Source: Xanthomonas hydrangeae (GTDB taxonomy: Bacteria > Pseudomonadota > Gammaproteobacteria > Xanthomonadales > Xanthomonadaceae). Taken from it: a stretch of DNA of 64,000 bases. The DNA is taken from contig LR990730.1 in the NCBI GenBank assembly GCA_905142475.1, positions 806,001 to 870,000 on the forward strand. Direction: 5' to 3'. Below the pieces are notes generated by a model. It made no database searches and was not told the origin of the DNA. It saw nothing but the letters and a program-made list of their open reading frames with translations. A program made the position numbers and the translations under genes. Shown here piece by piece: positions 1-64,000 of the stretch. Each line of letters begins with the position of its first letter. Positions within the stretch are counted from its first letter, which is position 1.

Positions 1-2
1 AG

Positions 3-503
3 GGCGAGCTGCGCGTGCAGCTGCTGGGCAGCGGCACCATCCTGCGCGAGGCCATTGCAGCGGCCGAGCTGCTGGACAAGGACTTCGGCGTCACCGCCGA
101 CATCTGGTCCTGCCCCAGCTTCAACGAAGTGCGCCGCGACGGCTTCGCCGCCGAGCGCTGGAACCGCCTGCACCCGGAGGCCGAACAGCGCAAGCCCTAC
201 GTCACCCAGCTGCTGGAAGGCCGCCAGGGCCCGGCCATCGCCGCAACCGACTACGTGCGCGCCTTCGCCGACCAGATCCGCGCCTTCGTCCCGATGACCT
301 ACACCGTGCTCGGCACGGATGGGTTCGGTCGCTCGGACACGCGTGCGAACCTGCGTCGGTTCTTCGAGGTTGATCGCTACTACATCGCGCATGCGGCGAT
401 TGCCGCGCTCGCCAAGGATGGCAAGATGACGGGCAAGGATGTGGCCCGGGCGATCAAGCAGTACAAGATTGATCCGGAGAAGGCGAATCCTGTTGGGGTT
501 TAA
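3..503 (+). CDS. aceE: Pyruvate dehydrogenase E1 component, C-terminal part (aceE)
   Basis: This is the 3' end of the homodimeric E1 subunit of the pyruvate dehydrogenase complex, which carries out thiamine-diphosphate-dependent decarboxylation of pyruvate in the cytoplasm. About 166 residues are visible. The frame is open from the left edge of the window, so the 5' part (family length about 890 residues) lies outside. Recognisable C-terminal sequence includes LLGSGTILREA, ADIWSCPSFNE, the YTVLGTDGFGRSDTR segment and the final FFEVDRYYIAHAA helix. It is followed closely by a strong terminator, so it ends its transcription unit, and the accessory block begins just after it. Identification rests on recognising the conserved sequence and is secure; only the partial extent limits it. 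Confidence 0.95.
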   Translation, partial: GELRVQLLGSGTILREAIAAAELLDKDFGVTADIWSCPSFNEVRRDGFAAERWNRLHPEAEQRKPYVTQLLEGRQGPAIAATDYVRAFADQIRAFVPMTYTVLGTDGFGRSDTRANLRRFFEVDRYYIAHAAIAALAKDGKMTGKDVARAIKQYKIDPEKANPVGV

Positions 504-522
504 CTAGTAAATAGGCGCAGCC

Positions 523-553
523 AATAGGGCGACCCAAGGGTCGCCCTATTCCT
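523..553 (+). terminator. Rho-independent terminator after aceE
   Basis: A perfect 12-bp stem (AATAGGGCGACC at 523-534 pairing with 539-550) with a 4-nt loop CAAG is followed by CCTTTG. It sits 20 nt beyond the aceE stop codon. The T tract is short, but the stem is strong. Confidence 0.8.
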
Positions 554-634
554 TTGCGAAGAAATTTTATATGCTGAGACAGCTGGCAACCTCGCCTGCA
601 GCTGCCCTATCTCAGCGAAACGAAGAGACGTAGG

Positions 635-1711
635 ATGGCTCGAAACACGTGTCAAATGGTCGCCTCCTCAGAGTGCGTATCCGCCCCATCAGGGCAGCCC
701 AAAAGCTTTCCTAAGAGCCTGGGTGATGTCGTCAGCATTTTCTGTGGTGCTGGCGGCCTCGACTTGGGCTTCGAGCAATGCGGGTTCAACGTTCCGACTG
801 CCTACGATATTCGTGCATCCAGCATCGATTCATACAATGCGAATAGACACGGTGCACTCGGCGGACATGTCGCAGACGTGCGAAGCCTGACTGTCGGACA
901 AATTCAGAATGACGCTGCAATAGCGAATTTCGCACCAATTGGACTGATTGGCGGCCCGCCGTGCCAGAGCTTTAGTGGTGCGAATACAGTCGATAAATTT
1001 GATGATCCTCGTCACTCCTTGCCCGAGCAATATGCGCGATTGGTACATGAGCTAAACCTAGCCTCGCCGCTGCATTTCTTCGCATTCGAGAATGTCGTTG
1101 GCCTTGTCGGGCCAAAGCACGCCCACGTATTTGAAAAACTAAAAAAGGACTTGGAGGAGGAGTTCAACCTGAGCGAAGTAATTCTTGATGCTCATGATTT
1201 TGGACTTCCGCAACATAGAAGGCGGGTTATTGTTGTAGGGTTCAATAAGTCCATCTATGGAGAGCTCCGCTGGATTCCGCCTGAGCCTACTGCTGTCAGG
1301 GCGACGGTGAGAGATGCGATTGGTGATCTTCCGGAGCCTGTGCACTTTGAACGAAGCATGTCTCAGGATGCGATTCCTTTCCATCCCAATCACTGGTGCA
1401 TGAAACCAAAATCGGAAAAATTTAAGAACGGTCAGATGAGCGTGGGTAGCAAGAATAGGCGGTGCTTCAAAGTTCTAAGTTGGCATGAGCCTAGTCCGAC
1501 CGTCGCCTATGGCAACAGAGAAGTCCACGTGCATCCTGGGCAGCACCGGAGATTAAGCGTGCTTGAAGCAATGAAGCTTCAGGGGTTTCCTGAGCATTTC
1601 ATTTTGAAAGGGACATTATCGTCTCAAATCACCCAGGTCAGTGAAGCTGTGCCTCCTCCGCTTGCTTTTGTCATTGCAGAATCGATCAAGGAGCAACTTA
1701 AGCTGTCTTGA
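635..1711 (+). CDS. DNA (cytosine-5)-methyltransferase
   Basis: This 358-residue protein is a C5-cytosine DNA methyltransferase that transfers a methyl group from SAM to cytosine in a specific DNA site. Motif I is FCGAGGLDLGF (residues about 36-46). Motif IV is GGPPCQSFS with the catalytic Cys at about residue 110. Motif VI is ENVVGL, motif VIII QHRRRVIVVG, and the C-terminal motifs IX/X (PSPTVAYGNREVHV, LSVLEAMKLQGFP) are present. The target-recognition region between VIII and IX is short. Base composition is clearly less GC-rich than in aceE, suggesting horizontal acquisition. The gene precedes a GHKL ATPase gene and an unknown gene on the same strand and probably provides self-protection for a restriction-like system. 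No conventional restriction endonuclease is adjacent in the same orientation. The recognition sequence cannot be read from the protein. Confidence 0.93.
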   Translation: MARNTCQMVASSECVSAPSGQPKSFPKSLGDVVSIFCGAGGLDLGFEQCGFNVPTAYDIRASSIDSYNANRHGALGGHVADVRSLTVGQIQNDAAIANFAPIGLIGGPPCQSFSGANTVDKFDDPRHSLPEQYARLVHELNLASPLHFFAFENVVGLVGPKHAHVFEKLKKDLEEEFNLSEVILDAHDFGLPQHRRRVIVVGFNKSIYGELRWIPPEPTAVRATVRDAIGDLPEPVHFERSMSQDAIPFHPNHWCMKPKSEKFKNGQMSVGSKNRRCFKVLSWHEPSPTVAYGNREVHVHPGQHRRLSVLEAMKLQGFPEHFILKGTLSSQITQVSEAVPPPLAFVIAESIKEQLKLS

Positions 1712-1840
1712 AGTAATTCTAGTCCTGTGCGCTTCGTAAATCCGTATGCATAGAGGGATTTATGATTTGGCTGTGCAAGAGGTTTGCTGGCTTCTGGTAA
1801 ACTCCAGACGTCTACGATTAGTCTGCCAATGGAGTGGGTT

Positions 1841-3862
1841 ATGGCGAACGATGTGAATGACCAGGATGTAGAAGTAGGTTTTATTGAAGATCAGATTGCG
1901 CTTGCAACCTATTTGTCTGATCCAAGTGCTGTTGGTAAGCCTGTTCGCACTTACCTCCAGGCAAGTGATCGAGTAATTGCGAGGGTTACAGACGGTATAT
2001 ATAGGGAGCCAGCATCGGCACTACGAGAGTTGATATCTAACGCTTGGGATGCGGATGCAACCCAAGTAACGATTCTCACCGATGCGCCGCGGTTTGGAAG
2101 GGTCTATGTTCGAGACGACGGTAATGGCATGTCGTTCGATACGCTCTCTCATCTTGTAAAAAATATTGGTGGTAGCGCTAAGAGAAGCGCCAAGGGCGAG
2201 GAGCTCGGGGTTACAGGCGACGACGTGGACAAGTCGCCTGGAGGCCGGCAACTGATTGGAAAGATTGGTATTGGTCTCTTTTCCATTAGTCAGCTTGCCC
2301 GGCGATTCAGAATTGTCACAAAGGTGAAAGGTCAGAGCTATCGATTGATTGCAGAGATATCGCTCAGGACCTATACAGAGGATGGGACGGAGCTAGATCA
2401 CGCGTCTGCCGAGAGTGATGACGAATACATCAGCGGCATCGTCGAAATTGTCAGTCAGTCGGTGGAGGACATAGATTCTCACGGGACGGACCTAATCCTT
2501 GAGGATGTGAAGCCTCGCGTTCGAGATCTGCTGAGAGATTCTGATCGGTGGCAGCAAGTATTCGAGCGTGAACGTGCTGAAGAGTCCGGCGATAGAGAGA
2601 CTGCAAAAGCAATTCGGGTTCAGCAACCGTTGTTCCACTCCGGTTGGATTGGAGCATCGTCTCCGGGGCGGGCATCAACAGTGGAGGTTGCCCCCAATTT
2701 GCCGTGGACTGAAGATACGGATCCCAGCGAGAGAATGGCCGCGCTGATGGATGCTGTTGAGAAACAGGGAGGCAAAAAAGACCGGCCTGATCTCGCAGCG
2801 ACGCTTGACTCGTATTTGAATATGCTTTGGACGCTAGGGTTGTCCGCGCCAGTTAGGTATGTTGACCAGCATCCATTCGACTTAGAGGCGTCTGAAAAAT
2901 TCGATCTCTATTGGATATCAAATGAAGCGAAGGGACAGGCAACGCAGATAAAGATGCACGATGGTGAGACAGTCAGGCAAGCTGTCAAGACACGTGGCCC
3001 TGGGAATAAGACGTTAGTGGACGGGCTTGCACAGGCTGGCGGCGGCTTCCGAGTATTTATTGATTCGGTGGAGATTAAGCATCCTGTTCGATTCAACTAT
3101 ATTCCCGCCGGCGAAAAAAATCTTACCAAGTCTCTGCTCTTCGTGGGTAGCTATAACCCCGATCTAAGCAAAATATCGGCAGATCGGCGAGGTGGTGGAC
3201 TGTCACTTGAGGGCTACGCTTTCTGGACTGGAAGAATCGTCCCGAAAGAGAATAATGGTGTGCTGATTCGAATACGCGGAGCAAGTGGTGCCACCTTTGA
3301 TCCAACCTTCTTCAGCTACCAGGTTTCCGAGCTGACTCGCCTTCGCCAGATCACGTCCGAGATTTTCATTCAGCGGGGTCTAGATGCGGCGCTTAACATC
3401 GATCGAGAGTCTTTCAATTTCTCTCATCCGCACGTTCAGCTCGTGGCGGGCTGGGTCCAACGTTCTGTTCGGCAGCTGACCAATAAGCATAAAGATTTAG
3501 CTTCAAAGCTGAGGAAAGAACGAATTGGTACAAAGGCAGCGGCCGAAATTGGCGCGCTTGATCAATTCGTCAGGACGGTATGGAGCGAAAAGCAGTCGGA
3601 TGATCTGCCGCCTGAGGTGACATTTGCCGATGATATCGGAGTGAAAAGCGCGAGAGGAATGGGTAATGTCGCGTTGCATAGAACGACATTGACCTCTGTA
3701 AAAGCACTTCAGCAAATGCCAGGAGAGCAGGGGGCTAGCAAAGTGGCTGCGCTCGTCCAGGTGCTACTAGCTTACGACGTTCTGCAGGGGCTCGAGTACT
3801 CGGAACAGGAGGAGCTGATAGCGGCCATATTGCACGTATTCTATGGAGTGGAATCGAAATGA
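1841..3862 (+). CDS. GHKL (MutL/MORC/Hsp90-type) ATPase of a restriction-like module
   Basis: A 673-residue protein with an N-terminal GHKL ATPase domain. The helix with the Mg-binding Asn is in ELISNAWDADA (residues about 62-72). The nucleotide-binding turn DDGNGM is at about 91-96. A glycine-rich lid, GKIGIGL, is at about 140, followed by SQLARRF. The remaining two thirds carries no domain I recognise. ATG 1841 was chosen because GGAG lies 6 nt upstream; in-frame TTG 1784 and ATG 1829 are alternatives. The gene overlaps the next one by 4 nt (ATGA), so the two are translationally coupled. MutL/MORC-like GHKL ATPases encoded beside C5-methyltransferases are known components of restriction-modification-like systems (Iyer, Abhiman and Aravind, on MutL homologues in R-M systems). 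By inference this is the ATP-driven DNA-engaging subunit. The function of the C-terminal half is unknown. Confidence 0.85.
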   Translation: MANDVNDQDVEVGFIEDQIALATYLSDPSAVGKPVRTYLQASDRVIARVTDGIYREPASALRELISNAWDADATQVTILTDAPRFGRVYVRDDGNGMSFDTLSHLVKNIGGSAKRSAKGEELGVTGDDVDKSPGGRQLIGKIGIGLFSISQLARRFRIVTKVKGQSYRLIAEISLRTYTEDGTELDHASAESDDEYISGIVEIVSQSVEDIDSHGTDLILEDVKPRVRDLLRDSDRWQQVFERERAEESGDRETAKAIRVQQPLFHSGWIGASSPGRASTVEVAPNLPWTEDTDPSERMAALMDAVEKQGGKKDRPDLAATLDSYLNMLWTLGLSAPVRYVDQHPFDLEASEKFDLYWISNEAKGQATQIKMHDGETVRQAVKTRGPGNKTLVDGLAQAGGGFRVFIDSVEIKHPVRFNYIPAGEKNLTKSLLFVGSYNPDLSKISADRRGGGLSLEGYAFWTGRIVPKENNGVLIRIRGASGATFDPTFFSYQVSELTRLRQITSEIFIQRGLDAALNIDRESFNFSHPHVQLVAGWVQRSVRQLTNKHKDLASKLRKERIGTKAAAEIGALDQFVRTVWSEKQSDDLPPEVTFADDIGVKSARGMGNVALHRTTLTSVKALQQMPGEQGASKVAALVQVLLAYDVLQGLEYSEQEELIAAILHVFYGVESK

Positions 3863-5058
3863 CTCAAGTTGACCCAAACGGACACGGGGTGGATCGCTTG
3901 GACGAGTCTGACCTGGAGAACGTGTACGGAGAGGCCGCGGAACGCGGAGGAGTTGAAGCGCTCGTAGCTTCAAGGAAACGCGCCGATTTCAAGCCCTGGC
4001 ATCATCCTGTAAAGCAGTTTGTCCGAGAGAGGCAATGGCTGGCGCAAGTTGAGCGGCTAGGAAAGGCTGTCGGGAGCGATCTCGGTTATCTATCTCTTCC
4101 TGGGGAAGATATGTTTGATGTCCGGCTTATAGGTGAGTCACTGAAGCGAACGGGCGGAAAAGTTCGGCTGCTGGGTTTTAATTCGCGGAGGCCTGAAGCG
4201 GGAGATGTTGGGAATCAGCTAAATTCAGAGTCAGTTCTACGCCAAGATAAAATAATAACGGATGACTCTCGAATGTTGCCAGATAGATTGCAGGACATCG
4301 CGGAGAAGCGATCCCATGTTCAGGGAATCATGGCGACTTATGGAAAGTTTGATGTCGTCAATATCGACCTTTGTGATCATCTTGGGGCAGAGACCGTCGG
4401 CCCAAGTATCTTTGAGGTGATCGAAAAAATCGTTTTGCATCAGCGCGGATTTACTACCCCGTGGTTGTTTATGCTTACCACGAGAGTGCATCCGGATTTT
4501 CTTGGGGGAGCGGAAGATAAATTTCTGCATCCATTGCGTAAAAATATTGAACTTGGGCCGGAGTTTTCAGATAAACTGGCCGAGCTAATTGGCGTTGATG
4601 TCTGCGTTGCAGAAAATGTCGATCGATATTTTAAGATTAATGGTGATCCCCTATTAAAGATATTCGCGGTTGGGTTAGGTAAGTACCTTCTTCATCTGCT
4701 TCACAATCAAGTTCAAGATCCTGCTTCGGTCGAGCTGTCCAGTTGTTGCGGCTACAGGGTTGAGGCCGAGCATCTAGATATGCTTTCAGTTGTGTTTAGA
4801 GTCACGCCAAAGGAAAAGGTCATCATTCCAGCAGCCCAAGTTGCCGATATAGCGATTCCGGCGATTGAAATGGCCAGCGCGATACAGATCGTCCGTAAAG
4901 CGGGAGCTACGGTAGACGTAGACCTTGTGCTGCAGGATCGTGATACTCTTGTCGAATATGTGGAAAAAACAGAATCGCTTTTGGCTGCGGGAAACTACGA
5001 TGTCTCGAGGTACCGTGATTGGCTCGCAACGCTTGGATTTCGCGCGCGCGTTGTGTAG
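3859..5058 (+). CDS. Unknown protein coupled to the GHKL ATPase; possible Rossmann-like fold
   Basis: A 399-residue protein whose start overlaps the stop of the GHKL ATPase gene (ATGA), so the two products are probably made in fixed ratio and may form a complex. I do not recognise a family. The middle resembles a Rossmann/SAM-methyltransferase-like layout: YLSLPGEDMFD (about 75-85), a strand ending VRLLGFNSRR, then FDVVNIDLCDHLG (about 165-177) and the strand PWLFMLTTRVHP. No metal-binding cluster or classical nuclease motif is evident, and there is no signal peptide or membrane segment. Composition is lower in GC than the core genes, like its two upstream neighbours. It is the best candidate for the effector or specificity subunit of the module, but that is inference from position. 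Confidence 0.75.
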   Translation: MTQVDPNGHGVDRLDESDLENVYGEAAERGGVEALVASRKRADFKPWHHPVKQFVRERQWLAQVERLGKAVGSDLGYLSLPGEDMFDVRLIGESLKRTGGKVRLLGFNSRRPEAGDVGNQLNSESVLRQDKIITDDSRMLPDRLQDIAEKRSHVQGIMATYGKFDVVNIDLCDHLGAETVGPSIFEVIEKIVLHQRGFTTPWLFMLTTRVHPDFLGGAEDKFLHPLRKNIELGPEFSDKLAELIGVDVCVAENVDRYFKINGDPLLKIFAVGLGKYLLHLLHNQVQDPASVELSSCCGYRVEAEHLDMLSVVFRVTPKEKVIIPAAQVADIAIPAIEMASAIQIVRKAGATVDVDLVLQDRDTLVEYVEKTESLLAAGNYDVSRYRDWLATLGFRARVV

Positions 5059-5198
5059 CTAATTATTTTAAATTTGAACTGACATCTGAGATCTGGATCA
5101 AATTCAGCGGAGGAAGGTCGATGTGCCACTGCCAACCGCACATCGATCGGTTCCACTTTAAGGAAATTTTACTCACTCAATTTTCCAGGGATGCTGGA

Positions 5199-5258
5199 AT
5201 AACGGGGTCACGTTGAATTTCGATCGCTAGCGCTCAGTTTGCGTAGCTGATGGGCACG
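5199..5258 (-). repeat. Degenerate copy of a REP-associated transposase 3' end
   Basis: On the minus strand this segment aligns with the end of the adjacent transposase remnant. Both have CCC(A/G)CTCATC-like sequence, then C(T/C)ACGCAA, then a G(A/T)AACNTGACNCCGTTAT tail. The tail (GTGACCCCGTTAT here, CTGACTCCGTTAT in the neighbour) looks like the sequence found just beyond such genes. No coding capacity remains. Confidence 0.4.
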
Positions 5259-5287
5259 AAGCTGGTGGCGGCTCAGGTTGTTGTCTG

Positions 5288-5500
5288 ATAACGGAGTCAG
5301 GTTCACTTATCAGTCGACGGTGTTCGGCTTGCGTGGCCGATGAGCGGGCCTGACTCCTGCAAAGCGGCATGTCTTGGCGTCGACTATCGCGCGGAAGGCA
5401 TCGTGGCCAAGGGCGCGCTGCTCCTATAGATGAAGGCGGATGCTGGTGAGCAGTTCGTCCGACAGGGCTTCATCGAGCAGGGCATGGTCGGCGTTGGATC
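5288..5500 (-). pseudogene. C-terminal remnant of a REP-associated (Y1/RAYT-type) transposase
   Basis: Read on the minus strand, one frame gives SNADHALLDEALSDEL, then LLTSIRLHL, an in-frame TAG at 5424-5426, and then EQRALGHDAFRAIVDAKTCR followed by RFAGVRPAHRPRKP and a stop at 5310-5312. The second half resembles the C-terminus of REP-associated tyrosine transposases as I remember them (the RALG-x-DAF segment). The Y1 catalytic region is absent. It lies between two converging defence modules, a typical place for junk from past insertions. The rest of 5059-5561 shows no intact gene. Confidence 0.5.
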
Positions 5501-5561
5501 GCTCAATCGGGCCGTTGCTAAGCGCAAGCCTGCAGAGATGTGGCGTCGGTGCGGAGTGTCC

Positions 5562-6437
5562 CTAGAGGGCTTCTAAAACTGGATCGTCGTTGCCTCTTCC
5601 CGACCTGGTCATTTGTTGGAAAAGCCAAGCTGAAGTATGTGGTGCGAGAAGACCGCCAACAAAGATCGAGGACCAATTGTTGAGGCTCTCATAGCTATCG
5701 TCGAGTGTAGCAAGCTCGCGCTCAAGTATTTGGATTAGGGAGCCGTGGGAGTGTGGTGTGATTTTGAGGTCGCGGATGATGGTGCTTGGCTTACGCATCA
5801 GTTTGGCCCAGTCACGACGTAACGCCTTCTTCAAGCCTGTCCGAAGCACTACCTTATCGATGTGGAACTGGACGGACCCAAACTCTGGATGAGCGAGAGG
5901 AAGTTTGTTGAATATCCTAAGGGATGGAGCCTTCTCGTGGTCGTTGAAGACGCACCCGATTAGGCGCTGTGAGAGGATGGCGTCGAAGTAGGGGTGAAGT
6001 ATTCTGGACCCATCAGAAGACTTGAAAGTGCTCTTCCGCTTCGAATTGCATAAGCATGCGGGGACGAGATTGCGGGAGTACAGGCTAAACTCCGGAAAGT
6101 ACTCCTTTGGCATAAGATGATCGAGAGTGCCGCAAGACGGCGATCCACACATTGGACAAGTGAGTGCTTCTGCATATTCCCGAAGAACGGGGATGTAATC
6201 GTGGGACTTTGGCGGGTGATCATAGTGAGCGATAAGTCGCTTCGCTAGTGTTGCATGAAGCCCGATTGGCTCAATTGCTGCGGGGCCTCCCAGGAAGTAC
6301 TGGAGGTACCGTTGGTAAGCAATCGTGATCTCGGCAATCTTGCTCTTCAGTTCCGGGTAGCTGCCTGCCTTCCTATTCCTAGCCAAGGCTCTGAGCTGCA
6401 TTCCATCCTGAACTAGTTGATAGCTAAATGGTCTCAA
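5562..6437 (-). CDS. ptuB: HNH endonuclease, Septu-type PtuB-like
   Basis: A 291-residue protein with a zinc-ribbon HNH nuclease core: CPMC at residues 94-97, then CGTLDHLMPKEYFP with the D-H pair at about 106-107, and RNLVPACLCNSKRKS with the HNH Asn at about 123 and the C-x-C-N-x-K end. This arrangement (C-x2-C, DH-LPK-like, NLVP-C-CN-K) is that of PtuB, the nuclease of Septu anti-phage systems. Translation starts at TTG 6437, overlapping the stop of the upstream ATPase (TTGA), with a GGTGA ribosome-binding sequence just before it. Tight coupling to an ABC-type ATPase gene supports the Septu assignment. It is expected to cut nucleic acid during phage infection, held and licensed by the ATPase. 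Confidence 0.85.
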   Translation of the reverse strand: MRPFSYQLVQDGMQLRALARNRKAGSYPELKSKIAEITIAYQRYLQYFLGGPAAIEPIGLHATLAKRLIAHYDHPPKSHDYIPVLREYAEALTCPMCGSPSCGTLDHLMPKEYFPEFSLYSRNLVPACLCNSKRKSTFKSSDGSRILHPYFDAILSQRLIGCVFNDHEKAPSLRIFNKLPLAHPEFGSVQFHIDKVVLRTGLKKALRRDWAKLMRKPSTIIRDLKITPHSHGSLIQILERELATLDDSYESLNNWSSIFVGGLLAPHTSAWLFQQMTRSGRGNDDPVLEAL

Positions 6438-8068
6438 AGCTTTTCACCTTTTTCTTCGAACTCGTCGCGGATCGCCCCCAGCAACTCAATAGATAGCTCA
6501 TCCTTGTACGCCTCATAGATTTTCTTCCAACTAGAACCTTGGGAGAGGATTCGAGCCTTGAGCTGAATGGCAAGTTTTGACTCGTCCTCCTCGCCAAAGA
6601 CAAAACGAGAAATAGCACCGACATCTGCGCCAAATGTTCTTAACCGAGGCTTCGTAATCTCGGTAAGGCCATTCGTTCGATTGATCACGATGACCTGCTC
6701 TCTAAAGACCTCTCTAACAAAATACGCAGAGTGGGTGGCGATGATTGCTGAAGATCCTGTTAATCGGAGAGTCCGCTCTAGTAACGCACAGAATGAACTA
6801 ATCAGGTTGGGATGAAGGTGGGTCTCAGGCTCGTCAAGAAGTATTAACGAGCCATTCTCGACGCATTCGCAGAGTTGGGCGGAAAACGTTATGAATGAAA
6901 CTTCGCCACTGCTTAGCGGTAATGACTTCCCATTGATCACCCTGACGGGCGCAGCCGCACGATCAATTCTAGACAATCTCTTTAGATTGTGCATCGTCGT
7001 GCCTGCACGAAGTTCACTGAGAGGTATGGGGTCGCCGGAGTGGACACGAACGCCAAGCTGTTCATGCTCGGTTAGGGCCTGTAGAGAGGACTTAAAAAGG
7101 TTAAGTCTTGTTTCTCCTGCTATATTCTTATCCGAGCTGGCCAATCTAATAATAACTTCACTAGGTCGGCGATCGCGTGGCTGATGGCTTGATCTGTTTA
7201 AAGAGTATTTTCGATACCAAGTGTTGTAATTGCCGTTCTCCTTGGGAAAAGATGATGCAGCTTCGCCAGATGGTGAAAATGCAATGAGCCGACTAACCTG
7301 TGGACGTGCCCCCGCTTCATCAAGCAATGCTTTTCCTGAAGTTAGTAGGCTTCGGGCAATATTATGAAGCGCTTGAGATTTTCCGACACCATTCTTGCCT
7401 ATTACAATTGATATCCGTCGCGGAAGTACATCGCTATGGTCAAATCGTAGTTTTATGGAGTGTGAGTTTAATGAGTTCGCGATTTTGAATGTTAGATGCC
7501 AGGAGGTTGCAGGCTTGGTTACAAGTTCATGATTTAATCCCCTGATAACATGGCCGGCATTATATAGGGCAAAGTGGGACTCTGAGTCCCTCATGAAAGA
7601 TATGTTGAATGCGTCCTCCTTCATGGCCTCGCGTAACCAAGAGGAATTTGGCTTGAAATGATACCAACACGCGAGATCACGTGCAGCTAGTAGCGCCTTT
7701 TTTACGAACTTAGGTCCAAAGTGACCTACCAACTCTCGGTAGTACTCCATTCCAGGCAGCATTGCGAAGTACTTGAAGTTTTCCGCTGGCAGTAACTCTG
7801 AAGACGACTCGACAAGCTGAATGAGACGGGTTCTACCATTTTTTTGAGCTGCGTCTTTGCCATAGAAGCCCACAAGTGCGGGCAGGCTGAGAAGATTTGT
7901 ACCATTCCAGACGTGAAAATCGGCGCGTATCTGCAGCCCATAGTCATCCCAGTCATTACTTGATGGAGAAATATGCACGAACGGGCGACCCTTTTGCCCG
8001 CGTTTTGGCCGAGTGCGGGAAAAATATACGGGTAAGCTCGGATTTGAAGTGGGCGAAGGGCTGTTCAT
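6434..8068 (-). CDS. ptuA: AAA/ABC-type ATPase, Septu-type PtuA-like
   Basis: A 544-residue SMC/ABC-like ATPase. Walker A is GKNGVGKS at residues 224-231. An ABC signature-like LSSGEVSF, Walker B with D-loop (SLILLDEPETHLHP) and an H-loop-like IIATHSAYF follow in the C-terminal half. An N-terminal extension of about 200 residues precedes the P-loop and contains no motif I recognise. It is the first gene of a two-gene operon with the HNH nuclease, the stop and start codons overlapping. PtuA-PtuB pairs form Septu complexes in which the ATPase controls the nuclease. The composition is AT-richer than the core genes, suggesting transfer. A retron-associated ATPase would look similar, but I see no reverse transcriptase nearby. 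Confidence 0.85.
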   Translation of the reverse strand: MNSPSPTSNPSLPVYFSRTRPKRGQKGRPFVHISPSSNDWDDYGLQIRADFHVWNGTNLLSLPALVGFYGKDAAQKNGRTRLIQLVESSSELLPAENFKYFAMLPGMEYYRELVGHFGPKFVKKALLAARDLACWYHFKPNSSWLREAMKEDAFNISFMRDSESHFALYNAGHVIRGLNHELVTKPATSWHLTFKIANSLNSHSIKLRFDHSDVLPRRISIVIGKNGVGKSQALHNIARSLLTSGKALLDEAGARPQVSRLIAFSPSGEAASSFPKENGNYNTWYRKYSLNRSSHQPRDRRPSEVIIRLASSDKNIAGETRLNLFKSSLQALTEHEQLGVRVHSGDPIPLSELRAGTTMHNLKRLSRIDRAAAPVRVINGKSLPLSSGEVSFITFSAQLCECVENGSLILLDEPETHLHPNLISSFCALLERTLRLTGSSAIIATHSAYFVREVFREQVIVINRTNGLTEITKPRLRTFGADVGAISRFVFGEEDESKLAIQLKARILSQGSSWKKIYEAYKDELSIELLGAIRDEFEEKGEKL

Positions 8069-8208
8069 GAAGTGAAGATGGTTTTGTATGCGTGTTTAAG
8101 AATTATTTGCGCTGACTTTCGGATAAGCCTTGCTTTTAGGTTAAATACGTTGGGGTTACACAAATCAGGTCACTTCGCGTGGGTTACAGAAAGAGGGAAT
8201 GGGGGTAA

Positions 8209-8595
8209 TTAGCAGGAATGTCGGCCTGATCGTCCATGTTGCGCCTGAGTCGGGACAGAGCGGTCGCCCTGTCGCTGACTCACTTTTGAGTGCGGCTCAT
8301 ATGACTCCCATATCTCCGACAGGTCCATCAGTGCCTGGCTGCAGTGCGGGTGACTCAGGGCGGTGCGAATGACATGAGCAGGTAACAGTTGCCCATAGAG
8401 ATGGCGGACGGTGACCTCAAGCCAGAGATCGTCATCTGCGCGCTTGGGGTCCCAGTGCTCAAGGAATTCCCGTCGATGTTGGCTTCGCCTGCCATGAAGA
8501 TCGAAGAGACCGCGCGTTGCATAAATCATGAGCGCGAACAACACGATTGGGATGAGTAGGCCAGGGCCACCGGCAGCGATCATATCTTTGAACAT
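8209..8595 (-). CDS. Small single-pass membrane protein, unknown
   Basis: A 128-residue protein with one N-terminal hydrophobic segment (GLLIPIVLFALMIYATRGL, about residues 10-28) and a charged, probably cytoplasmic remainder rich in His and Arg. I recognise no family. It lies 96 nt after the PD-(D/E)XK-like gene on the same strand and upstream of the Septu pair, so it may share a transcript with the nuclease gene. The last 25 residues are low in hydrophobics and could be a frameshifted tail. Confidence 0.5.
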   Translation of the reverse strand: MFKDMIAAGGPGLLIPIVLFALMIYATRGLFDLHGRRSQHRREFLEHWDPKRADDDLWLEVTVRHLYGQLLPAHVIRTALSHPHCSQALMDLSEIWESYEPHSKVSQRQGDRSVPTQAQHGRSGRHSC

Positions 8596-8691
8596 TCACG
8601 CGTCCTCAGTAAGCGTGAAAATCACGATGATCTGCAGACGAGCGGAAGCCAGATCGGAAGATGTCATGCATTTCAAATGCCGAGTCCATGA

Positions 8692-9255
8692 TCAGTTCGT
8701 GACCGGAAGCGCCGCGATCCTGGAGACACCAGGCAGTCGCTGTGTATAGAGCTTGGCCATGTCATCAGGGTTTACCACATGTGCAAAGTGCTCAAGGCTG
8801 ATGGTCAAGAAATCACCATGGCGGCCATCGCGCTTGATTCCCACTTCAACGGCCTTGAGCGCGCTGATCCAATACCAGGAGACGTTGTCGTTGTCCTCGC
8901 CTCTGTAGGCGTACCAGAGCGCGATCCGGAACATGCGCTCGAACGCGACCGCTTTCAGTAGCTCTTTCTGCAGGCCTAGCGTGAAGCAGGGTGAGCCGTC
9001 CCACTCCTTCAAGTCGAAGTTCTTGGCGTCTACTGCAATCAGTCCGATGGAGTCGAGCAGGACCATGAAATCCGGTCGTTTGATCTCGCCCGTGAAGAGT
9101 GGGGCGAAGCTTTCCCTCGCCTGGCAGACCGCAACGTAGGACAAGCCAGAGTCGCCAAGCCACTTGCAGAGATCCGTTTCCCCGATATCGCCTTTTTCCT
9201 TGATCGCATCCTTGGTGCCTACGATGGACTCCGAGATTCTTCGCAAGATTGACAT
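8692..9255 (-). CDS. Putative PD-(D/E)XK-fold (NERD-like) nuclease
   Basis: A 187-residue protein whose centre fits a restriction-endonuclease-like core: GE at residues 25-26, then KRPDFMVLL (Asp 62) and, after one strand, IAVDAKNF (Asp 76, Lys 78), i.e. D...D-x-K spacing. NERD and related nuclease families have the same PDF...(E/D)xK pattern. ATG 9255 is preceded by AAGGA at good spacing. There is no signal peptide or membrane segment. It is the first gene of the minus-strand series that continues through the small membrane protein to the Septu pair, so it may be a further defence component. The family assignment rests on these few residues only. Confidence 0.6.
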   Translation of the reverse strand: MSILRRISESIVGTKDAIKEKGDIGETDLCKWLGDSGLSYVAVCQARESFAPLFTGEIKRPDFMVLLDSIGLIAVDAKNFDLKEWDGSPCFTLGLQKELLKAVAFERMFRIALWYAYRGEDNDNVSWYWISALKAVEVGIKRDGRHGDFLTISLEHFAHVVNPDDMAKLYTQRLPGVSRIAALPVTN

Positions 9256-9513
9256 GTCGTTCCTTCAAGTGGCGCGGAGCGCGGTGTACAGAAAGCAGCA
9301 AATCATTTCATCGGTCGCTCTGTACAACTACTTGAGAGCAGATCTTCTGTTTTGCGATATAGGTCACTGGCTGGGTGATCGATGCCAAGCGTTTGAGGCG
9401 TGCTTGTGCTGCGTGCGCGAAATCGACCAAAGGTCTTAAAGTGACTATTGACATGCCACGCCCTGCACTCGCAATCTATGCGCAAGGAGCGTCGAAACTC
9501 CTCACACAGCGGT

Positions 9514-9543
9514 ACCCACCTCCGTCAAACCGGTGGGTTTTTT
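9514..9543 (+). terminator. Terminator upstream of the C4-like RNA
   Basis: A CCCACC/GGTGGG stem (9515-9520 with 9532-9537) is followed directly by six T on the plus strand. No plus-strand protein gene lies upstream between 9256 and 9510, so it may end a small transcript or belong to the structured region that follows. Confidence 0.6.
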
Positions 9544-9583
9544 GTGCCTGCATTCTGCAGGGACAAGCCGACGCAATGCCTGC

Positions 9584-9658
9584 GTCGGGAGGGCGGCTAA
9601 TACAACACCCGCAAGGGGAATACGCCCGCCGGCTGTGTGCGGTTTCGAACCTCCCGAC
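9584..9658 (+). ncRNA. Structured RNA resembling the phage C4 antisense RNA class
   Basis: A long-range perfect stem (GTCGGGAGG 9584-9592 with CCTCCCGAC 9650-9658) encloses GC-rich inner hairpins (the CCCGCAAGGGG region and GGCGG/CCGCC). The right side carries GGTTTCGAACCTCCC, which I associate with C4-type antisense RNAs of P1/P4-like phages and their relatives. It lies about 50 nt upstream of a small gene pair ending in a SymE-type toxin gene, so it is placed to control that pair. The class assignment is from memory and no covariance model was run. Confidence 0.5.
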
Positions 9659-9709
9659 ATCCCGTCGCCGTTGGCGGCGGTTCTTGGGTTGTTCCAGGAG
9701 GGCGTTGCC

Positions 9710-9982
9710 ATGTCTACCGCATCATCCACGCCGGCATCGGTGCCGGGTTATCTGTTGCCAGCCTCCGCTCACGGCCTGCTGTGGGATGTGGGCGAGGTGC
9801 TGCGCCGGCTGGCCGCACGCGCGGCTATTGAGCAGGCCGGCGACGATCCCGCGCAGCAGTTGCTCATCCAACCCGGTGTGTTGTCGCAGGCCTTGCATAG
9901 CCTGGCCACGCGCATCGACGTGGCGCTGCAGCAGTGCGTTGCTGCACCCAACACCACCGCCCGCCATCCGGAGGCGCCATGA
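9710..9982 (+). CDS. Small protein paired with a SymE-type gene, unknown
   Basis: A 90-residue, mostly helical protein (VPGYLLPASAHGLLWDVGEV and then LLIQPGVLSQALHSLATRID). ATG 9710 is chosen because AGGAGG sits 8 nt upstream, although the frame is open further 5'. Its stop overlaps the start of the SymE-type gene (ATGA), so the two are co-translated. I recognise no family. An antitoxin or accessory role is possible from its position only. Confidence 0.65.
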   Translation: MSTASSTPASVPGYLLPASAHGLLWDVGEVLRRLAARAAIEQAGDDPAQQLLIQPGVLSQALHSLATRIDVALQQCVAAPNTTARHPEAP

Positions 9983-10395
9983 CACGTCGCCGCCCACCCA
10001 ACGCGTCCGCCACCGCACGGCCCACCCGTCAACGTGCGCGCCCCGCGCCAACCAAGCGGGTACAGTGGGTCATCGTCGAGCCCGAGCGCATCCAGTTGCC
10101 GCCGATGCTTCCGCCCGCGCCGGACACCACGCCGCAAGGCCCCGGCCGTTTGCATGCACCCCGCCGCGCCCGCCGCCCGCGCCAATGCACCGTCAGCTAC
10201 ACCCTTTACCCCGGCGCCTATGACCACGCCGGCGACCAACACGTGCCCCACGTCCGCCTCAGCGGCCTATGGCTGGAGCAACTGGGCTTCGCTATCGGCA
10301 GTAAGCTGCGTATCACTGCAAGCGAAGGGCAGTTGTTGATGGAGGTGTTGGCGCCGGTGGAGGTGCCTGCCGTATCGCGCAGGGCGCGACGGTAG
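9979..10395 (+). CDS. symE: SymE-type toxin family protein
   Basis: A 138-residue protein. The first 65 residues are Pro/Arg-rich and basic. The C-terminal half carries the SymE signature: VPHVRLSGLWLEQLGFAIGS followed by KLRITASEGQLLMEV, an AbrB/SpoVT-like swapped-hairpin fold. In E. coli SymE is an SOS-induced RNA-cleaving or nucleoid-condensing toxin held in check by an antisense RNA. Here the basic N-terminal extension makes the protein longer than E. coli SymE. It is translationally coupled to the preceding small gene and lies behind a C4-like structured RNA. A broken copy of its 3' end lies at 11693-11815, showing the family has been duplicated and recombined locally. Confidence 0.8.
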   Translation: MTRRRPPNASATARPTRQRARPAPTKRVQWVIVEPERIQLPPMLPPAPDTTPQGPGRLHAPRRARRPRQCTVSYTLYPGAYDHAGDQHVPHVRLSGLWLEQLGFAIGSKLRITASEGQLLMEVLAPVEVPAVSRRARR

Positions 10396-10523
10396 CTAGA
10401 ACGAAGTCGCAGGCACGGTATCGTGGTTCAACACGCCAACCGTCCCGACCAAGGAAGCTTCATGATGACGGCGCGAAGGAAGATGAAAACTCGGGCCTTA
10501 CATGACCACGGGGTGGGCCAGAT

Positions 10524-10907
10524 ATGCGGATGTTGATTGCTTTCCTTTCAGTAGCACTTCCCGTGCTTAGCTGTAGCGCGGTGCCTGCTACGAAGACGCG
10601 TCAGCCTGTTGCATATCCCACAGGACTCCATGGGGTATGGGACCTGGGCCCACAATCCTGCAAGCTGCCTGTAAATCCTGATTCGGATTCGCCCATACAC
10701 ATCGAGACCGCCCGATTGCTTGGGTACGAGCACCAGGAGACGCCGGTCTCAGTCAGGCTGGTTTCTACCAATCCGCATGCTTGGGCTATTTCCGCAACCA
10801 CAGATGTCGCGCCAGAGACAAGAGCTGATAATTTGTACGTCTTGAAGGGCGAGCATCTGGTCATTTCCGACGGCGAATTAGTCAGACAGTATCGTAGGTG
10901 TAAATGA
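10524..10907 (+). CDS. Small lipoprotein, possible orphan immunity protein
   Basis: A 127-residue protein with an N-terminal signal sequence ending in a lipobox-like VLSC (Cys about 17), so a periplasmic lipoprotein is predicted. The mature part has two further Cys (QSCKLP and the C-terminal RRCK), which could form a disulfide. I recognise no named family. Xanthomonas T4SS killing effectors are neutralised by periplasmic lipoprotein immunity proteins encoded next to them. This gene sits in a run of such lipoproteins and effector pieces, so an orphan immunity role is a reasonable inference. There is no adjoining effector of its own. Confidence 0.6.
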   Translation: MRMLIAFLSVALPVLSCSAVPATKTRQPVAYPTGLHGVWDLGPQSCKLPVNPDSDSPIHIETARLLGYEHQETPVSVRLVSTNPHAWAISATTDVAPETRADNLYVLKGEHLVISDGELVRQYRRCK

Positions 10908-11059
10908 TCTGGCTAGGTCGGCGGGAGCAGGCAGGTCATGATGTCGGATGGGAATGAAAGCTCAGATCTTCTAGTGCTCTAGTCGCCCCAAGGCCTTACG
11001 TAGCTGTCGGTGCTAACGGTCGATTGCTGTAGGGTTTTCTTGGTACGCAAGGAATTCTC

Positions 11060-11548
11060 GTGAAAATAAAGTCTGTTGGCTGCGTGACGCTCGCGCTCTT
11101 CTTCATCACAGGATGTGCGGCGGTATCCGCTGGCGCGGACATCAGTGCTCCATCCGGCGACGCGCTTTGTGAGCAGTCACGTGGATGGGGGAGTGCAGGT
11201 GCGACCCGAGCCTTACAAGTCAATCTACAGGTCTCCGAAGACGATAACGGGCGGTCCTATCGCTTTGATCTGGGTGGGCACGGTGGGTTGCAGCGCTTGG
11301 ATGCGAGTTGTGGATGGGGCTCGTATGCGGAATGTAGCTTTGAGGCGGCCCAGTCGGATGGGGCAAGCTATCGCTTCTCGGAGATGTCCACATTCGGCCT
11401 CTGGGAGACGCAGCAAGGGCTGTATCTTGTCTACCGTATCGTCGCGCCGAAGGACAAGGCCGCAGAGGGAAAGCGGAGAGTCGTGAAGGTGGGTAATCCG
11501 CCAGCAGAGATCTGCAATCAAATCGGGGATTACTCTAATTTAATGTAG
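11060..11548 (+). CDS. Lipoprotein, probable immunity protein of the adjacent broken effector
   Basis: A 162-residue protein starting at GTG 11060 with AAGGA 7 nt upstream. The signal peptide ends in the lipobox ITGC (Cys 19). The mature domain contains paired Cys (DALCEQSRGWG, DASCGWGSYAECSF) and is otherwise beta-rich. It lies 21 nt upstream of the remains of a lysozyme-like gene whose start codon is intact, the usual immunity-then-effector order of Xanthomonas T4SS cassettes. The intact immunity gene beside a destroyed effector fits an orphan immunity gene kept for protection against kin. Confidence 0.7.
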   Translation: MKIKSVGCVTLALFFITGCAAVSAGADISAPSGDALCEQSRGWGSAGATRALQVNLQVSEDDNGRSYRFDLGGHGGLQRLDASCGWGSYAECSFEAAQSDGASYRFSEMSTFGLWETQQGLYLVYRIVAPKDKAAEGKRRVVKVGNPPAEICNQIGDYSNLM

Positions 11549-11569
11549 TTTTGGATAAGGAGATCGGTG

Positions 11570-11760
11570 ATGCCTATCAACTATCGCGTGCTCACCCAAG
11601 AGCAATACAACGCGCGTACTGGCGATCTGGTGAAGCTCACAGAAAGCTTGCACGCGCGCTCCCAGGATGTCGGTGATGGTCGGGCCACGATTGGCTATGG
11701 CTGGGCTTTGCGATCGGCACCAAGCGGCATATCACCGCCAGCGAGGGGCAGCTGTTGATG
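11570..11760 (+). pseudogene. Truncated lysozyme-like T4SS effector (N-terminal stub)
   Basis: ATG 11570, with GGAG 10 nt upstream, begins MPINYRVLTQEQYNARTGDL. The frame reaches RATIGYG, the conserved end of the first segment of lysozyme-like muramidases. Straight after this, at about 11693, the DNA becomes a copy of the SymE gene 3' end, and the frame runs on without lysozyme sequence to a stop at 11758-11760. About 40 native codons remain, so no active enzyme can be made. The start and upstream immunity gene are as expected for a Xanthomonas T4SS effector cassette. Confidence 0.65.
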
Positions 11761-11815
11761 TAGGTGGTGGCACCGGTGGAGGTGTCTCCGGCATCGGGCA
11801 GATCGCGTAGGTAAC
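11693..11815 (+). pseudogene. 3' fragment of a SymE-type gene
   Basis: Nucleotides here align with the 3' end of the SymE gene at about 10268-10400: GGCTATGGCTGG, GCNATCGGCA, AAGC-G-TATCAC-GC, GCAG-TGTTGATG and GCNCCGGTGGAGGTG are shared with scattered changes. Compared with the intact copy, 5 nt are missing after TATGGCTGG and there is an early stop (GATGTAG). It cannot encode a toxin. Confidence 0.7.
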
Positions 11816-11998
11816 TGGGCGCAACACGGCAGGCGTACATTGGCCCGGGCGCCGGATGTCACTTGCGTCGCACTCAGGCCAGCGCGGAACGAGCGCTCGC
11901 TGACTGCTCCTGTGATCGTAAAATGTTGAGCATGACACGGAGTATGGGCGGCGTTACCCTTGGCCACCAACTGCTGCAGCTTGCACGGGAGAGATACA

Positions 11999-12646
11999 GT
12001 GTTCATCGCGAAGCACAGAATACGCACTCTGCTCATGTCACTCATCGTAGGGCTTAGCGCAGGTTGCAACATGCAGTCATCGACCGCTACCGCGAATACG
12101 CACCTTGCGAAGGAGCAAGCAGATATGCGAACCGCAATACCATTAGTGCGAAGCCTTGCCCAATTTGATAATGGGGAGGTGGAACTCGAATTTGACGTGC
12201 CTGCGCAATCGGACGATGCAACCCCTCCGGTCTTCATAGGAATTCTACTGACTGGAAATGATCCAGGCGCGGTAGCTGACATCGCCGATCAGCTGAGGCG
12301 CGCCGATGTCGCGGCAGTAGTGCGCTTGGAACGTGTTCAACCCGCCGGGTCAGCGATAGTGCTATTGGAACGCGGTCAGCGTGTCGGAAGGGGCGAGGAA
12401 ACATCTGTTGCTCTTGCCGCAGATGGGTTGTCTCCCCGCCTATTCTCAATGGATGCGGACTTTGCCACCATGGAGGAGGCTGGTCTGGCCTCTTTGGAGG
12501 TGCCGTCTGAGGAGCTTGCCTTTGCTTACAGTACCTCACTTCAGGCAGGACGCTACCGACTCAAATTACACATTACTCGTAATGCTGAGGAGCTAGCTAA
12601 GACAAATGCGCAACTTCTGATTGCTTACATCAACAAAGGAAAGTAA
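11999..12646 (+). CDS. Immunity-type lipoprotein of the T4SS effector cassette (X-Tfi-like)
   Basis: A 215-residue protein. GTG 11999 is preferred because GGGAGAG precedes it and the resulting N-terminus is a clean lipoprotein signal ending LSAGC (Cys about 23). The mature domain is beta-rich (VELEFDVPAQ, FIGILLTGND, RYRLKLHITR) with no enzymatic motif. It ends 11 nt before the effector gene, which has its own AAGGAGAGG ribosome-binding site. Periplasmic immunity lipoproteins encoded immediately upstream of XVIPCD effectors are the rule in the Xanthomonadales bacteria-killing T4SS. By inference it binds and inhibits the papain-like domain of the neighbour. Confidence 0.75.
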   Translation: MFIAKHRIRTLLMSLIVGLSAGCNMQSSTATANTHLAKEQADMRTAIPLVRSLAQFDNGEVELEFDVPAQSDDATPPVFIGILLTGNDPGAVADIADQLRRADVAAVVRLERVQPAGSAIVLLERGQRVGRGEETSVALAADGLSPRLFSMDADFATMEEAGLASLEVPSEELAFAYSTSLQAGRYRLKLHITRNAEELAKTNAQLLIAYINKGK

Positions 12647-12657
12647 GGAGAGGTGGC

Positions 12658-13656
12658 ATGGAGCATCATGGAAAACACTATACGGTTACCATCTATGTGG
12701 CTGCCGCTGGGACGCCGCTCCTATATGATAAAGAACCCTCTGTTGCGGGCCATGTTTATTATGCGATCGATGATGGCACAAGTTCTAATAGCTATGGATT
12801 CGCCCCGGCAAGGCATGGCGAATCCGTTGGGCCGGGGAAGGTTACTGACAATGATGTTAAGAACTACAGGGATCCTTACTATTCAAGAACGATAGAGATC
12901 GATAAGGAGCAATACGAAAAGCTTAAGGAATTTGGCAAGGATCCGGCTAAGCACGGATTCAGTATGGAGTATCACGGTGCTAAGAATAGCTGCATCGATT
13001 TCACCTGGGATGCGCTCAATAAGGCTGGGCTGCACCGTAAGACAAAAGACGGGCTCGATAGGAATTTTGAGGGAAATCTCAGCCCCGTAGACAATGTAGA
13101 TGACATCAAGAGCATTCCTGCTCCCATGCCTAAGAGCGAGTTGAATAAGGAGCACAGCAACCCGAAGCCTGAGCAGCAATGGTGGCAGAAGGTGATTGGT
13201 GAAGCGCAGCCACCCGGTGAGCAGGTATCTCCGCTACAGGAAGCAACACAACTCGCGAGAGTGCTGCCAACAGATCCGCTGCATCACCAAGCAGAACAGG
13301 CCGTTCGCCGCCTCGAGCAAGGCCTCGGCCGCGAGTACGACGACAACAGCGCCCGGCTGGCAGCAAGTAGCGCGTATTTAGCCAAAGAGAACGGGCTGTC
13401 GCGAATCGATCATGTCGTGCTGAGCGAGAGCTATAAGTCCGTACGACAAGGCGAGAACGTGTTCGTTGTGGAAGGGGCGTTGAACGATCCCGTACACAAG
13501 ATGGCGCACATGAAGACCAACGACGCCATCGCACAGCCGGTAGAGCAGTCTCTGGCGCAATTGCAGTCCTTGGGTGAAACGCAGCGGCAGCAACAGTCCC
13601 AGCAGCAAGAGCAGCAACGCGATCAGTCGATCACTCCGCCGCCTCGGATGGTATGA
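12658..13656 (+). CDS. T4SS antibacterial effector with XVIPCD tail and permuted papain-like domain
   Basis: A 332-residue protein. The N-terminal domain (about 1-130) has His in GHVYYAI (residue 32) and Cys in NSCIDF (residue 112). This H-then-C order is that of circularly permuted NlpC/P60/LRAT-like papain folds, so a peptidase, amidase or acyltransferase activity is likely. After a Pro-rich linker, the C-terminal part (about 205-310) has the XVIPCD pattern: GLSRIDHVVLSES, VFVVEGALNDPVHKMAHMKT and QPVEQSLAQL, ending in a Gln-rich tail (310-322). That domain docks effectors on VirD4 of the X-T4SS, which injects them into competing bacteria. The upstream lipoprotein is the predicted immunity protein. 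The T4SS structural genes are not in this window. The substrate is not predictable. Confidence 0.85.
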   Translation: MEHHGKHYTVTIYVAAAGTPLLYDKEPSVAGHVYYAIDDGTSSNSYGFAPARHGESVGPGKVTDNDVKNYRDPYYSRTIEIDKEQYEKLKEFGKDPAKHGFSMEYHGAKNSCIDFTWDALNKAGLHRKTKDGLDRNFEGNLSPVDNVDDIKSIPAPMPKSELNKEHSNPKPEQQWWQKVIGEAQPPGEQVSPLQEATQLARVLPTDPLHHQAEQAVRRLEQGLGREYDDNSARLAASSAYLAKENGLSRIDHVVLSESYKSVRQGENVFVVEGALNDPVHKMAHMKTNDAIAQPVEQSLAQLQSLGETQRQQQSQQQEQQRDQSITPPPRMV

Positions 13657-13785
13657 GAGCGCTGCAGTCTTTCGACGTCACTGGAACGTCTGGAGACCGG
13701 AAAGATTTAGAGCCTGCTGACACCCTATCGCCATTGGCTGTGGCGATGGGCTCGCCAAGCGATGCATCACGGCAGGCGAGGGCTT

Positions 13786-15162
13786 CTACTTCGCCAGCGG
13801 CTGCAACGCCAGCCAGGCATGGAACTGTGACGGCTTGATTCGATAGCGGGCGATGTTGCCTTCGTGTAACTGGTTCAACTCGTTTACAGTCAGTGCTAAC
13901 ACGTCTGCAAACTCTTGCGGATCGGTCAGAGCCGCAATCCGATGTTGGATGCCGGCGAGGTCGTTGCGCCGGATGCCGTTCTGGATGATTTCTGCAACGA
14001 GTACACGTAGTAACTCGCGATGCTTCAGCCGTAGCGGTTCCGGCGCGGGCAGTGACTCGCGCACGATGGTGTAACGCTGGCACGAGCGTTCGTATGCCCA
14101 TGCAAAGACATCGCGCAACAGGTCGATGCGATTGAGCTCGTAGATGCCAAGCGTTCCTTCCACATAAAGCTCCTCGGGTGCATCGACGAATGACAGTGGT
14201 GCCAGGTTCTGTCGAACGAGTGGAATGTTTGCAGCCAGACGTGAGGTGCGCTTGTTGACGTCATCGAATGGCTGCAGATAAGGTAGTTGCACCATGGCAA
14301 AGAACGCCTGCTCAAAAGGGTCGACGATTGCAGTCGCTTTGGCGAGCAACGTGTCGAAGTGCTCGGAGATCAGCTGAGGAATTGCAAGTGGAAGATAGAC
14401 CGATCCGGAAATGGCCACTTCGTTTTTCCGCAGGCGTCCACCGGCGTCAGGATCCGGCAACAGGTTGTCCGATAAAAGTGCATGCAGGTTCTGTAGCGTG
14501 TAACGGTTGAAGCCGATCTCCTGCGCCTGCTCCACCAGCATCTCGATGGCAGCCTTATGGTTGAGGATCATCTGCGCTTCCAGGTGATCCTTGCCCGCCG
14601 CGGCCAATCCGAACTGGATCAGATTCTGGGTATCAAGGCGACTATAGGTATTGCCTTCCAAGCGGCTCGATGCCCACGAGAGATCGATCAGCAGTCGGTC
14701 TAGCACTTGCCGCGCATATGTGCCGGCAGGCCGGCCTTCCACAGGTGAGCGGCCGAGCTGGTGCAGGTGCGCACGCAGCGAGGAAGTGAGATAGGCAGTT
14801 TGATTGGGTTGATAATTGTCGAGAAATTGTCGCTGGTAGCCGACCGGTGTTCGGCGGGGCAAAGCGCGTCGGATGAGATTGCGAACCTGCGCCGCCTCCG
14901 CGGTAATTGCAATCTCGGTATCGGCTTGCGCTGTTGGCAATTGCTCCAGCCCACGTTGGGCAATGGTTCGGTACTTTCGCGCGCGCGCGTTCCCTTCGAC
15001 TATCAGGCGGCCCTTGTTCGCAAGGTCGGCTATCTGGCGCTGTAAAGTGCGGCGCGCCACTTGTGGGAACACCGCCTGCAGCGCTTCGATGCCCACGCCG
15101 CCGGACTCGGCAGCGATGGCATTGAGCAAGGCGGCTGGGTCGATGGAAGGCTGGCGAGCCAT
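13786..15162 (-). CDS. Fic-fold protein with N-terminal winged helix and degenerate active site
   Basis: A 458-residue protein. Residues about 10-65 look like a winged helix-turn-helix (ALQAVFPQVARRTLQRQIADL followed by an RKYRT wing). The Fic domain includes an inhibitory-helix motif SSRLEGN (Glu 169), a flap near GGRLRKNEVAI, and the active-site loop QPFDDVNKRTSR at residues 297-308. Compared with the consensus HPFxDGNGRxxR, the catalytic His is Gln and both Gly residues are changed, while Phe, Asp, Asn and the Arg residues are kept. AMP transfer by the usual mechanism is therefore unlikely. A DNA-binding or altered role is suggested by the winged helix and by a phased repeat array in its promoter region (15187-15308). 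The gene stands alone on its strand. Confidence 0.8.
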   Translation of the reverse strand: MARQPSIDPAALLNAIAAESGGVGIEALQAVFPQVARRTLQRQIADLANKGRLIVEGNARARKYRTIAQRGLEQLPTAQADTEIAITAEAAQVRNLIRRALPRRTPVGYQRQFLDNYQPNQTAYLTSSLRAHLHQLGRSPVEGRPAGTYARQVLDRLLIDLSWASSRLEGNTYSRLDTQNLIQFGLAAAGKDHLEAQMILNHKAAIEMLVEQAQEIGFNRYTLQNLHALLSDNLLPDPDAGGRLRKNEVAISGSVYLPLAIPQLISEHFDTLLAKATAIVDPFEQAFFAMVQLPYLQPFDDVNKRTSRLAANIPLVRQNLAPLSFVDAPEELYVEGTLGIYELNRIDLLRDVFAWAYERSCQRYTIVRESLPAPEPLRLKHRELLRVLVAEIIQNGIRRNDLAGIQHRIAALTDPQEFADVLALTVNELNQLHEGNIARYRIKPSQFHAWLALQPLAK

Positions 15163-15186
15163 TGTTCTTCCGTAGCAGCCATTTAG

Positions 15187-15308
15187 TGGCGCGATTTAAG
15201 CGCATTCTGGCGCAATACGCCAATTTGTGGCGCGATTCCGGGTTATTTGGCGCGATACCGGCCTCAAATGGCGCGATTCCGCATGTGAGACCGCCTGCCA
15301 TCGCGCCA
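15187..15308. repeat. Phased direct-repeat array upstream of the Fic-fold gene (candidate operator)
   Basis: Five direct copies of TGGCGCGAT(T/A) (one as TGGCGCAATA) begin at 15187, 15208, 15228, 15248 and 15269, a spacing of 21, 20, 20 and 21 bp or about two helical turns. A sixth copy in inverted orientation lies at 15300-15308. All are upstream of the start codon at 15162, where a regulator would control the Fic-fold gene. The copies therefore face the same side of the helix, which favours cooperative binding. Confidence 0.7.
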
Positions 15309-15392
15309 TTGAAGAGCGTTGTGGCGTACATCTGCCGAAGGTCCCGCGCCCGGCACATCCGCGGCCATTCTTCTGGCCCATACCTACATGTT

Positions 15393-15677
15393 TCAGGGTG
15401 CGGGTTTGCCCCGCCGCTGGTACTCCAGAATCATCTGCGCCAGATCGTCTTCTTCGGCATAGAAGTAGGCCACCGGCACCTCGAGGGCGTTTGCCAGCCG
15501 CTGGATGGTCTGCAGGTCGGGCTGGTGGACGCCGGTCTCGTAGCGGTTGACGCGGGTGCTGGCGACGAAGTCGTCCAGGCCGGCCTTGATGCCCAGGTTG
15601 CGTTGCGACAGGCCGTAGACCTGGCGCGCCTCGCGTAGCCGGCGGCTGTACACGGGGAGCTGTCGTTTCTCAACCAA
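15393..15677 (-). CDS. XRE-family helix-turn-helix regulator
   Basis: A 94-residue protein consisting almost entirely of an XRE/Cro-type HTH: RLREARQVYGLSQRNLGIKA, then VNRYETGVHQPDLQTIQRLA and LEVPVAYFYAEED. Translation probably starts at TTG 15677; no ATG is available before the HTH. Two CTACG(G/T)TAAACGTAG palindromes lie 60-105 nt upstream and are probable binding sites for the protein itself. No toxin-like partner gene overlaps it. It may regulate itself and the divergent 16085 gene, but the distance to that gene is large. Confidence 0.85.
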   Translation of the reverse strand: MVEKRQLPVYSRRLREARQVYGLSQRNLGIKAGLDDFVASTRVNRYETGVHQPDLQTIQRLANALEVPVAYFYAEEDDLAQMILEYQRRGKPAP

Positions 15678-15738
15678 GGGTGTGCGCGTCCCGGACTTCG
15701 ATGCACGGAAGCTTCCGAAAGCGGGCTTGACTTCGATA

Positions 15739-15782
15739 CTACGGTAAACGTAGTCTTGGCGTGACGGCTACGTTAAACGTAG
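15739..15782. promoter_or_regulatory. Two palindromic operators upstream of the XRE regulator
   Basis: CTACGGTAAACGTAG (15739-15753) and CTACGTTAAACGTAG (15768-15782) are 15-bp inverted repeats (arms CTACG and CGTAG), repeated 29 bp apart. They sit in the promoter region of the XRE gene and are typical of Cro/CI-type autoregulation. Confidence 0.75.
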
Positions 15783-16084
15783 CTGTGGCAATGCATGCAG
15801 TGGCGCTGACGTAGAGCGTCGGGAGCACAGCAGGCGGTAGGGAAAGTGCAACAACTTGCGCAGTGATGACGTGTCGGGCCCGGGTGGGCACCGAGGTGCT
15901 CTGCGTGCGCGATGATTGATCGTATGGCAAACGGTTAGCAATACTAAGCATTGCCCGCTGGCGCAGCGGTGCTTTGTTTCGGCAGTCAGGTGCAGGACCG
16001 ATCTTGCTCAGCTGGCTGCGCGCTCCGGGGTCGACCGGGGTGCGCTGTTGGCGGGGCCAACCCAGGCAAGCCAAAGGACGCTCC
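15783..16084. other. Intergenic region before the TonB receptor gene
   Basis: No gene is supported here. It should contain the receptor promoter. The only clear signal is AAAGGA at about 16073-16078, the ribosome-binding site of the next gene. Confidence 0.5.
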
Positions 16085-18529
16085 ATGAAGACACGCACGT
16101 TACGCGACGCCATTTCCCTCGCCCTGTTCGCTATGAGCGGGGCGGCAGGTGCGGCGACGGCACAGGCCGCGGCACCGCAGGCAGCGGCAACAGATCAGGC
16201 AGCGGCGGCCGGCATTCCGGCGCCCGCAGCGGCGAGCACCAGCGACCCGGCGGCGGCCACCTCTCCCGAACCGGCGCCTGCGGCGATTTCACCGACGCCA
16301 GCAGCCGCCACCGAGTTGGAGACCATCGAAGTCACTGGCACACGCATCAAGGGCGGTGCGGTGCCCTCGCCGGTGATGGCGATCGATGCGGCGCGCATCC
16401 GCGAAGAGGATTTCGGCGATCTGGGCGAGGTGATCCGCAGCGTGCCGCAGAACTTCTCCGGTGGGCAGAATCCGGGGGTGCTGAGCGGCAACCTGGCCGG
16501 GGCCGGCAATGCGAACCAGAACATGACCGGCGGCGCGAGCCTCAACCTGCGCGGCCTGGGCGCCGATGCCACGCTCACCCTGCTCAACGGGCGCCGGCTG
16601 GCCTATGGCGGGTTCACCCAGGCGGTGGACATCAGTGCGATTCCGGTGGAGGCGGTGGAGCGGGTGGAGATCGTGGCCGATGGTGCGTCGGCGATCTACG
16701 GCTCGGACGCGGTGGGTGGCGTTGGCAATGTGATCCTCAAGCGCGACTACGACGGGGTCACCGTCGGCACGCGTTTCGGGCGGGCCACGCAAGGCGGGCT
16801 CACCTCTCGGCAATACAGCGTCACTGCCGGCACCACCTGGCGCAGTGGTGGGCTGATCGCCACGTATCAGGACGTCTCGGCAGACCCGATCTACAGCCAG
16901 CAGCGCAGCTACACCACGCAACTCACCGACCCATCCACGCTGTATCCCGGCAGCGATCTGCGCAGCGGCCTGCTCAGCGCGTACCAGGCGCTGGGCGATA
17001 ACGCGGAGCTGCGCCTGGACGCGTTACGCAGCGAGCGTGACCAGCTGCATTTCTACGCGGTCAGTGGCCGCAACAGCCGGGTCACGCCGACCACCACCAG
17101 CCTGCTGCTGTCGCCGAGCCTTGCGGTGTGGTTGCCCAACGACTGGACGCTGACATTGGGCGCCACCGACGGCAACAGCAAGCACGATCAATACCGCCAG
17201 GAAACGGCGCTGGCCAGCGGTGCGGTAAGCGTGACCGACCTGTGTTACTGCAACGACAGCCGCAGCTACGAGCTGGGCGCCGAAGGGCCGCTGTTCGCGC
17301 TGCCGGCGGGCGATGCGCGCCTGGCCGCCGGGGTGGGGTATCGCAGCAACCGCTTCCGTAACGTCAACTACGTCAGTGGGGTGGAGACGATCGACGGCAG
17401 CGAAAGCGCGCGCTTTGCCTATGCGGAGGTGAACCTGCCAGTGGTGGGCCCGGCGCAAGGCGTGCCCGGTGTGCAGCGACTGACGCTGACCGCGGCGGTG
17501 CGCGGGGAGGACTACAGCAGCTTCGGCGGGGTGACCACGCCCAAGTTCGGTGTGCTGTATGCGCCTGGCAGCGATGTGACGCTCAAGGCCTCTTGGGGCA
17601 AGTCGTTCAAGGCGCCCACGCTGTTCGAGCGCAACTACGCGCAGGAGGCATGGCTGTTCCAGCCGGGCGCGTTCGGCGGGGTGGGCTTTCCCGCCGGGGC
17701 CACGGTGCTGGTGGCCGATGGCGGCAACCAGGATCTGCAGCCGGAGCGCGCCATCACCCGTTCGGTCTCGCTGGCCTGGCACCCCGAGGCGCTGGATGGC
17801 CTGGAGGCGGAGCTGACCTGGTTCGGGGTGGACTACAGCAACCGCGTGCTGCAGCCGATCGCCAATGCCAGCCAGGCGTTGCGCAATGCGATCTACGCGC
17901 CGTTCGTGGACCGCACGCCGACGCCGCAGGCGCAGGCCGATGTGATCGCGCTCGCCAGCCGGTTCTCCAACTTTGCCGGCGTCGCCTACGACCCGAGCCG
18001 GGTGGCGGCAATCATCTACACGCAGTACGCCAACGTGGCGCAGCAGGACATCGAGGGTCTGGACCTGAGCGGCAGCTACCGGGTGGCGTTGGCGCGCGGC
18101 ACGTTGACCTTGCGCGGGGCGGCGAGCTGGCTGGACAGCACGCAGCAGACCTTGCCCACGCAAGCGGCGTTCGATCTGGCCGGCACGCTGTTCAACCCGC
18201 CCACGCTGAGCAGCCGCGTGGGTGCGGTGTGGAAGCAGGGCGGGCTCACTGCCTCGTTGTTCGGCAACTACCGCGGCGGGGTGCGCAACCGCGCCGATGG
18301 GGTGGAGTCGGCATCGTTCACCACATTCGATATGGCGTTGCGCTACGCCACCGGCGCGCGCCGCGATGCGTGGGCCGGGCTGGAATTCGGGGTGTCGGTG
18401 GACAACGCCTTCGACCGCGATCCGCCGTTGTATCGGGTGACCTCGCCGCTGTACGTGGCGCCGTACGACTCCACCAACTATTCGGCGATTGGTCGCTTCG
18501 TGAGCGTGTCGGTGTCCAAGCACTGGTGA
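16085..18529 (+). CDS. TonB-dependent outer-membrane receptor, probably for the lasso peptide
   Basis: An 814-residue outer-membrane receptor. ATG 16085 is chosen for the upstream AAAGGA and the signal peptide it gives (ending near ATAQAAA). An Ala/Pro-rich stretch follows. Then come a TonB-box-like ETIEVTGTRI, the plug domain (LNLRGLGADATLTLLNGRRL, VERVEIVADGASAIYGSDAV, GGVGNVILKRD) and a beta-barrel ending in aromatic-rich strands (FVSVSVSKHW). It is followed after 69 nt by the isopeptidase gene on the same strand and faces the lasso biosynthetic operon. TonB receptor plus isopeptidase is the usual partner set of proteobacterial lasso clusters that lack an ABC exporter. The ligand is inferred from context: the lasso peptide itself or a complex of it. 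Confidence 0.9.
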   Translation: MKTRTLRDAISLALFAMSGAAGAATAQAAAPQAAATDQAAAAGIPAPAAASTSDPAAATSPEPAPAAISPTPAAATELETIEVTGTRIKGGAVPSPVMAIDAARIREEDFGDLGEVIRSVPQNFSGGQNPGVLSGNLAGAGNANQNMTGGASLNLRGLGADATLTLLNGRRLAYGGFTQAVDISAIPVEAVERVEIVADGASAIYGSDAVGGVGNVILKRDYDGVTVGTRFGRATQGGLTSRQYSVTAGTTWRSGGLIATYQDVSADPIYSQQRSYTTQLTDPSTLYPGSDLRSGLLSAYQALGDNAELRLDALRSERDQLHFYAVSGRNSRVTPTTTSLLLSPSLAVWLPNDWTLTLGATDGNSKHDQYRQETALASGAVSVTDLCYCNDSRSYELGAEGPLFALPAGDARLAAGVGYRSNRFRNVNYVSGVETIDGSESARFAYAEVNLPVVGPAQGVPGVQRLTLTAAVRGEDYSSFGGVTTPKFGVLYAPGSDVTLKASWGKSFKAPTLFERNYAQEAWLFQPGAFGGVGFPAGATVLVADGGNQDLQPERAITRSVSLAWHPEALDGLEAELTWFGVDYSNRVLQPIANASQALRNAIYAPFVDRTPTPQAQADVIALASRFSNFAGVAYDPSRVAAIIYTQYANVAQQDIEGLDLSGSYRVALARGTLTLRGAASWLDSTQQTLPTQAAFDLAGTLFNPPTLSSRVGAVWKQGGLTASLFGNYRGGVRNRADGVESASFTTFDMALRYATGARRDAWAGLEFGVSVDNAFDRDPPLYRVTSPLYVAPYDSTNYSAIGRFVSVSVSKHW

Positions 18530-18598
18530 TGCATCGGCTGCCAGCGGCAGCCGATGTGCAGGCGATGGGCCTTGAGCGTTGCTGAGAGGAGTGCATGC

Positions 18599-20680
18599 GT
18601 GACGAATCACAAACGGTGGCAGCTGCTGCTTGCAGGCGTGCTGATGGCGGCGGGTACGTGCGTTGGCCACGCGCAGACGGTATCGCCGCAGCGATTGCTG
18701 GAGGTAGTGGATATCGGTAGCCCCACGCTGTCGCCGGATGGCCGCAGCGTGGCCTTTCGCACCGAGCAGGCATCGGTGCAGCGCAATACCTACGACAGCG
18801 CCTGGTATGTGCAGGGCCTGCAGGATGCTGCGCCCAGACGCGTTGCCGATGGCGGCGTGCCGCTGCGCGATTCGGCAGGTGGCGCGTTGCCTGCAAAGGT
18901 GCTGTGGTCGCCGGATGGCCGCTGGCTGTACTACCGCGCGTTACGCGATGGGGTGGTCGCGGTGTGGCGTGCGGCGGCGGACGGCTCCGGCGCGTACGCG
19001 GTGACGCACGATGCGGCGGACGTGCGCGAGTTTGCGTTGGACGCGCAGGGGCGGGTGCTGCGTTACCGCGTCGGTGCCACGCGCGCGCAGGTGATGGCGG
19101 CCGAACAGGACGAGTATGCGCAGGGCATCCGCATCGACGAGACGGTGCCGCTCGGGCAGGGCCTGTTCCGCTCGGGCAACGTGGAAGGACGCCTGGCCAC
19201 GCAGCGCTTCGGTGGGGTGTGGTTCGATCGCACCGGGTTATCTGCCGATGTGCCGGAGCACTGGGTGGCGATGGACCTGGCGACGGCAAGCACACGGCCG
19301 CTTGCCGCTGCGCAGGTGCCCGCGGAGGAACCGCCCGTCAGTGCGCTGCGCGGTATCGAAGGTGACGTGTGGCAATCCGTGCGTGCACCGCAGGGCGACG
19401 CGGTGGCGGTGCTGTCGCGTGTGGGTGATGGCAACGGCCAGCTCTACCGGCCGCAGGTGGCGCTGTCGGTGTTGCCCGGTGCACATGCGCGCAAGGCCGT
19501 GCGCTGCATGGCGGCGGCCTGCGTGGGCAAGGCGATCACTGCAGTGCAGTGGCGCCCGGGCAGCGCGGAGGTGCTGTTCACCACCACCGATCCTGCGCTG
19601 GGCCTGGCGCAATCCATCCAGCGCTGGAATCCGGCCACCGGGCAGGTGCATGCGGTGGTGCAGGGGCGTGGTCTGATCAATGGCGGACGCGATTCCTCCA
19701 CACACTGCGGTGCATCGGCCGCTGCGCTGGTGTGCGTGACAGCCGAAGCGGATCGCCCGCCGCGTCTGGAGCGCATCGGCCTGGACGATGGCGCGCGGCA
19801 GGCGCTGTTCGATCCCAATGCGGAGCTTGCGGCAGACATGGCGCGTGCCACGCCCGCACGGCTGTTGCAGTGGAGCGATGCACGTGGGCGGCGATACAGC
19901 GGCCAGTTCTTTGCGGTACGCGGTGACGGTGTGGGCAAGCTGCCGTTGTTCGTCACCTATTACAGCTGCCCGGGCTTCGTGCGCGGTGGCGTGGGCGACG
20001 AGTGGCCGCTGGCCGCGTTGGCGCAGCTGGGCATCGCAGCGCTGTGCATCAACCAGTTGCCCGGCTACACCATGGATGCGGTGGAACGGCACGGCGAGGG
20101 GCTGGCGGCAGTGGAAAGCGCGGTGGCGTTGTTGTCAGCGCAGGCCGGCATCGATCCTAAGCGCGTGGGCATGGGCGGGCTGAGCTTCGGCGGTGCGGTG
20201 ACCCTGTGGACGGCCACCGAATCGAGCCTGCTGGCCGCCGCCTCGGTCGCCAACCCGGTGGTGTCGCCGACGTACTACCTGTTCGGCAGCATGAAGGGCG
20301 AGCCCTTCCTCAAGGGACTACGCGAGATGTGGGGCCTGGGCGCACCGGAGCAGACGCCCGAGCGGTGGAAGGCGCTGTCGCCGGCGTTCAAGCTGGAGCG
20401 GATTCGCGCGCCCATCCTGTTCCAGCATTCCGAGCAGGAGTATCTGTACGCACTGGATTACGTTATTCCGCTGCTGCGTGCGCAACGTGCCGAGCTGTAT
20501 GTGTTTCCGAACGAGCCGCACCAGAAGTTTCAGCCGCAGCACAAGTTGGCGGTGTATGCGCGCAATGTAGATTGGTTCCGCTTCTGGCTGCAGGACTACC
20601 AGGACGCTGCGCCGGAAAAGGCCGCGCAGTACGCGCGCTGGCGTGCAATCAAGGCGGCACTGCCGGCACGTGGCGATTAG
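18599..20680 (+). CDS. Lasso-peptide isopeptidase (AtxE2-like S9 family)
   Basis: A 693-residue protein of the prolyl-oligopeptidase fold. GTG 18599 is used because GAGAGGA lies 8 nt upstream, and it gives a signal-peptide-like N-terminus (LLLAGVLMAAGTCVGHAQ). An N-terminal beta-propeller-like part (TLSPDGRSVAF, VLWSPDGRWLYY) precedes the alpha/beta hydrolase domain. The nucleophile is in GLSFGG, an acid is in QHSEQEY (Glu where most S9 enzymes have Asp) and the His is in NEPHQKF. A Ser-Glu-His triad is what I recall for AtxE2, the enzyme that opens the isopeptide bond of astexin lasso peptides. Its neighbours are a TonB receptor and a convergent lasso operon. It probably linearises imported or unsecreted xanthomonin-type peptide, in the periplasm if the signal peptide is real. 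Confidence 0.88.
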   Translation: MTNHKRWQLLLAGVLMAAGTCVGHAQTVSPQRLLEVVDIGSPTLSPDGRSVAFRTEQASVQRNTYDSAWYVQGLQDAAPRRVADGGVPLRDSAGGALPAKVLWSPDGRWLYYRALRDGVVAVWRAAADGSGAYAVTHDAADVREFALDAQGRVLRYRVGATRAQVMAAEQDEYAQGIRIDETVPLGQGLFRSGNVEGRLATQRFGGVWFDRTGLSADVPEHWVAMDLATASTRPLAAAQVPAEEPPVSALRGIEGDVWQSVRAPQGDAVAVLSRVGDGNGQLYRPQVALSVLPGAHARKAVRCMAAACVGKAITAVQWRPGSAEVLFTTTDPALGLAQSIQRWNPATGQVHAVVQGRGLINGGRDSSTHCGASAAALVCVTAEADRPPRLERIGLDDGARQALFDPNAELAADMARATPARLLQWSDARGRRYSGQFFAVRGDGVGKLPLFVTYYSCPGFVRGGVGDEWPLAALAQLGIAALCINQLPGYTMDAVERHGEGLAAVESAVALLSAQAGIDPKRVGMGGLSFGGAVTLWTATESSLLAAASVANPVVSPTYYLFGSMKGEPFLKGLREMWGLGAPEQTPERWKALSPAFKLERIRAPILFQHSEQEYLYALDYVIPLLRAQRAELYVFPNEPHQKFQPQHKLAVYARNVDWFRFWLQDYQDAAPEKAAQYARWRAIKAALPARGD

Positions 20681-20752
20681 CGTGCGTGATGCCGCTTGCG
20701 CATGGCATACGTTGCCACGCACGCGGCATGCTTCCACGCAGCGCAGGCAACA

Positions 20753-22486
20753 TCAGCCTTGATGACGGACCCAGTTCTCGACCGCACACAGGTCGAAGAT
20801 GCGCATGACGCCGTGGTCGCCGTCGGCCAGTGTGTGGTCGAAATGGTGACGCAGCGCATCGGCATCCAGCAGCCCCTGGCTTTCGAGTCGACCATGCAGC
20901 AGATAATCGCGGATCTGCTGCCTGCCCTGACGATAGACCGCGCCGGAGTAGTTCATGAAGGTGCCCTTGCTGCGACGATGCAGGATCTGCGCAGGCAGCA
21001 CATCGGCAAACGCATCGCGTGCGACGGCGCGATTGCGGCCGCCAGCGATCCACATCCAGCTCGGCACTGTCAGGCACGCTTCCACCACCGGTTGCGACAG
21101 CAGCGGCATGCGCAGGTGCCGTGACGCGCTGCGCGCCAGTCCATCGCGGAACACCTGGGTGCCGGCCAGATCGAAGATACGTTCGCGGTCACCGGGCAGG
21201 CTGCCGGGCGGGGCATCGAACCAGGGGTGCGATTGCAACCGAACCTCAGCCTGCGTGCTCGGCAGAAACGATCGCTCCGGCTTGCGCGGCGGGCCGGCCT
21301 TGGCGAGGAGTTTCTTCATCGTCAACCTGCCTGCTTTCCAGAGCGTGCATTGATGCAGTTCGGCGAGATCGTGGATTGCACGCATGCCGGCGCGTAGGCC
21401 GCGCGCTCGGAAGGCGTCTGCAGCTGGTGCTGCGGTTCTGGTGTAGCAGAACACGGTGTCGCCACCACCGCCGGAAAAGAAACTGCTGACGGCGAGCTGC
21501 TCGGCGATGGTCTCCTTCAATGCGTTGGAGGCATGCTGCAAAAACCAGGTGCTGGGGGCGACGGCATGTGCCGGCGGTGCGAAATCGACCGGTGCAGCGT
21601 CGAACCCGAGTGTCCGCACGATCAGCTCGGTGCCCAACAGCTCGCTCATCTGCCGGGCATAGTGCCGTTCGTCGGCACCGGGTACCGGCGTGACCAGATT
21701 GCAACACGCCACGCGCGCTGCGGTGTCTTTCAGGCATGCGGCGAGGATGGAAGAGTCCAGGCCGCCAGAGAGCTCCAGCAGCACGGACGCATCGGTCCGC
21801 GCCCAACAGGTGACGCTGGAGGCAACCGCCTGACACACCTGTGCCTGTGCGTCGAGTGGGTCATGCCGGCGCTGCGATGCTGCGGCGAAATCCCAGGGGT
21901 TCCAGACCTGTTCGACACTGTTGCGGTTGGACTGCAGACGCAGCTGGCTGCCCGGCAGCAATTCGCGCATGCCGACAAGCCCGGTGCGCTCGGTCTTGAG
22001 GTGCGGGTAGTGCAGATGATGGGCGATGGCGTCCCAATCGATCTCACGCGTGTACACACCCGCATGCGTGGCGATCGAGATGTCTGAAGTGATGAAGCCA
22101 TGCTGTAGCGCGTAGACGCATGCCACGCCGCCGGAAGGCTCGCGCATGACGGTGATGGCGCTCGGATCCGCGTGCGGTGCATGCAACAGCAGGTACTCGC
22201 CCCAGTGCGTGTCGATCAGGTGCCGCGTCCGCTGTGCTGCGGACAACGCATGCAACGATGCGCCGTCCACCAAGGGGGTGTTGTCGCGCCGCGAAAAGAC
22301 ATGGCCGATCAGCGCGCCATCACCAGGCAGGTCGAGCACGGGCGTGTCGTCTGATGCATACAGATCGATGCATTCAGTGCGTAGCCGTGGCAGTAACCCG
22401 ATCTGTCGCAGCGCCTCATCGACACCGGCGCGGTCGCCATCGTGGTGTGTCTGCAGATGATTGAGCAAGGCGATGTAGCGGTACAT
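20753..22486 (-). CDS. Lasso-peptide macrolactam synthetase (C protein)
   Basis: A 577-residue asparagine-synthetase-like enzyme that adenylates the Glu7 side chain of the precursor core and closes the isopeptide ring. The N-terminal glutaminase-like domain begins MYRYIALLNHL and has no Cys at position 2, as in lasso C proteins. The synthetase domain has the PP-loop LELSGGLDSSILAA. ATG 22486 overlaps the stop of the B gene (TGATG), giving coupled translation. The open frame extends upstream to 22567, but that part lies inside the B gene. It is the last gene of the A-A-B-C operon and ends just beyond the convergent isopeptidase gene. Confidence 0.93.
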   Translation of the reverse strand: MYRYIALLNHLQTHHDGDRAGVDEALRQIGLLPRLRTECIDLYASDDTPVLDLPGDGALIGHVFSRRDNTPLVDGASLHALSAAQRTRHLIDTHWGEYLLLHAPHADPSAITVMREPSGGVACVYALQHGFITSDISIATHAGVYTREIDWDAIAHHLHYPHLKTERTGLVGMRELLPGSQLRLQSNRNSVEQVWNPWDFAAASQRRHDPLDAQAQVCQAVASSVTCWARTDASVLLELSGGLDSSILAACLKDTAARVACCNLVTPVPGADERHYARQMSELLGTELIVRTLGFDAAPVDFAPPAHAVAPSTWFLQHASNALKETIAEQLAVSSFFSGGGGDTVFCYTRTAAPAADAFRARGLRAGMRAIHDLAELHQCTLWKAGRLTMKKLLAKAGPPRKPERSFLPSTQAEVRLQSHPWFDAPPGSLPGDRERIFDLAGTQVFRDGLARSASRHLRMPLLSQPVVEACLTVPSWMWIAGGRNRAVARDAFADVLPAQILHRRSKGTFMNYSGAVYRQGRQQIRDYLLHGRLESQGLLDADALRHHFDHTLADGDHGVMRIFDLCAVENWVRHQG

Positions 22487-23160
22487 CACACCACCCGGAT
22501 GGGCGTATGCGCGTGGACGTTGCCGACCGTGTGGTTCAGGACCAGATCGCCCGCCTGTACCCAGCAATGCGCCGAAAACGGATCGAGTGCGACGCCGAAG
22601 ACAACCTGGGCATCGAACTGGCGCCTACGCAGGAATCTGGCCAACGCGACCGAATCGAGCAGGCAGCGCATCTCGACCGGCACCCACACGCGTGCGTGCC
22701 TGAAGACCGATGCCGCGTCAGTGAGCCGTTGCTCGAGCGGGGCGACCGAGCTTTGCTGCGCCCGCTTGCGCTGCGCTCCAGCGGAGAGGCTGCCAAGTAC
22801 CCTGCTAAGCGGGCTGCGCTTCAATACCAGGCGTGTGGACAGCACAAGTGCCAGCACCTCGAGCTTGTCAGACAGGTGTGGTCGTTGCGCTGGTATGGAC
22901 ATTTCCATCGCGCTACGTGCAACAGGCATGACGGAAGGCTGCGGGCCGGCGGTGGCCTGCGACCGTTCCACCAGCAGTCCCCGTTCGACAAGGTCGTCGA
23001 TCTCCGGCTCCGACACCGGGTCTTGCGCCAGGTAGGCGAGCAGGGAGTGTTCTTGTGCACTGGGCAGACGGAAGTAGCGGTCGTTGCCGACATCCAGGAA
23101 CACCAGGCGCTCGCCAATGCGGCAGAACGATAGGTCGTCGCGCAACGTGTAGCGGTGCAT
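22486..23160 (-). CDS. Lasso-peptide leader protease with fused recognition element (B protein)
   Basis: A 224-residue protein combining both B functions. Residues about 1-75 are a PqqD-like RiPP recognition element (LSFCRIGERLVFLDVGNDRY, SAQEHSLLAYL). The C-terminal domain is a transglutaminase-like Cys protease with RCLLDSVALARFL (nucleophile Cys about 165) and SAHCWVQAGD (His about 199). It removes the leader peptide from the precursor before cyclisation by the C protein. ATG 23160 was chosen over the longer frame from 23232 because of AGGA 7 nt upstream and the RRE start. In many lasso clusters B1 and B2 are separate genes; here they are one. Confidence 0.92.
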   Translation of the reverse strand: MHRYTLRDDLSFCRIGERLVFLDVGNDRYFRLPSAQEHSLLAYLAQDPVSEPEIDDLVERGLLVERSQATAGPQPSVMPVARSAMEMSIPAQRPHLSDKLEVLALVLSTRLVLKRSPLSRVLGSLSAGAQRKRAQQSSVAPLEQRLTDAASVFRHARVWVPVEMRCLLDSVALARFLRRRQFDAQVVFGVALDPFSAHCWVQAGDLVLNHTVGNVHAHTPIRVV

Positions 23161-23266
23161 GGCGTTGTCCTGGAGAGAGAAGGGGCGCACCGTTCGCGTG
23201 CGCCCCATGGCCTGGGAAGTGCTCATCGGCATTTGCCGAGTGGCGACTGCCGCGCGTTGGCAGTGC

Positions 23267-23413
23267 CTAGTCCTGGCTGATGCCTAGCGTGGTGATGCCA
23301 CCCATTTCTTCGCCTGCCAATGGCCCGCCCTGTGTGTCCAGGCTTGCGATCCCAAGCACGATGAGATCCTGGCCAAACGTCGTGGTATGCGCGTCGTTGT
23401 TGCTGGTATCCAT
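23267..23413 (-). CDS. Lasso-peptide precursor, xanthomonin II-type
   Basis: A 48-residue precursor starting at ATG 23413 with AGGAG 8 nt upstream. The leader MDTSNNDAHTTTFGQDLIV ends in LDTQ, with the conserved Thr at position -2. The core is GGPLAGEEMGGITTLGISQD. Gly1 and Glu7 are the residues expected to close a seven-membered isopeptide ring, the hallmark of xanthomonins. From memory, mature xanthomonin II ends at ITT, so the last six residues may be trimmed. It lies between the other A gene and the B gene. Confidence 0.92.
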   Translation of the reverse strand: MDTSNNDAHTTTFGQDLIVLGIASLDTQGGPLAGEEMGGITTLGISQD

Positions 23414-23461
23414 GGTCTCTACTCCTGGTGGGAGAGGCGTGCACATAGGCACGCCTCGGGT

Positions 23462-23602
23462 TCACTCTTCGGAAATGCCAGGCACATTGAAGCCGCCGAT
23501 CTCTTCGCCAGCGAGCGGGCCGCCTTTGGTGTCGGTGCTGGCAACGCCAAGCACCGTGATCTCGTTGGATGCATCGCTGTAGGTGGTGTCATTGCTGTTC
23601 AT
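23462..23602 (-). CDS. Lasso-peptide precursor, xanthomonin I-type
   Basis: A 46-residue precursor, the first gene of the operon. The leader begins MNSNDTTYSDASNEITVLG and ends TDTK, with Thr at -2. The core is GGPLAGEEIGGFNVPGISEE. The first seven residues are identical to the second precursor and define the Gly1-Glu7 ring. The loop and tail differ (IGGFNVPG versus MGGITTLG), as between xanthomonins I and II. ATG 23602 has CAGGAG 6-11 nt upstream. Both cores end in GIS(E/Q)(E/D), a shared C-terminal extension. Confidence 0.93.
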   Translation of the reverse strand: MNSNDTTYSDASNEITVLGVASTDTKGGPLAGEEIGGFNVPGISEE

Positions 23603-23617
23603 CGCTGTCTCCTGGTT

Positions 23618-23639
23618 GCGTCATGGGGCTCCATGACGC
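23618..23639. promoter_or_regulatory. 22-bp inverted repeat at the lasso operon start (candidate GntR operator)
   Basis: GCGTCATGG (23618-23626), GGCT, CCATGACGC (23631-23639) is a perfect 9-bp inverted repeat. It lies just downstream of the predicted -10 box and upstream of the ribosome-binding site of the first precursor gene, so it overlaps or follows the transcription start. A GntR-type regulator is encoded immediately upstream. An mRNA 5' hairpin is the alternative reading. Confidence 0.5.
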
Positions 23640-23643
23640 AGAC

Positions 23644-23673
23644 ACGTTAGGAAACGGGCGTATTGATTTTCAA
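23644..23673 (-). promoter_or_regulatory. Predicted promoter of the lasso-peptide operon
   Basis: On the minus strand TTGAAA (23673-23668) and TAACGT (23649-23644) are separated by 18 nt, in an AT-rich patch about 45-70 nt upstream of the first precursor start. It is the only sigma70-like pair I see between the GntR gene and the precursors. Confidence 0.5.
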
Positions 23674-23862
23674 ATGATTAAGTCGTGACACCGTCATAAT
23701 TAAATTCACCGTGTGACCGCCATCGAAGATCACCGTGCAAGCTTGGCGATGACGTCGCATCGCGCCATTCATGCCACATCAGACGCACGCTGCCGGCGGT
23801 GCGCCAGCACAGCATGTGGATCTTACAAGGCCTGGTGCTGGCGACAGTCCCTGGCCGGGCTG

Positions 23863-24489
23863 TCAAACCTGACGGCTGCGCTCATGCATGACCGCCACGA
23901 TGCGCGGCACGGCCTGGATGCGGCGCGCGTGATAGGCGTGTAGCGCTATGCGTAGCGCGGCAAGGTCGCGCTGCTGCCAGCGCAGCGTGAGCTCTGCCAG
24001 TTCTTCTTCGAGAGAGCCGAGCAGGCCATGTTTGGCACGTCGCACCGGTGCCAACCTGTCGTTGGTCTGCCTGACGGCATGATGCAGCGACCAATACGCA
24101 GTGGCATGGGCGATGGCGTCGAAGAGCTTCCAGGTCTGCTTGACCACGTCCGCAGGTGCGGTGTTGGGCTCCAACTCGCCAGGGGCATGCGGCGTCGATG
24201 CAAAGCCGATATCGCAGGCCATCAGCAACAGGCGATCCATCCAGTCGTAAAGATCCCGCAGCGCGACCTCGGTGAGCAGCGGCACCTGCAAGCCATAGCG
24301 TGCGTGATCGATGACCAGGCCTTCGCCGACCAGGCGATACAACGCAAAGCGTACCGGCGTGGGGCTGATCTTTAACTCGGTGGCCAGCTTTGCCGGGTCG
24401 ATGCGCTGGCCGGGCGGATACCGCCCGGATTGCAGTGCGCGCCTGACCTGCGCATAGGCAACTGCACGTTTGGAGTGAACTTCACTCAT
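23863..24489 (-). CDS. GntR-family transcriptional regulator of the lasso locus
   Basis: A 208-residue regulator. The N-terminal winged HTH (RALQSGRYPPGQRIDPAKLA, TELKISPTPVRFALYRLVGEGLV) is typical of the FadR branch of GntR proteins. The C-terminal part (about 80-200) is all-helical, as in the FCD effector domain, but has no obvious conserved metal triad. ATG 24489 is preceded by AGGAG. It lies 260 nt upstream of the precursor genes on the same strand and is the likely controller of that operon. GntR-type genes accompany lasso clusters with isopeptidases in related bacteria. The ligand is unknown. Confidence 0.85.
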   Translation of the reverse strand: MSEVHSKRAVAYAQVRRALQSGRYPPGQRIDPAKLATELKISPTPVRFALYRLVGEGLVIDHARYGLQVPLLTEVALRDLYDWMDRLLLMACDIGFASTPHAPGELEPNTAPADVVKQTWKLFDAIAHATAYWSLHHAVRQTNDRLAPVRRAKHGLLGSLEEELAELTLRWQQRDLAALRIALHAYHARRIQAVPRIVAVMHERSRQV

Positions 24490-24676
24490 GACGAACTCCT
24501 TGTCTGGCCGCGACTCCTCCCCTGGCTGGATCGTACATGCAATGGCAGCAGCAGGAAGTTGCTGCAGTGGTCCTTTCAGTCCCAGGCTTGTCGCATCGTG
24601 CCGCGCACGAGGCAGGCTTCGCGCTAATACCCTGTCCCGACAGTAATAGTTTTAATAACGCACAAACTGAGACCCA

Positions 24677-24719
24677 AAACCCGAGGGCCGCCTGGTATGC
24701 CAGGGCGGCCCTCGGGTTT
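24677..24719 (-). terminator. Strong hairpin terminator after the esterase gene
   Basis: AAACCCGAGGGCCGCC-TGG (24677-24695) pairs with 24700-24719 around a TATG loop, with one bulged base. On the minus strand the stem ends in GGGTTTTGGG. It lies about 80 nt beyond the esterase stop and separates it from the GntR gene. The rest of 24490-24796 shows no gene. Confidence 0.8.
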
Positions 24720-24796
24720 GTACGTTATCTGTGCTTGCCATCACGACGCACAACCGCCGTACCCAACGCTGTGCCTTGTTTAACGCTGTACCTTGT

Positions 24797-25822
24797 TTAG
24801 CGAAACGACTCGCGCAGCCGCTTGCCTGCGTATTCTTGCGCTGCCTTCGCCTTGGCAATCACTGCCGCGCAGCCGAAGAACTCATGCGTCACGCCGGTGT
24901 AAACCTCGCGTTCGACCGGCACATTGGCGTCCTTGAGCGCATCTTCCAGCTTGGCGCCGTCGCTGCGCAGCGGGTCGATGGTGGCGTTGATGATGGTCAC
25001 CGGTGCCAGGCCGTGCAGGTTTGCGTTCACCAGGTCCAGGCGCGTGTCTTGCTTGTCGGCGTCGCTGCGAATCAGGTGCCCTACGAACCATTCGATCATG
25101 GCCTTGTTCAAGGGCTTGGCAATGGCGTTTTCGATATAGGACTCGGTATGCAGGCTGCCGGTCTGCCCGACCGGGTAGACCGCAAGGATATGCGTCGGTG
25201 CCTGCAGTCCCTTGTCGCGTGCGGCCACAGCGGTGGCGATCGCCAGGTTGCCGCCAGCGCTTTCGCCTGCGAGCGCCACGCGCTGCGGATTACCGCCGAT
25301 GCTTGCCGCGTTTGCCAGCACCCATTCGTAGGCGGCGAGTGCGTCGTCCCAGGCGGCGGGGAACGTGTGTTCGGGTGCCTGGCGATAATCGACCGAGACC
25401 ACAATGGCGCCGGTCTCCTTGGCGAGCCCGCGCGCGCCACCGTCGTAGACCTCGGCATTGGCGATCACCCAACCGCCGCCATGAAAGTAGACGATGACCG
25501 GCAGTGCAGCGCCACCCTGAGGGGTGTAGACAAACGCGGGAAGATTGCCTGTTGGCGTTTCCAGGGTGTGGGAGGTGCGCGTGACGCCGGGCACCAGCAC
25601 CTCGGGGTCGGCGGTCTTGCCCTGGTCCTGCAGGAGCTTCTTGACCGCATCGGCGATCGTTGGCTGTTGCCGCGCTTCGGCAGGCGTCAGTTTCTCGATG
25701 GCCTTGGGTTCGAGCGCATCGTGGGCCTGGGCCAGGTCGTGCATGTCGTCGTCGGCACGGATGGCGCCGATGACGTTGGAAAGGGTGTCGATGATCGGGT
25801 TGGGCTTGCCGTGCTCTGTCAT
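24797..25822 (-). CDS. Alpha/beta hydrolase, HSL/GDXG-type esterase
   Basis: A 341-residue carboxylesterase of the hormone-sensitive-lipase (family IV) group. The oxyanion motif HGGGW is in VIVYFHGGGWVI, the nucleophile is in GESAGGN, and the acid and His are in the C-terminal part (TIDPLRSDG, THEFFG). The usual YRxAPEHxFPA segment is present as YRQAPEHTFPAAWDD. It hydrolyses short acyl esters in the cytoplasm; the natural substrate is unknown. ATG 25822 is used because the upstream extension of the frame is weakly coding. No signal peptide is seen. It is monocistronic and closed by a strong terminator. Confidence 0.9.
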   Translation of the reverse strand: MTEHGKPNPIIDTLSNVIGAIRADDDMHDLAQAHDALEPKAIEKLTPAEARQQPTIADAVKKLLQDQGKTADPEVLVPGVTRTSHTLETPTGNLPAFVYTPQGGAALPVIVYFHGGGWVIANAEVYDGGARGLAKETGAIVVSVDYRQAPEHTFPAAWDDALAAYEWVLANAASIGGNPQRVALAGESAGGNLAIATAVAARDKGLQAPTHILAVYPVGQTGSLHTESYIENAIAKPLNKAMIEWFVGHLIRSDADKQDTRLDLVNANLHGLAPVTIINATIDPLRSDGAKLEDALKDANVPVEREVYTGVTHEFFGCAAVIAKAKAAQEYAGKRLRESFR

Positions 25823-26015
25823 GTGTGCGTCTCGGTTGGTTGACCCTGACGCTAGCGGTGGCACAGTCAATGGGGTGAAAAGGGAGCTCGGCCGTTATGC
25901 ACATGGCCGCAACATCTGCGGCGGGCGCCGCTTGCAATCGCTGTTGCGTAATTGCAGCGGCGCGTGCTTTGCGCCGCTGGCGGCATCGCTCTAAGCCCCA
26001 GGCTGCAGACAGCGC

Positions 26016-27602
26016 TCACCAATCGGTGGGCGCATAGTCCTTGAGGAACTGCCCCCACACATGCTCGCCGGTGTTGGCGCCGTGGATGATGGGGTCGACG
26101 ATGCGGGCGGCGCCGTCGACGATGTCCAGCGGCGGGTGGAAGCGTTCCTGCTGGACCTTGAGCGCGGCGATGTCGGCCGGATCCTCGTCGGTGACCCAGC
26201 CGGTGTCGACACTGTTCATGTGGATGCCGTCGTTCTGGTAATCGGCCGCCGAGGTGCGCGTCATCATGTTCAACGCGGCCTTGGCCATGTTGGTATGCGG
26301 GTGACGGGTGGTCTTGAAGTTGCGGTAGAACTGGCCTTCCATCGCCGAGACGTTGACGATGTGTTTGTCGCGCTCGGGTGTGCGCAGCATCAGCGGCTTG
26401 AGTCGCGCGTTGATGATGAAGGGCGCGATGGCGTTGACCAGTTGCGTTTCCAGCAGCTCGACCGATGGCACTTCGGCCATCAGCAGGCGCCAGGAGTTGC
26501 GCCCGCGCAGGTCCACCTGCTGCAGGTCCTGGTCCAGCCGTCCTTCCGGAAACAGGTGCTGCTGGCCAACCAATTCGTCGTCCAGCAACGCCACCTGCGA
26601 CAGCTCGGCGGCGCGGGTGAGGCCGTCGGCGCCGTCCAGGCCGCGGCCATGCACTGCCGGCAGCGCCATCGCCGAGGCATCGCTCAGCGGTTCGGGCGTG
26701 CGCAGGCCCTCGTAATGGCCGACCAGGTTGCGCACGGTGTCCGGCAACTCATGCAACGCGGCGGTTTCGCCGGCCATCATGTGCGCGTAGAACTGCGGTG
26801 GGCGGCGCACGGTCTGGCAGGCGTTGTTGATGATGAAGTCCAGCCTGTCGCGGGTGGCCAGCAGCTGGCTGCAGAACGCTTCCACGCTGGGGGTGTGGCG
26901 CAGATCCAGGCCGAATACCTGCAGGCGATTTCCCCATTCGCTGAAGTCCGGTTCCTGCGCATAGCGCGCGGCCGAATCGCGCGGAAACCGCGTGGTGACG
27001 ATCAGTTCCGCGCCGGCGCGCAGCAGCTTCAAGCCGGCCTGATAGCCGATCTTGACCCGTCCGCCGGTCAGCAGCGCCACGCGTCCGCGCAGGTCGGCGG
27101 TTTCGGTGCGCTTGAAGTAGTTTAGCTCGGCGCAGGCCGGGCACATCTGGTCGTAGAAATGATGCAGCTGGGTGAACTTCTGCTTGCAGACGTAGCAGTG
27201 GCGCAACTCCGGCGAATGCGTGGGCTCCGGTGCGGCAGTGGCGTTTTCGCCGTTGTGCGCATCGTGCAGGCCGGCGGCATGCGGCGGGAAGAAGTTCGGC
27301 GTGCTGAACACCGGTTTGCGCCGCAGCGCGCGAATGCCGCGCTGCTCGAGCAGCGCTTCGGCCTTGCGCACCTTTTCCTGGTGCCGCTCGCGCTCGCGCT
27401 GCTTGAGCAGCTGCCGCCGCGCCTTCGGCTCGGGGTGATAGACCCTGGCCACCACCTGGTGCAGGCGCACGCGGTCGGCCTCGGGCAGCGCGTCGAGCAC
27501 GCTGCGATCGGCCTCGATGGCCTCCAGCAGGTCCAGCGCCGCGCGCAGGCGGTCGGTCAGGGGCAGGTCGTCGGCGGGCGGGGGTGGGGCGTTGGTGTTC
27601 AA
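26016..27602 (-). CDS. SDR-family oxidoreductase with N-terminal zinc-ribbon-like extension
   Basis: About 528 residues. The C-terminal part is a short-chain dehydrogenase/reductase with a Rossmann motif (RVALLTGGRVKIGYQ), IINNACQT (NNAG-like) and an active-site region ending HPHTNMAKAALNMM. Before it lie a Glu/Arg-rich helical region (about 30-100) and a four-Cys cluster (CYVCKQ ... CPACAEL), probably a zinc ribbon. This extended architecture is larger than a normal SDR (about 250 residues). The start is uncertain: TTG 27602 gives an N-terminus LNTNAPPPPADD, while the open frame reaches 27707. Substrate and role are unknown, and there is no clear operon partner. Confidence 0.8.
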   Translation of the reverse strand: MNTNAPPPPADDLPLTDRLRAALDLLEAIEADRSVLDALPEADRVRLHQVVARVYHPEPKARRQLLKQRERERHQEKVRKAEALLEQRGIRALRRKPVFSTPNFFPPHAAGLHDAHNGENATAAPEPTHSPELRHCYVCKQKFTQLHHFYDQMCPACAELNYFKRTETADLRGRVALLTGGRVKIGYQAGLKLLRAGAELIVTTRFPRDSAARYAQEPDFSEWGNRLQVFGLDLRHTPSVEAFCSQLLATRDRLDFIINNACQTVRRPPQFYAHMMAGETAALHELPDTVRNLVGHYEGLRTPEPLSDASAMALPAVHGRGLDGADGLTRAAELSQVALLDDELVGQQHLFPEGRLDQDLQQVDLRGRNSWRLLMAEVPSVELLETQLVNAIAPFIINARLKPLMLRTPERDKHIVNVSAMEGQFYRNFKTTRHPHTNMAKAALNMMTRTSAADYQNDGIHMNSVDTGWVTDEDPADIAALKVQQERFHPPLDIVDGAARIVDPIIHGANTGEHVWGQFLKDYAPTDW

Positions 27603-28018
27603 GATGGATCCGGGAGTGAGCGGCAGCAGGCCGTGACGAGTGCGGCGGGCAGCCGACAGGAGAGCGCAATGGACGGTGAGCCTTTGTACAGCGGACGAGG
27701 ACGGCACACCGCTGGCCGGTGGTGCTGGCCTCCGCTATTTTCGCCGATTGTGATGGGTTGGCGCCAATGGAGCGGGCGGAGGGGAGGGCGGCCAAGGGAC
27801 GTTTTGATCGGGACTTGGGTGCGCTGTCGTGTCGCAGCTGGATCGGCCGCTCGCGGCAGGTGGCGAGGGAACCGTCGCAGTCATGGCAGGCAGTTGGCGT
27901 TCTGCCAGTGGTTGAAGCCCCGAGCGAGGGCTGCCCCGGTGCCAATGCGCGGGAGTTTAGGTAACCTTCGCAACATACCGGAACGGCAGTGACGCCCGAC
28001 CGCTCAAGGGGGAAATCG
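27603..28018. other. Intergenic region between divergent SDR and lipoprotein genes
   Basis: Apart from the possible 5' extension of the SDR gene, no gene is supported. Promoters for both divergent genes should lie here. The frames present are shadows and have no ribosome-binding sites. Confidence 0.5.
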
Positions 28019-28810
28019 ATGAAGACGTTCGTGCTGGCCGCTGCGCTGGCCAGCTTGCTCTGTGCCTGTACCGTTGTCTCGCCCGATCCTGGCCAGAAGG
28101 CCGTGTTGGTGGATAAACCGATGTTCTTCGGCAAGGGTGGCGTTCGCCTGGACGATGTGCGTGAACCAGGTCGGACGTATGCGTGGTTGACCACGTCGGT
28201 CACCTATGTGGATGTGACGCCACAGACGGTGCAGGTGGCTTTTGACGATTTTTCGTCCAGCGACAATATCCTGTTGGACTTCTCCACCCAGATTCAATAT
28301 CGCATCACCGCGCCGGCGTTGTTGTTGTCTAGGTTCGGGCAGGGGTGGTTCAAGAACAATGTCGCCAGCCAATATGCGTCCATCGTGCGCGACCAGGTCA
28401 AGCGCTACGACATGACCAGGATGATGAGCGATCCCGATACCGCCAGACAGATCGACGATTCGGTGACCCAGAACGTGCGTGCGCTGGTCAAGGAGCAGCA
28501 GTTGCCGATCGAGATCCAGAACATCACCTTGGGCCGCGCACGTCCCAACCCGGATGTCCTGCAGCAGATGAACCTGACCGCTGCGCAGCAGCAGCGGGTC
28601 AAGACGCTGGTCGAGGCCACCACGGCCGAGCGGCAGCGTGAACAGGAGCAGGTGGCCAAGGCCGATGCCGACAATGCGTACCGCAATCGCATGGGTCTGA
28701 CGCCTGAGCAGTACCTGGCCAGCCAGATCGCCGAGCTCAACGCCGATGCCTGCAAGAAGGCGCAGGCCTGCTATATGGTGCCTTCCGGCACGTCGGTGAT
28801 TGCCAAATAG
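28019..28810 (+). CDS. SPFH/Band 7-domain lipoprotein
   Basis: A 263-residue lipoprotein. The signal peptide ends in LLCAC (lipobox Cys about 17). The rest is an SPFH/prohibitin-like domain: ILLDFSTQIQYRIT, then NVASQYASIVRDQVKRYDMT and a long helical region (TVEATTAERQREQEQVAKAD-like) with repeated Glu/Gln, likely coiled coil. ATG 28019 follows GGGGGA. Prokaryotic SPFH proteins are usually anchored by a transmembrane helix; lipid anchoring points to a periplasmic location. Function is unknown. Two Cys near the C-terminus (DACKKAQACYM) may form a disulfide. Confidence 0.8.
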   Translation: MKTFVLAAALASLLCACTVVSPDPGQKAVLVDKPMFFGKGGVRLDDVREPGRTYAWLTTSVTYVDVTPQTVQVAFDDFSSSDNILLDFSTQIQYRITAPALLLSRFGQGWFKNNVASQYASIVRDQVKRYDMTRMMSDPDTARQIDDSVTQNVRALVKEQQLPIEIQNITLGRARPNPDVLQQMNLTAAQQQRVKTLVEATTAERQREQEQVAKADADNAYRNRMGLTPEQYLASQIAELNADACKKAQACYMVPSGTSVIAK

Positions 28811-28985
28811 CGCGCGTTGCCGGCCGCATGCGGTGCAGGGGCCGCGATTGCCTTGCAGTCGTTGATCTCCGGTCTTGCAGCGCAGATGGCTGGTCGCGGT
28901 TGCTCATGCCAGCAGGCCCACTCACGCACTCTCCAAATCGGCTGGGCTAGGGTTGCGGCCTACTGGTGTAGCGGGAGAACGCGGC

Positions 28986-29960
28986 ATGGGCCTGTTGGTC
29001 GACGGCAAGTGGCAGGACAGTTGGTACGACACCGACAAGAGCCGCGGGCGTTTCGAGCGCTCGCAATCGCAGTTCCGCAATTGGGTGACGCGCGATGGCA
29101 GCCCCGGCCCGCACGGGGAAGGCGGCTTTCAGGCTGCTCCCGGGCGCTATCACCTGTACGTGTCGCTGGCCTGCCCGTGGGCACATCGCACGCTGATCTT
29201 CCGGCGCCTGAAAGGGCTGGAGGCGATGATCGACGTGTCGGTGGTGAACTGGTTGATGCGCGACCAGGGCTGGACGTTCGACCCTGCCCCGGGCGTGATA
29301 GCTGACCCGATTCACCACGCCAAGCGCCTGTACGAGGTGTATCTCGCCGCCGATCCGCGTTACACCGGGCGCGTGACGGTGCCGGTGCTGTGGGATCGCG
29401 AGCGCAATACCGTTGTCAGCAACGAGTCGGCCGACATCATCCGCATGTTCAACAGCGCCTTCGACGCGGTCGGTGCTGCGGCCGGCGATTTCTATCCGGC
29501 ACCGCTGCGCGAGCAGATCGACGAGATCAATGCGCGCGTATACGACACCGTCAACAACGGCGTGTACAAGGCGGGTTTTGCGACAACGCAGGCGGCGTAC
29601 GAAGAGGCGGTGCTGCCGTTGTTCGAAAGCCTGGATTGGCTCGATGCACGTCTGGGCCGGCAGCGTTATCTGTGCGGCGATCAGCTCACCGAAGCGGACT
29701 GGCGCCTGTTCACCACGCTGGTGCGATTCGACGCGGTGTACGTGGGCCACTTCAAATGCAACCTGCGGCGCATTGCCGACTATCCACAGCTGTCCGGCTA
29801 CCTGCGTGAGTTGTACCAGATGCCGGGGATCGCAGAGACGGTGAATTTTCAGCACATCAAGCACCATTATTATCAGAGCCACGACATGATCAACCCCACC
29901 GGCATCGTGCCGCTGGGGCCGCTGCTGGATCTGCAGGTGCCGCATGGGCGTGGTGGCTGA
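28986..29960 (+). CDS. yqjG: Glutathionyl-hydroquinone reductase (YqjG/ECM4 type)
   Basis: A 324-residue enzyme of the Xi-class glutathione transferases, which reduces glutathionyl-hydroquinones using glutathione. The active-site Cys is in SLACPWAHR (about residue 63). TVPVLWDRERNTVVSNESAD is the GSH-binding cis-Pro region, and the C-terminal helical domain includes YLCGDQLTEADWRLF. Length and sequence match the family closely. ATG 28986 is the conserved start (MGLLVDGKWQD). It is a cytoplasmic housekeeping enzyme followed by an unrelated VOC gene. Confidence 0.93.
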   Translation: MGLLVDGKWQDSWYDTDKSRGRFERSQSQFRNWVTRDGSPGPHGEGGFQAAPGRYHLYVSLACPWAHRTLIFRRLKGLEAMIDVSVVNWLMRDQGWTFDPAPGVIADPIHHAKRLYEVYLAADPRYTGRVTVPVLWDRERNTVVSNESADIIRMFNSAFDAVGAAAGDFYPAPLREQIDEINARVYDTVNNGVYKAGFATTQAAYEEAVLPLFESLDWLDARLGRQRYLCGDQLTEADWRLFTTLVRFDAVYVGHFKCNLRRIADYPQLSGYLRELYQMPGIAETVNFQHIKHHYYQSHDMINPTGIVPLGPLLDLQVPHGRGG

Positions 29961-30051
29961 TGCAATTGTCCGCCGTTTACGGCAGTGCTCAGGCGCGCTG
30001 CCGCAGGGCTTGCACTAAGCTGGGCGCCTTCGATACGAACAGGAGCGGTAA

Positions 30052-30447
30052 GTGCTGAATCATGTGATGGTGGGATCGAACGATATTGCGCGATCCAGGC
30101 AGTTCTACGACGCGGTGCTCGGCGGCGTCCTCGGTGCCACCGAGCCATTGGTCAACCCGGCCGGCTCCGGTCATGTGCGCCTGTTCTACCGCCACGCCGG
30201 CAGTACCTTCGCCGTCAGCGAGCCGATCAACGATGCGCCTGCCACCAGTGGCAATGGTGCCACTGTCGGGTTTACCTGCAGCTCGCCCGGGCAAGTACAG
30301 GCCTTTCACGATGCCGCCGTGGCGGCAGGCGGCGTGTCCATCGAGCAGCCACCGGGTGTGCGTGACAGCCGCATGGGGCCGGTCTGGCTGGCCTACGTGC
30401 GCGACCCGGATGGCAACAAGCTCTGTGCGATCTATCGGCCTGCGTAA
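30052..30447 (+). CDS. VOC-family (glyoxalase/bleomycin-resistance-like) protein
   Basis: A 131-residue single vicinal-oxygen-chelate module: NHVMVGSNDIARSRQFYDAV, then GATVGFTCSS and the final WLAYVRDPDGNKLCAIY. GTG 30052 is preceded by AGGAG 6 nt away. Metal ligands are plausible (first-strand His, last-strand acidic position shifted), but the substrate is unknown. The RDPDGNK ending is diagnostic of the fold. Confidence 0.88.
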   Translation: MLNHVMVGSNDIARSRQFYDAVLGGVLGATEPLVNPAGSGHVRLFYRHAGSTFAVSEPINDAPATSGNGATVGFTCSSPGQVQAFHDAAVAAGGVSIEQPPGVRDSRMGPVWLAYVRDPDGNKLCAIYRPA

Positions 30448-30592
30448 GCTGTGATCACTGCGCTGTTGCGATACGCCGCAGCGCGACCAGGCGCCGTCTT
30501 GTTGCTGCGCGTGGCGTCAGTGGAGTGGGAGTTGCCGCGGCGCGGGCGACGCGGCTGCGTTAGCTGATGGGCCCAGACACCGGATTGTCGCG

Positions 30593-31054
30593 CTAGTGCT
30601 TTGCCGCGTCGCGCATGATCAGCGTCGCCGCGCCCACCGTGATCGCATCCTCGACCACGCCGGTGCTGGTCTGGCCGTAGCGCTCAATCGCACGCATGCG
30701 GACGTTGAACGTGAGATAGGCGGCCGCCACTGCGGTGGTCGCGCCAAGCAGTGCCGCCACGCCGCGCTGATGGCGCGGAGCCAGCGCGGTGCCGACGATG
30801 ACGCCGGTCGCGATGCGCGCAATCATGCCTGGCAGCACGATGCGGTCGGGCGCGGTCTTCATCTTGTCGCCTGCCAGCTCGCCACCGGCCAACGCCAGCA
30901 TGCCGGCCGATGCGAGCGGATTGGCCAGCAACGCCGGTGCGCCGTTGTCGGCAGGCAGCTTGCCGGTACGCGCAGCGTTGGCCACCGCGGCCAGTGGGGT
31001 CATCGAGCGCATGCCGGCGACGGCGCTCATCAGGATGGAATGAATCAAGGCCAT
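30593..31054 (-). CDS. DUF4126-type membrane protein
   Basis: About 153 residues with at least three hydrophobic stretches (IHSILMSAVAGMRSMTPLAA, SAGMLALAGGELAGDKM region, IATGVIVGTALA, GATTAVAAAYLTF). The pattern MRSMTPLAAVA...GELAGDK is that of DUF4126 proteins. It is an inner-membrane protein of unknown function, transcribed alone. Confidence 0.8.
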   Translation of the reverse strand: MALIHSILMSAVAGMRSMTPLAAVANAARTGKLPADNGAPALLANPLASAGMLALAGGELAGDKMKTAPDRIVLPGMIARIATGVIVGTALAPRHQRGVAALLGATTAVAAAYLTFNVRMRAIERYGQTSTGVVEDAITVGAATLIMRDAAKH

Positions 31055-31292
31055 GTACACCTCTGCATGTGCTCACCCATCGCAGGCGGAATGCGCTGCG
31101 TGCGGCACGCTGTATGGATGTGCACACACTAGGACGGCGCATGTATGGGCGTTGGCAAGAGCTTGTGCATGCGGTGCATTGGCGGGCGCTGGATACGCCT
31201 GCGCGATGCGCCGCCGGGGAGCCATCGGCTTGCACCGCGCGGCCACGCGCGGCATTGCACTCACGGGGCCTTCTTGATGCCAAACAGGAACG
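31055..31292. other. Intergenic region, no gene seen
   Basis: The frames here lack ribosome-binding sites and resemble no protein I know. It presumably carries the promoter of the DUF4126 gene. Confidence 0.4.
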
Positions 31293-31439
31293 TCAGCCCA
31301 TGGGGAATGCTGCGCTCAGCTGATCTTCGTCGTTGAGCACCTCCCGCTGCAGCGGCGGATACTGTCTTGCGTGCAGCGCCTGCACCAGGTTCCTGGCGAA
31401 AAACAGGCGCCTGCTTTCGTCGGCTTTACCGCGTATCAA
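31293..31439 (-). pseudogene. Short coding-like frame after the YiiX-type gene, possible remnant
   Basis: In one minus-strand frame a protein-like segment (RRLFFARNLVQALHARQYPP, then LQREVLNDEDQLSAAFPMG and a stop at 31293) follows the end of the YiiX-type gene. The only start is TTG 31439. It looks like the C-terminus of a lost gene. I do not recognise the family. Confidence 0.25.
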
Positions 31440-32059
31440 TTCAAACGGCCGAGATACGCCAGCACGGGAGCGGCCGCCATATCGTTCGGGTTGGTGCCGG
31501 GCAAGCCTTGCGGCACGTCCATGCCCTTGCTGCGGTAGAAGTCGGTCCAGTACTGCGAGATCTTGCCGGTCTGCAGGTTCTTGAAGTTCATCGGCTGCAG
31601 TGCGAAGACGTGCTGTGCGCGAAAGGCGCGTTCGATGAAGTCCGAGCAGTAGTAGCTGTTGTCGTCCTGCACGTAGGTCTGGTTGTAAGGCTTCCCCAGC
31701 ATGCGCCGTGCCTGCGCGATGGCGCCGGGGATCGCATTGCGCTGTGCTGCGGCCAGCCGGTACACATGGATCTGCCGATGCTTGGCGTTGGCGTCTTCGA
31801 CGAATGCCTGCAAGGGCTGCTGCCGCGAGCCTTGTTCGTCTGCGTGCAGCAGCACCTGTTGCGTGCCGTCATGGGCGAGCAGCGCCACATGATCGAAGCT
31901 GGGGGCATCCTGCCTGGCGGTGGCGTCGTCGATGGCCCCACTCAGACCCGTGCGGGCGGCGGTGACGAACAGCAGGTCGCCGTCCTGGAGCTGGACTGCG
32001 ATGGACGTTGCGGGCAGCAGCGCCAAGGCAACTACGGCGAGCAAAAGGAGGATGCGCAT
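31436..32059 (-). CDS. YiiX/YebB-like permuted papain-family protein
   Basis: A 207-residue exported protein with an N-terminal signal peptide (LLLLAVVALALLPATSIA). The catalytic elements are in the permuted NlpC/P60 order: His in SFDHVALLAHD (about residue 56) and Cys in YYCSDFIERAF (about residue 136). Motif LQDGDLLFV near the start and the GKPYNQTY segment are typical of YiiX-like proteins, which act as hydrolases or amidases of unknown substrate in the periplasm. It stands alone. Confidence 0.85.
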   Translation of the reverse strand: MRILLLLAVVALALLPATSIAVQLQDGDLLFVTAARTGLSGAIDDATARQDAPSFDHVALLAHDGTQQVLLHADEQGSRQQPLQAFVEDANAKHRQIHVYRLAAAQRNAIPGAIAQARRMLGKPYNQTYVQDDNSYYCSDFIERAFRAQHVFALQPMNFKNLQTGKISQYWTDFYRSKGMDVPQGLPGTNPNDMAAAPVLAYLGRLN

Positions 32060-32207
32060 GGGAGGCTGGCAGGTGGTGCAGGGCCACCATTATCGCCAGG
32101 AACGACGGCGGGCGGCTGGTGCGCGATGCGCTCTGTAGAATGCGGTGGCCAGCGGACGTCGCCGCCGCCATCGCGTCGCGGCAATCCCTGTCCGTCTGGA
32201 GTGTTGC

Positions 32208-32543
32208 ATGCGTGCTTCTTCTGCGTTGTCGCCAATTGGCCGGCTGTTTGCCGCCGCCGCCTTTTTCGAAGGGCTGACCTGGGCCGGACTGTTGCTCGGC
32301 ATGTTGCTCAAGTACGGCACCCATACCACCGAGCTGGTGGTGTGGCTGTTCGGGCGCCTGCATGGCGCGGCCTTCCTGTTCTATGTGGCGGTCAGCGTGC
32401 TTGCCGCGTTGCGGCTACGCTGGCCGTGGTGGGCGTGGGCGCTGAGCCTGCTGGCCGCGCTGCCGCCGCTGGTCACGGTGCCGCTGGAACTATGGTTCCG
32501 GCGCATCGGTTTGCTTGGCCAGCGGCCGCCGTCCGTAGGTTGA
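32208..32543 (+). CDS. DUF3817-type small membrane protein
   Basis: A 111-residue protein with three hydrophobic segments (FAAAAFFEGLTWAGLLLGML, HGAAFLFYVAVSVLAAL, WWAWALSLLAALPPLVTVPL). The FFEGLTWAGLLLGMLLKY and GRLHGAAFLFY motifs are those of DUF3817 inner-membrane proteins. ATG 32208 is the conserved start. Function unknown. Confidence 0.85.
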   Translation: MRASSALSPIGRLFAAAAFFEGLTWAGLLLGMLLKYGTHTTELVVWLFGRLHGAAFLFYVAVSVLAALRLRWPWWAWALSLLAALPPLVTVPLELWFRRIGLLGQRPPSVG

Positions 32544-32694
32544 GGTGGTGCATGCGCATCGGCCGCAGCAGGGTCGAGCGCATCACGCCAGCCAATCGCA
32601 GGCATGCCCCATCGCCGATTGCGATGATGGGGGCATGGACGCGGCAGCGCTCGTTTGCCACCATGCGCCTCTCAAGGACAGATCGTAGGGCGAT

Positions 32695-34665
32695 ATGCGT
32701 GACTGGATGATGGGCGTGCTGAGTGTGCTGGCGTGGGGAGTGGCGAGCCCGGGATACGCGCAGAGCGCGCCGGAAACCGTGGATCTGGCGCCGTATCTCA
32801 AGAGCGACCAGTTCGAGCGGATCAAGATCTCGCCGTCCGGTGCGTACTTCGCACTGACCATGCCGCTGGAAGATCGCACCGTGTTGGGCATCGTGCGGCG
32901 GCAGGACAAGGTGGCCACGGCCAAGGTCACCGGCGGCGTCAACAGCGTGGTGGACGATTTCTGGTGGGCCAGCGATGAGCGCATCGTGGTGTCGATGGCG
33001 CAGCGGCTGGGCTCGCGCGACGAGCCGGTGGCGATCGGCCAGCTGCATGCCATTGACGCCAACGGCAAGAACGGCCGCCTGCTGGCCAGTCCGTACGGCA
33101 CCAATCCGGACATCAACGGCGCGCAGTTGAAGATGGAACTGGACCCGGCCACCCACATGCTGGATACCTTGCCAGGCGACGCGCGCAACATCCTGGTGTC
33201 GGCGGTTCCGTTCGTGGGCGATCCCAACGTCCGCATCGACAAGCTGGACATCCAGACCGGCCGGCGCACGACCGTGGCTACCTCGCCGGTACGCCGGGCG
33301 GGGTTTGTGACCGACCAGCAGGGGCATATTCGCTTTGCCAACGGTCTGGACATCAGCAACGTCAGCAAGCTGTATTACCGCGACAGCGACGATGCGCCGT
33401 GGCGGCTGATCAACGATGCCGCCACCAGCAAACAGCGCCAGTTTCCGCTGGGGTTTTCCGCCGATGGCAACCGCGCCTACCTGCAGGTGGAGCAGGCCGC
33501 CGGCACCGATGTGCTGGTGGCGTGGGACCCGGCAACCAGCAAGACGACACCGCTCCTGCACGACGATACCGTGGACCCGTACCACATCCTGCGCGATCTG
33601 GATGGCACCACGCCGATCGGTGCGTCGTACATGAGCGATCGCGTGCGCAATCGTTTCTTCGACGAAACAACGCCCACCGCCAGGCTGTACCGCAGCCTGG
33701 AAAAAGCCTTCGACGGCAACGCGGTTTACATCACCTCGGCCACCAGCGACCGCCGCCTGGTGCTGGTGTACGTGTGGAGCGATCGCAACAACGGTGACTA
33801 TTACCTGTTCGACACGGTCAGCAAGAAGGCCGACCGGGTGTTCAGTCGCCGCGAATGGTTTGCGCCCGATGGCGTGCCGGCGACCAGGCAGGTGAGCTTC
33901 AAGGCGCGCGATGGCCTGTTGCTGCATGGCTATCTCACCCAGCCATTGCATGTGCAAGCCGGCACGCCGCGACCGTTGATCGTGATGCCGCATGGTGGTC
34001 CGTTCGGGATCTTCGACAAGTGGGAATTCGATGACGACACCCAGCTGCTGGCGGCAGCCGGTTACGCGGTGCTGCGCGTCAACTACCGTGGCTCGGCCAA
34101 CCATGGCTACGCGTTCACCCAGGCCGGTGCCAAAGAGTGGGGCGGACGCATGCAGGACGATGTCACCGATGCCACCCGCTGGGCCATCGGCGAAGGCATT
34201 GCCGACGCATCGCGCATCTGCATCTATGGCGCCAGCTACGGCGGGTATGCGGCGCTGATGGGCGTGGCCAAGGAGCCGGCGCTGTATCGCTGCGCGGCCG
34301 GCTATGTGGGTGTCTACGATCTGGACATGATGGCGCGCGATACCGGGCGCTCCGCGCGCTGGGCCAGGAACTGGACGGTCGATTGGCTGGGCGCACGCGA
34401 CACCCTGGCCGCGCGCTCGCCGGTGACGCTGGCACGGCAGATCAAGGTGCCGGTGTTTCTGGCGGCCGGCGGCAAGGACGAGCGCGCGCCGATCGAACAT
34501 ACCAAGGCCATGGAGCGCGCCTTGAAGGGGGTCGGCGTACCGGTGGAGTCGCTGTACTTCTCCAACGAGGGCCACGGCTTCTACACCGAGGCGCATCGAC
34601 GCGAGTACTACACGCGCTTGCTGGCGTTCTTGAGCAAGCAGCTGGGTGGCGGGACCGCGAAGTAA
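32695..34665 (+). CDS. S9-family peptidase (acylaminoacyl/dipeptidyl peptidase type)
   Basis: A 656-residue exported serine peptidase. A signal peptide precedes the mature part (ending near GYAQSAPE). An N-terminal beta-propeller-like region (ISPSGAYFALTMPLEDRT) is followed by the alpha/beta hydrolase domain: PHGGPFG oxyanion region, nucleophile in YGASYGGYAAL, acid in AAGGKDERAP and His in NEGHGF. It cleaves short peptides in the periplasm. It converges with a second S9 peptidase gene at 34983, but the two are different subfamilies rather than a recent duplication. Confidence 0.92.
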   Translation: MRDWMMGVLSVLAWGVASPGYAQSAPETVDLAPYLKSDQFERIKISPSGAYFALTMPLEDRTVLGIVRRQDKVATAKVTGGVNSVVDDFWWASDERIVVSMAQRLGSRDEPVAIGQLHAIDANGKNGRLLASPYGTNPDINGAQLKMELDPATHMLDTLPGDARNILVSAVPFVGDPNVRIDKLDIQTGRRTTVATSPVRRAGFVTDQQGHIRFANGLDISNVSKLYYRDSDDAPWRLINDAATSKQRQFPLGFSADGNRAYLQVEQAAGTDVLVAWDPATSKTTPLLHDDTVDPYHILRDLDGTTPIGASYMSDRVRNRFFDETTPTARLYRSLEKAFDGNAVYITSATSDRRLVLVYVWSDRNNGDYYLFDTVSKKADRVFSRREWFAPDGVPATRQVSFKARDGLLLHGYLTQPLHVQAGTPRPLIVMPHGGPFGIFDKWEFDDDTQLLAAAGYAVLRVNYRGSANHGYAFTQAGAKEWGGRMQDDVTDATRWAIGEGIADASRICIYGASYGGYAALMGVAKEPALYRCAAGYVGVYDLDMMARDTGRSARWARNWTVDWLGARDTLAARSPVTLARQIKVPVFLAAGGKDERAPIEHTKAMERALKGVGVPVESLYFSNEGHGFYTEAHRREYYTRLLAFLSKQLGGGTAK

Positions 34666-34982
34666 GGGGGGTAGGTTTCATCGGGTGTTGCCTGATGGAA
34701 CGCGTGATCGAGCGTGCCTGCAGTGATGATGCATGCAGCTTGATGCGTCAACTGCGGTGTGCGCGCCTGCATCTTTTGCGATGCGATGTTGCGGCGTTTG
34801 CGTGCGCGGGTAAGGCGTCGCGGCCGGGTCCGCTCCTACGGTTCTTGGAGGTCTGGTGTTGCCCAGGACCGATGCTGTACGACGGCGCAGGCTGCCTGCG
34901 CCGCCGCTTTCTCTGCACTCCCGGTTCAACTGCGCGATAGCGCGGCACCGTCGATGGCCGACGATGCCGCTTGCAGCGTCGC
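34666..34982. other. Intergenic region between two convergent peptidase genes
   Basis: No gene is supported here. The region holds the hairpin listed at 34884-34902 and is otherwise featureless. Confidence 0.5.
34884..34902. terminator. Hairpin between convergent peptidase genes
   Basis: GGCGCAGG (34884-34891), loop CTG, CCTGCGCC (34895-34902) forms a perfect 8-bp stem. Placement between converging genes suggests a bidirectional terminator, although no T tract follows directly. Confidence 0.35.
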
Positions 34983-37307
34983 TTACTTCTCCGGCATCGG
35001 CTTCATTTGATACTGCGCCGGTGGGGTGGCGCCGAGCAGGTGCTGCACGAAATAGTCCCAGCGGCGGCGGGCGACGTAGGGAGTGAGCTCGCCGTAGCCA
35101 TGTTTGGCGTTGGGCAGCATCAGCATGTCGAAATCCTTGTTGGCCTTGATCAGCGCATCGGCGACCAGCAGGGTCAGGTATGGCGGCACGTTGTCGTCCA
35201 GCGTGCCGTGAACCAGCATCAGCCGGCCCTTGAGCTTGCTGGCGTGGGTGGCGTTGGCCTGGTCGTCGTAGTTGGACGTGCCATCCTTGTTGACGATGTG
35301 TTCGCCGTGATACTTCTCGGCCCAGTCGTCTTCGTAGCCGCGGTTGTCGTGATTGCCGCTTTCCGACCACGCCACCTTGAACAGCTCCGGGTAGCGCAGC
35401 ATCGCGGCGGTGGACGCGTTGCCGCCACCCGAATGCCCCCAGATGCCGACACGGCTGGTGTCGAACCACGGGTAGCGCTGGCCGAGTTCCTTCACTGCGG
35501 CCACCTGGTCGGGCAAGGTGTTGTCGCCCATGTTGGCGTACCAGGTGTCGTGGAAGGTCTTGCTACGCCACGGCGTGCCCATGCCGTCGATGGCGATCAC
35601 GATGAAGCCCAGTTCGGCCAGCGATTGATTGTCGCCGTGGCCGGCAAGGAAACTGCGGCCACGTACCGATCCGGTCTGCGGGCCGGGGTAGATGTAGTCG
35701 ATCACCGGGTACTTACGCGCGGGATCGAAGTTTGTCGGCTTGAACATCAGGCCATACAGCGTGGTCTTGCCGTCGCGCGCCTTGACCGTGATCGGTTCCG
35801 GCGGCACCCAGCCGGCGGCCTTGAGGCGGCTGATGTCGGCGGTGGCGATGGTGCTGAGCATGCGCCCGTCGGCGGCATCGCGCAGCACGCTCACCGGCGG
35901 CGTGACCGAGGTGGAATAGGTGTCGACGAAGCGCTTGCCATCGGGCGACAGCGCGATGCTGTGGTCGGCGACCTCGGGCGTGAGCAGCACCGGCTCGCCG
36001 CCGTCCAGGCTCACCTTCCACAGCTGCTGGTAATACGGGTCCACGCCCGGCGTGCGGCCCACGCCGACAAACCACGCGGTGCGGGTCACCGGGTCCACGC
36101 GCAGCAGTTCGGTGACGTTGCCTTCGCCGCTGGTGATGGCGCGCCTGGGTTTGCCGGTGGCCAGGTCGTACAGGTACAGCTGGCCCCAGTCGCTGCGTTC
36201 GGAGAACCACACCGCCTCGTTGCTGCCGGGCAGGTAGGCCCAGTTGGCGGCGACCTGGCCACTTTCGTAATAGGTCTTGGCGGTTTCGTCGAAGGCGGTG
36301 CGCACGGCGCCGGTTCCGGCATCGGCGATGCGCAGCCAGACCTGCTTGTGGAAGCGCGAGGTCGAGGCGAACGCCAGGGTCTTGCTGTCCGGCGCCCATT
36401 TCACATCGTCCCACAGGCCCGGCGAGCAGCTCACGTCGTCGCACAGCGTGGAGCGGTGCTGGTCGGCGGGCATCTTCAGCCGCACCACGCTGGCGCTGGG
36501 CACGTCGATGATGACGCGCTCGATCATGGTCACGTCCTTGTCGCCGGCCATCGGGTATTTCCAGGACTGCAGTTCCGGATGCCCGAGCTTGGTGCTGACC
36601 AGGTACATGTCGCCGGTCTTGCGCTGGTCCTGCTGGAAGGTGGCGATCTTGCGCGAGTCCGGCGACCACGCAACGATGGCGTTGTCGCTGTGCTGCCAGC
36701 CGGCGTTGTCGGTGGCGTAGCCGAAGTTTTCCACGCCGTCGCGGGTCAGCTGGGTCTCCTTGCCGGTAGCCAGCTCGCGCACCCACAGGTTCCAGTTGCG
36801 GATGAACGCTTCGCTGCGCTTGTCCGGCGACAGCACGCCCGGCTCTGCCTTGTCCTTCGCATAGAGCTTGCTGCAGCGCGCACGTGCATCGCACAGCACC
36901 GCGGTGTCGCGCAGGCTGAAGCGGTAGCGGCCATCGGCGCTGAGGCTGACCTTGGGCGCAAGCGTGGCGGCCTTGAGCGGTTTGTCGCCGGTCTTGAGCA
37001 GGGTGTTGAGCGAGGCGGCCAGCGCTGCGGGCTTGAACAGCGGCGCGCTCTTGCCGGTTGCGATGTCCAGCTGCAGCAGGCGGTCGCCCTTGGCGTCGTG
37101 GTCGACGTACACCACATGCGTGGCATCCAGCCAGGTGACGCGCGTGGCGGCATGATCGACCAGGGGCTGTGCGGCGTAGTAGATCAGGCGTTCGGCACGC
37201 GCGTAGTCGGTCTCGGTCACGCTGGGCGCCTGCGCGTTGGCGGCGACAGGCAGCAGGGCGAACGACAGGACGGTGAGCAGGTGGCGCAACGGCAACGGTG
37301 TGGGCAT
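34983..37307 (-). CDS. S9B dipeptidyl-peptidase IV-type peptidase
   Basis: A 774-residue exported peptidase. Signal peptide LLTVLSFALLPVAANAQA is followed by an eight-bladed-propeller-type domain (VVAWSPDSRKIATFQQDQRK, VKWAPDSKTLAF). The catalytic domain has the nucleophile in GHSGGG, acid in HGTLDDNVPP and His in NAKHGYG. A Glu motif (YWESGQ-like TYYESGQVAANW) for the N-terminus may be present. DPP IV enzymes remove dipeptides, often X-Pro, from peptides in the periplasm. ATG 37307 gives the signal peptide; the longer frame to 37358 is not needed. Confidence 0.9.
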   Translation of the reverse strand: MPTPLPLRHLLTVLSFALLPVAANAQAPSVTETDYARAERLIYYAAQPLVDHAATRVTWLDATHVVYVDHDAKGDRLLQLDIATGKSAPLFKPAALAASLNTLLKTGDKPLKAATLAPKVSLSADGRYRFSLRDTAVLCDARARCSKLYAKDKAEPGVLSPDKRSEAFIRNWNLWVRELATGKETQLTRDGVENFGYATDNAGWQHSDNAIVAWSPDSRKIATFQQDQRKTGDMYLVSTKLGHPELQSWKYPMAGDKDVTMIERVIIDVPSASVVRLKMPADQHRSTLCDDVSCSPGLWDDVKWAPDSKTLAFASTSRFHKQVWLRIADAGTGAVRTAFDETAKTYYESGQVAANWAYLPGSNEAVWFSERSDWGQLYLYDLATGKPRRAITSGEGNVTELLRVDPVTRTAWFVGVGRTPGVDPYYQQLWKVSLDGGEPVLLTPEVADHSIALSPDGKRFVDTYSTSVTPPVSVLRDAADGRMLSTIATADISRLKAAGWVPPEPITVKARDGKTTLYGLMFKPTNFDPARKYPVIDYIYPGPQTGSVRGRSFLAGHGDNQSLAELGFIVIAIDGMGTPWRSKTFHDTWYANMGDNTLPDQVAAVKELGQRYPWFDTSRVGIWGHSGGGNASTAAMLRYPELFKVAWSESGNHDNRGYEDDWAEKYHGEHIVNKDGTSNYDDQANATHASKLKGRLMLVHGTLDDNVPPYLTLLVADALIKANKDFDMLMLPNAKHGYGELTPYVARRRWDYFVQHLLGATPPAQYQMKPMPEK

Positions 37308-37467
37308 GTGGACCTCATCAAAGGGGCGCGCGCCGACAACGGCGGTGCAACCTCGCATGCTACGTGTGCGGGCAGGGCATGCGACCCTGCCAAACGTCGT
37401 GCCTTGCCGCGGAACGAAGGTGTCAGGCGTGGTGCGCTGGATGCCGCGCGCCCTGCGGCAGGTGCGG

Positions 37468-38559
37468 CTACCTGCCCATGCACCGCTTCCAGCGCTCGTT
37501 CACCCGCTGCGCAAACCAGGCGGTGGTGAGCGTGCGGGTGATCTTCGGGCTTTCCAGGGTGATACCCGGCAATATGGCGCGCGGCAACGGTTTGCCGGCG
37601 CTGCGCTCGGCCAGCGCGAACACCTGGCGATACAGATCGGTGTCCTCAAAGTCGGCCGTATCGCCGGCTTCCAATGCCCGGCGGAGTTGGCGGTCGCTCA
37701 TCGCCAGCTGGCTACCCAGAGCGCGCGCGGCGCGTTCGGTGCCGCCGGGTGCCTCCAGGCTGGCGCCGGGCGTGAGCAGGTCGCCGTCCAGTGCGAGCGC
37801 GATGCCGCTGGCCTTGCTCAGCGCGGCCTGGAAGGCGGCATTGCGGCTGGCGTACCAACCGGCGTTGAAGTCGGCGAAGCGATACAGCAGTGCGTCGTAA
37901 CTGGCCGGATACCCGAGCAGATGTCTGGTACCGAACCACAGCCCGCCGCGACGGCTGAAGACTTCATGGCGAATCGAGTCGCCCGGTGGATACGGATAGC
38001 GCTCGGCGTGCTGCTCGGCAAACGCGATGCTCACCTGCATCGGCCCGGCGGTGTGCACCGGATTGAGCCCGTCGAACAGGCGCGCGCCCAACGGCACGCT
38101 GCCGGTGAAGTCCTCGAAGATCTTGCTCAGCTCCTGCTCGGTGCGCGCGCTGGCAATACGTGTGGCATAGCTGCGGCCATCGGGGGAGTCGATGCGCAGG
38201 GCGGCGTCGACCATGAAGCCGGGAATGTGGTGCGCACTGGCGCGGCGGTCGATCTCCGCGCGTGAAATCTTGCCCAGGTTGGGAACGACAGGATTGGCCT
38301 GATAGGTCGACTCCTGCTCGGTCACCGCCAGCACCGCGCAGATGTGCTCGGGGCTGGTGTCCAGCCCCTGCGAGGACAGTGCCACGTACACATCGTTGGC
38401 CCAGCCGGCGCGATCGCTGAGGGTGGCCGGCAGGCGCCGCGCGATATCGGCCTTGACCGCATCCGGGGAGCGCTGCGGCGCACGCGGGGCCTGGGTGGCG
38501 CAGGCCGACAGCAAGGCGACGGCGAGCAGCGTGAGCAGGCGGGGCAGGCAGGATGTCAC
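37468..38559 (-). CDS. DUF1615-type lipoprotein
   Basis: A 363-residue lipoprotein starting at GTG 38559 with GGAG 5 nt upstream. The signal peptide ends in LLSAC (lipobox Cys about 19). The body contains HICAVLAVTEQESTYQANP, which includes a lysozyme-like Glu, and GGLWFGTRHLLGYPASYDAL, both characteristic of DUF1615. The EQEST segment suggests a lytic-transglycosylase-like fold, but that is inference. It is probably attached to the outer membrane. Confidence 0.85.
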   Translation of the reverse strand: MTSCLPRLLTLLAVALLSACATQAPRAPQRSPDAVKADIARRLPATLSDRAGWANDVYVALSSQGLDTSPEHICAVLAVTEQESTYQANPVVPNLGKISRAEIDRRASAHHIPGFMVDAALRIDSPDGRSYATRIASARTEQELSKIFEDFTGSVPLGARLFDGLNPVHTAGPMQVSIAFAEQHAERYPYPPGDSIRHEVFSRRGGLWFGTRHLLGYPASYDALLYRFADFNAGWYASRNAAFQAALSKASGIALALDGDLLTPGASLEAPGGTERAARALGSQLAMSDRQLRRALEAGDTADFEDTDLYRQVFALAERSAGKPLPRAILPGITLESPKITRTLTTAWFAQRVNERWKRCMGR

Positions 38560-38940
38560 GGCGTCTCCAGATCTGGTGCGGCGGCTGCCGTGCGGCAGTT
38601 TACGTCGCCGCCGGGGGGCGCCTTCAAACGCACACGCCATCAGCATGCCGGCAGGTGACCGGGCCAACCCTGCCCATTCAAGCCAGGTGCGATCGGGCCG
38701 ATAACGCACTCGATCAGGAACCTCGCAATCACGGTGCCTGGCCTGCCTGCCGGTCATCATTGCAGGCGTCCTTTGCATCGATGTCGCGTTCGACCGGACG
38801 CGGACCTCGCCGAATTGCGCCAGCGTCCAACCAGGGGAGTGCCGAAATGCCGCAGCAAACAGCCAGCCCGGTTCGGGCCAGTGGTGTCGCCGTGGTCACG
38901 ACCCCGCTGCGTTGTGCTTGGTCACCGCCATGAGTGGTCG
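38560..38940. other. Intergenic region between divergent DUF1615 and GGDEF genes
   Basis: No convincing gene. It should contain two divergent promoters. The frames are shadows without ribosome-binding sites. Confidence 0.5.
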
Positions 38941-40815
38941 ATGAGCCCCCTTGCGACACGCTGGCGATACGTCTTCGCCGGGATCGTCTTGTTGCTGGGC
39001 AGCGCGGTGGTGTGGGCGCAGCCGCAGCCGTGGAAGACGATCGAATCTGCGGCCCTCGACGACCCCCAGGCCGCGTTGCAGACCGCACAGGCCTCGCTGC
39101 TGCGGGCGCGCAGCGATGGCGACGTGGACGCGGAGTTCTGGGCCTTGCTGGCACAGGCACGCGTGCTGATTTCGCTGGAAGACAACGATCATCGCCAGGT
39201 GGTGCTCACCCAGGCACGGGTGGTACTGGAGAAACTGCACGGCAACGCCGCGCAGGCGCAGCTGTGGCTGGATACCGTGCAGGCACTGAGCGACGTGCGC
39301 GAAAACCCCAATCGCGGCATGGTGACGCGCCTGGAAGACCTGCGTCAGCGCGCACGTGCACTGGGTCGCAACGATCTGCTGTGCGAAGTGGAAGCGGTCG
39401 ACATGTGGAGCATGCTGGCTTCCAGCAGCAGCGATGAGGCGTGGAAGGCGGCGCAGGCCAGTTACCAATGTGCAGTGCGCGAACACACCTTGAGCCTGGA
39501 GCTGGATGCCTTGACCCAGCTGGGGTCGCTGGCCAGCCGTGTCGGCGGGCGCATGGCTGAAGACAGCGAAGCCGAAGATTATCTGCAGCGTGCCCTGGCG
39601 CGTTTGCACGGCCAGCCGGCACGCTTCCAGCGCAGCCTGATCGAGTACGAGTACGGCACCTCGCTGGCCGCGCAACAACCCGAAGCCGCACTGCTGCATT
39701 TCAAGCGCGCGTTGGCGCTCAGTCGCGAGCTCGGCGATCAGGCCGGCGTGGCTGCGGCGTTGACCAGCGCCAGCGAGTCCCTGATCGAAACCGGCGATGC
39801 AAACGCGGCATTGGCGATGGCGCGCGAGGCGCTGCCGCTGATGCAGAAACAAGGCAATGTTGGCCGTATCGCCGCGTGTCATGCGGTGTTGCTGCAGGCA
39901 TTGACGGTGTTGAAGGCAGACAGCCTGGGGGCCGAGATCGTCGCGGCCAGGGCGGCGGACGACCCGAACCTGACCTTGAGCCGGCGTGCGCAACTGCTCG
40001 ATGCCATTGCCCAGGCGCTGGCAGCGGAAGGCCGCCATGCCGAGGCATATCAAGAACTGCAACGCGCCAACACGTTGCGCGCGCAAAGCCTGGACCGCCA
40101 ACGCGACACCGTGATGCTGCGCTTGCAGGCGCGCTACGAAGATGCCCGCCGTGGCGCCGAAACCGCCGAGCTACGCCGCCGCAGCGAGACCGCGCAACTG
40201 GCCTTGCAGGCGCGCGAAGCCGGCCAACGCACGCTATGGATCGCCCTATGTGCGGCCTGCCTGCTGTTGCTGGGCGCCTTGGTGGTGCTGGCCTTCGGTG
40301 CGCGCCATCGCCGTCAGCTGTCCCGGCTGGCGATGCGCGACGAACTCACCGGCCTGCCCAATCGCCGCGCCATTCGTTCCGAGGCGCAACAGCAGATCGA
40401 GCAAGCGTTGCGCTCGCAGATCCCATGCATGCTGGCCTTGATCGATCTGGATCACTTCAAGCTGATCAACGATGTGCACGGCCACGCCACCGGCGATGCG
40501 GTGCTCAAGGCGCTCGCCAGCGCCTGGAAGCTGGCCTTGCGCACGCAGGATCGCCTGGGCCGCCTGGGCGGCGAAGAATTCCTGCTGGTATTGCCGGGCT
40601 GCAACGCGGAAGAAATTCCTGCGGTGTTTGCGCGCCTGCGCAGCGCCGTGGCCGCCATCCAGATTCCCGGCCTGCCGGCAGACCAGCCGGTGCGGTTCTG
40701 CATGGGCGCGGTCAGTGTCACCGCCGCCACCGGCCTGGACGTGCTGCTGAGCCAGGCCGATCTTGCGTTGTATGCAGCCAAGACTGCAGGGCGCGATCAA
40801 TGGGCGGTGTGCTGA
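38941..40815 (+). CDS. Membrane-bound diguanylate cyclase with periplasmic TPR-like domain
   Basis: A 624-residue protein. A signal/anchor (YVFAGIVLLLGSAVVWAQ) leads into a helical-repeat region (about 35-400) resembling TPRs (LAQARVLISLEDNDHRQVVL, ALAMAREALPLMQKQGNVGR). A short coiled coil (about 410-430) and a transmembrane helix (LWIALCAACLLLLGALVVLAF, about 432-452) follow. The cytoplasmic GGDEF domain has the active site GGEEF at about 543-547 and DELTGLPNRRA at its start, so cyclic di-GMP synthesis is expected. No clear inhibitory RxxD is seen just before GGEEF. The sensor ligand is unknown. ATG 38941 is the start consistent with the signal sequence. Confidence 0.92.
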   Translation: MSPLATRWRYVFAGIVLLLGSAVVWAQPQPWKTIESAALDDPQAALQTAQASLLRARSDGDVDAEFWALLAQARVLISLEDNDHRQVVLTQARVVLEKLHGNAAQAQLWLDTVQALSDVRENPNRGMVTRLEDLRQRARALGRNDLLCEVEAVDMWSMLASSSSDEAWKAAQASYQCAVREHTLSLELDALTQLGSLASRVGGRMAEDSEAEDYLQRALARLHGQPARFQRSLIEYEYGTSLAAQQPEAALLHFKRALALSRELGDQAGVAAALTSASESLIETGDANAALAMAREALPLMQKQGNVGRIAACHAVLLQALTVLKADSLGAEIVAARAADDPNLTLSRRAQLLDAIAQALAAEGRHAEAYQELQRANTLRAQSLDRQRDTVMLRLQARYEDARRGAETAELRRRSETAQLALQAREAGQRTLWIALCAACLLLLGALVVLAFGARHRRQLSRLAMRDELTGLPNRRAIRSEAQQQIEQALRSQIPCMLALIDLDHFKLINDVHGHATGDAVLKALASAWKLALRTQDRLGRLGGEEFLLVLPGCNAEEIPAVFARLRSAVAAIQIPGLPADQPVRFCMGAVSVTAATGLDVLLSQADLALYAAKTAGRDQWAVC

Positions 40816-40995
40816 GCGTGCGTGCGTCGATCGCGCGTTTACGGATCGCACTTTTTAAATCGCTGGAGTCTGCAGTCGCGCTGCAGCATCGAGCGACGAT
40901 GCCACTCTTAACCGCATGACGTTTTTCATCGCAGTGTGTTGCGCACCTGCGTGTGAGGTGACCAGTGGAGTCAAGCGAAGCGAGTAGGCTCGATC

Positions 40996-41032
40996 GCGCC
41001 TTGCGGACCACGTGTCGCGGTCCGCAAGGCGC
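40996..41032. terminator. 14-bp perfect hairpin downstream of the lipoprotein gene
   Basis: GCGCCTTGCGGACC (40996-41009) pairs perfectly with 41019-41032 around a 9-nt loop. It lies just after the stop of the 41053-41595 gene on its transcribed side. There is no T tract, so it may be a transcript-stabilising palindrome rather than a true terminator. Confidence 0.5.
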
Positions 41033-41052
41033 CACCGACGATACCGTGGTGC

Positions 41053-41595
41053 TTACTGACTGACTTCCTGCATCGGCACCTTGTGCTCCTTGGAATATGC
41101 GCGCTGCGCGGTATTCAGGGCTTGGATATCGACATTGAGCTGGGCCGACACGGTTTCCAGGTCCTTGGCCAACGGTGCCAGCTCGGTATTGGTGTAGCCG
41201 TTGGGCAGTGCGGCAACGCGCTCCAGCGCGGCCATCATCGCATCGGCGCTCTTGAGGTAGGCCGACAACTTGCCGTCCAGGTCCTTGGCGTTGTCCGGCA
41301 CGCCCGAGGCCACGGCGGCATTGGCCTGCGCATTGGCGGCAAGCGCCTTGCGTTGGCTGCCCAGCGCGGTCTTGTAGCTGTCCAGCGGCTTGTGCGCGAT
41401 CGCATCGTTCACCAGGCTCTGCCCGCGATCGCCGGACACCCACGGGTCGATGATGGTCACCGCGCCGTTCCAGACCGAGATATTGTGCAACAGGTACTCG
41501 CTGGAGGAGAGCTTGGAAGCGCCGGTGGTGCCGCCGCCGCAGGCAGCAAGCAGCAGACTGAGGGAGACAAGCAGGAGTGTGGTGAACGTCTTCAA
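41053..41595 (-). CDS. Lipoprotein of unknown function
   Basis: A 180-residue lipoprotein. The signal peptide ends in LLAAC (lipobox Cys about 19) followed by a Gly-rich spacer. The mature part is helical (SLVNDAIAHKPLDSYKTALG, KSADAMMAALERVAALPNGY) without enzymatic motifs. I do not recognise a named family. Monocistronic, with a strong hairpin after the stop. Confidence 0.75.
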   Translation of the reverse strand: MKTFTTLLLVSLSLLLAACGGGTTGASKLSSSEYLLHNISVWNGAVTIIDPWVSGDRGQSLVNDAIAHKPLDSYKTALGSQRKALAANAQANAAVASGVPDNAKDLDGKLSAYLKSADAMMAALERVAALPNGYTNTELAPLAKDLETVSAQLNVDIQALNTAQRAYSKEHKVPMQEVSQ

Positions 41596-41904
41596 AGCGA
41601 AAGATCCTTGAGGGAAGACTGTTGCCGCCGTTACATGGCGTCACAGCAAAAAATCCAAGGAAGCGTCCAGACAATCCGCGTGGCAGTGCTGCCGGCCATC
41701 TTCCTTGAGACGAATGCAGCGTGGAGCGTTCCATGTCACTCGATCGAGTGCGCTGCGCGGCGATTATAGCGGCTGCGATCAGGCCGCACGTGCATAGCGT
41801 CGTGTTGCAGTTGAAGGCCGCGTCCTGTCTGCGCGATCACGCCGACAGGCGCCGATGCAAAGCGCCAGCGGTAAACTGCGTCGCACGATTGCAGAGAGGC
41901 CTGC
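41596..41904. other. Intergenic region, divergent promoters expected
   Basis: No gene is seen. It carries the upstream region of the lipoprotein gene and the AGAGAGG ribosome-binding site of the next gene. Confidence 0.4.
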
Positions 41905-42252
41905 TTGAAAAAACGTCCCAAATCACCGCCACCACCGACGCCGGTGCCTGCCAATTCCCGCATCGTCGACTGGCTTGTCCGCCTGGTGGTCCTTGTGATC
42001 GCGGTGGCCTGTTGCGGGCGACTCTGGTTGTTGTTGCAGGCGGTGATCAGCGGGCGCTATGTCAGCGTCGTTCGTGGTCGGCCGGCCAGGACGTTTTATG
42101 CCGACACCGACCCGCAGCGCTACTGGATCTCGATCGGCTGGGACGGCCTGTTGACCACTGCCCTGTTGGCGATGGTGGGCGTGTTTGCGTATCTCGCATG
42201 GAAGGATTACCGGCGCGATCGTGCCGAGGCCATGCGTCGCGGCAGACGCTGA
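41905..42252 (+). CDS. Small two-helix membrane protein, unknown
   Basis: A 115-residue protein starting at TTG 41905 (AGAGAGG upstream). A basic Pro-rich N-terminus (KKRPKSPPPPTPVPANSR) precedes two transmembrane helices (VRLVVLVIAVACCGRLWLLL and LLTTALLAMVGVFAYLAW). The C-terminal tail is basic. No family recognised. Confidence 0.65.
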   Translation: MKKRPKSPPPPTPVPANSRIVDWLVRLVVLVIAVACCGRLWLLLQAVISGRYVSVVRGRPARTFYADTDPQRYWISIGWDGLLTTALLAMVGVFAYLAWKDYRRDRAEAMRRGRR

Positions 42253-42266
42253 TGGCAGGCCACGCC

Positions 42267-42411
42267 CACCGACCATCTCGACGGGTCCTTGCCCGCCCAC
42301 CGTCGCGGGACCTTACGCGGCATGGATGCGCGTAAGGGCCTACAGGGATGTACTTGCGGCGTGTCCCGCGATGGTGAGCGGGCAAGGGCCCTGCAGCCAG
42401 GCCGCAGATCA
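42267..42411. repeat. Xanthomonas palindromic intergenic repeat, intact copy (145 bp)
   Basis: An imperfect palindrome: GGTCCTTGCCCGCCCACCG near the left pairs with CGGGCAAGGGCC near the right, and GTCGCGGGAC with GTCCCGCGA. An inner hairpin spans the TTACGCGGCAT/GCGCGTAA region. A second copy at 62571-63951 is interrupted by an IS110-family element; the uninterrupted sequence here (AAGGGCCTACAGGG) shows what its target looked like. The repeat lies between two convergent genes. Confidence 0.85.
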
Positions 42412-42458
42412 GCGGCTACGCACACCTGGCAGTGCTGTGCGCGAGTCTTGAACAGACT

Positions 42459-43010
42459 TCACGGTGTCCCACGCTTGCGCGAAGGTTTGGCTGCGTTGCG
42501 CTTCGGCCAGGTGTCGTAGCTGTAGACGAACTCTTTCTGGTCGGCACCGCGTGTCGGGTCGCAATGCCAGGAGCTGGCGACGATGCCGGCTTCCAGCACA
42601 TCGTCGACCTCGCGCACGGACTGCGATTCGGAGGCGCAGATCGCCCCGTAGAGTTTGATGTCCCAGTCCGGGCTTGCCGTTTGATGGGCATGCTGCACCA
42701 GTACGATGTCGCTACCTTGGAAGTGGTGTACCTGTGCGCTGCGGTCGCGCGCGATGCTGAAATAGCACGGCGCACCGATGCCCAGCGGAAACACTTCGTC
42801 GTCGCGCAGCACGGCGCATTTGCCATCTTGCTCGCCCAAGCGAATCGTGCGCCCGGCCAGTGTGGCGGTGGTGACGGGGTTGGAGAGCGTGACTTCAGAC
42901 ATGGGCTGCGCGGGCGGTGTCTGTGCCTGCGATTGCGTCTGTGCACCTGCTGGCGCGCACAGCATCAACACGAGTGGGGCCAACCATAAGGCAGTGAGAT
43001 GGACGCGCAT
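42459..43010 (-). CDS. Exported protein of unknown function
   Basis: A 183-residue protein with a signal peptide (LTALWLAPLVLMLCAPAGAQ). The mature protein has four Cys (GKCAVL, APCYFS, AICASE, WHCDP), probably two disulfides, and beta-rich sequence. It contains no motif I recognise. It ends beside the palindromic repeat at 42267-42411. Confidence 0.7.
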   Translation of the reverse strand: MRVHLTALWLAPLVLMLCAPAGAQTQSQAQTPPAQPMSEVTLSNPVTTATLAGRTIRLGEQDGKCAVLRDDEVFPLGIGAPCYFSIARDRSAQVHHFQGSDIVLVQHAHQTASPDWDIKLYGAICASESQSVREVDDVLEAGIVASSWHCDPTRGADQKEFVYSYDTWPKRNAAKPSRKRGTP

Positions 43011-43134
43011 GCAACATCCTTGTCGAGGGCGGTGCAGTATCGCAGATTCATCCGCTATCGCTGTCTGCGTGGCCCACGCGTTGAGGTGTCCCAATGATGG
43101 CGGGGGCGGTCGTACCTGATCGCGCAGACGATAC

Positions 43135-43986
43135 TCAGCGCCGCGCAGGCAACGTCGCCAACACACCATCCAGGGCGAGTTGCGTGCTGAAACCAGCTTT
43201 GCTCAGACGCTTGCTCACTTCATTGGGAACATCGCGCCCGCTGGTGAATTTGTTGGGCGCGCCGGTGTAATGGAACATGCGTCCGCCGCGACGCAGCACG
43301 CGCGCTAGCTGGTCGTAGAACACCTGCGAATACAGCTCGCCGGCGATGCCGAAGCGCGGCGGGTCGTGCAGGATGGCGTCGACCGAACCGTCGGCCAGTG
43401 TGGTGACGTGCTGCGAGATATCGGCGTGTGTCAGCTGCAGACGTCCACCGCTGGCATCGTCGTCCGGATCCGGCGACCACGGATTGAGGGTGCGCAGCCA
43501 CAGCACGTCGGCGTTCTTTTCGAACGAGTGCAGTTGCGCCACGTTGGCCTCCAGGCAGCAGGCGGCGAAATAGCCCAGGCCACCGCAGGTATCCAGCACG
43601 ACCTTGCCGCGCGGATCCACCAGCGCCACCTTGCGGCGCGCATCGTCGAACGGCGACAGTTGTGCCGACGGCAACATCTTGATGCCGTCGATCTCGAAGG
43701 TGGGCGCGCCCCATTCGGTCGGCACCAGCTTGATCAACGCACCGTTGAAACGCGAAATCGGCGCAAAGTCGTCGCCGTCCCAGAAATACAGCGTGCGCTC
43801 CTTGAGCTTGCCGGGATACGGGTAGCCTCTGCCGCGCCACTGCCAGGTCTGCGCATCCAGCTGCGCAGTGCCGGTGCTGCGGCCCAGGTCCAGCGACCCG
43901 GTCCATTGAGTCAGACCATTTCCGCGCGCGGCAAGCAGGGCTTGGGCGTCAGAGAGGATGAGTAGTGGGCCGGAGTAATGGGGCAC
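43135..43986 (-). CDS. Class I SAM-dependent methyltransferase-like protein
   Basis: A 283-residue protein starting at GTG 43986. The Rossmann SAM-binding region is KVVLDTCGGLGYFAACCL (about 127-144), followed by LHSFEKNADVLWLR and the motif IV-like DAILHDPPRFG. A small N-terminal domain (about 1-110) may bind substrate. HDPP resembles the NPPY-type motif of RNA/DNA methyltransferases, but the layout is also like the spermidine-synthase-related group. Substrate unknown. Confidence 0.8.
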   Translation of the reverse strand: MPHYSGPLLILSDAQALLAARGNGLTQWTGSLDLGRSTGTAQLDAQTWQWRGRGYPYPGKLKERTLYFWDGDDFAPISRFNGALIKLVPTEWGAPTFEIDGIKMLPSAQLSPFDDARRKVALVDPRGKVVLDTCGGLGYFAACCLEANVAQLHSFEKNADVLWLRTLNPWSPDPDDDASGGRLQLTHADISQHVTTLADGSVDAILHDPPRFGIAGELYSQVFYDQLARVLRRGGRMFHYTGAPNKFTSGRDVPNEVSKRLSKAGFSTQLALDGVLATLPARR

Positions 43987-44211
43987 GGGTGACAGGGTCT
44001 GGATTCGGACGCGTAGCGCGCGCCGGTGTTAAGGAAGGAATCGGCATCGTAACCGACCCATAGCGTGCCGGCATCCTGTTGCCTGCAAGTAACCCAGGAG
44101 TGCGCAAGACCGGCCGCGCGCAACGATTCCTCCAACGCACGGTGCACCGCATACTGTGCACTGCCCGTACCGACATCGCGTCGGATCGGCGCCAACCGTG
44201 GAGTGTCGGCA

Positions 44212-45087
44212 ATGCTGAAGGGTGTGTTGTTGGGGTTCGCCTGCTATGCGGCCTATTCGATCAGCGATGCGTTCGTGAAGCTGCTCGAAGGTACGTTGCC
44301 GGTCTACGAAGTGCTGTTTCTCGGCGCGTTGCTGATGCTGGGGGCGGTGCCCTTTTTGAAGAAGCCCGACGACCGCCTGCGCGAACTGGTGATGGCCAGG
44401 CAGCCCAGTCTGTGGCTGCTGCGCGCGCTTACCGGCGCGATCGGCAATCTGACCTCGGTGATTGCCTTCACCACCTTGCCGATGGCCGAGGCCTTTGCGC
44501 TGATCTTCTTGATGCCGATTTTCGTGACCGTGCTGTCGGTGGTGTTCCTCAAGGAAGAAGTGCATTGGCGGCGTTGGTCGGCGGTGATCGTGGGCTTTAT
44601 CGGCGTGTTGATCGTGTTGCGCCCCGGCTTTCGGCATCTCACCCACGGGCATGTGGCGGCGATCGTCTGTGGCCTGGTGGGTGCGATCTCGGTGATCACC
44701 TTGCGCATGGCCGGCCATAGCGAGAAGCGTTTGACGCTCTATGGCGCCGGCGTGATCGGCCCGTTGGTGATGGGCGGGATCATGATGTTGCCGACCTTCG
44801 TCTGGCCCACGCTGTACCAGTGGTACCTGTTGGCAGGCTACGGCTTGCTTGCGGGTCTGGCGGCGATCTGCCTGATGTACGCCACGCGCATGGCACCGGT
44901 GAGCGTGGTGGCGCCCACGCAATACAGCCAGATGTTGTGGGCGATCGCGTTCGGCTATCTGCTGTTTCACGACCACCTGGATTGGCCGATGGCGGTGGGC
45001 ATCGCGTTGATTCTGGGCGCTGGTTTGTTCACGCTGGTACGCGAAGAACAGGTGTCGCGTTGGTGGCGACGGACCAAGATTGTTTGA
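44212..45087 (+). CDS. DMT-superfamily (EamA-type) transporter
   Basis: A 291-residue inner-membrane protein with about ten transmembrane helices in two EamA repeats: GVLLGFACYAAYSISDAFVK at the start, LPMAEAFALIFLMPIFVTVL, then APTQYSQMLWAIAFGYLLF and the final ALILGAGLFTLVREE. ATG 44212 follows GGAG; the longer frame from 44065 is not needed. A drug/metabolite exporter is likely; the substrate is unknown. Confidence 0.9.
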   Translation: MLKGVLLGFACYAAYSISDAFVKLLEGTLPVYEVLFLGALLMLGAVPFLKKPDDRLRELVMARQPSLWLLRALTGAIGNLTSVIAFTTLPMAEAFALIFLMPIFVTVLSVVFLKEEVHWRRWSAVIVGFIGVLIVLRPGFRHLTHGHVAAIVCGLVGAISVITLRMAGHSEKRLTLYGAGVIGPLVMGGIMMLPTFVWPTLYQWYLLAGYGLLAGLAAICLMYATRMAPVSVVAPTQYSQMLWAIAFGYLLFHDHLDWPMAVGIALILGAGLFTLVREEQVSRWWRRTKIV

Positions 45088-45181
45088 AGGCGGCGCGGTG
45101 CGCCGCGGGAATGGGGAGTCGGGAATGGGGAATCGGAAGAGCGCTGTTTCGACATGTCGCGATGCGCGTGATGCTGTTGCG

Positions 45182-45223
45182 ATTCCCTATTCCCTATTCC
45201 CTATTCCCTATTCCCTATTCCCT
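45182..45223. repeat. Heptanucleotide tandem repeat (ATTCCCT)6
   Basis: Six perfect head-to-tail copies of ATTCCCT lie between the transporter gene and the dehydratase gene. A related reverse-complement stretch (GGGAATGGGGAATCGG) lies at about 45121-45140, so the region can form imperfect hairpins. The repeat lies beyond the stop codons of both convergent genes and changes no reading frame. Confidence 0.9.
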
Positions 45224-45238
45224 ATCCCCAGCTGAGCG

Positions 45239-46033
45239 TTACGGTGACTTGGTGGATTCTGGGCGCGGTGTACGCCAGGTTTCGACGATGCGCGCATACT
45301 CGCCGCTGGCCTTGCTCATGTGCAGCCATTGGTCGATATAGGCCTTCCATGCGTGGTCGTCGCGCGGCAGCAGAAAGGCTTTTTCGCCGTATTGCAGCGG
45401 TTGCTCCGGCGCGATGGCGCATAGCGCGGGCAGGCGTGCCTGCTGGTACAGCGCCTCGGAGGCATCGGTGATCATCACGTCGGCACGCCGGTCCACCAGC
45501 TCCTGAAAGATGGTGGTGTTGTCGGCGAACAGGCGCAGGGTCGCATGTGGCAATTCGCGCCGCGCGAAGGCTTCGTTGGTGCCGCCGGGCGGCTTGATCA
45601 CGCGCACCTCGGGTCGATTGAGTTGCGCGATGCTGCGGTAACGCGTCTGGTCGGCGCAGCGCACCAGCGGGATCTTGCCGTCCACGTCCAGCACCGTGCT
45701 GAAGCCGGCCTGGCGTTGCCGCTGCAAGGTCACCGAGATGCCGCCGACTGCAATGTCGCAACGATCGGCGAGTAGATCGGGCATCAATTGCGGCCAGCTG
45801 GTGCGTACGAATTGCACGCGTGCACCCAGGCTGGCGCCAAGCGATTGTGCCAGCGCGATGTCGCTGCCTTCGAAGTGCCCGTCTGCGCGCAGCAACGAAT
45901 AAGGACGATAGTCGCCGGTGGTGCACACGCGCAGCACGCCGGATTGCAGCACTGCATCCAGACGTGAGGCAGGCTTGGCAGCATGCGCGCTGCCGCAGGT
46001 CAGCAGGAATGCGAGCAGAGCGCGATAACGCAT
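45239..46033 (-). CDS. pheC: Periplasmic cyclohexadienyl dehydratase-like solute-binding-fold protein
   Basis: A 264-residue protein with a signal peptide (ALLAFLLTCGSAHAA) and a bacterial solute-binding family 3 fold. The sequence follows PheC: LRVCTTGDYRPYS, DIALAQSLG, CDIAVGGISVTLQRQ, VIKPPGGTNEAFARRELP and AFLLPRDDHAWKAYIDQWLH. PheC enzymes convert prephenate or arogenate to phenylpyruvate or phenylalanine in the periplasm. A plain amino-acid-binding protein is the alternative, but no ABC permease genes are adjacent. ATG 46033 gives the signal peptide. Confidence 0.82.
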   Translation of the reverse strand: MRYRALLAFLLTCGSAHAAKPASRLDAVLQSGVLRVCTTGDYRPYSLLRADGHFEGSDIALAQSLGASLGARVQFVRTSWPQLMPDLLADRCDIAVGGISVTLQRQRQAGFSTVLDVDGKIPLVRCADQTRYRSIAQLNRPEVRVIKPPGGTNEAFARRELPHATLRLFADNTTIFQELVDRRADVMITDASEALYQQARLPALCAIAPEQPLQYGEKAFLLPRDDHAWKAYIDQWLHMSKASGEYARIVETWRTPRPESTKSP

Positions 46034-46207
46034 GGTTTGGCCTCGAAGATGAGTCGTCATGATAACCATGGACTTACACCGCTGGTTTCGGCGCGTTTTC
46101 AGCCAACGCACGTCAACAGCGTGTCAGCGCGGCGATGCTCGGGCTCACGGTGCACTAGCGTTGCGCGGCCTAGCGTTGACGCACTACTGAACGCAACGGA
46201 GTCGTCC

Positions 46208-46423
46208 ATGCATCTCAATCCACGTACTGCTCGCCCGATGACCACGTTCACCACAGGCGTGGTGGCGCATGGCACGCCCGATCCGGATACCAACGAAGAA
46301 GAAAGTCCGTTGGAAGAGCAGACGCCGCAGCAAGGCGGTTTGCGCGAGGAGGTGGGCGATCTGGAAGAGGATGACGATCAGGCACTGCCGGGGCGTGTGG
46401 GTGGTGGGCTTGCTGGGGGCTAG
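46208..46423 (+). CDS. Small acidic protein, unknown
   Basis: A 71-residue protein with a very acidic centre (PDPDTNEEESPLEEQ, EEVGDLEEDDDQALPG) and a Gly-rich end. ATG 46208 has GGAG 7 nt upstream. It is likely disordered. No family recognised. Confidence 0.5.
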   Translation: MHLNPRTARPMTTFTTGVVAHGTPDPDTNEEESPLEEQTPQQGGLREEVGDLEEDDDQALPGRVGGGLAGG

Positions 46424-46459
46424 TAAGTGTTGGTTGCTGGGCCGCGTTTTGCGAATTGA

Positions 46460-48240
46460 TCAACACCTCAGGGGAATTGCACGTTGCCCCGGTTCGAAAT
46501 ACACCGGCTTGTTGCCGTCTTCTGGCAGGGCGGGAATGGTATCGAGGATGGCCTGGCCGCGGATGTCGGTGATGCGGATGGAGAGCGGTTGGTTGCCCAG
46601 TTGTTCACCGAGGAAGTGGTTGTAGTCCATCTTCTGCAAGCTCTTCCAGGTGCTGCCTTGCTTCACTTCGAACTTGACCACCGGGTAGGCGTGGTTACGC
46701 ACCTGGATCGCCGCCCACCAGCGCGAGCTGCCTTCCTTGATGCGGTATTGCACGTTGCCGGTGATGGGTGCGCGCACGATCTTCCAGCTGATCGGGATGC
46801 GTCCTTGCACCATGTCGCCGATTGCGGCAAAGGCATTCGGTGATAAGTCCAGGCCGCCGGATGCGCCGTCCGGATACAGGTCGGTGACATAGACGACGGT
46901 CTTGCCCTTGGGGCCGGTCACTTCCAGATAGGCGACGGCAAGTGCGGCCTTGACCCCACCGAAGTTCATCTGGGTCGGGTTGAGTGCGGTGATGAACGCG
47001 TTGCTGGGGATTGGATCCAGCAGGACTGCGCCGCCGGAGTAGCCGGAGCCGGTGTAGGTCGCTGTGCCGCTGAAGGTGCTGTTCCAGGTGGTCGCCTTGC
47101 TCGCGTTGGCGGTGTTCGCGCTTTTTGCGGATGCGCTGGAAGATGTAGCTGTCGCCAAGCCCCATGCTTGATGCAGGATCTGCAGCTTGTCGCTGCGTGG
47201 GCTGCCATCGCTGGCGAGCAGGCCGCCATTGTTGGCATTGCCTACTTCCCAGCTGCCCAGAAAGGCACTGCGCATGCCGGTGCTTGCCAGATAGTCGCTC
47301 AATGCCTGTTGCCATGCGGGATCGCGCGGGTCGCCATCGCCCAGGCCGCCGCCAATGCTGACCGGCAGCACCGCATGGTCGGCGGCAAACGTGCCGAAGT
47401 CGCGTTGCCAGCTCGCTGGCAGACCACGTGGAAAGCTGGCCGCTGCGAAGGCATCTGCCGCATCGCGATCCGGCCCCGCCAGTTTGGGCATCAACACCAG
47501 TTGCTTGGCCGGGATGCGCAATGGCACGCAGGCAAGCGGCTGCAGATTGCTGCCGGGCGCCTTGCGCGCGGAGTCGCTGCAGAGCGCGTTGTTGCCCACG
47601 CCTTCCACGCCCACCACCCAGCGTGGTGCCTGTTTGAGGACGGTGGTCGCCGCGCGCGAGGCGATGCGATTCCAGTCTGCGTCTGCGCTGTTTCCTGCCC
47701 AGTTGGCATTGCGGTAACCGCTGCTGCCCAAGTCGATGCCGATCACGCCGCTGGTGGTGCCGTAGCGGGTAGCGAGGGTGCTCAAGCCGTCTGTCCAGGC
47801 TGCTGCTTCGCGCCCAGCTGCGGTGCGGAGTCATCGCACCCGCCATCGGCAAATGCGAGCAGGACCTGCATGCCGCGTTGGGTGCTGGCACGCACGACCG
47901 CGTCGAGCGCCTGCAACGAATTCAGGCCGCGCAATGCAGGCTCGCCTGCGACATCGGCCGCAGCGACGGGCTTGGCTTGCAGCGTCGCCGTGCAGACCGG
48001 CACGCGCAGCGCATTGATATCGGCTGCCTGCATCTGATCCAGCGTCTGTTGCAGCGTGCTGTTGCGCAGACCCGCCGCAACCAGCGCAGCGCGGTCGAAG
48101 CCTGGCCAGGTCACGCCGCGCAGTTGCAGCGCCTGACCGCGCGCATCGGTCAGTTGCCCGTGCGCATCGACCTGCACGGCCAATGCAGAGACCGGGGCCA
48201 GCAACGTCATGGCCAGCAATAGATGGGAGCGTGAGTACAT
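46460..48240 (-). pseudogene. GH5 cellulase-expansin fusion, frameshifted
   Basis: Two minus-strand frames form one gene. The first (ATG 48240) encodes a signal peptide and the start of a GH5 fold (LRGVTWPGFD, INALRVPVC, GMQVLLAFADGGCDDSAPQL) and ends at 47782. The second, from about 47810, continues with AAAWTDGLSTLATRYGTTSG, VIGIDLGSSGYRNANW and the GH5 core. It then enters a Ser/Thr linker and an expansin-like module (GGAVLLDPIPSNAFITALNP, VYVTDLYPDGASGGLDLSPN, AIQVRNHAYPVVKFEVK). The frames meet in the run reading GCTGGGCGCGAAGCAGCAG; a 1-nt change restores one reading of about 593 residues. Cellulase-expansin fusions occur in xylem-invading plant pathogens and aid cell-wall loosening. 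It is either a real loss or a sequencing error in a GC-rich run. Confidence 0.8.
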
Positions 48241-48783
48241 GGGAGTGTCCTGAGGGTTGGGCCCGCGCAGGAGACCAGCAATCGCACTGCGCGGTCCGTG
48301 CGCGCAGTCAAGGAAGCGGGCAGGAGCGCGTGCAGCACGTCGGGCAAACCGTCGTGCTGCGACGCGGGTCGATGTTTGCGCAAGACGCGGCACCGGTGGC
48401 CTGGCTGCTACCGATCGCGATGACGTTGCGTGCAGTGCGTACGTATCAGCAGGCTTGGAGCGGCTGACAAAACGTATCGAACGCTTGCCTGTCAGTGAGT
48501 GCAGTGGTGTTGTCGGTCGCATCTTGGTGGATGCAGTCAGACGTGTTTGCAGGCGGCATGGCAGTGGCGACCAGAGCAGCGCTACGGGCTGGAACACTTC
48601 GCGCAGCCACCGTTCGAAACAGCAAGCCTGCTTGCCGGATTTCCCGTCGGCGCTTGCCGGCCTGCTGTCACCCACGCAATCATTAGTTGGCGAAGATGTT
48701 TGCGTCTTCAGGCACCTGGGCGCTGGTGCTGAGGTGTGGGATCTCGTATTTTGACGGCTTCTTCACTCGCAGGTGCCGTGCCC
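48241..48783. other. Intergenic region between the cellulase pseudogene and the permease gene
   Basis: No convincing gene in 543 nt; the frames are shadows without ribosome-binding sites. It should hold both divergent promoters, including that of the plant-cell-wall enzyme gene. I see no clear PIP-box-like pair. Confidence 0.4.
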
Positions 48784-50160
48784 ATGTCTGACCCGTCCGC
48801 GCCCGATCATCTGCAACGCAGTCTCTCCAATCGTCACTTGCAGCTGATCGCCATCGGTGGCGCGATCGGCACCGGGCTATTCATGGGCTCGGGCAAGACC
48901 ATCAGTCTGGCCGGGCCGTCGATCCTGTTCGTCTATCTGATCATCGGCGCGATGCTGTTCTTCGTGATGCGTGCGATGGGCGAGCTGCTGCTGTCCAACC
49001 TGGAGTACAAGTCGTTCATCGACTTCTCCACCGATCTGCTCGGGCCCTGGGCCGGTTTCTTCTGCGGGTGGACCTACTGGTTCTGCTGGATCATTACCGC
49101 CATCGCCGATGTCATCGCGATTGCAGCCTACGCGCAGTTCTGGTTTCCGGGATTGGCGCCGTGGATTCCGGCCATCGCGTGTGTGCTGTTGCTGCTGAGC
49201 TTGAACCTGGTGACGGTGAAGTTGTTCGGCGAGATGGAATTCTGGTTTGCGCTGATCAAGATCGTCGCCATCGCTGCGTTGATCATCACCGGCGCCGGGC
49301 TGGTGGCCTGGGGCTTCCGTTCGCCGTCGGGCAATGTGGCCTCGCTGTCGAACCTGTGGAACGACGGCGGCATGTTCCCGATGGGCATTGGCGGGTTCTT
49401 TGCCGGGTTCCAGATCGCGGTGTTCGCCTTCGTCGGTATCGAGCTGGTGGGCACCACCGCTGCGGAAACCGCAGACCCGCGCCGCAACCTGCCCAAGGCG
49501 ATCAACTCGATCCCGGTGCGCATTTTGATTTTCTACGTGCTGGCGCTGATCGCGATCATGGCGGTGACGCCGTGGCGGCAGGTGGTGGCCGACAAGAGCC
49601 CGTTCGTGGAGTTGTTCGTGCTGGCCGGCGTGCCTGCGGCGGCGAGCCTGATCAACTTCGTGGTGCTGACCTCGGCTACCTCTTCGGCCAATAGTGGCAT
49701 CTTCTCCACCAGCCGCATGCTCTACGGCCTGGCCGAAGAGCGACATGCGCCCAAGGGCTTCGCCAAGCTTTCGCGTGCAGCGGTGCCGGCGCGCGGGCTG
49801 CTGTTCTCCTGCGTGTGCCTGTTGCTGGGTGCGATGCTGGTGTATCTGATTCCCAACCTGGTCACCGCGTTTACGTTGGTCACCACGTTGTCGGCGGTGC
49901 TTTTCATGTTCGTGTGGTCGCTGATCCTGTGCGCCTATATCGCGTATCGGCGCAAGCGCCCTGAGCAGCACGCGGCCTCGGCATTCAAGATGCCTGGTGG
50001 GGTGTTGATGTGCTACGTGTGTCTGGCGTTCTTCGCCTTCGTCATCGTGCTGCTGACCTTGCAGGCCGATACGCGGCAGGCGCTGCTGGCCAGCCCGGTG
50101 TGGTTCCTGCTGCTGGCGATCGGCTATGCGGTGAAGCGGAAGCAGACGCGTACAGGCTGA
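48784..50160 (+). CDS. cycA: APC-family amino-acid permease, CycA-like
   Basis: A 458-residue inner-membrane proton symporter with about twelve transmembrane helices. The APC signature is near the start: HLQLIAIGGAIGTGLFMGSG, then FVMRAMGELLLSN. The later segments FAFVGIELVGTTAAETADPR and NSGIFSTSRMLYGLAEE are typical of the CycA/AroP branch; overall it is closest to D-serine/D-alanine/glycine permeases. ATG 48784 is the conserved start. A terminator follows. Confidence 0.9.
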   Translation: MSDPSAPDHLQRSLSNRHLQLIAIGGAIGTGLFMGSGKTISLAGPSILFVYLIIGAMLFFVMRAMGELLLSNLEYKSFIDFSTDLLGPWAGFFCGWTYWFCWIITAIADVIAIAAYAQFWFPGLAPWIPAIACVLLLLSLNLVTVKLFGEMEFWFALIKIVAIAALIITGAGLVAWGFRSPSGNVASLSNLWNDGGMFPMGIGGFFAGFQIAVFAFVGIELVGTTAAETADPRRNLPKAINSIPVRILIFYVLALIAIMAVTPWRQVVADKSPFVELFVLAGVPAAASLINFVVLTSATSSANSGIFSTSRMLYGLAEERHAPKGFAKLSRAAVPARGLLFSCVCLLLGAMLVYLIPNLVTAFTLVTTLSAVLFMFVWSLILCAYIAYRRKRPEQHAASAFKMPGGVLMCYVCLAFFAFVIVLLTLQADTRQALLASPVWFLLLAIGYAVKRKQTRTG

Positions 50161-50193
50161 GCGTACGCTTCACCGACCGAAGACATCACCAAG

Positions 50194-50213
50194 GCCCCGC
50201 ACTGCGGGGCTTT
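50194..50213 (+). terminator. Rho-independent terminator after the permease gene
   Basis: GCCCCGC (50194-50200), loop ACT, GCGGGGC (50204-50210), then TTT. It is a short but perfect stem 33 nt after the stop codon. Confidence 0.75.
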
Positions 50214-50337
50214 GGCGTCTGTGGCTGCACGGCGCCGCGATAAAGGCCACTGGCAGCTAAGCGCGTTTTGCGCGCGACGTTGACGCCGATCGGATGGAAC
50301 GGGATGCTCGCCGCCATCCATCGCCACGGCCCGCCGC

Positions 50338-51249
50338 ATGATCACGACACACCCGATTGCCGGAACGCAGCACACGCAAGGTGCCTGGGTCGACCTGTGC
50401 CAACCCAGCGCACAGGAGCTGGCGCAGGCTGCAGACAAGGTGGGGTTTGCGCTGCCGGATCGCGCGGCGATCGGCGAGATCGAATTCAGCAGCCGGGTGC
50501 GGCGCCAGGGCGAGGTGCTGTTTCTCAATGTGCCGCGCTTTCAGGACGACGATGGCCCGACCGCGCCGCTGGGCTTTGCGGTGTCGCCGACCATGCTGGT
50601 CACCTTGCGCGAGCAGCGCTTGGGCTCGCTGGAGGCGGTGGCCGCGCGGCTTGAACACGCGCCTTGCCACAGCGCCGACGATTTGTTGCTGCGCATGTTC
50701 GACCAGCTGGTGGGCCGCCTGGCAGACCGGCTGGAATCGCTGGAAGCCGAGGTCACCGACACCACCCGGCAGGTGTTCGACGAGCCGCACAAGACCAAGG
50801 ATCTGGAGCGCATGCTGCATCAGGTGGGCGGCATGGGCCGGCGCCTGGGCGGGCTGCACAATGCCGGGCAGGGACTACTGCGCCTGGTCACCTACCTGGA
50901 TGACCAAGCGCCGGACTGGTTTGGCGAGGATGCGGCCAAACGCATCGGATTGCTGCACAAGGATCTGACCACCTTGAGCGAGTTCCAGCAGCATATGGAC
51001 GACCGCATCGAGTTCCTGCTCGACAGCGTGCTGGGCATGATCAACATGGACCAGAACAACGTGATGAAGGTGATGGCAGTAGCGTCGGTGGTCGGCATCC
51101 CGCCCACGGTGCTGGTCGGCATCTGGGGCATGAACTTCGCCTACATGCCCGAACTCAAATGGCACGACGCCTATTACTGGGCGTTGGGCGTGATCGTGCT
51201 GAGCATGGTGGTGCCGCTGGTGTGGTTCCGTCGACGCGGTTGGGTGTGA
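50338..51249 (+). CDS. corA: CorA-type divalent-cation transporter
   Basis: A 303-residue protein of the CorA/ZntB group. A cytoplasmic N-terminal domain and long helices (FDQLVGRLADRLESLEAEVT) lead to two C-terminal transmembrane helices. The pore signature GMN is in WGMNFAYMPELKW, and the last helix ends with the basic tail RRRGWV. It moves Mg2+, Co2+ or Zn2+. The stop of this gene is followed by the accessory helicase gene, so the core order is interrupted here. Confidence 0.92.
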   Translation: MITTHPIAGTQHTQGAWVDLCQPSAQELAQAADKVGFALPDRAAIGEIEFSSRVRRQGEVLFLNVPRFQDDDGPTAPLGFAVSPTMLVTLREQRLGSLEAVAARLEHAPCHSADDLLLRMFDQLVGRLADRLESLEAEVTDTTRQVFDEPHKTKDLERMLHQVGGMGRRLGGLHNAGQGLLRLVTYLDDQAPDWFGEDAAKRIGLLHKDLTTLSEFQQHMDDRIEFLLDSVLGMINMDQNNVMKVMAVASVVGIPPTVLVGIWGMNFAYMPELKWHDAYYWALGVIVLSMVVPLVWFRRRGWV

Positions 51250-51316
51250 AGCAATTTTCGTGCGACCGAAGTTATGAACAAATATAGACTTCAGTAGCAG
51301 TCGCGCCTTTTACGGC

Positions 51317-54300
51317 TTGCCTGCAGTTGTGTTGCGACTCAGAGTTGACTTTGCCGCAGAAAGAAACCGTGCGCATTGGAGCACTATTTTGACAGAGCAA
51401 GCCAGGGATGTACTTCGCTTTTGGCGAGACGTAGAGATCTTCAACATTCCCACCGTACCCAAGAGAGAGAGCACTCCGACGCGGAAGGTGGCGAGATATC
51501 GGAAAGACGATGCGCTACCTTGGGAACGAGGGCATAGAGCCTCGTTGATCCCGACCGATAAAGAAGACTGGGTACATGCCATCTTTCTCGGCGTGGCCTC
51601 GTGCCGGGACTGGGCCCAAGTCGTTCTACAGGCCACTTGCCCATCTCAACTGCTGAGTGAGAGCGACCTGCAGCAACTAGTCGGCGAAGGATGGTTAGTT
51701 GCTTTTCTTGTCAATGGAGAGGGAGTCGTCGCGAGCGACTCTTATGTTCCCGCCAGTTTTGCCCTGGGTGTCCAGCGCTTGCTCGATGGGAAGACCCTTG
51801 ACGGTCTTAACAACGACATCAAAGAACAGGCGGAAGCATTCAAGGAGCGGCGCGCGCCTACGACCATCTCCGCCAACAGTACGGATGCGAAGACGGAAGA
51901 AGCCGACGAGAACCCGCCCCAACAATCAAACCAGAGTAAAGCACCTCCACCGTTTCCGGTTGAGTGGAGGGAACTTGAGGCCGAGCTGCAACAGGCGCTT
52001 GCCCGCTTTGGTAAAGGAATACCCCAATTATCCTTTTCAGCCGTCATCAAATCGACGTTGCGAAAGCGACGTAAAGACGACGAAGCCGAAAAGGGCGATA
52101 GCATCGACTTCCTCAACTCGTTCTACCTCAACGATTTGGATCAGCTGATAGCGGAAGCGGATGGCGGTCGTGCATTGGGACGAACATTGGAGCGCTATCT
52201 CGGGCTGGCATCTGTGGACCAGTCTCGGCAGGATATTCTGCGGCGGCCCGATGCGATGGCTGCATGCTTGTCACCAACCAAGCTCCCTCTTGGCCGCTGG
52301 CCCGCGAAAAAAAAGCATCATCTGATGCTTGCCCAGCAGGCCGCCGTCAACGAAATCACCTCCCAGCTTTGCGATGGCGCCGGCCTGGTGGCCGTCAACG
52401 GACCGCCTGGCACCGGTAAGACCACCCTGCTATGTGATGTGATTGCTGATGTAGTCGTGCGCCGCGCCCAGGGATTGGCCAAACTGCGATCTCCGTGGGA
52501 GGCTTATGGCGACAAGACAACCATCGGCGGCTTGAACGTCTTTCCGTTCAAGCCAGAGATCGTAGCTGGCACCGGGATCGTGGTTGCGAGTAACAACAAC
52601 GCAGCTGTCGAGAACATCACACGTGAGCTGCCTGCGCTTAGCAAGATCGCAACAGAAGAACATGCAAGCGCCACCTATTTTCAGGAAGTGGCTGCCCAGG
52701 TATTTGCTGCATCGCAGATCAAGGTTCCTGCGTGGGGCTTGGTTGCTGCGGCCTTGGGCAACAGCGAAAACCGCCGGAAATTTGCGAACGCTTTCTTTCG
52801 CGACGGCACTTCAAAAGCATACGTGCCGGGTAATCCCTGCGACATCAAAACCCTCCTTGAGGCGCAAGGGGATGATGCCCTAGAGCGCTGGCGGCTCGCA
52901 AAGCAGGAGTTCCTCGAGTTGTCCGAAAGGGTCGAAACCAAGCGCAGCTCATTCGAGAAAGCTTGGGAGGCAATGAAAGAGCTTGCACGCCTGTATCAAT
53001 CCGTAGCACAGACCCGAGTGCGGGTCGATGCGCTGCAAGCCGAGTTGAATGCTCTTCCCGAGCAGTGGTCGCATCGTCTGAAGGATGCCGAGAAGCAGTT
53101 GGCGAGCAGTGAGAACGATCTGGCGATGGGCGAACTTGCCGAGCAACAGGCGAAATTAGTGGTACAGATTGTGTCAGACCGCTTGCACGCAGCCGAAGCG
53201 ACTGAGGTCCCGCGCATCTGGGACCGTTGGCTCAACGCGGTTGGCCTCGTTACCGAGCGCATGCGTGTTTGGGATGAAGAGACACTTAAACTGCGAAAAG
53301 ATCGCGCCGACGCGAGCGAGGCTTGGCGCAAGGCACTTGAATGTCTGGGCCCACGCAGACAATCCGTGCAAGCCCAGAAGACAACTCTCGCCGACATCGC
53401 TTTGCTCCGCGAGATGGAAAGTTCCAAGCTGGCCGAGAAGATTGAGTCTCTCCAAAAGGAGATCAAGCGAGCCCATCTTCGCTGCCAAAAACTCGAACAG
53501 TGCGTAGCGGACTTAAAACAGACCGGAGCAGCGCTACCTGATGCCGATTTCTTCAACTTGCCAACGGTGGACCGTCATTTGGCTAGCGTTTGGGTGACGC
53601 CAGAGTTCGATCTATTGCGTGCCCAGTTATTCCTTGCGGCCCTTCATCTGCACGAGAGCACCCTGCTCGCATGTAAAGGCAAGGCAATCGCCAATCTGCG
53701 CGCCGTCAAAGGGATGCTGACAAGGGATACACCTGAACCTATCGCCGAATCGCAACGCCACATGCTGTGGGACATGCTGTTTTTCGTCGTACCGGTAGTG
53801 TCCAGCGCGCTTGCCTCTTTCGACCGGCTATTCATAGGGCTGGGGCGCGAAGCATTGGGCTGGCTACTGATCGATGAAGCCGGTCAAGCCACGCCCCAGT
53901 CCGTGGCCGGCGCGCTGTGGCGTAGCCGCCGCGCTGTAGTGATCGGTGATCCAAAGCAGGTCCAGCCGGTGATGACGGTTCCTGCCGCTGTCGTCGCGGA
54001 GTTGAGAAACAAGCACGGAGTCGACATCTGCTGGTCACCGGCTCAGGAGTCTGCGCAAACCATTGCGGATCATGGCATGACGCTTGGTGCCTGGATCGGT
54101 GATCCCAGTACACCAGAAACAGCGATCTGGACGGGCTTACCCCTTCGCGCCCATCGCCGGTGTATCGACCCGATGTTCAGCATAGCCAACGCAATCGCCT
54201 ATGACCTCCAAATGGTGCAGGCCAATACTGATCCAGAACCCATCCGATGTTCGCTTGGGGAAAGTACTTGGTTCGATGTGCAGGGGCACTCGAATGACGG

Positions 54301-54751
54301 GCAAATCGTCCATGATGAATTGATCTGTCTGACCCAGCTTCTACAACGACTGAAATCCAACTGGCCTGTCGTTGGCGCTGATGAGAAGCCGGCGGGACTA
54401 TTTGTCATCTCGCCTTTCCGTAAGGTGGCAGAAGCCGGATGGGAAACCTTTCGCAAGGTGGGCATCAACAAAAAAGAGTGGCCGGTTGACTGCGGTACAG
54501 TCCATCGGTTTCAAGGCAAGGAGGCGGAGATTGTGGTGATCCTGCTCGGCTCTGCCCCGGGGAAATCGGGTGGCGGTAGCCGCAATTGGGCGTCTGCGAA
54601 ACCCAATCTTCTAAATGTGGCGCTTACTCGTGCCAAGCAACGGGTTTACATCATCGGTAACTCGACAGATTGGTCCTGCCTCCCTGGCTTCGATAGCCTG
54701 CATGCTGAGATGAAGAGCCGCAATCGCGTACTCGATGGATCTTTCCTGTAG
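51317..54751 (+). CDS. Large SF1 (Upf1-like) helicase with coiled-coil insertion
   Basis: An 1144-residue protein. Walker A is GPPGTGKTT at about residues 362-370. Walker B is LLIDEAGQATPQS at about 851-863, followed by VVIGDPKQVQPVM (motif III), then VHRFQGKEAEIV (motif V) and NVALTRAKQRVYI (motif VI). About 480 residues separate motifs I and II and include a long predicted coiled coil (about 540-740). The N-terminal 350 residues have no recognised domain. The start is uncertain (TTG 51317 or a later GTG). Lower GC and a position between core genes suggest acquired DNA. Stand-alone helicases of this type are common in defence islands, but I see no nuclease motif. Function unknown. Confidence 0.85.
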   Translation: MPAVVLRLRVDFAAERNRAHWSTILTEQARDVLRFWRDVEIFNIPTVPKRESTPTRKVARYRKDDALPWERGHRASLIPTDKEDWVHAIFLGVASCRDWAQVVLQATCPSQLLSESDLQQLVGEGWLVAFLVNGEGVVASDSYVPASFALGVQRLLDGKTLDGLNNDIKEQAEAFKERRAPTTISANSTDAKTEEADENPPQQSNQSKAPPPFPVEWRELEAELQQALARFGKGIPQLSFSAVIKSTLRKRRKDDEAEKGDSIDFLNSFYLNDLDQLIAEADGGRALGRTLERYLGLASVDQSRQDILRRPDAMAACLSPTKLPLGRWPAKKKHHLMLAQQAAVNEITSQLCDGAGLVAVNGPPGTGKTTLLCDVIADVVVRRAQGLAKLRSPWEAYGDKTTIGGLNVFPFKPEIVAGTGIVVASNNNAAVENITRELPALSKIATEEHASATYFQEVAAQVFAASQIKVPAWGLVAAALGNSENRRKFANAFFRDGTSKAYVPGNPCDIKTLLEAQGDDALERWRLAKQEFLELSERVETKRSSFEKAWEAMKELARLYQSVAQTRVRVDALQAELNALPEQWSHRLKDAEKQLASSENDLAMGELAEQQAKLVVQIVSDRLHAAEATEVPRIWDRWLNAVGLVTERMRVWDEETLKLRKDRADASEAWRKALECLGPRRQSVQAQKTTLADIALLREMESSKLAEKIESLQKEIKRAHLRCQKLEQCVADLKQTGAALPDADFFNLPTVDRHLASVWVTPEFDLLRAQLFLAALHLHESTLLACKGKAIANLRAVKGMLTRDTPEPIAESQRHMLWDMLFFVVPVVSSALASFDRLFIGLGREALGWLLIDEAGQATPQSVAGALWRSRRAVVIGDPKQVQPVMTVPAAVVAELRNKHGVDICWSPAQESAQTIADHGMTLGAWIGDPSTPETAIWTGLPLRAHRRCIDPMFSIANAIAYDLQMVQANTDPEPIRCSLGESTWFDVQGHSNDGQIVHDELICLTQLLQRLKSNWPVVGADEKPAGLFVISPFRKVAEAGWETFRKVGINKKEWPVDCGTVHRFQGKEAEIVVILLGSAPGKSGGGSRNWASAKPNLLNVALTRAKQRVYIIGNSTDWSCLPGFDSLHAEMKSRNRVLDGSFL

Positions 54752-54860
54752 CTGTCAGCGCGTCGCAGAAACACGTTTGACGCCTTGCTGATGGCGGCAT
54801 GGCGGTTTAGCGGTATTGACATAAGCAAATACTCTGAGCAGGTGCGAGCTAAATGCGTTG

Positions 54861-55132
54861 CTAGAATTTCTGGCCAGGAAAGATGACATCGAACAAGCGA
54901 TCCATGATCCTCGCTGCACGATCTGTTCGCGTGCAAGATGTGGCGTGTCCAGTGGCCTGCAGATGCGACTCGCTCTCTTTCGCTCCATTTGAACCCACGT
55001 AATGCCAGTGCTCCGACTCTTCGCAGCTGCACGTCCACTCCGGATCTTGCGACGCCATGAGCACGGCAAGAGCGATGGCCAGACAAGCCAGAATCAGGCT
55101 TGGGATCAGGATCGGCCACGCATTTTTTTCAT
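54861..55132 (-). pseudogene. Small membrane-protein gene frameshifted in a poly-A run
   Basis: From ATG 55132 the reading is ATG followed by seven A, and it stops after nine codons. With one extra A the frame would read MKKNAWPILIPSLILACLAI, a transmembrane helix, then SQDPEWTCSCEESEHWHYVG and on to the stop at 54861. The downstream frame is open and protein-like, but its only start is GTG at 55064, inside the membrane helix. A 7-A versus 8-A slip explains this: mutation, phase variation, transcriptional slippage or a sequencing error. No family recognised. Confidence 0.5.
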
Positions 55133-55198
55133 CTGATCTGACAGGTTATGGATACTGACGTGTGCCCAGCCACGCAACACGCAGCTGGGCAACGGGCA

Positions 55199-55894
55199 TC
55201 AGCCCTTGGCCTGGAAGCTGGCTTCCTCGTACGGCTGCACCACCACCCAGCCTTCGCCGGCGAAACGCATCTGCAGGCTTTCGCCCGAGCCGCGGCCGAA
55301 CAGCGTGCCGATCGACACGTCGGTCACCAGCTCCGGGGTCAGCGTGCCCGACCAGGCGACGGTGGCGTTGGGGTCGGTGAACACCGGGCCGCTGGCAGCG
55401 GTGACCGGCAGGGTCAGCGGCTCGTAGTGCGAGGTGATCGCCACGATGCCGTGGCCGCTCAGGCGCACGTTGAACAGGCCGCCGGACAGCATGCCGGCCA
55501 CTTTGCGCATCATGGTGATCTTGTGCTCGACGCCGGATTCGAACGCCAGCACATCGTTGCCGTTGACGAAGATCGCCTCGCCATTCAAGCGCAGCAAGGT
55601 CACCAGCTTGCCGAGGTCGGCCAGATACACCCGGCCCTGGCCTTCGGCCTTCATCAGCTGCATGCCTTCGCCGCTGACGGCCTTTTTCAGCAGGTTGCCC
55701 AGACCCTGCTCCAGCAGTCCTTCGCGGGTGAACTTGACGTTGCCGGTGCGCGCGACCATGGCGCCGGCCTTGGACCACACCATGCCGTTGAGGCGCACTT
55801 CCAGCAGGTGCGGGTTTTCCAGTTCGAACGGATCGGGGCTGACGTCCTTTTCCTTGGAATGGGCGAGAAATTCGTTGAGCGTGCGTACGGCCAT
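55199..55894 (-). CDS. AIM24/TIGR00266-family protein
   Basis: A 231-residue beta-rich protein. Sequence such as LEVRLNGMVWSKAGAMVART, LFNVRLSGHGIVAITSHYEP and GESLQMRFAGEGWVVVQPYE matches the AIM24 family of beta-helix-like proteins of unknown cellular role. ATG 55894 is the conserved start (MAVRTLNEFLAHSKEKD). Cytoplasmic, with no signal sequence. Confidence 0.88.
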   Translation of the reverse strand: MAVRTLNEFLAHSKEKDVSPDPFELENPHLLEVRLNGMVWSKAGAMVARTGNVKFTREGLLEQGLGNLLKKAVSGEGMQLMKAEGQGRVYLADLGKLVTLLRLNGEAIFVNGNDVLAFESGVEHKITMMRKVAGMLSGGLFNVRLSGHGIVAITSHYEPLTLPVTAASGPVFTDPNATVAWSGTLTPELVTDVSIGTLFGRGSGESLQMRFAGEGWVVVQPYEEASFQAKG

Positions 55895-56142
55895 GGGTCC
55901 ATCCCGGAGCGTGAAAGAGTGCGCATGATACGCGGCAGGCCGGTGTCTTCGAAGCGTGCGGATGTGCGAGCCGCCTTGCGTCTGCAGGGATGGCGCGCCG
56001 ATCGGCACGAAGGCGCGTCGCAAATAAAACAACCGCTCGGCCTGCGCAATGCTTCTGAGATCAGCGTCGGATTCACGACACTGCTTGCCGGGCTAGATTG
56101 CTCCTACAGATAACGTCTTTACGTTGTTCAAGGAGTTGGCCG

Positions 56143-57147
56143 ATGCGCGTCGTTCGTGGCAATCGAGTGGAAGGGGGCTGGTCTGGAATGTCGCTGCGCC
56201 ATGGCGCGATCGCATCGCTGCTTGCCATCGTCGCCAGTGTGATTGGCGTGCACGGCGCACCCGCGCAAGCGGCAGTGGGGCCGGGCGTGGTGACCGGCGA
56301 CACCATCGTGCACGATCCTTCGATGCTCAAGCTCGGCGATGGGCGTTACTACATCTATGCCACCACCGGCGTGGTTACCAGTACCGACCGGACGAAATTC
56401 AGCAATGCGGGCGCGATCTTCAGCACCACACCGAGTTGGGTGCGCAGCTACAACGCAGACAATCAGGTGTGGGCGCCGGATGTGTCCTTCCACGGCGGCA
56501 AGTACCTGATGTATTACACCGCGTCCAAATTCGCCACCAACACCTCGGCGATTGGCTTTGCCAGCAGCAGCACCGGCAAGCCTGGATCATGGAAGGATCA
56601 AGGCATTGTCTACACGTCAAAGAGCAGCGACGACTACAACGCCATCGACGGCAATCTGGTGGTGGATGGTGGCGGCAAATGGTGGTTGGCGTTCGGTTCG
56701 TTCTGGTCGGGGATCAAGCTGATCCAACTCGATCCCGGCACCGGCAAGCAGCTGTCCAGCAATACGGCCCGTTACAGCCTGGCGAGCCGGCCGTATCCGG
56801 GTGCGGTGGAGGCGCCTTTCATCCAGCAGGCCAATGGCTGGTACTACCTGTTCGTGTCGTTCGATGCGTGCTGCAAGGGCGCCAGCAGCACCTACAAGAT
56901 CGCGGTGGGGCGTGCGCGCTCGGTGACCGGGCCGTATCTGGATCGCGCCGGTGTGGACATGCGCAACGGTGGAGGTACGGTGATCCAGTCCGGGTTGGGC
57001 AGCATGCATGGGCCGGGCGGGCAATCGGTGTTTCACGATGGCGATGGCGACATTCTGGTCTACCACTATTACGACGATCGTGGCGATGCGCGCCTGGGCA
57101 TCAATCGGCTGAGTTACGACGGCAGTGCGTGGCCGGTGGTGCAGTAG
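56143..57147 (+). CDS. GH43 endo-1,5-alpha-L-arabinanase
   Basis: A 334-residue secreted five-bladed-propeller glycosidase. ATG 56143 follows AGGAG 7 nt upstream, and the signal peptide is GAIASLLAIVASVIGVHGAP. Catalytic residues of family GH43 are recognisable: the Asp in IVHDPSMLK, the Asp in NAIDGNLVVD and the Glu in GAVEAPFIQ. VWAPDVSFHGGKYLMYYTAS is also typical. It cleaves arabinan side chains of pectin, a plant-cell-wall function. Monocistronic. Confidence 0.92.
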   Translation: MRVVRGNRVEGGWSGMSLRHGAIASLLAIVASVIGVHGAPAQAAVGPGVVTGDTIVHDPSMLKLGDGRYYIYATTGVVTSTDRTKFSNAGAIFSTTPSWVRSYNADNQVWAPDVSFHGGKYLMYYTASKFATNTSAIGFASSSTGKPGSWKDQGIVYTSKSSDDYNAIDGNLVVDGGGKWWLAFGSFWSGIKLIQLDPGTGKQLSSNTARYSLASRPYPGAVEAPFIQQANGWYYLFVSFDACCKGASSTYKIAVGRARSVTGPYLDRAGVDMRNGGGTVIQSGLGSMHGPGGQSVFHDGDGDILVYHYYDDRGDARLGINRLSYDGSAWPVVQ

Positions 57148-57294
57148 CGGCGATCAGTGGAGCACGCTGCTGCGGCCTGCAATGACGCAACGATCAAGCG
57201 ATGCTTGTCGCAGTGATCTGCCAGCGTTGCCGACTGTCAGAACTGCGATGCAGCCGGCGGCTGCCGAGCAGTGCCCGGCAGCACTGGCGCACGC

Positions 57295-58968
57295 TCAGCG
57301 CGTCGTTGCTTCGGGCTTGCGCGCGCGTTTGGCCGGCGCAGCCTTGGTCGCTTTGTCCGGGTATAGGTTCAACAGCATCAAGGTGACGCCGTTGGTCCAG
57401 CCGAAACCGTCCTGCAGTGCGTATTCGCCACCGCCGCCGCCGGCTGCATCGGCTTCCAGACCGTATTTTTCGACCAGCTTGTGTTCGCGCGCGAACAGCG
57501 CCTGTATCTGGGTGAGAAAGCGCTCGCCGATGGTGCGTGCCAGCGCGTCTTCGCCGTAACGGCGCAGGCCGTCCACCGCCACCCATTGCAGCGGCGCCCA
57601 GCCATTGGGCTCGTCCCATTGCTGGCCGGTCTTCACTGCGGTGGTGGCCAGGCCGCCGGGACGCAGCAGACGCGCACGCACGCTGCTGGCGGTGCGCTTG
57701 GCGTGGTCGTCCGACGACAGACCGGCAAACAGCGGATACAGCGCAGCGGCGGTGATCTGGTCGCTCAGCTTGCGTGTCTGCCAGTCGTAGTCGGCGTAAT
57801 AGCCGGCCGCGTTCCACAGGTGCGCATCGATGGCCTGCTTGCGTTGCAGTGCCAGCGCCGCGTAGTCCTGCGTGCACTCGGCACCGGGCTGCGCGCAGGC
57901 CTGGGCCAGCGTGCGCTCCAGGTGGTAGAGCAGGCTGTTCAGATCGATCGGGATGATGGCGGTGGTACGGATGGTGCGCAGGTTCTGGCCATCGGCCAGC
58001 CAGCGGCTGGTGTAGTCCCAGCCGCTCTCTGCACCGGCGCGCAGGTCGCGGTAGACCTCGGCCGCCGGGCGGTCGCTTGCTTCGGCGGCGGTGCGGGTAT
58101 CGTGCAGCCAGGCTTCCGGGCGCGGGGTGTCGCGCTCGTCCCAATAGCGGTTGAGCAGGCTGCCGTCGGCCAGGCGCACCACGTGGCGCGCGGCCTGGCC
58201 GGGCTGCAGGTCATCGCTGCCCTGCATCCAGTAGGCGTATTCCTTCTGCAGCTGCGGCAGGTAGCGCTGGTACACCGCTTCGCCTTCCACGCCGGCCTGC
58301 AGTTCCACCATGTAGGAGAAGAACGGCGGCTGCGAGCGGCTCAGGTAGTAGCTGCGATTGCCGTTGGGGATGTGCCCGTAGGTGTCGATCAGGTAGGCGA
58401 AGTTGTCCAGCATCTGGCGGCTGAGCGTGGTCTGCCCGCTCTTCACCAGGCCGAGCATGGTGAAGTAGGAATCCCAGTAATACACCTCGCGGAAGCGCCC
58501 GCCCGGCACCACGTACGGATGCGGCAGCGCCAGCAGGCTGCTGTATGGCGGCACGTGGTTCTGGCTGCGCACCAGCTTGGGCCACAGGTCGTCGATATGT
58601 TCGCGCAGCGCGGTGTCCTGGCGGATCGCGTCGGTCTGCACCGGCGGCGATTCTTCGAAATTGGCATCCACGAACTTGCGCAGGTCGAAACCGGGGTGCT
58701 CGTGCTGCGCCAGATAGTCGGCGTTGATCAGTGCCGGGTCGCGCAGCGGCAGAAAGTCGACGAAATGCTTCTGGTCGTCGAACAGCTCGCCGCGCTGCAC
58801 CGCCTGGAACAGTTCCGGGTAGGCCAGGTCGGGCGTGGGCGGCGTGGCCGCCGGGGCGTTGACGACCGGAGTGTCCATCGGCGCGGCGGTCAGTGTGCAC
58901 GGCGCCACGAACATGCTCAGCGACAGGCCAAGCAGCGACGTGCAGCACGGGGGCGCGGCAGAACTCAT
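57295..58968 (-). CDS. treA: Periplasmic trehalase (GH37)
   Basis: A 557-residue exported alpha,alpha-trehalase. ATG 58968 gives a signal-like N-terminus (LLGLSLSMFVAPCTLTAAP). The two family signatures are present: PGGRFREVYYWDSYF (about 155-169) and QWDEPNGWAPLQ (about 450-461), plus the Gly-rich GGGGEY near the end. It splits trehalose to glucose in the periplasm. Confidence 0.95.
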   Translation of the reverse strand: MSSAAPPCCTSLLGLSLSMFVAPCTLTAAPMDTPVVNAPAATPPTPDLAYPELFQAVQRGELFDDQKHFVDFLPLRDPALINADYLAQHEHPGFDLRKFVDANFEESPPVQTDAIRQDTALREHIDDLWPKLVRSQNHVPPYSSLLALPHPYVVPGGRFREVYYWDSYFTMLGLVKSGQTTLSRQMLDNFAYLIDTYGHIPNGNRSYYLSRSQPPFFSYMVELQAGVEGEAVYQRYLPQLQKEYAYWMQGSDDLQPGQAARHVVRLADGSLLNRYWDERDTPRPEAWLHDTRTAAEASDRPAAEVYRDLRAGAESGWDYTSRWLADGQNLRTIRTTAIIPIDLNSLLYHLERTLAQACAQPGAECTQDYAALALQRKQAIDAHLWNAAGYYADYDWQTRKLSDQITAAALYPLFAGLSSDDHAKRTASSVRARLLRPGGLATTAVKTGQQWDEPNGWAPLQWVAVDGLRRYGEDALARTIGERFLTQIQALFAREHKLVEKYGLEADAAGGGGGEYALQDGFGWTNGVTLMLLNLYPDKATKAAPAKRARKPEATTR

Positions 58969-59411
58969 GGCATCTCCAGAACGGGCAGTGGCGTAAGGCA
59001 TGGTAAACGACCGAAGTGGCGGGCGGGACCGGACGATGGTGTCGGCAGGCCGACAGGCTTCGCACGGAGACGACAGGATTCAGCAAGGTGATCGGCGCGG
59101 TGTCGCAGGTTGTTGCGCCAATTCAGGCCTATCGGCGCGGATTGAGGCAGCTTGAGCAGGTGCGGTTTGGCGTAGTCGGCCTGTTCACTGCAAGATGCGC
59201 ACCAGCCGTGGCGGTCTTAGCTGCGATTGCGAGTACCAACCGCGCCCGCCTGGCAGCCGCGCCGTAGGTTTGTTGGCCGCTGTAAAGCGCTGCATGCGGG
59301 GGTGGATGGCGATCCTTGGCGACCGACCGCTCATCCAGTTGATGGGGCGTGTTGTTGGGCGCGCCGCCGCACGCAGACGGGACGTGCTCTCACACGCTCC
59401 ATCAACACGGG
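58969..59411. other. Intergenic region, no gene seen
   Basis: 443 nt between the trehalase start and the end of the DUF72 gene. The frames are shadows; nothing resembles a protein, RNA or repeat that I know. Confidence 0.4.
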
Positions 59412-60188
59412 CTAGCGCTTGCGGTCGGTTCCCAGCAAGCGCTGCAGCTGCAGCGCGTTGGGTACTGCCAGCCCGGCGGCAGTGTTGTCGAAGATCACCC
59501 AGCGTTCGGTCTGCGGATGCATACCGTCGTGTGGGGTATGACGCACCGCGTCGGCCAATGCCTGCAGCGCGCTGTCGTCGTAACTGCTGTAGTAGATGCG
59601 CGGTGCGCCATGCCAGCGCCAGTAGTACGGCCCGGCGGTTGGGCCTGGTGCGGCGGCTTGCGGCACCGGCGCCGGGTCGGCGGCGCAGCGTGCGATGCGG
59701 TGGCGCGTCAGCAGCGCTTGTGCCTGCGGCAGAAACCAGCTGGGGTGGCGCGGCTCGCACACCACGCCGCCGTCCCAGCGCCGCCGCAGCATCGCGAAGA
59801 ACCTGGCCGCCACCCGCGCATCGAAGGTGGCGCTGGGCGGCAGTTGCAGCAGCAGGCAGCCCAGCCGCGTGCCCAGCGCGCCGGCCTGGGCCAGAAACGC
59901 ATCCAGCAACGGACCGGCCGCATGCAGGCGCGCATCGTGGCTGATGCTGCGCGGCAGCTTGACCGAAAAACGGAAATCCTCCGGCACGCTGTCGGCCCAA
60001 CGCGCGTAGGTGCCGGCACGGTGCGGGCGATGGAACGAGGAGTTGATTTCCACCGCATCGAAACGCGTGGCGTAGCGCTGCAACACGCTGGCGCCGTCGC
60101 CAAACGCCGCGCGGTCGGCGGCCGGAATCGACCAGCCTGCACAGCCACAGCGCACACGCGGCACGGCGATGGACGAACGAGACGACAT
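59412..60188 (-). CDS. DUF72 (YecE-type) protein
   Basis: A 258-residue TIM-barrel-like protein. RCGCAGWSIP near the start, FDAVEINSSFHR, FRFSVKLPRSISHD and VVCEPRHPSWF are the DUF72 signatures; YYWRWHG and IFDNTAAGLAVPNALQL complete the barrel. Function unknown. It starts divergently from the Nei gene, about 100 nt away. Confidence 0.9.
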   Translation of the reverse strand: MSSRSSIAVPRVRCGCAGWSIPAADRAAFGDGASVLQRYATRFDAVEINSSFHRPHRAGTYARWADSVPEDFRFSVKLPRSISHDARLHAAGPLLDAFLAQAGALGTRLGCLLLQLPPSATFDARVAARFFAMLRRRWDGGVVCEPRHPSWFLPQAQALLTRHRIARCAADPAPVPQAAAPGPTAGPYYWRWHGAPRIYYSSYDDSALQALADAVRHTPHDGMHPQTERWVIFDNTAAGLAVPNALQLQRLLGTDRKR

Positions 60189-60295
60189 GACGGGTGAGCG
60201 ATGCGATCGGGCAGCACTCTATGCATGCGCGCGCGTCAGCATTGCGTGTGCAGTGCGATCACGGCCGACTCACCCGCGACTTCGATACTGGGCGC

Positions 60296-61051
60296 ATGCC
60301 AGAAGGCCCGTCCCTTGTCATCCTGCGCGAACAAACCGAGGCCTTTGTCGGTCGCAAGATCCTGCGTGTTTCCGGCAACAGCAAGCAGGACATCGCGCGC
60401 CTGGATCAACAGAAAGTGCTGGCATTACGTAGCTGGGGCAAGCACTTTTTGATCGAGTGCGCGCAGTTCAGCGTACGCATCCATTTTTTGTTGTTCGGCA
60501 GTTATCGCATCGACGAAGACAAGCCCAATGCGGTGCCGCGTTTGCGTCTGGAATTTTCCAAGGGCCAGCGGCTGAACTTCTACGCCTGCTCGGTGCAGTT
60601 GATCGAGCGCCCCTTGGACGAGGTGTACGACTGGACGGCGGATGTCATGCATCCCCTTTGGGATGGCGCACAGGCACGGCGCAAGTTGCGCGCCGCGCCA
60701 TCCATGCTCGCCGCCGATGCATTGCTGGATCAGAGCATCTTTGCCGGGGTCGGCAACATCATCAAGAACGAGGTGCTGCACCGCATCCGCGTGCATCCGG
60801 AGAGCGCAGTGGGCGCGTTGCCGGCGCGCAAGCTTGGCGAACTGGTCACCCAGGCGCGCGCGTACAGTTTCGATTTCTACACCTGGAAAAAGGCCTTCGT
60901 GCTGAAAAAGAATTACCAGGTGCATACCAAAACCAGCTGCCCGCGCGATGGCGCGCCGCTGCAGTATCGCAAGCACCTGGGCAAGGCCGGGCGGCGTGCG
61001 TTCTTCTGCGAAGTCTGCCAGCGGCTTTACCGGGGCGAGGAGGCCGTGTGA
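60296..61051 (+). CDS. Nei/Fpg-family DNA glycosylase (endonuclease VIII-like)
   Basis: A 251-residue base-excision-repair enzyme. The start MPEGPSL places the catalytic Pro at position 2 and Glu at 3. The helix-two-turn-helix region is LDQSIFAGVGNIIKNEVL, and the C-terminal zinc-binding region is CPRDGAPLQY ... FFCEVCQRLY. It removes oxidised pyrimidines or purines and nicks the abasic site. The C-terminal Cys pattern is slightly unusual (one early ligand position occupied by Asp). ATG 60296 is fixed by Pro2. Confidence 0.92.
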   Translation: MPEGPSLVILREQTEAFVGRKILRVSGNSKQDIARLDQQKVLALRSWGKHFLIECAQFSVRIHFLLFGSYRIDEDKPNAVPRLRLEFSKGQRLNFYACSVQLIERPLDEVYDWTADVMHPLWDGAQARRKLRAAPSMLAADALLDQSIFAGVGNIIKNEVLHRIRVHPESAVGALPARKLGELVTQARAYSFDFYTWKKAFVLKKNYQVHTKTSCPRDGAPLQYRKHLGKAGRRAFFCEVCQRLYRGEEAV

Positions 61052-61201
61052 CCCAGCGCTCAACGTGAATGGTGGCTGGCTCTTTCTGCCCAGACAACGA
61101 ATTTCAAACGCGCGCAGGCGCTGCGCCCGCTAGATTTGCGCGCCCTGCACCGGGTTCACGGTGTGGCGTGCGCATCTCTCATCTCATCGGTCTCCCGCAT
61201 T

Positions 61202-62221
61202 GTGACTACCCGCAGGAAGGAAACGCTTGTCCCGCATGTCGCCGCAGTCGCATGCACGGGCGCCATGCTGTTCTTTCTTGCCTGTCTGTTGCTGTATATG
61301 CCGCCGCCGCGCGAAACCCTGCGACACGACGACAGTTTGCAGGTGTATTTCGTGCCGCGCCCGCAATTGACGCTGCCGGCACCGGTGGAGCCGCCGCAAC
61401 CACGCGAGCGCACACCGCGCGCTGCGCCTGCCGCCGCATCGACATCGGCCGCCCGCAGCGCGCCGCCACCCACACGGACCCCACCGCCGCAGCGCCAGGT
61501 GGCCGCCGCCAATGCGCCGGCCAACGAATCGATGGCGGCCCAGCTCTATACCCGCGAAGGCCGTCTGCGCATGCCGCAAACGGCGCAGATAGATCCGATG
61601 GCGCAAAATGGTGCCGCCGTGCCGCCGGGCATGAGCGATGAGCGCGCGCAGGCCAAGGCGCGCAATGTCATGGAACGGGTCAACCCGGTGCAATACCAGG
61701 ACACGCGCTTTGCCAAGGACTGGAAAAGCGACGGCACGCTGGGCGATGTGGCGATGCAGGAAATGAATCGCGGCATGAAAAAATTCAACGACATGCTCGA
61801 CGGGCCGCAGACGCAGGTGGCCAAGGCGCGACCACCGCCGGATGTGCGCTTCAACCCCGCGTTGGCCGGCAATCGGGCAGAGATGGGCAGCGAAGCGACC
61901 GGCGATGCCTACAAGGCCGCGCCGATCGCGCACGAGACGCCGCCCGATCTCAAGGGCGAAGCCAGCCGCCGCATCCGCGAGGCGCTGGCGGCGCTGGAAC
62001 AACGCAGTGCGCGTTGCGACGCGTCAAAACGCAAGACGCTGTTGTCGCCGGTGCGCACGCATCTGGGCGATCTTGAGCGCGCCGAGCACGCCTTGAACAA
62101 CGGCGCCGACCCGGTGATGGCCGCGCAAATGTTGCCGCGCCAGGCCGACAGCGCCTACGATCTGGCCCGCCGCGCGCTGTGGTATGCCGATCGTCAGTTG
62201 AAGCAGTGTGCGACTGGGTGA
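61202..62221 (+). CDS. Inner-membrane-anchored Pro-rich periplasmic protein, unknown
   Basis: About 339 residues. An N-terminal transmembrane helix (VACTGAMLFFLACLLLYM) is followed by a Pro/Ala/Arg-rich linker (about 45-110), like TonB-type spanning proteins, and a helical C-terminal domain (about 230-335) with two Cys (SARCDASKR and the end KQCATG). GTG 61202 is chosen to give a short N-terminus; TTG 61136 is the longer option. No family recognised. Confidence 0.65.
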   Translation: MTTRRKETLVPHVAAVACTGAMLFFLACLLLYMPPPRETLRHDDSLQVYFVPRPQLTLPAPVEPPQPRERTPRAAPAAASTSAARSAPPPTRTPPPQRQVAAANAPANESMAAQLYTREGRLRMPQTAQIDPMAQNGAAVPPGMSDERAQAKARNVMERVNPVQYQDTRFAKDWKSDGTLGDVAMQEMNRGMKKFNDMLDGPQTQVAKARPPPDVRFNPALAGNRAEMGSEATGDAYKAAPIAHETPPDLKGEASRRIREALAALEQRSARCDASKRKTLLSPVRTHLGDLERAEHALNNGADPVMAAQMLPRQADSAYDLARRALWYADRQLKQCATG

Positions 62222-62360
62222 GTGGGTTGGTTAGTGTGCAGCTGACCAAGAGCAGTTAACAGAACCTCTCTGACGCTGTGTCAGTAGCGGCAGCGTGTCG
62301 GCCACACTCGCACCGTTGATGCGTGAGGATGAGGAGGTCGGGTGTGCGGTGCCCTCACCG

Positions 62361-62430
62361 CTCGCGGGACACGTCGTGAATCCGTCCGTGGAGGCTCGGT
62401 GGCGGCATCGATGCCGCCACACGGTCCCGC
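62361..62430. repeat. REP-like palindromic element, second type
   Basis: A 22-bp perfect palindrome (GTGGCGGCATC/GATGCCGCCAC, 62399-62420) is enclosed by GCGGGAC (62364-62370) and GTCCCGC (62424-62430). I know similar elements from Xanthomonas intergenic regions. It lies in the gene-free stretch 62222-62570, which otherwise shows nothing. Confidence 0.6.
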
Positions 62431-62650
62431 AATCGGCGAGGACACCGCACCAGGACGTTGGTCGGTTGCCGGATATAAACCTGCCTGTTGCTCGGCTTGC
62501 GATGAGAAGATTTTCGTTCGGAGGCGACGTTATCCGACTAACGCACATCATGCATTGCTTGCACCAGGCACACCGACCATCTCGACGGGTCCTTGCCCGT
62601 CCACCGTCGCGGGACCTTACGCGGCATGGATGCCGCGTAAGAGCCTTATC

Positions 62651-62830
62651 TGTTCGGATTCTGGCAGTTTGGGCGTCGAGAGCCGGCGTGGGCCACCGTG
62701 AGAGCCTGGATCGTTACCGATCGTCGTGTAGCTGGGTGCCCACGCCGGTTTCTCCCCTGTATCGCCCGAACGGTTGCCAGAGTGGCCACTCGTAGACGTA
62801 AGGCTGGGCAGGCAGGGGAGCTCTCGACCC
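62651..62830 (+). ncRNA. Candidate IS110 bridge RNA with readable target and donor guides
   Basis: Two stem-loops are visible. Stem 1, CCGGCGTGGGC (62683-62693) with GCCCACGCCGG (62738-62748), encloses a target-type loop. Its GTGAGAGCCT (62698-62707) matches the left target flank GTAAGAGCCT (62637-62646) except for one wobble-compatible base, and its CGTGTAG (62725-62731) is the exact complement of the right flank CTACACG (63878-63884). Stem 2, CTCCCCTG (62752-62759) with CAGGGGAG (62813-62820), encloses a donor-type loop. Its GGTTGC (62772-62777) resembles the element's right end AGTTGC, and its GTAAG (62798-62802) pairs with the left end CTTAT apart from one wobble. This is the published organisation of IS110 bridge RNAs. 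Transcript ends are not visible. Confidence 0.75.
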
Positions 62831-62841
62831 TTCAAGCCTAA

Positions 62842-63777
<936 letters not shown>

Positions 63778-64000
63778 GTGACCATGCTCTCGATGGATCC
63801 GCCGGCTGCTGACCAGCGGCCGGCGTTCCCGTGCCAGGCTTCCACAACGGTCTGAACCCCCTCCAACAACACAGTTGCTACACGGACGTACTTGCGGCGT
63901 GTCCCGCGATGGTGGGCGGGCAAGGGCCTTGCAGCCAAGCCGCAGATCATCCGCTCTAAAGCTGGAAGCATCCACACTGTTCAATCCCCTTCCAGCCGCT

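Follow-up and report, generated by a model that had tools for sequence, protein, structure and literature searches.

Structure of the element and its recombinase

The window (the whole stretch of 64,000 nucleotides that was analyzed) carries close to its right-hand end an IS110-type element with the following features:

62617–62646, + strand: left target half, consisting of the palindromic repeat TTACGCGGCATGGATGCCGCGTAA, GAGC and the core CT (62645–62646); assigned from empty repeats
62647–63877, + strand: IS110-type element, 1231 bp; limits from nine copies and empty sites
62647–62853, + strand: left non-coding end (LE), 207 nt; nine copies 99.7–100% identical
62854–63777, + strand: IS110 recombinase, 307 aa; PF01548 (DEDD_Tnp_IS110) and PF02371 (Transposase_20)
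63778–63877, + strand: right non-coding end (RE), 100 nt; terminal letters ACAGTTG
63878–63885, + strand: core CT and right target ACACGG; assigned from empty sites and the flanks of copies

The genome (5.58 Mb) was found to carry nine copies of the element, including that of the window, with an identity of 99.7–100%, and a tenth, diverged relative with an identity of 68%. In empty repeats elsewhere in the genome, position 62646 is fused to position 63878 with an overlap of two bases. This overlap is the core CT, which is present at 62645–62646 and again at 63878–63879. The exact limits of the element, left undefined in a preliminary description of this DNA, could thereby be fixed from the nine copies and the empty sites. 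As is typical for the IS110 family, a short core is common to target and element, and there is no long target duplication.

The recombinase aligns with the solved transposases of IS621 (8wt6, E = 1.5e-32) and ISCro4 (9t56, E = 2.4e-31). The D, E, D, D and S columns are preserved in the alignment with IS621, and besides the equivalents of D105 and S241 we take the remaining aligned D, E and D columns to be catalytic. For IS621 itself, D105 and S241 are named as catalytic residues in the relevant part of PMC11208158. A DEDD RuvC-like domain and a serine-bearing C-terminal domain in the recombinase, together with a long non-coding LE upstream of it (207 nt compared to 100 nt for the RE), are found here as in the IS110 bridge-RNA family.

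Target sites and insertion preference

The targets of the element and its relatives were assigned by eye to three classes. Class A comprises the Xanthomonas palindromic repeats GTAAGAGC-CT-ACACGG and variants (core set off by hyphens), class B the sites CTAACGC-CT-GAATTAAGCC, which resemble integron attC sites, and class C a different palindromic repeat, GACTGAAGTCG-CT-CCTACA. Two smaller groups that the script filed under class A each have a separate target: G208 (left target AGATCCCT, guide CAATCCCT) and G231, where the right target CTCTCCCG is matched exactly by its guide (8/8), the left flank being masked. A GTTRGG-type end was detected in 8 of the 11 class B rows with sufficient right flank, and the longest inverted repeats at class B sites measured 6–10 nt. 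By their sequence, the class B sites look attC-like as a group rather than site by site.

A total of 166 uninterrupted sites of the repeat form GCNNNNGAGCCTMCAYGGA were counted in the genome of the window, and the exact form GCGTAAGAGCCTACAYGGA was found at 94 sites. The repeat pattern read backwards gave zero sites in the scan of the same genome. All ten insertions in this genome (L001–L010) lie at the GTAAGAGCCTACAY form, compared to 94 of the 166 empty sites. If insertion among such sites were random, ten out of ten at the exact form would be expected with a probability of ~0.57^10, roughly 0.004.

The bridge RNA of the window copy

Within the LE, the following elements of a bridge RNA were identified:

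62674–62830, + strand: bridge RNA (approximate ends); covarying consensus fold of 39 sequences
62684–62748, + strand: predicted target-binding stem-loop; helix 2 with 14 pairs, 11 of them changed on both sides and 98.9% of the cells paired
62697–62707, + strand: left target guide CGTGAGAGCCT; 10/11 to the left target
62725–62731, + strand: right target guide CGTGTAG; 7/7 complementary to the right target
62765–62808, + strand: predicted donor-binding loop; helices 3 and 4 of the consensus fold
62770–62778, + strand: left donor guide ACGGTTGCC; 7/9 to 63871–63879
62797–62802, + strand: right donor guide CGTAAG; specifies CTTA, the core and element start

The left guide CGTGAGAGCCT is identical to the left target CGTAAGAGCCT (62636–62646) at 10 of 11 letters, and the sole difference, a G for an A, permits a G-T wobble with the bottom strand. 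The right guide is the exact reverse complement of the right target CTACACG (63878–63884). These values agree with the preliminary description, whose counts of 9/10 for the left flank, with a wobble-compatible difference, and 7/7 for the right flank were both recounted as correct. Among 20,000 stretches of the same length taken at random from elsewhere in the window, 0.5% reached 9/10 on the left, 0.6% reached 7/7 on the right and none reached both.

The left donor guide ACGGTTGCC matches the right end of the element and the core (ACAGTTGCT, 63871–63879) at 7 of 9 letters, one of the mismatches being wobble-compatible. The right donor guide CGTAAG fits the first four letters of CTTATC as its complement and departs at base 5. 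The donor-loop matches had been described as weaker yet correctly placed, which holds for both sides (7/9 on the left, CTTA only on the right). The donor guides of the window copy fit worse than those of most relatives. By sequence and architecture, the stretch 62674–62830 is a bridge RNA.

Conserved fold among the relatives

The same stretch is covered by the Rfam family RF02234 (see below). A genome survey with strict filters, which may miss weak matches, identified RF02234 in 49 of 247 genomes drawn from the bacterial family (32 above the cut-off) and in none of 14 controls. Two more distant relatives of the element (L093, L094) had no RF02234 match above the gathering score.

From the RF02234 matches and further recombinase matches, 53 distinct RNAs were aligned, and 39 sequences were picked for the fold (alignment A1), consisting of 37 of the 53 together with L052 and L108. 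Duplicates (L001, L031, L151), one fragment (L058) and RNAs shorter than 120 nt were dropped. No recognisable element start was present in L052, L108, L112, L133 and L134, of which L108 was still used in the donor test. L054 and L055 were left out of the fold, donor and promoter counts and kept in the guide counts; at these two loci, repeat sequence takes over in the 3′ part of the bridge RNA, and no recombinase match was found.

The consensus fold has 29 pairs. The pairs are formed in 96.5% of the cells, compared to 32–51% with the partners slid, a control that leans in their favour since they were predicted from the same alignment on which they were scored. Two-sided (compensatory) changes were found at 16 of the 29 pairs, which was equalled in 4 of 500 shuffles. 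The number of cells with two-sided changes (177, compared to 58.8 after shuffling) and the covariation (0.419 compared to 0.138) were each reached in 0 of 500 shuffles. Further pair types were not in excess of those in the shuffles (36 vs. 33.8; 91 of 500). Most of the covariation signal is held by the target stem, with 11 of its 14 pairs. Examination for a conserved fold thus gave a consensus with compensatory changes across 39 relatives, and as in the IS110 family the conserved RNA carries a target loop and a donor loop.

Two rearrangements of the LE were seen among the relatives. In L103 and L105, a 113-nt duplicate of the LE including part of the bridge RNA lies directly upstream of the full element, with the neighbouring bases masked. 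In L144, the first 16 bases of core and LE are tandemly repeated, as if a CT within the end had served as core.

Guide loops follow targets and element ends

The left guides match their own targets at a mean of 6.28 of 9 positions, compared to 4.72 for shuffled pairs (36 distinct guide/target pairs, without the masked left flanks of G231), and the right guides at 6.50 of 7, compared to 4.07 (18 distinct pairs); neither value was reached in 5000 shuffles. A shift of one base was allowed for own and shuffled pairs alike, since the class C alignment is one base out of register. The poorest left guides are those of class C (5.56/9).

Several changes occur in parallel in guide and target within a class. 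Targets with CTAACAC are combined with TAACAC guides in L040, L099 and L100, CTGAGTTA targets with TAACTCAG guides in L046 and L048, and CTCCA targets with TGGAG guides in L141–L143. There are exceptions: L145 and L148 lie at CTCC sites, yet their guides specify CTAC; L040, L044, L051 and L099 lie at CTGAGTTA sites with guides for CTGAATTA; and L049 and L056 lie at CTAACAC sites with guides for TAACGC (a wobble). In G259, three of the four copies read (L147, L148, L150) are located at variants of the repeat with a poorer fit to the left guide.

The right donor guide follows the start of the element, specifying CTTAT for CTTAT starts and CTTGT for CTTGT starts, with agreement at base 4 for 16 of the 17 distinct combinations. 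In L053, a class B locus with a class C start, base 4 of the donor guide follows the start (G where the class otherwise has A). L108 differs from the others at donor base 5, and its guide agrees there. The donor match is broken by one base within the first five in L039, L049 and L050, at base 5 in L049 and earlier in the other two. The left donor guide ACAGTTG is uninformative in this respect, since both the guide and the right end are nearly invariant.

The matches could also be explained by a protein-guided insertion sequence that inserts into repeats, the agreement of the loops being due to chance or shared ancestry. The relatives do share ancestry and their targets are alike within a class. 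However, when guides and targets were shuffled within classes only, the observed values were equalled in 0 of 5000 (left) and 5 of 5000 (right) shuffles, and guide and partner have changed in parallel in L040, L046, L048, L053, L108 and L141–L143. We give this explanation hardly any credence.

Element limits, core, fold, guides and the co-variation of the guides with targets and ends are observed features of these sequences, and guides that change together with target and donor DNA are a property of the IS110 family. The comparison of guide loops with insertion sites named in the preliminary description showed that the loops of the relatives track their sites, with the exceptions listed above. 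Its link between the RNA and the palindromic-repeat target is strengthened, as guides fit their own flanks across the relatives better than shuffled ones. A natural, sequence-readable bridge RNA, as it had suggested, is supported at the level of sequence by the conserved fold and the guide co-variation. Taken as an IS110-type element with its own bridge RNA, the window element is assigned a probability of about 0.94. This bridge RNA is a further member of an already known kind.

The sX15 family lies on the opposite strand

The bridge-RNA stretch coincides with a catalogued RNA family:

62670–62828, − strand: Rfam RF02234 (sX15), full length; 147.3 bits, gathering score 55

The match to RF02234 (Xanthomonadaceae sRNA sX15) spans all 159 positions and is antisense to the bridge RNA. 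A recombinase match (tblastn with the window protein) was present in 21 of 30 inspected sX15 loci, and the Rfam strand was opposite to it in all 21. The other nine loci are without recombinase match, several of them at contig ends. In the genome of the window, each of the ten sX15 matches lies on the strand opposite to its adjoining recombinase, and the same orientation was found in two named records (L091, L092). Judged by this position and orientation, the sX15 family is the bridge-RNA locus filed on the opposite strand. A further Rfam family, RF02221 (sRNA-Xcc1), was found above the gathering score at positions 9584–9666 of the window (+ strand).

The recognition of the sX15 stretch as an IS110 bridge-RNA locus on the opposite strand is new here. 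No link between sX15 and any insertion sequence was found in the literature searched. The terms sX15, transposase and insertion sequence are absent from the main text of a Xanthomonas sRNA screen (PMC7694677), and neither Rfam nor Xanthomonas occurs in the main text of PMC11208160. The similar name sX4 denotes RNAs described in Xanthomonas campestris pv. vesicatoria, according to the part of PMC6337395 dealing with them. Another literature use of "sX15" together with Xanthomonas apparently refers to a strain and not to an RNA. The accession RF02234 is mentioned in a paper on a Mycolicibacterium. Neither insertion sequences nor RNA-guided recombination appear in the Rfam title of RF02234.

sX15 was reportedly described in X. 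euvesicatoria 85-10. On plasmid pXCV183 of this strain, a solo LE with the RNA was found (L182, 3001–3253). Eight further plasmid records from Xanthomonas, among them a second one of 85-10, carry the same solo copy. The recombinase homology of the solo copies stops after about a dozen codons, and in the four stretches opened (L182–L185) no right-end match was found. In all four, the effector gene xopH (annotated hopD2 in one) is located downstream. From its sequence, the solo plasmid copy reads as a guide RNA left without recombinase.

Candidate junction promoter and proposed mechanism

A candidate promoter hexamer was identified upstream of the bridge RNA:

62665–62670, + strand: candidate −10 of a junction promoter, CAGTTT; 17 nt after TTG-CT-T, in the circle only, weak in this copy

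For IS621, a promoter formed at the circle junction is described in the corresponding parts of PMC11208160 and PMC11208158. The candidate counterpart of the window copy is weak, with 5 of 12 consensus letters (counted by hand), and the junction −35/−10 pair is outside the five best promoter candidates of the window circle. At fixed spacing, only A2 and T6 of the −10 hexamer are preserved in class A (8 of 10 distinct starts). The motif TAnnnT was found at the sense −10 in all 17 distinct class B starts and in all 13 class C starts, there at 16 or 17 nt. The circle junction TTGACT-17 nt-TAnnnT reached 9 of 12 consensus letters in three of ten circles (L118, L124, L128), compared to 6–7 of 12 in their integrated left ends. 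For the remaining seven circles, the best promoter score anywhere was 6–7 of 12. A scan of 62560–62960 for strict consensus promoters and terminators found none.

We infer transcription, RNA binding and circle formation by analogy, with IS621 as the model. Excision by the recombinase at the CT core would release a circle, and the joined ends would form a promoter from which the bridge RNA is transcribed. The first loop of this RNA would bind the palindromic repeat GTAAGAGC-CT-ACACGG on both strands, the second loop would bind the junction of the element ends, and the circle would be inserted by the recombinase at the CT of the repeat. The same locus may also produce sX15 as an antisense RNA that would be able to pair with both the bridge RNA and the recombinase leader.

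Strand of the sX15 transcript

Two readings of sX15 are about equally likely, namely a bridge RNA entered on the wrong strand or a genuine antisense partner of one. For the latter, a candidate promoter hexamer was found on the opposite strand:

62835–62840, − strand: candidate antisense −10, TAGGCT; 6 nt before the sX15 5′ end

Of the 25 distinct flanks of classes A and B, 23 have a TAnnnT motif with varying middle letters exactly 6 nt upstream of the sX15 5′ end, a count that leaves out five flanks of no assigned class and comes from flanks that share ancestry and have the hexamer just before the ribosome-binding site. At other gaps between 0 and 25 nt it occurred in these flanks only once, at gap 7. 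In class C, the antisense TAnnnT was found at gaps of 3–5 nt in 10 of 13 flanks and at 7–8 nt in three. The sX15 limit 62670, taken as a sense start, would fall within the candidate sense −10, and the limit 62828 suits a minus-strand start.

The strand was also examined by wobble pairs. Guide mismatches of the wobble type for the plus vs. the minus strand numbered 17 and 9 on the left (68 other) and 4 and 1 on the right (3 other), and helix pairs predicted from both strands comprised 105 G-U and 67 A-C cells; both tests are weak and their cells are not independent. The tests lean weakly toward the plus strand.

A comparable antisense RNA is described for ISPpu9 of Pseudomonas putida, an IS110 family member according to a passage of PMC11208160. 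In the pertinent part of PMC8450116, Asr9 is a stable antisense RNA of ~180 nt complementary to the recombinase leader and was interpreted, before bridge RNAs were known, as a translation helper. A sense RNA, Ssr9, is placed there just after a joined copy of the two ends of the element, and we infer that Ssr9 is a bridge-RNA gene. Like the window element, ISPpu9 lies in palindromic repeats and has an antisense RNA over the leader, a likeness at the level of description. No work joining Asr9 to bridge RNA or seekRNA was found among the matches listed.

It is conceivable that the conservation of this RNA mainly reflects antisense sX15 as a regulator of the recombinase leader, and that the likeness of the plus strand to a bridge RNA is secondary. 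This would agree with the Rfam strand, which is opposite to the recombinase at every locus showing both, with the TAnnnT 6 nt before the 5′ end and with Asr9 as an RNA of this kind. However, the co-variation of guides with target and donor needs a DNA-guiding function, and the wobble counts and the excess of G-U over A-C cells, weak as these tests are, favour the plus strand. Such a primary antisense role is considered very improbable.

Alternatively, sX15 may simply be a strand error in the record of the bridge RNA, with no antisense RNA at all, which contests only the antisense part of the mechanism. The transcription of the IS621 bridge RNA together with the recombinase, as given in part of PMC11208160, is consistent with this, as are the plus-leaning strand tests and the strict scan, which gave no promoter. 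Against it stand the two sX15 limits, which fit a minus-strand start, and the antisense RNA of ISPpu9, which a northern blot showed at the corresponding position. We regard a wrong strand assignment as a serious possibility that falls somewhat short of even odds. To the same tentative degree, sX15 may be a real, widely conserved antisense partner of the bridge RNA. If it is such a partner, an internal promoter of the integrated element would make an RNA complementary to the guide RNA and the recombinase leader, and the sense guide would be turned on by excision, through the junction promoter.

Comparison with known systems

The system of the window resembles IS621 in the recombinase domains and in the upstream RNA with a target loop followed by a donor loop (relevant part of PMC11208160). 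As there, the left guide reads as the top strand and the right guide as its complement. A CT core and a repetitive palindromic target are further similarities, as far as IS621 is treated in sections of PMC11208160 and PMC11208158. In contrast to IS621, other target and donor sequences are used here, and an outer stem closes the whole RNA.

Target choice is likewise RNA-guided in the seekRNA elements of the IS1111 and IS110 groups, and attC-like sites are also used by the class B relatives. The attC-targeting ISKpn4 and ISPst6 are described in part of PMC11187229 as IS1111-type elements with the seekRNA downstream, whereas the RNA of the class B relatives is upstream. Examples of class B loci at attC-like sites despite an upstream RNA are L037, L040–L042, L044, L046, L048, L049, L051 and L099–L102.

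Together, the relatives show how a single guide-RNA scaffold has been re-aimed in nature at two types of palindromic repeats and at integron attC-like sites. The result also gives a concrete identity to a curated, so far unexplained RNA family of plant-associated bacteria. If sX15 is a real antisense partner, the opposed transcripts would act as a circle-or-integrated switch in many IS110 elements of the Xanthomonadaceae, and Asr9 of ISPpu9, reported when bridge RNAs were still unknown, would be a second case. This raises the testable question of whether bridge RNAs may have dedicated antisense RNAs.
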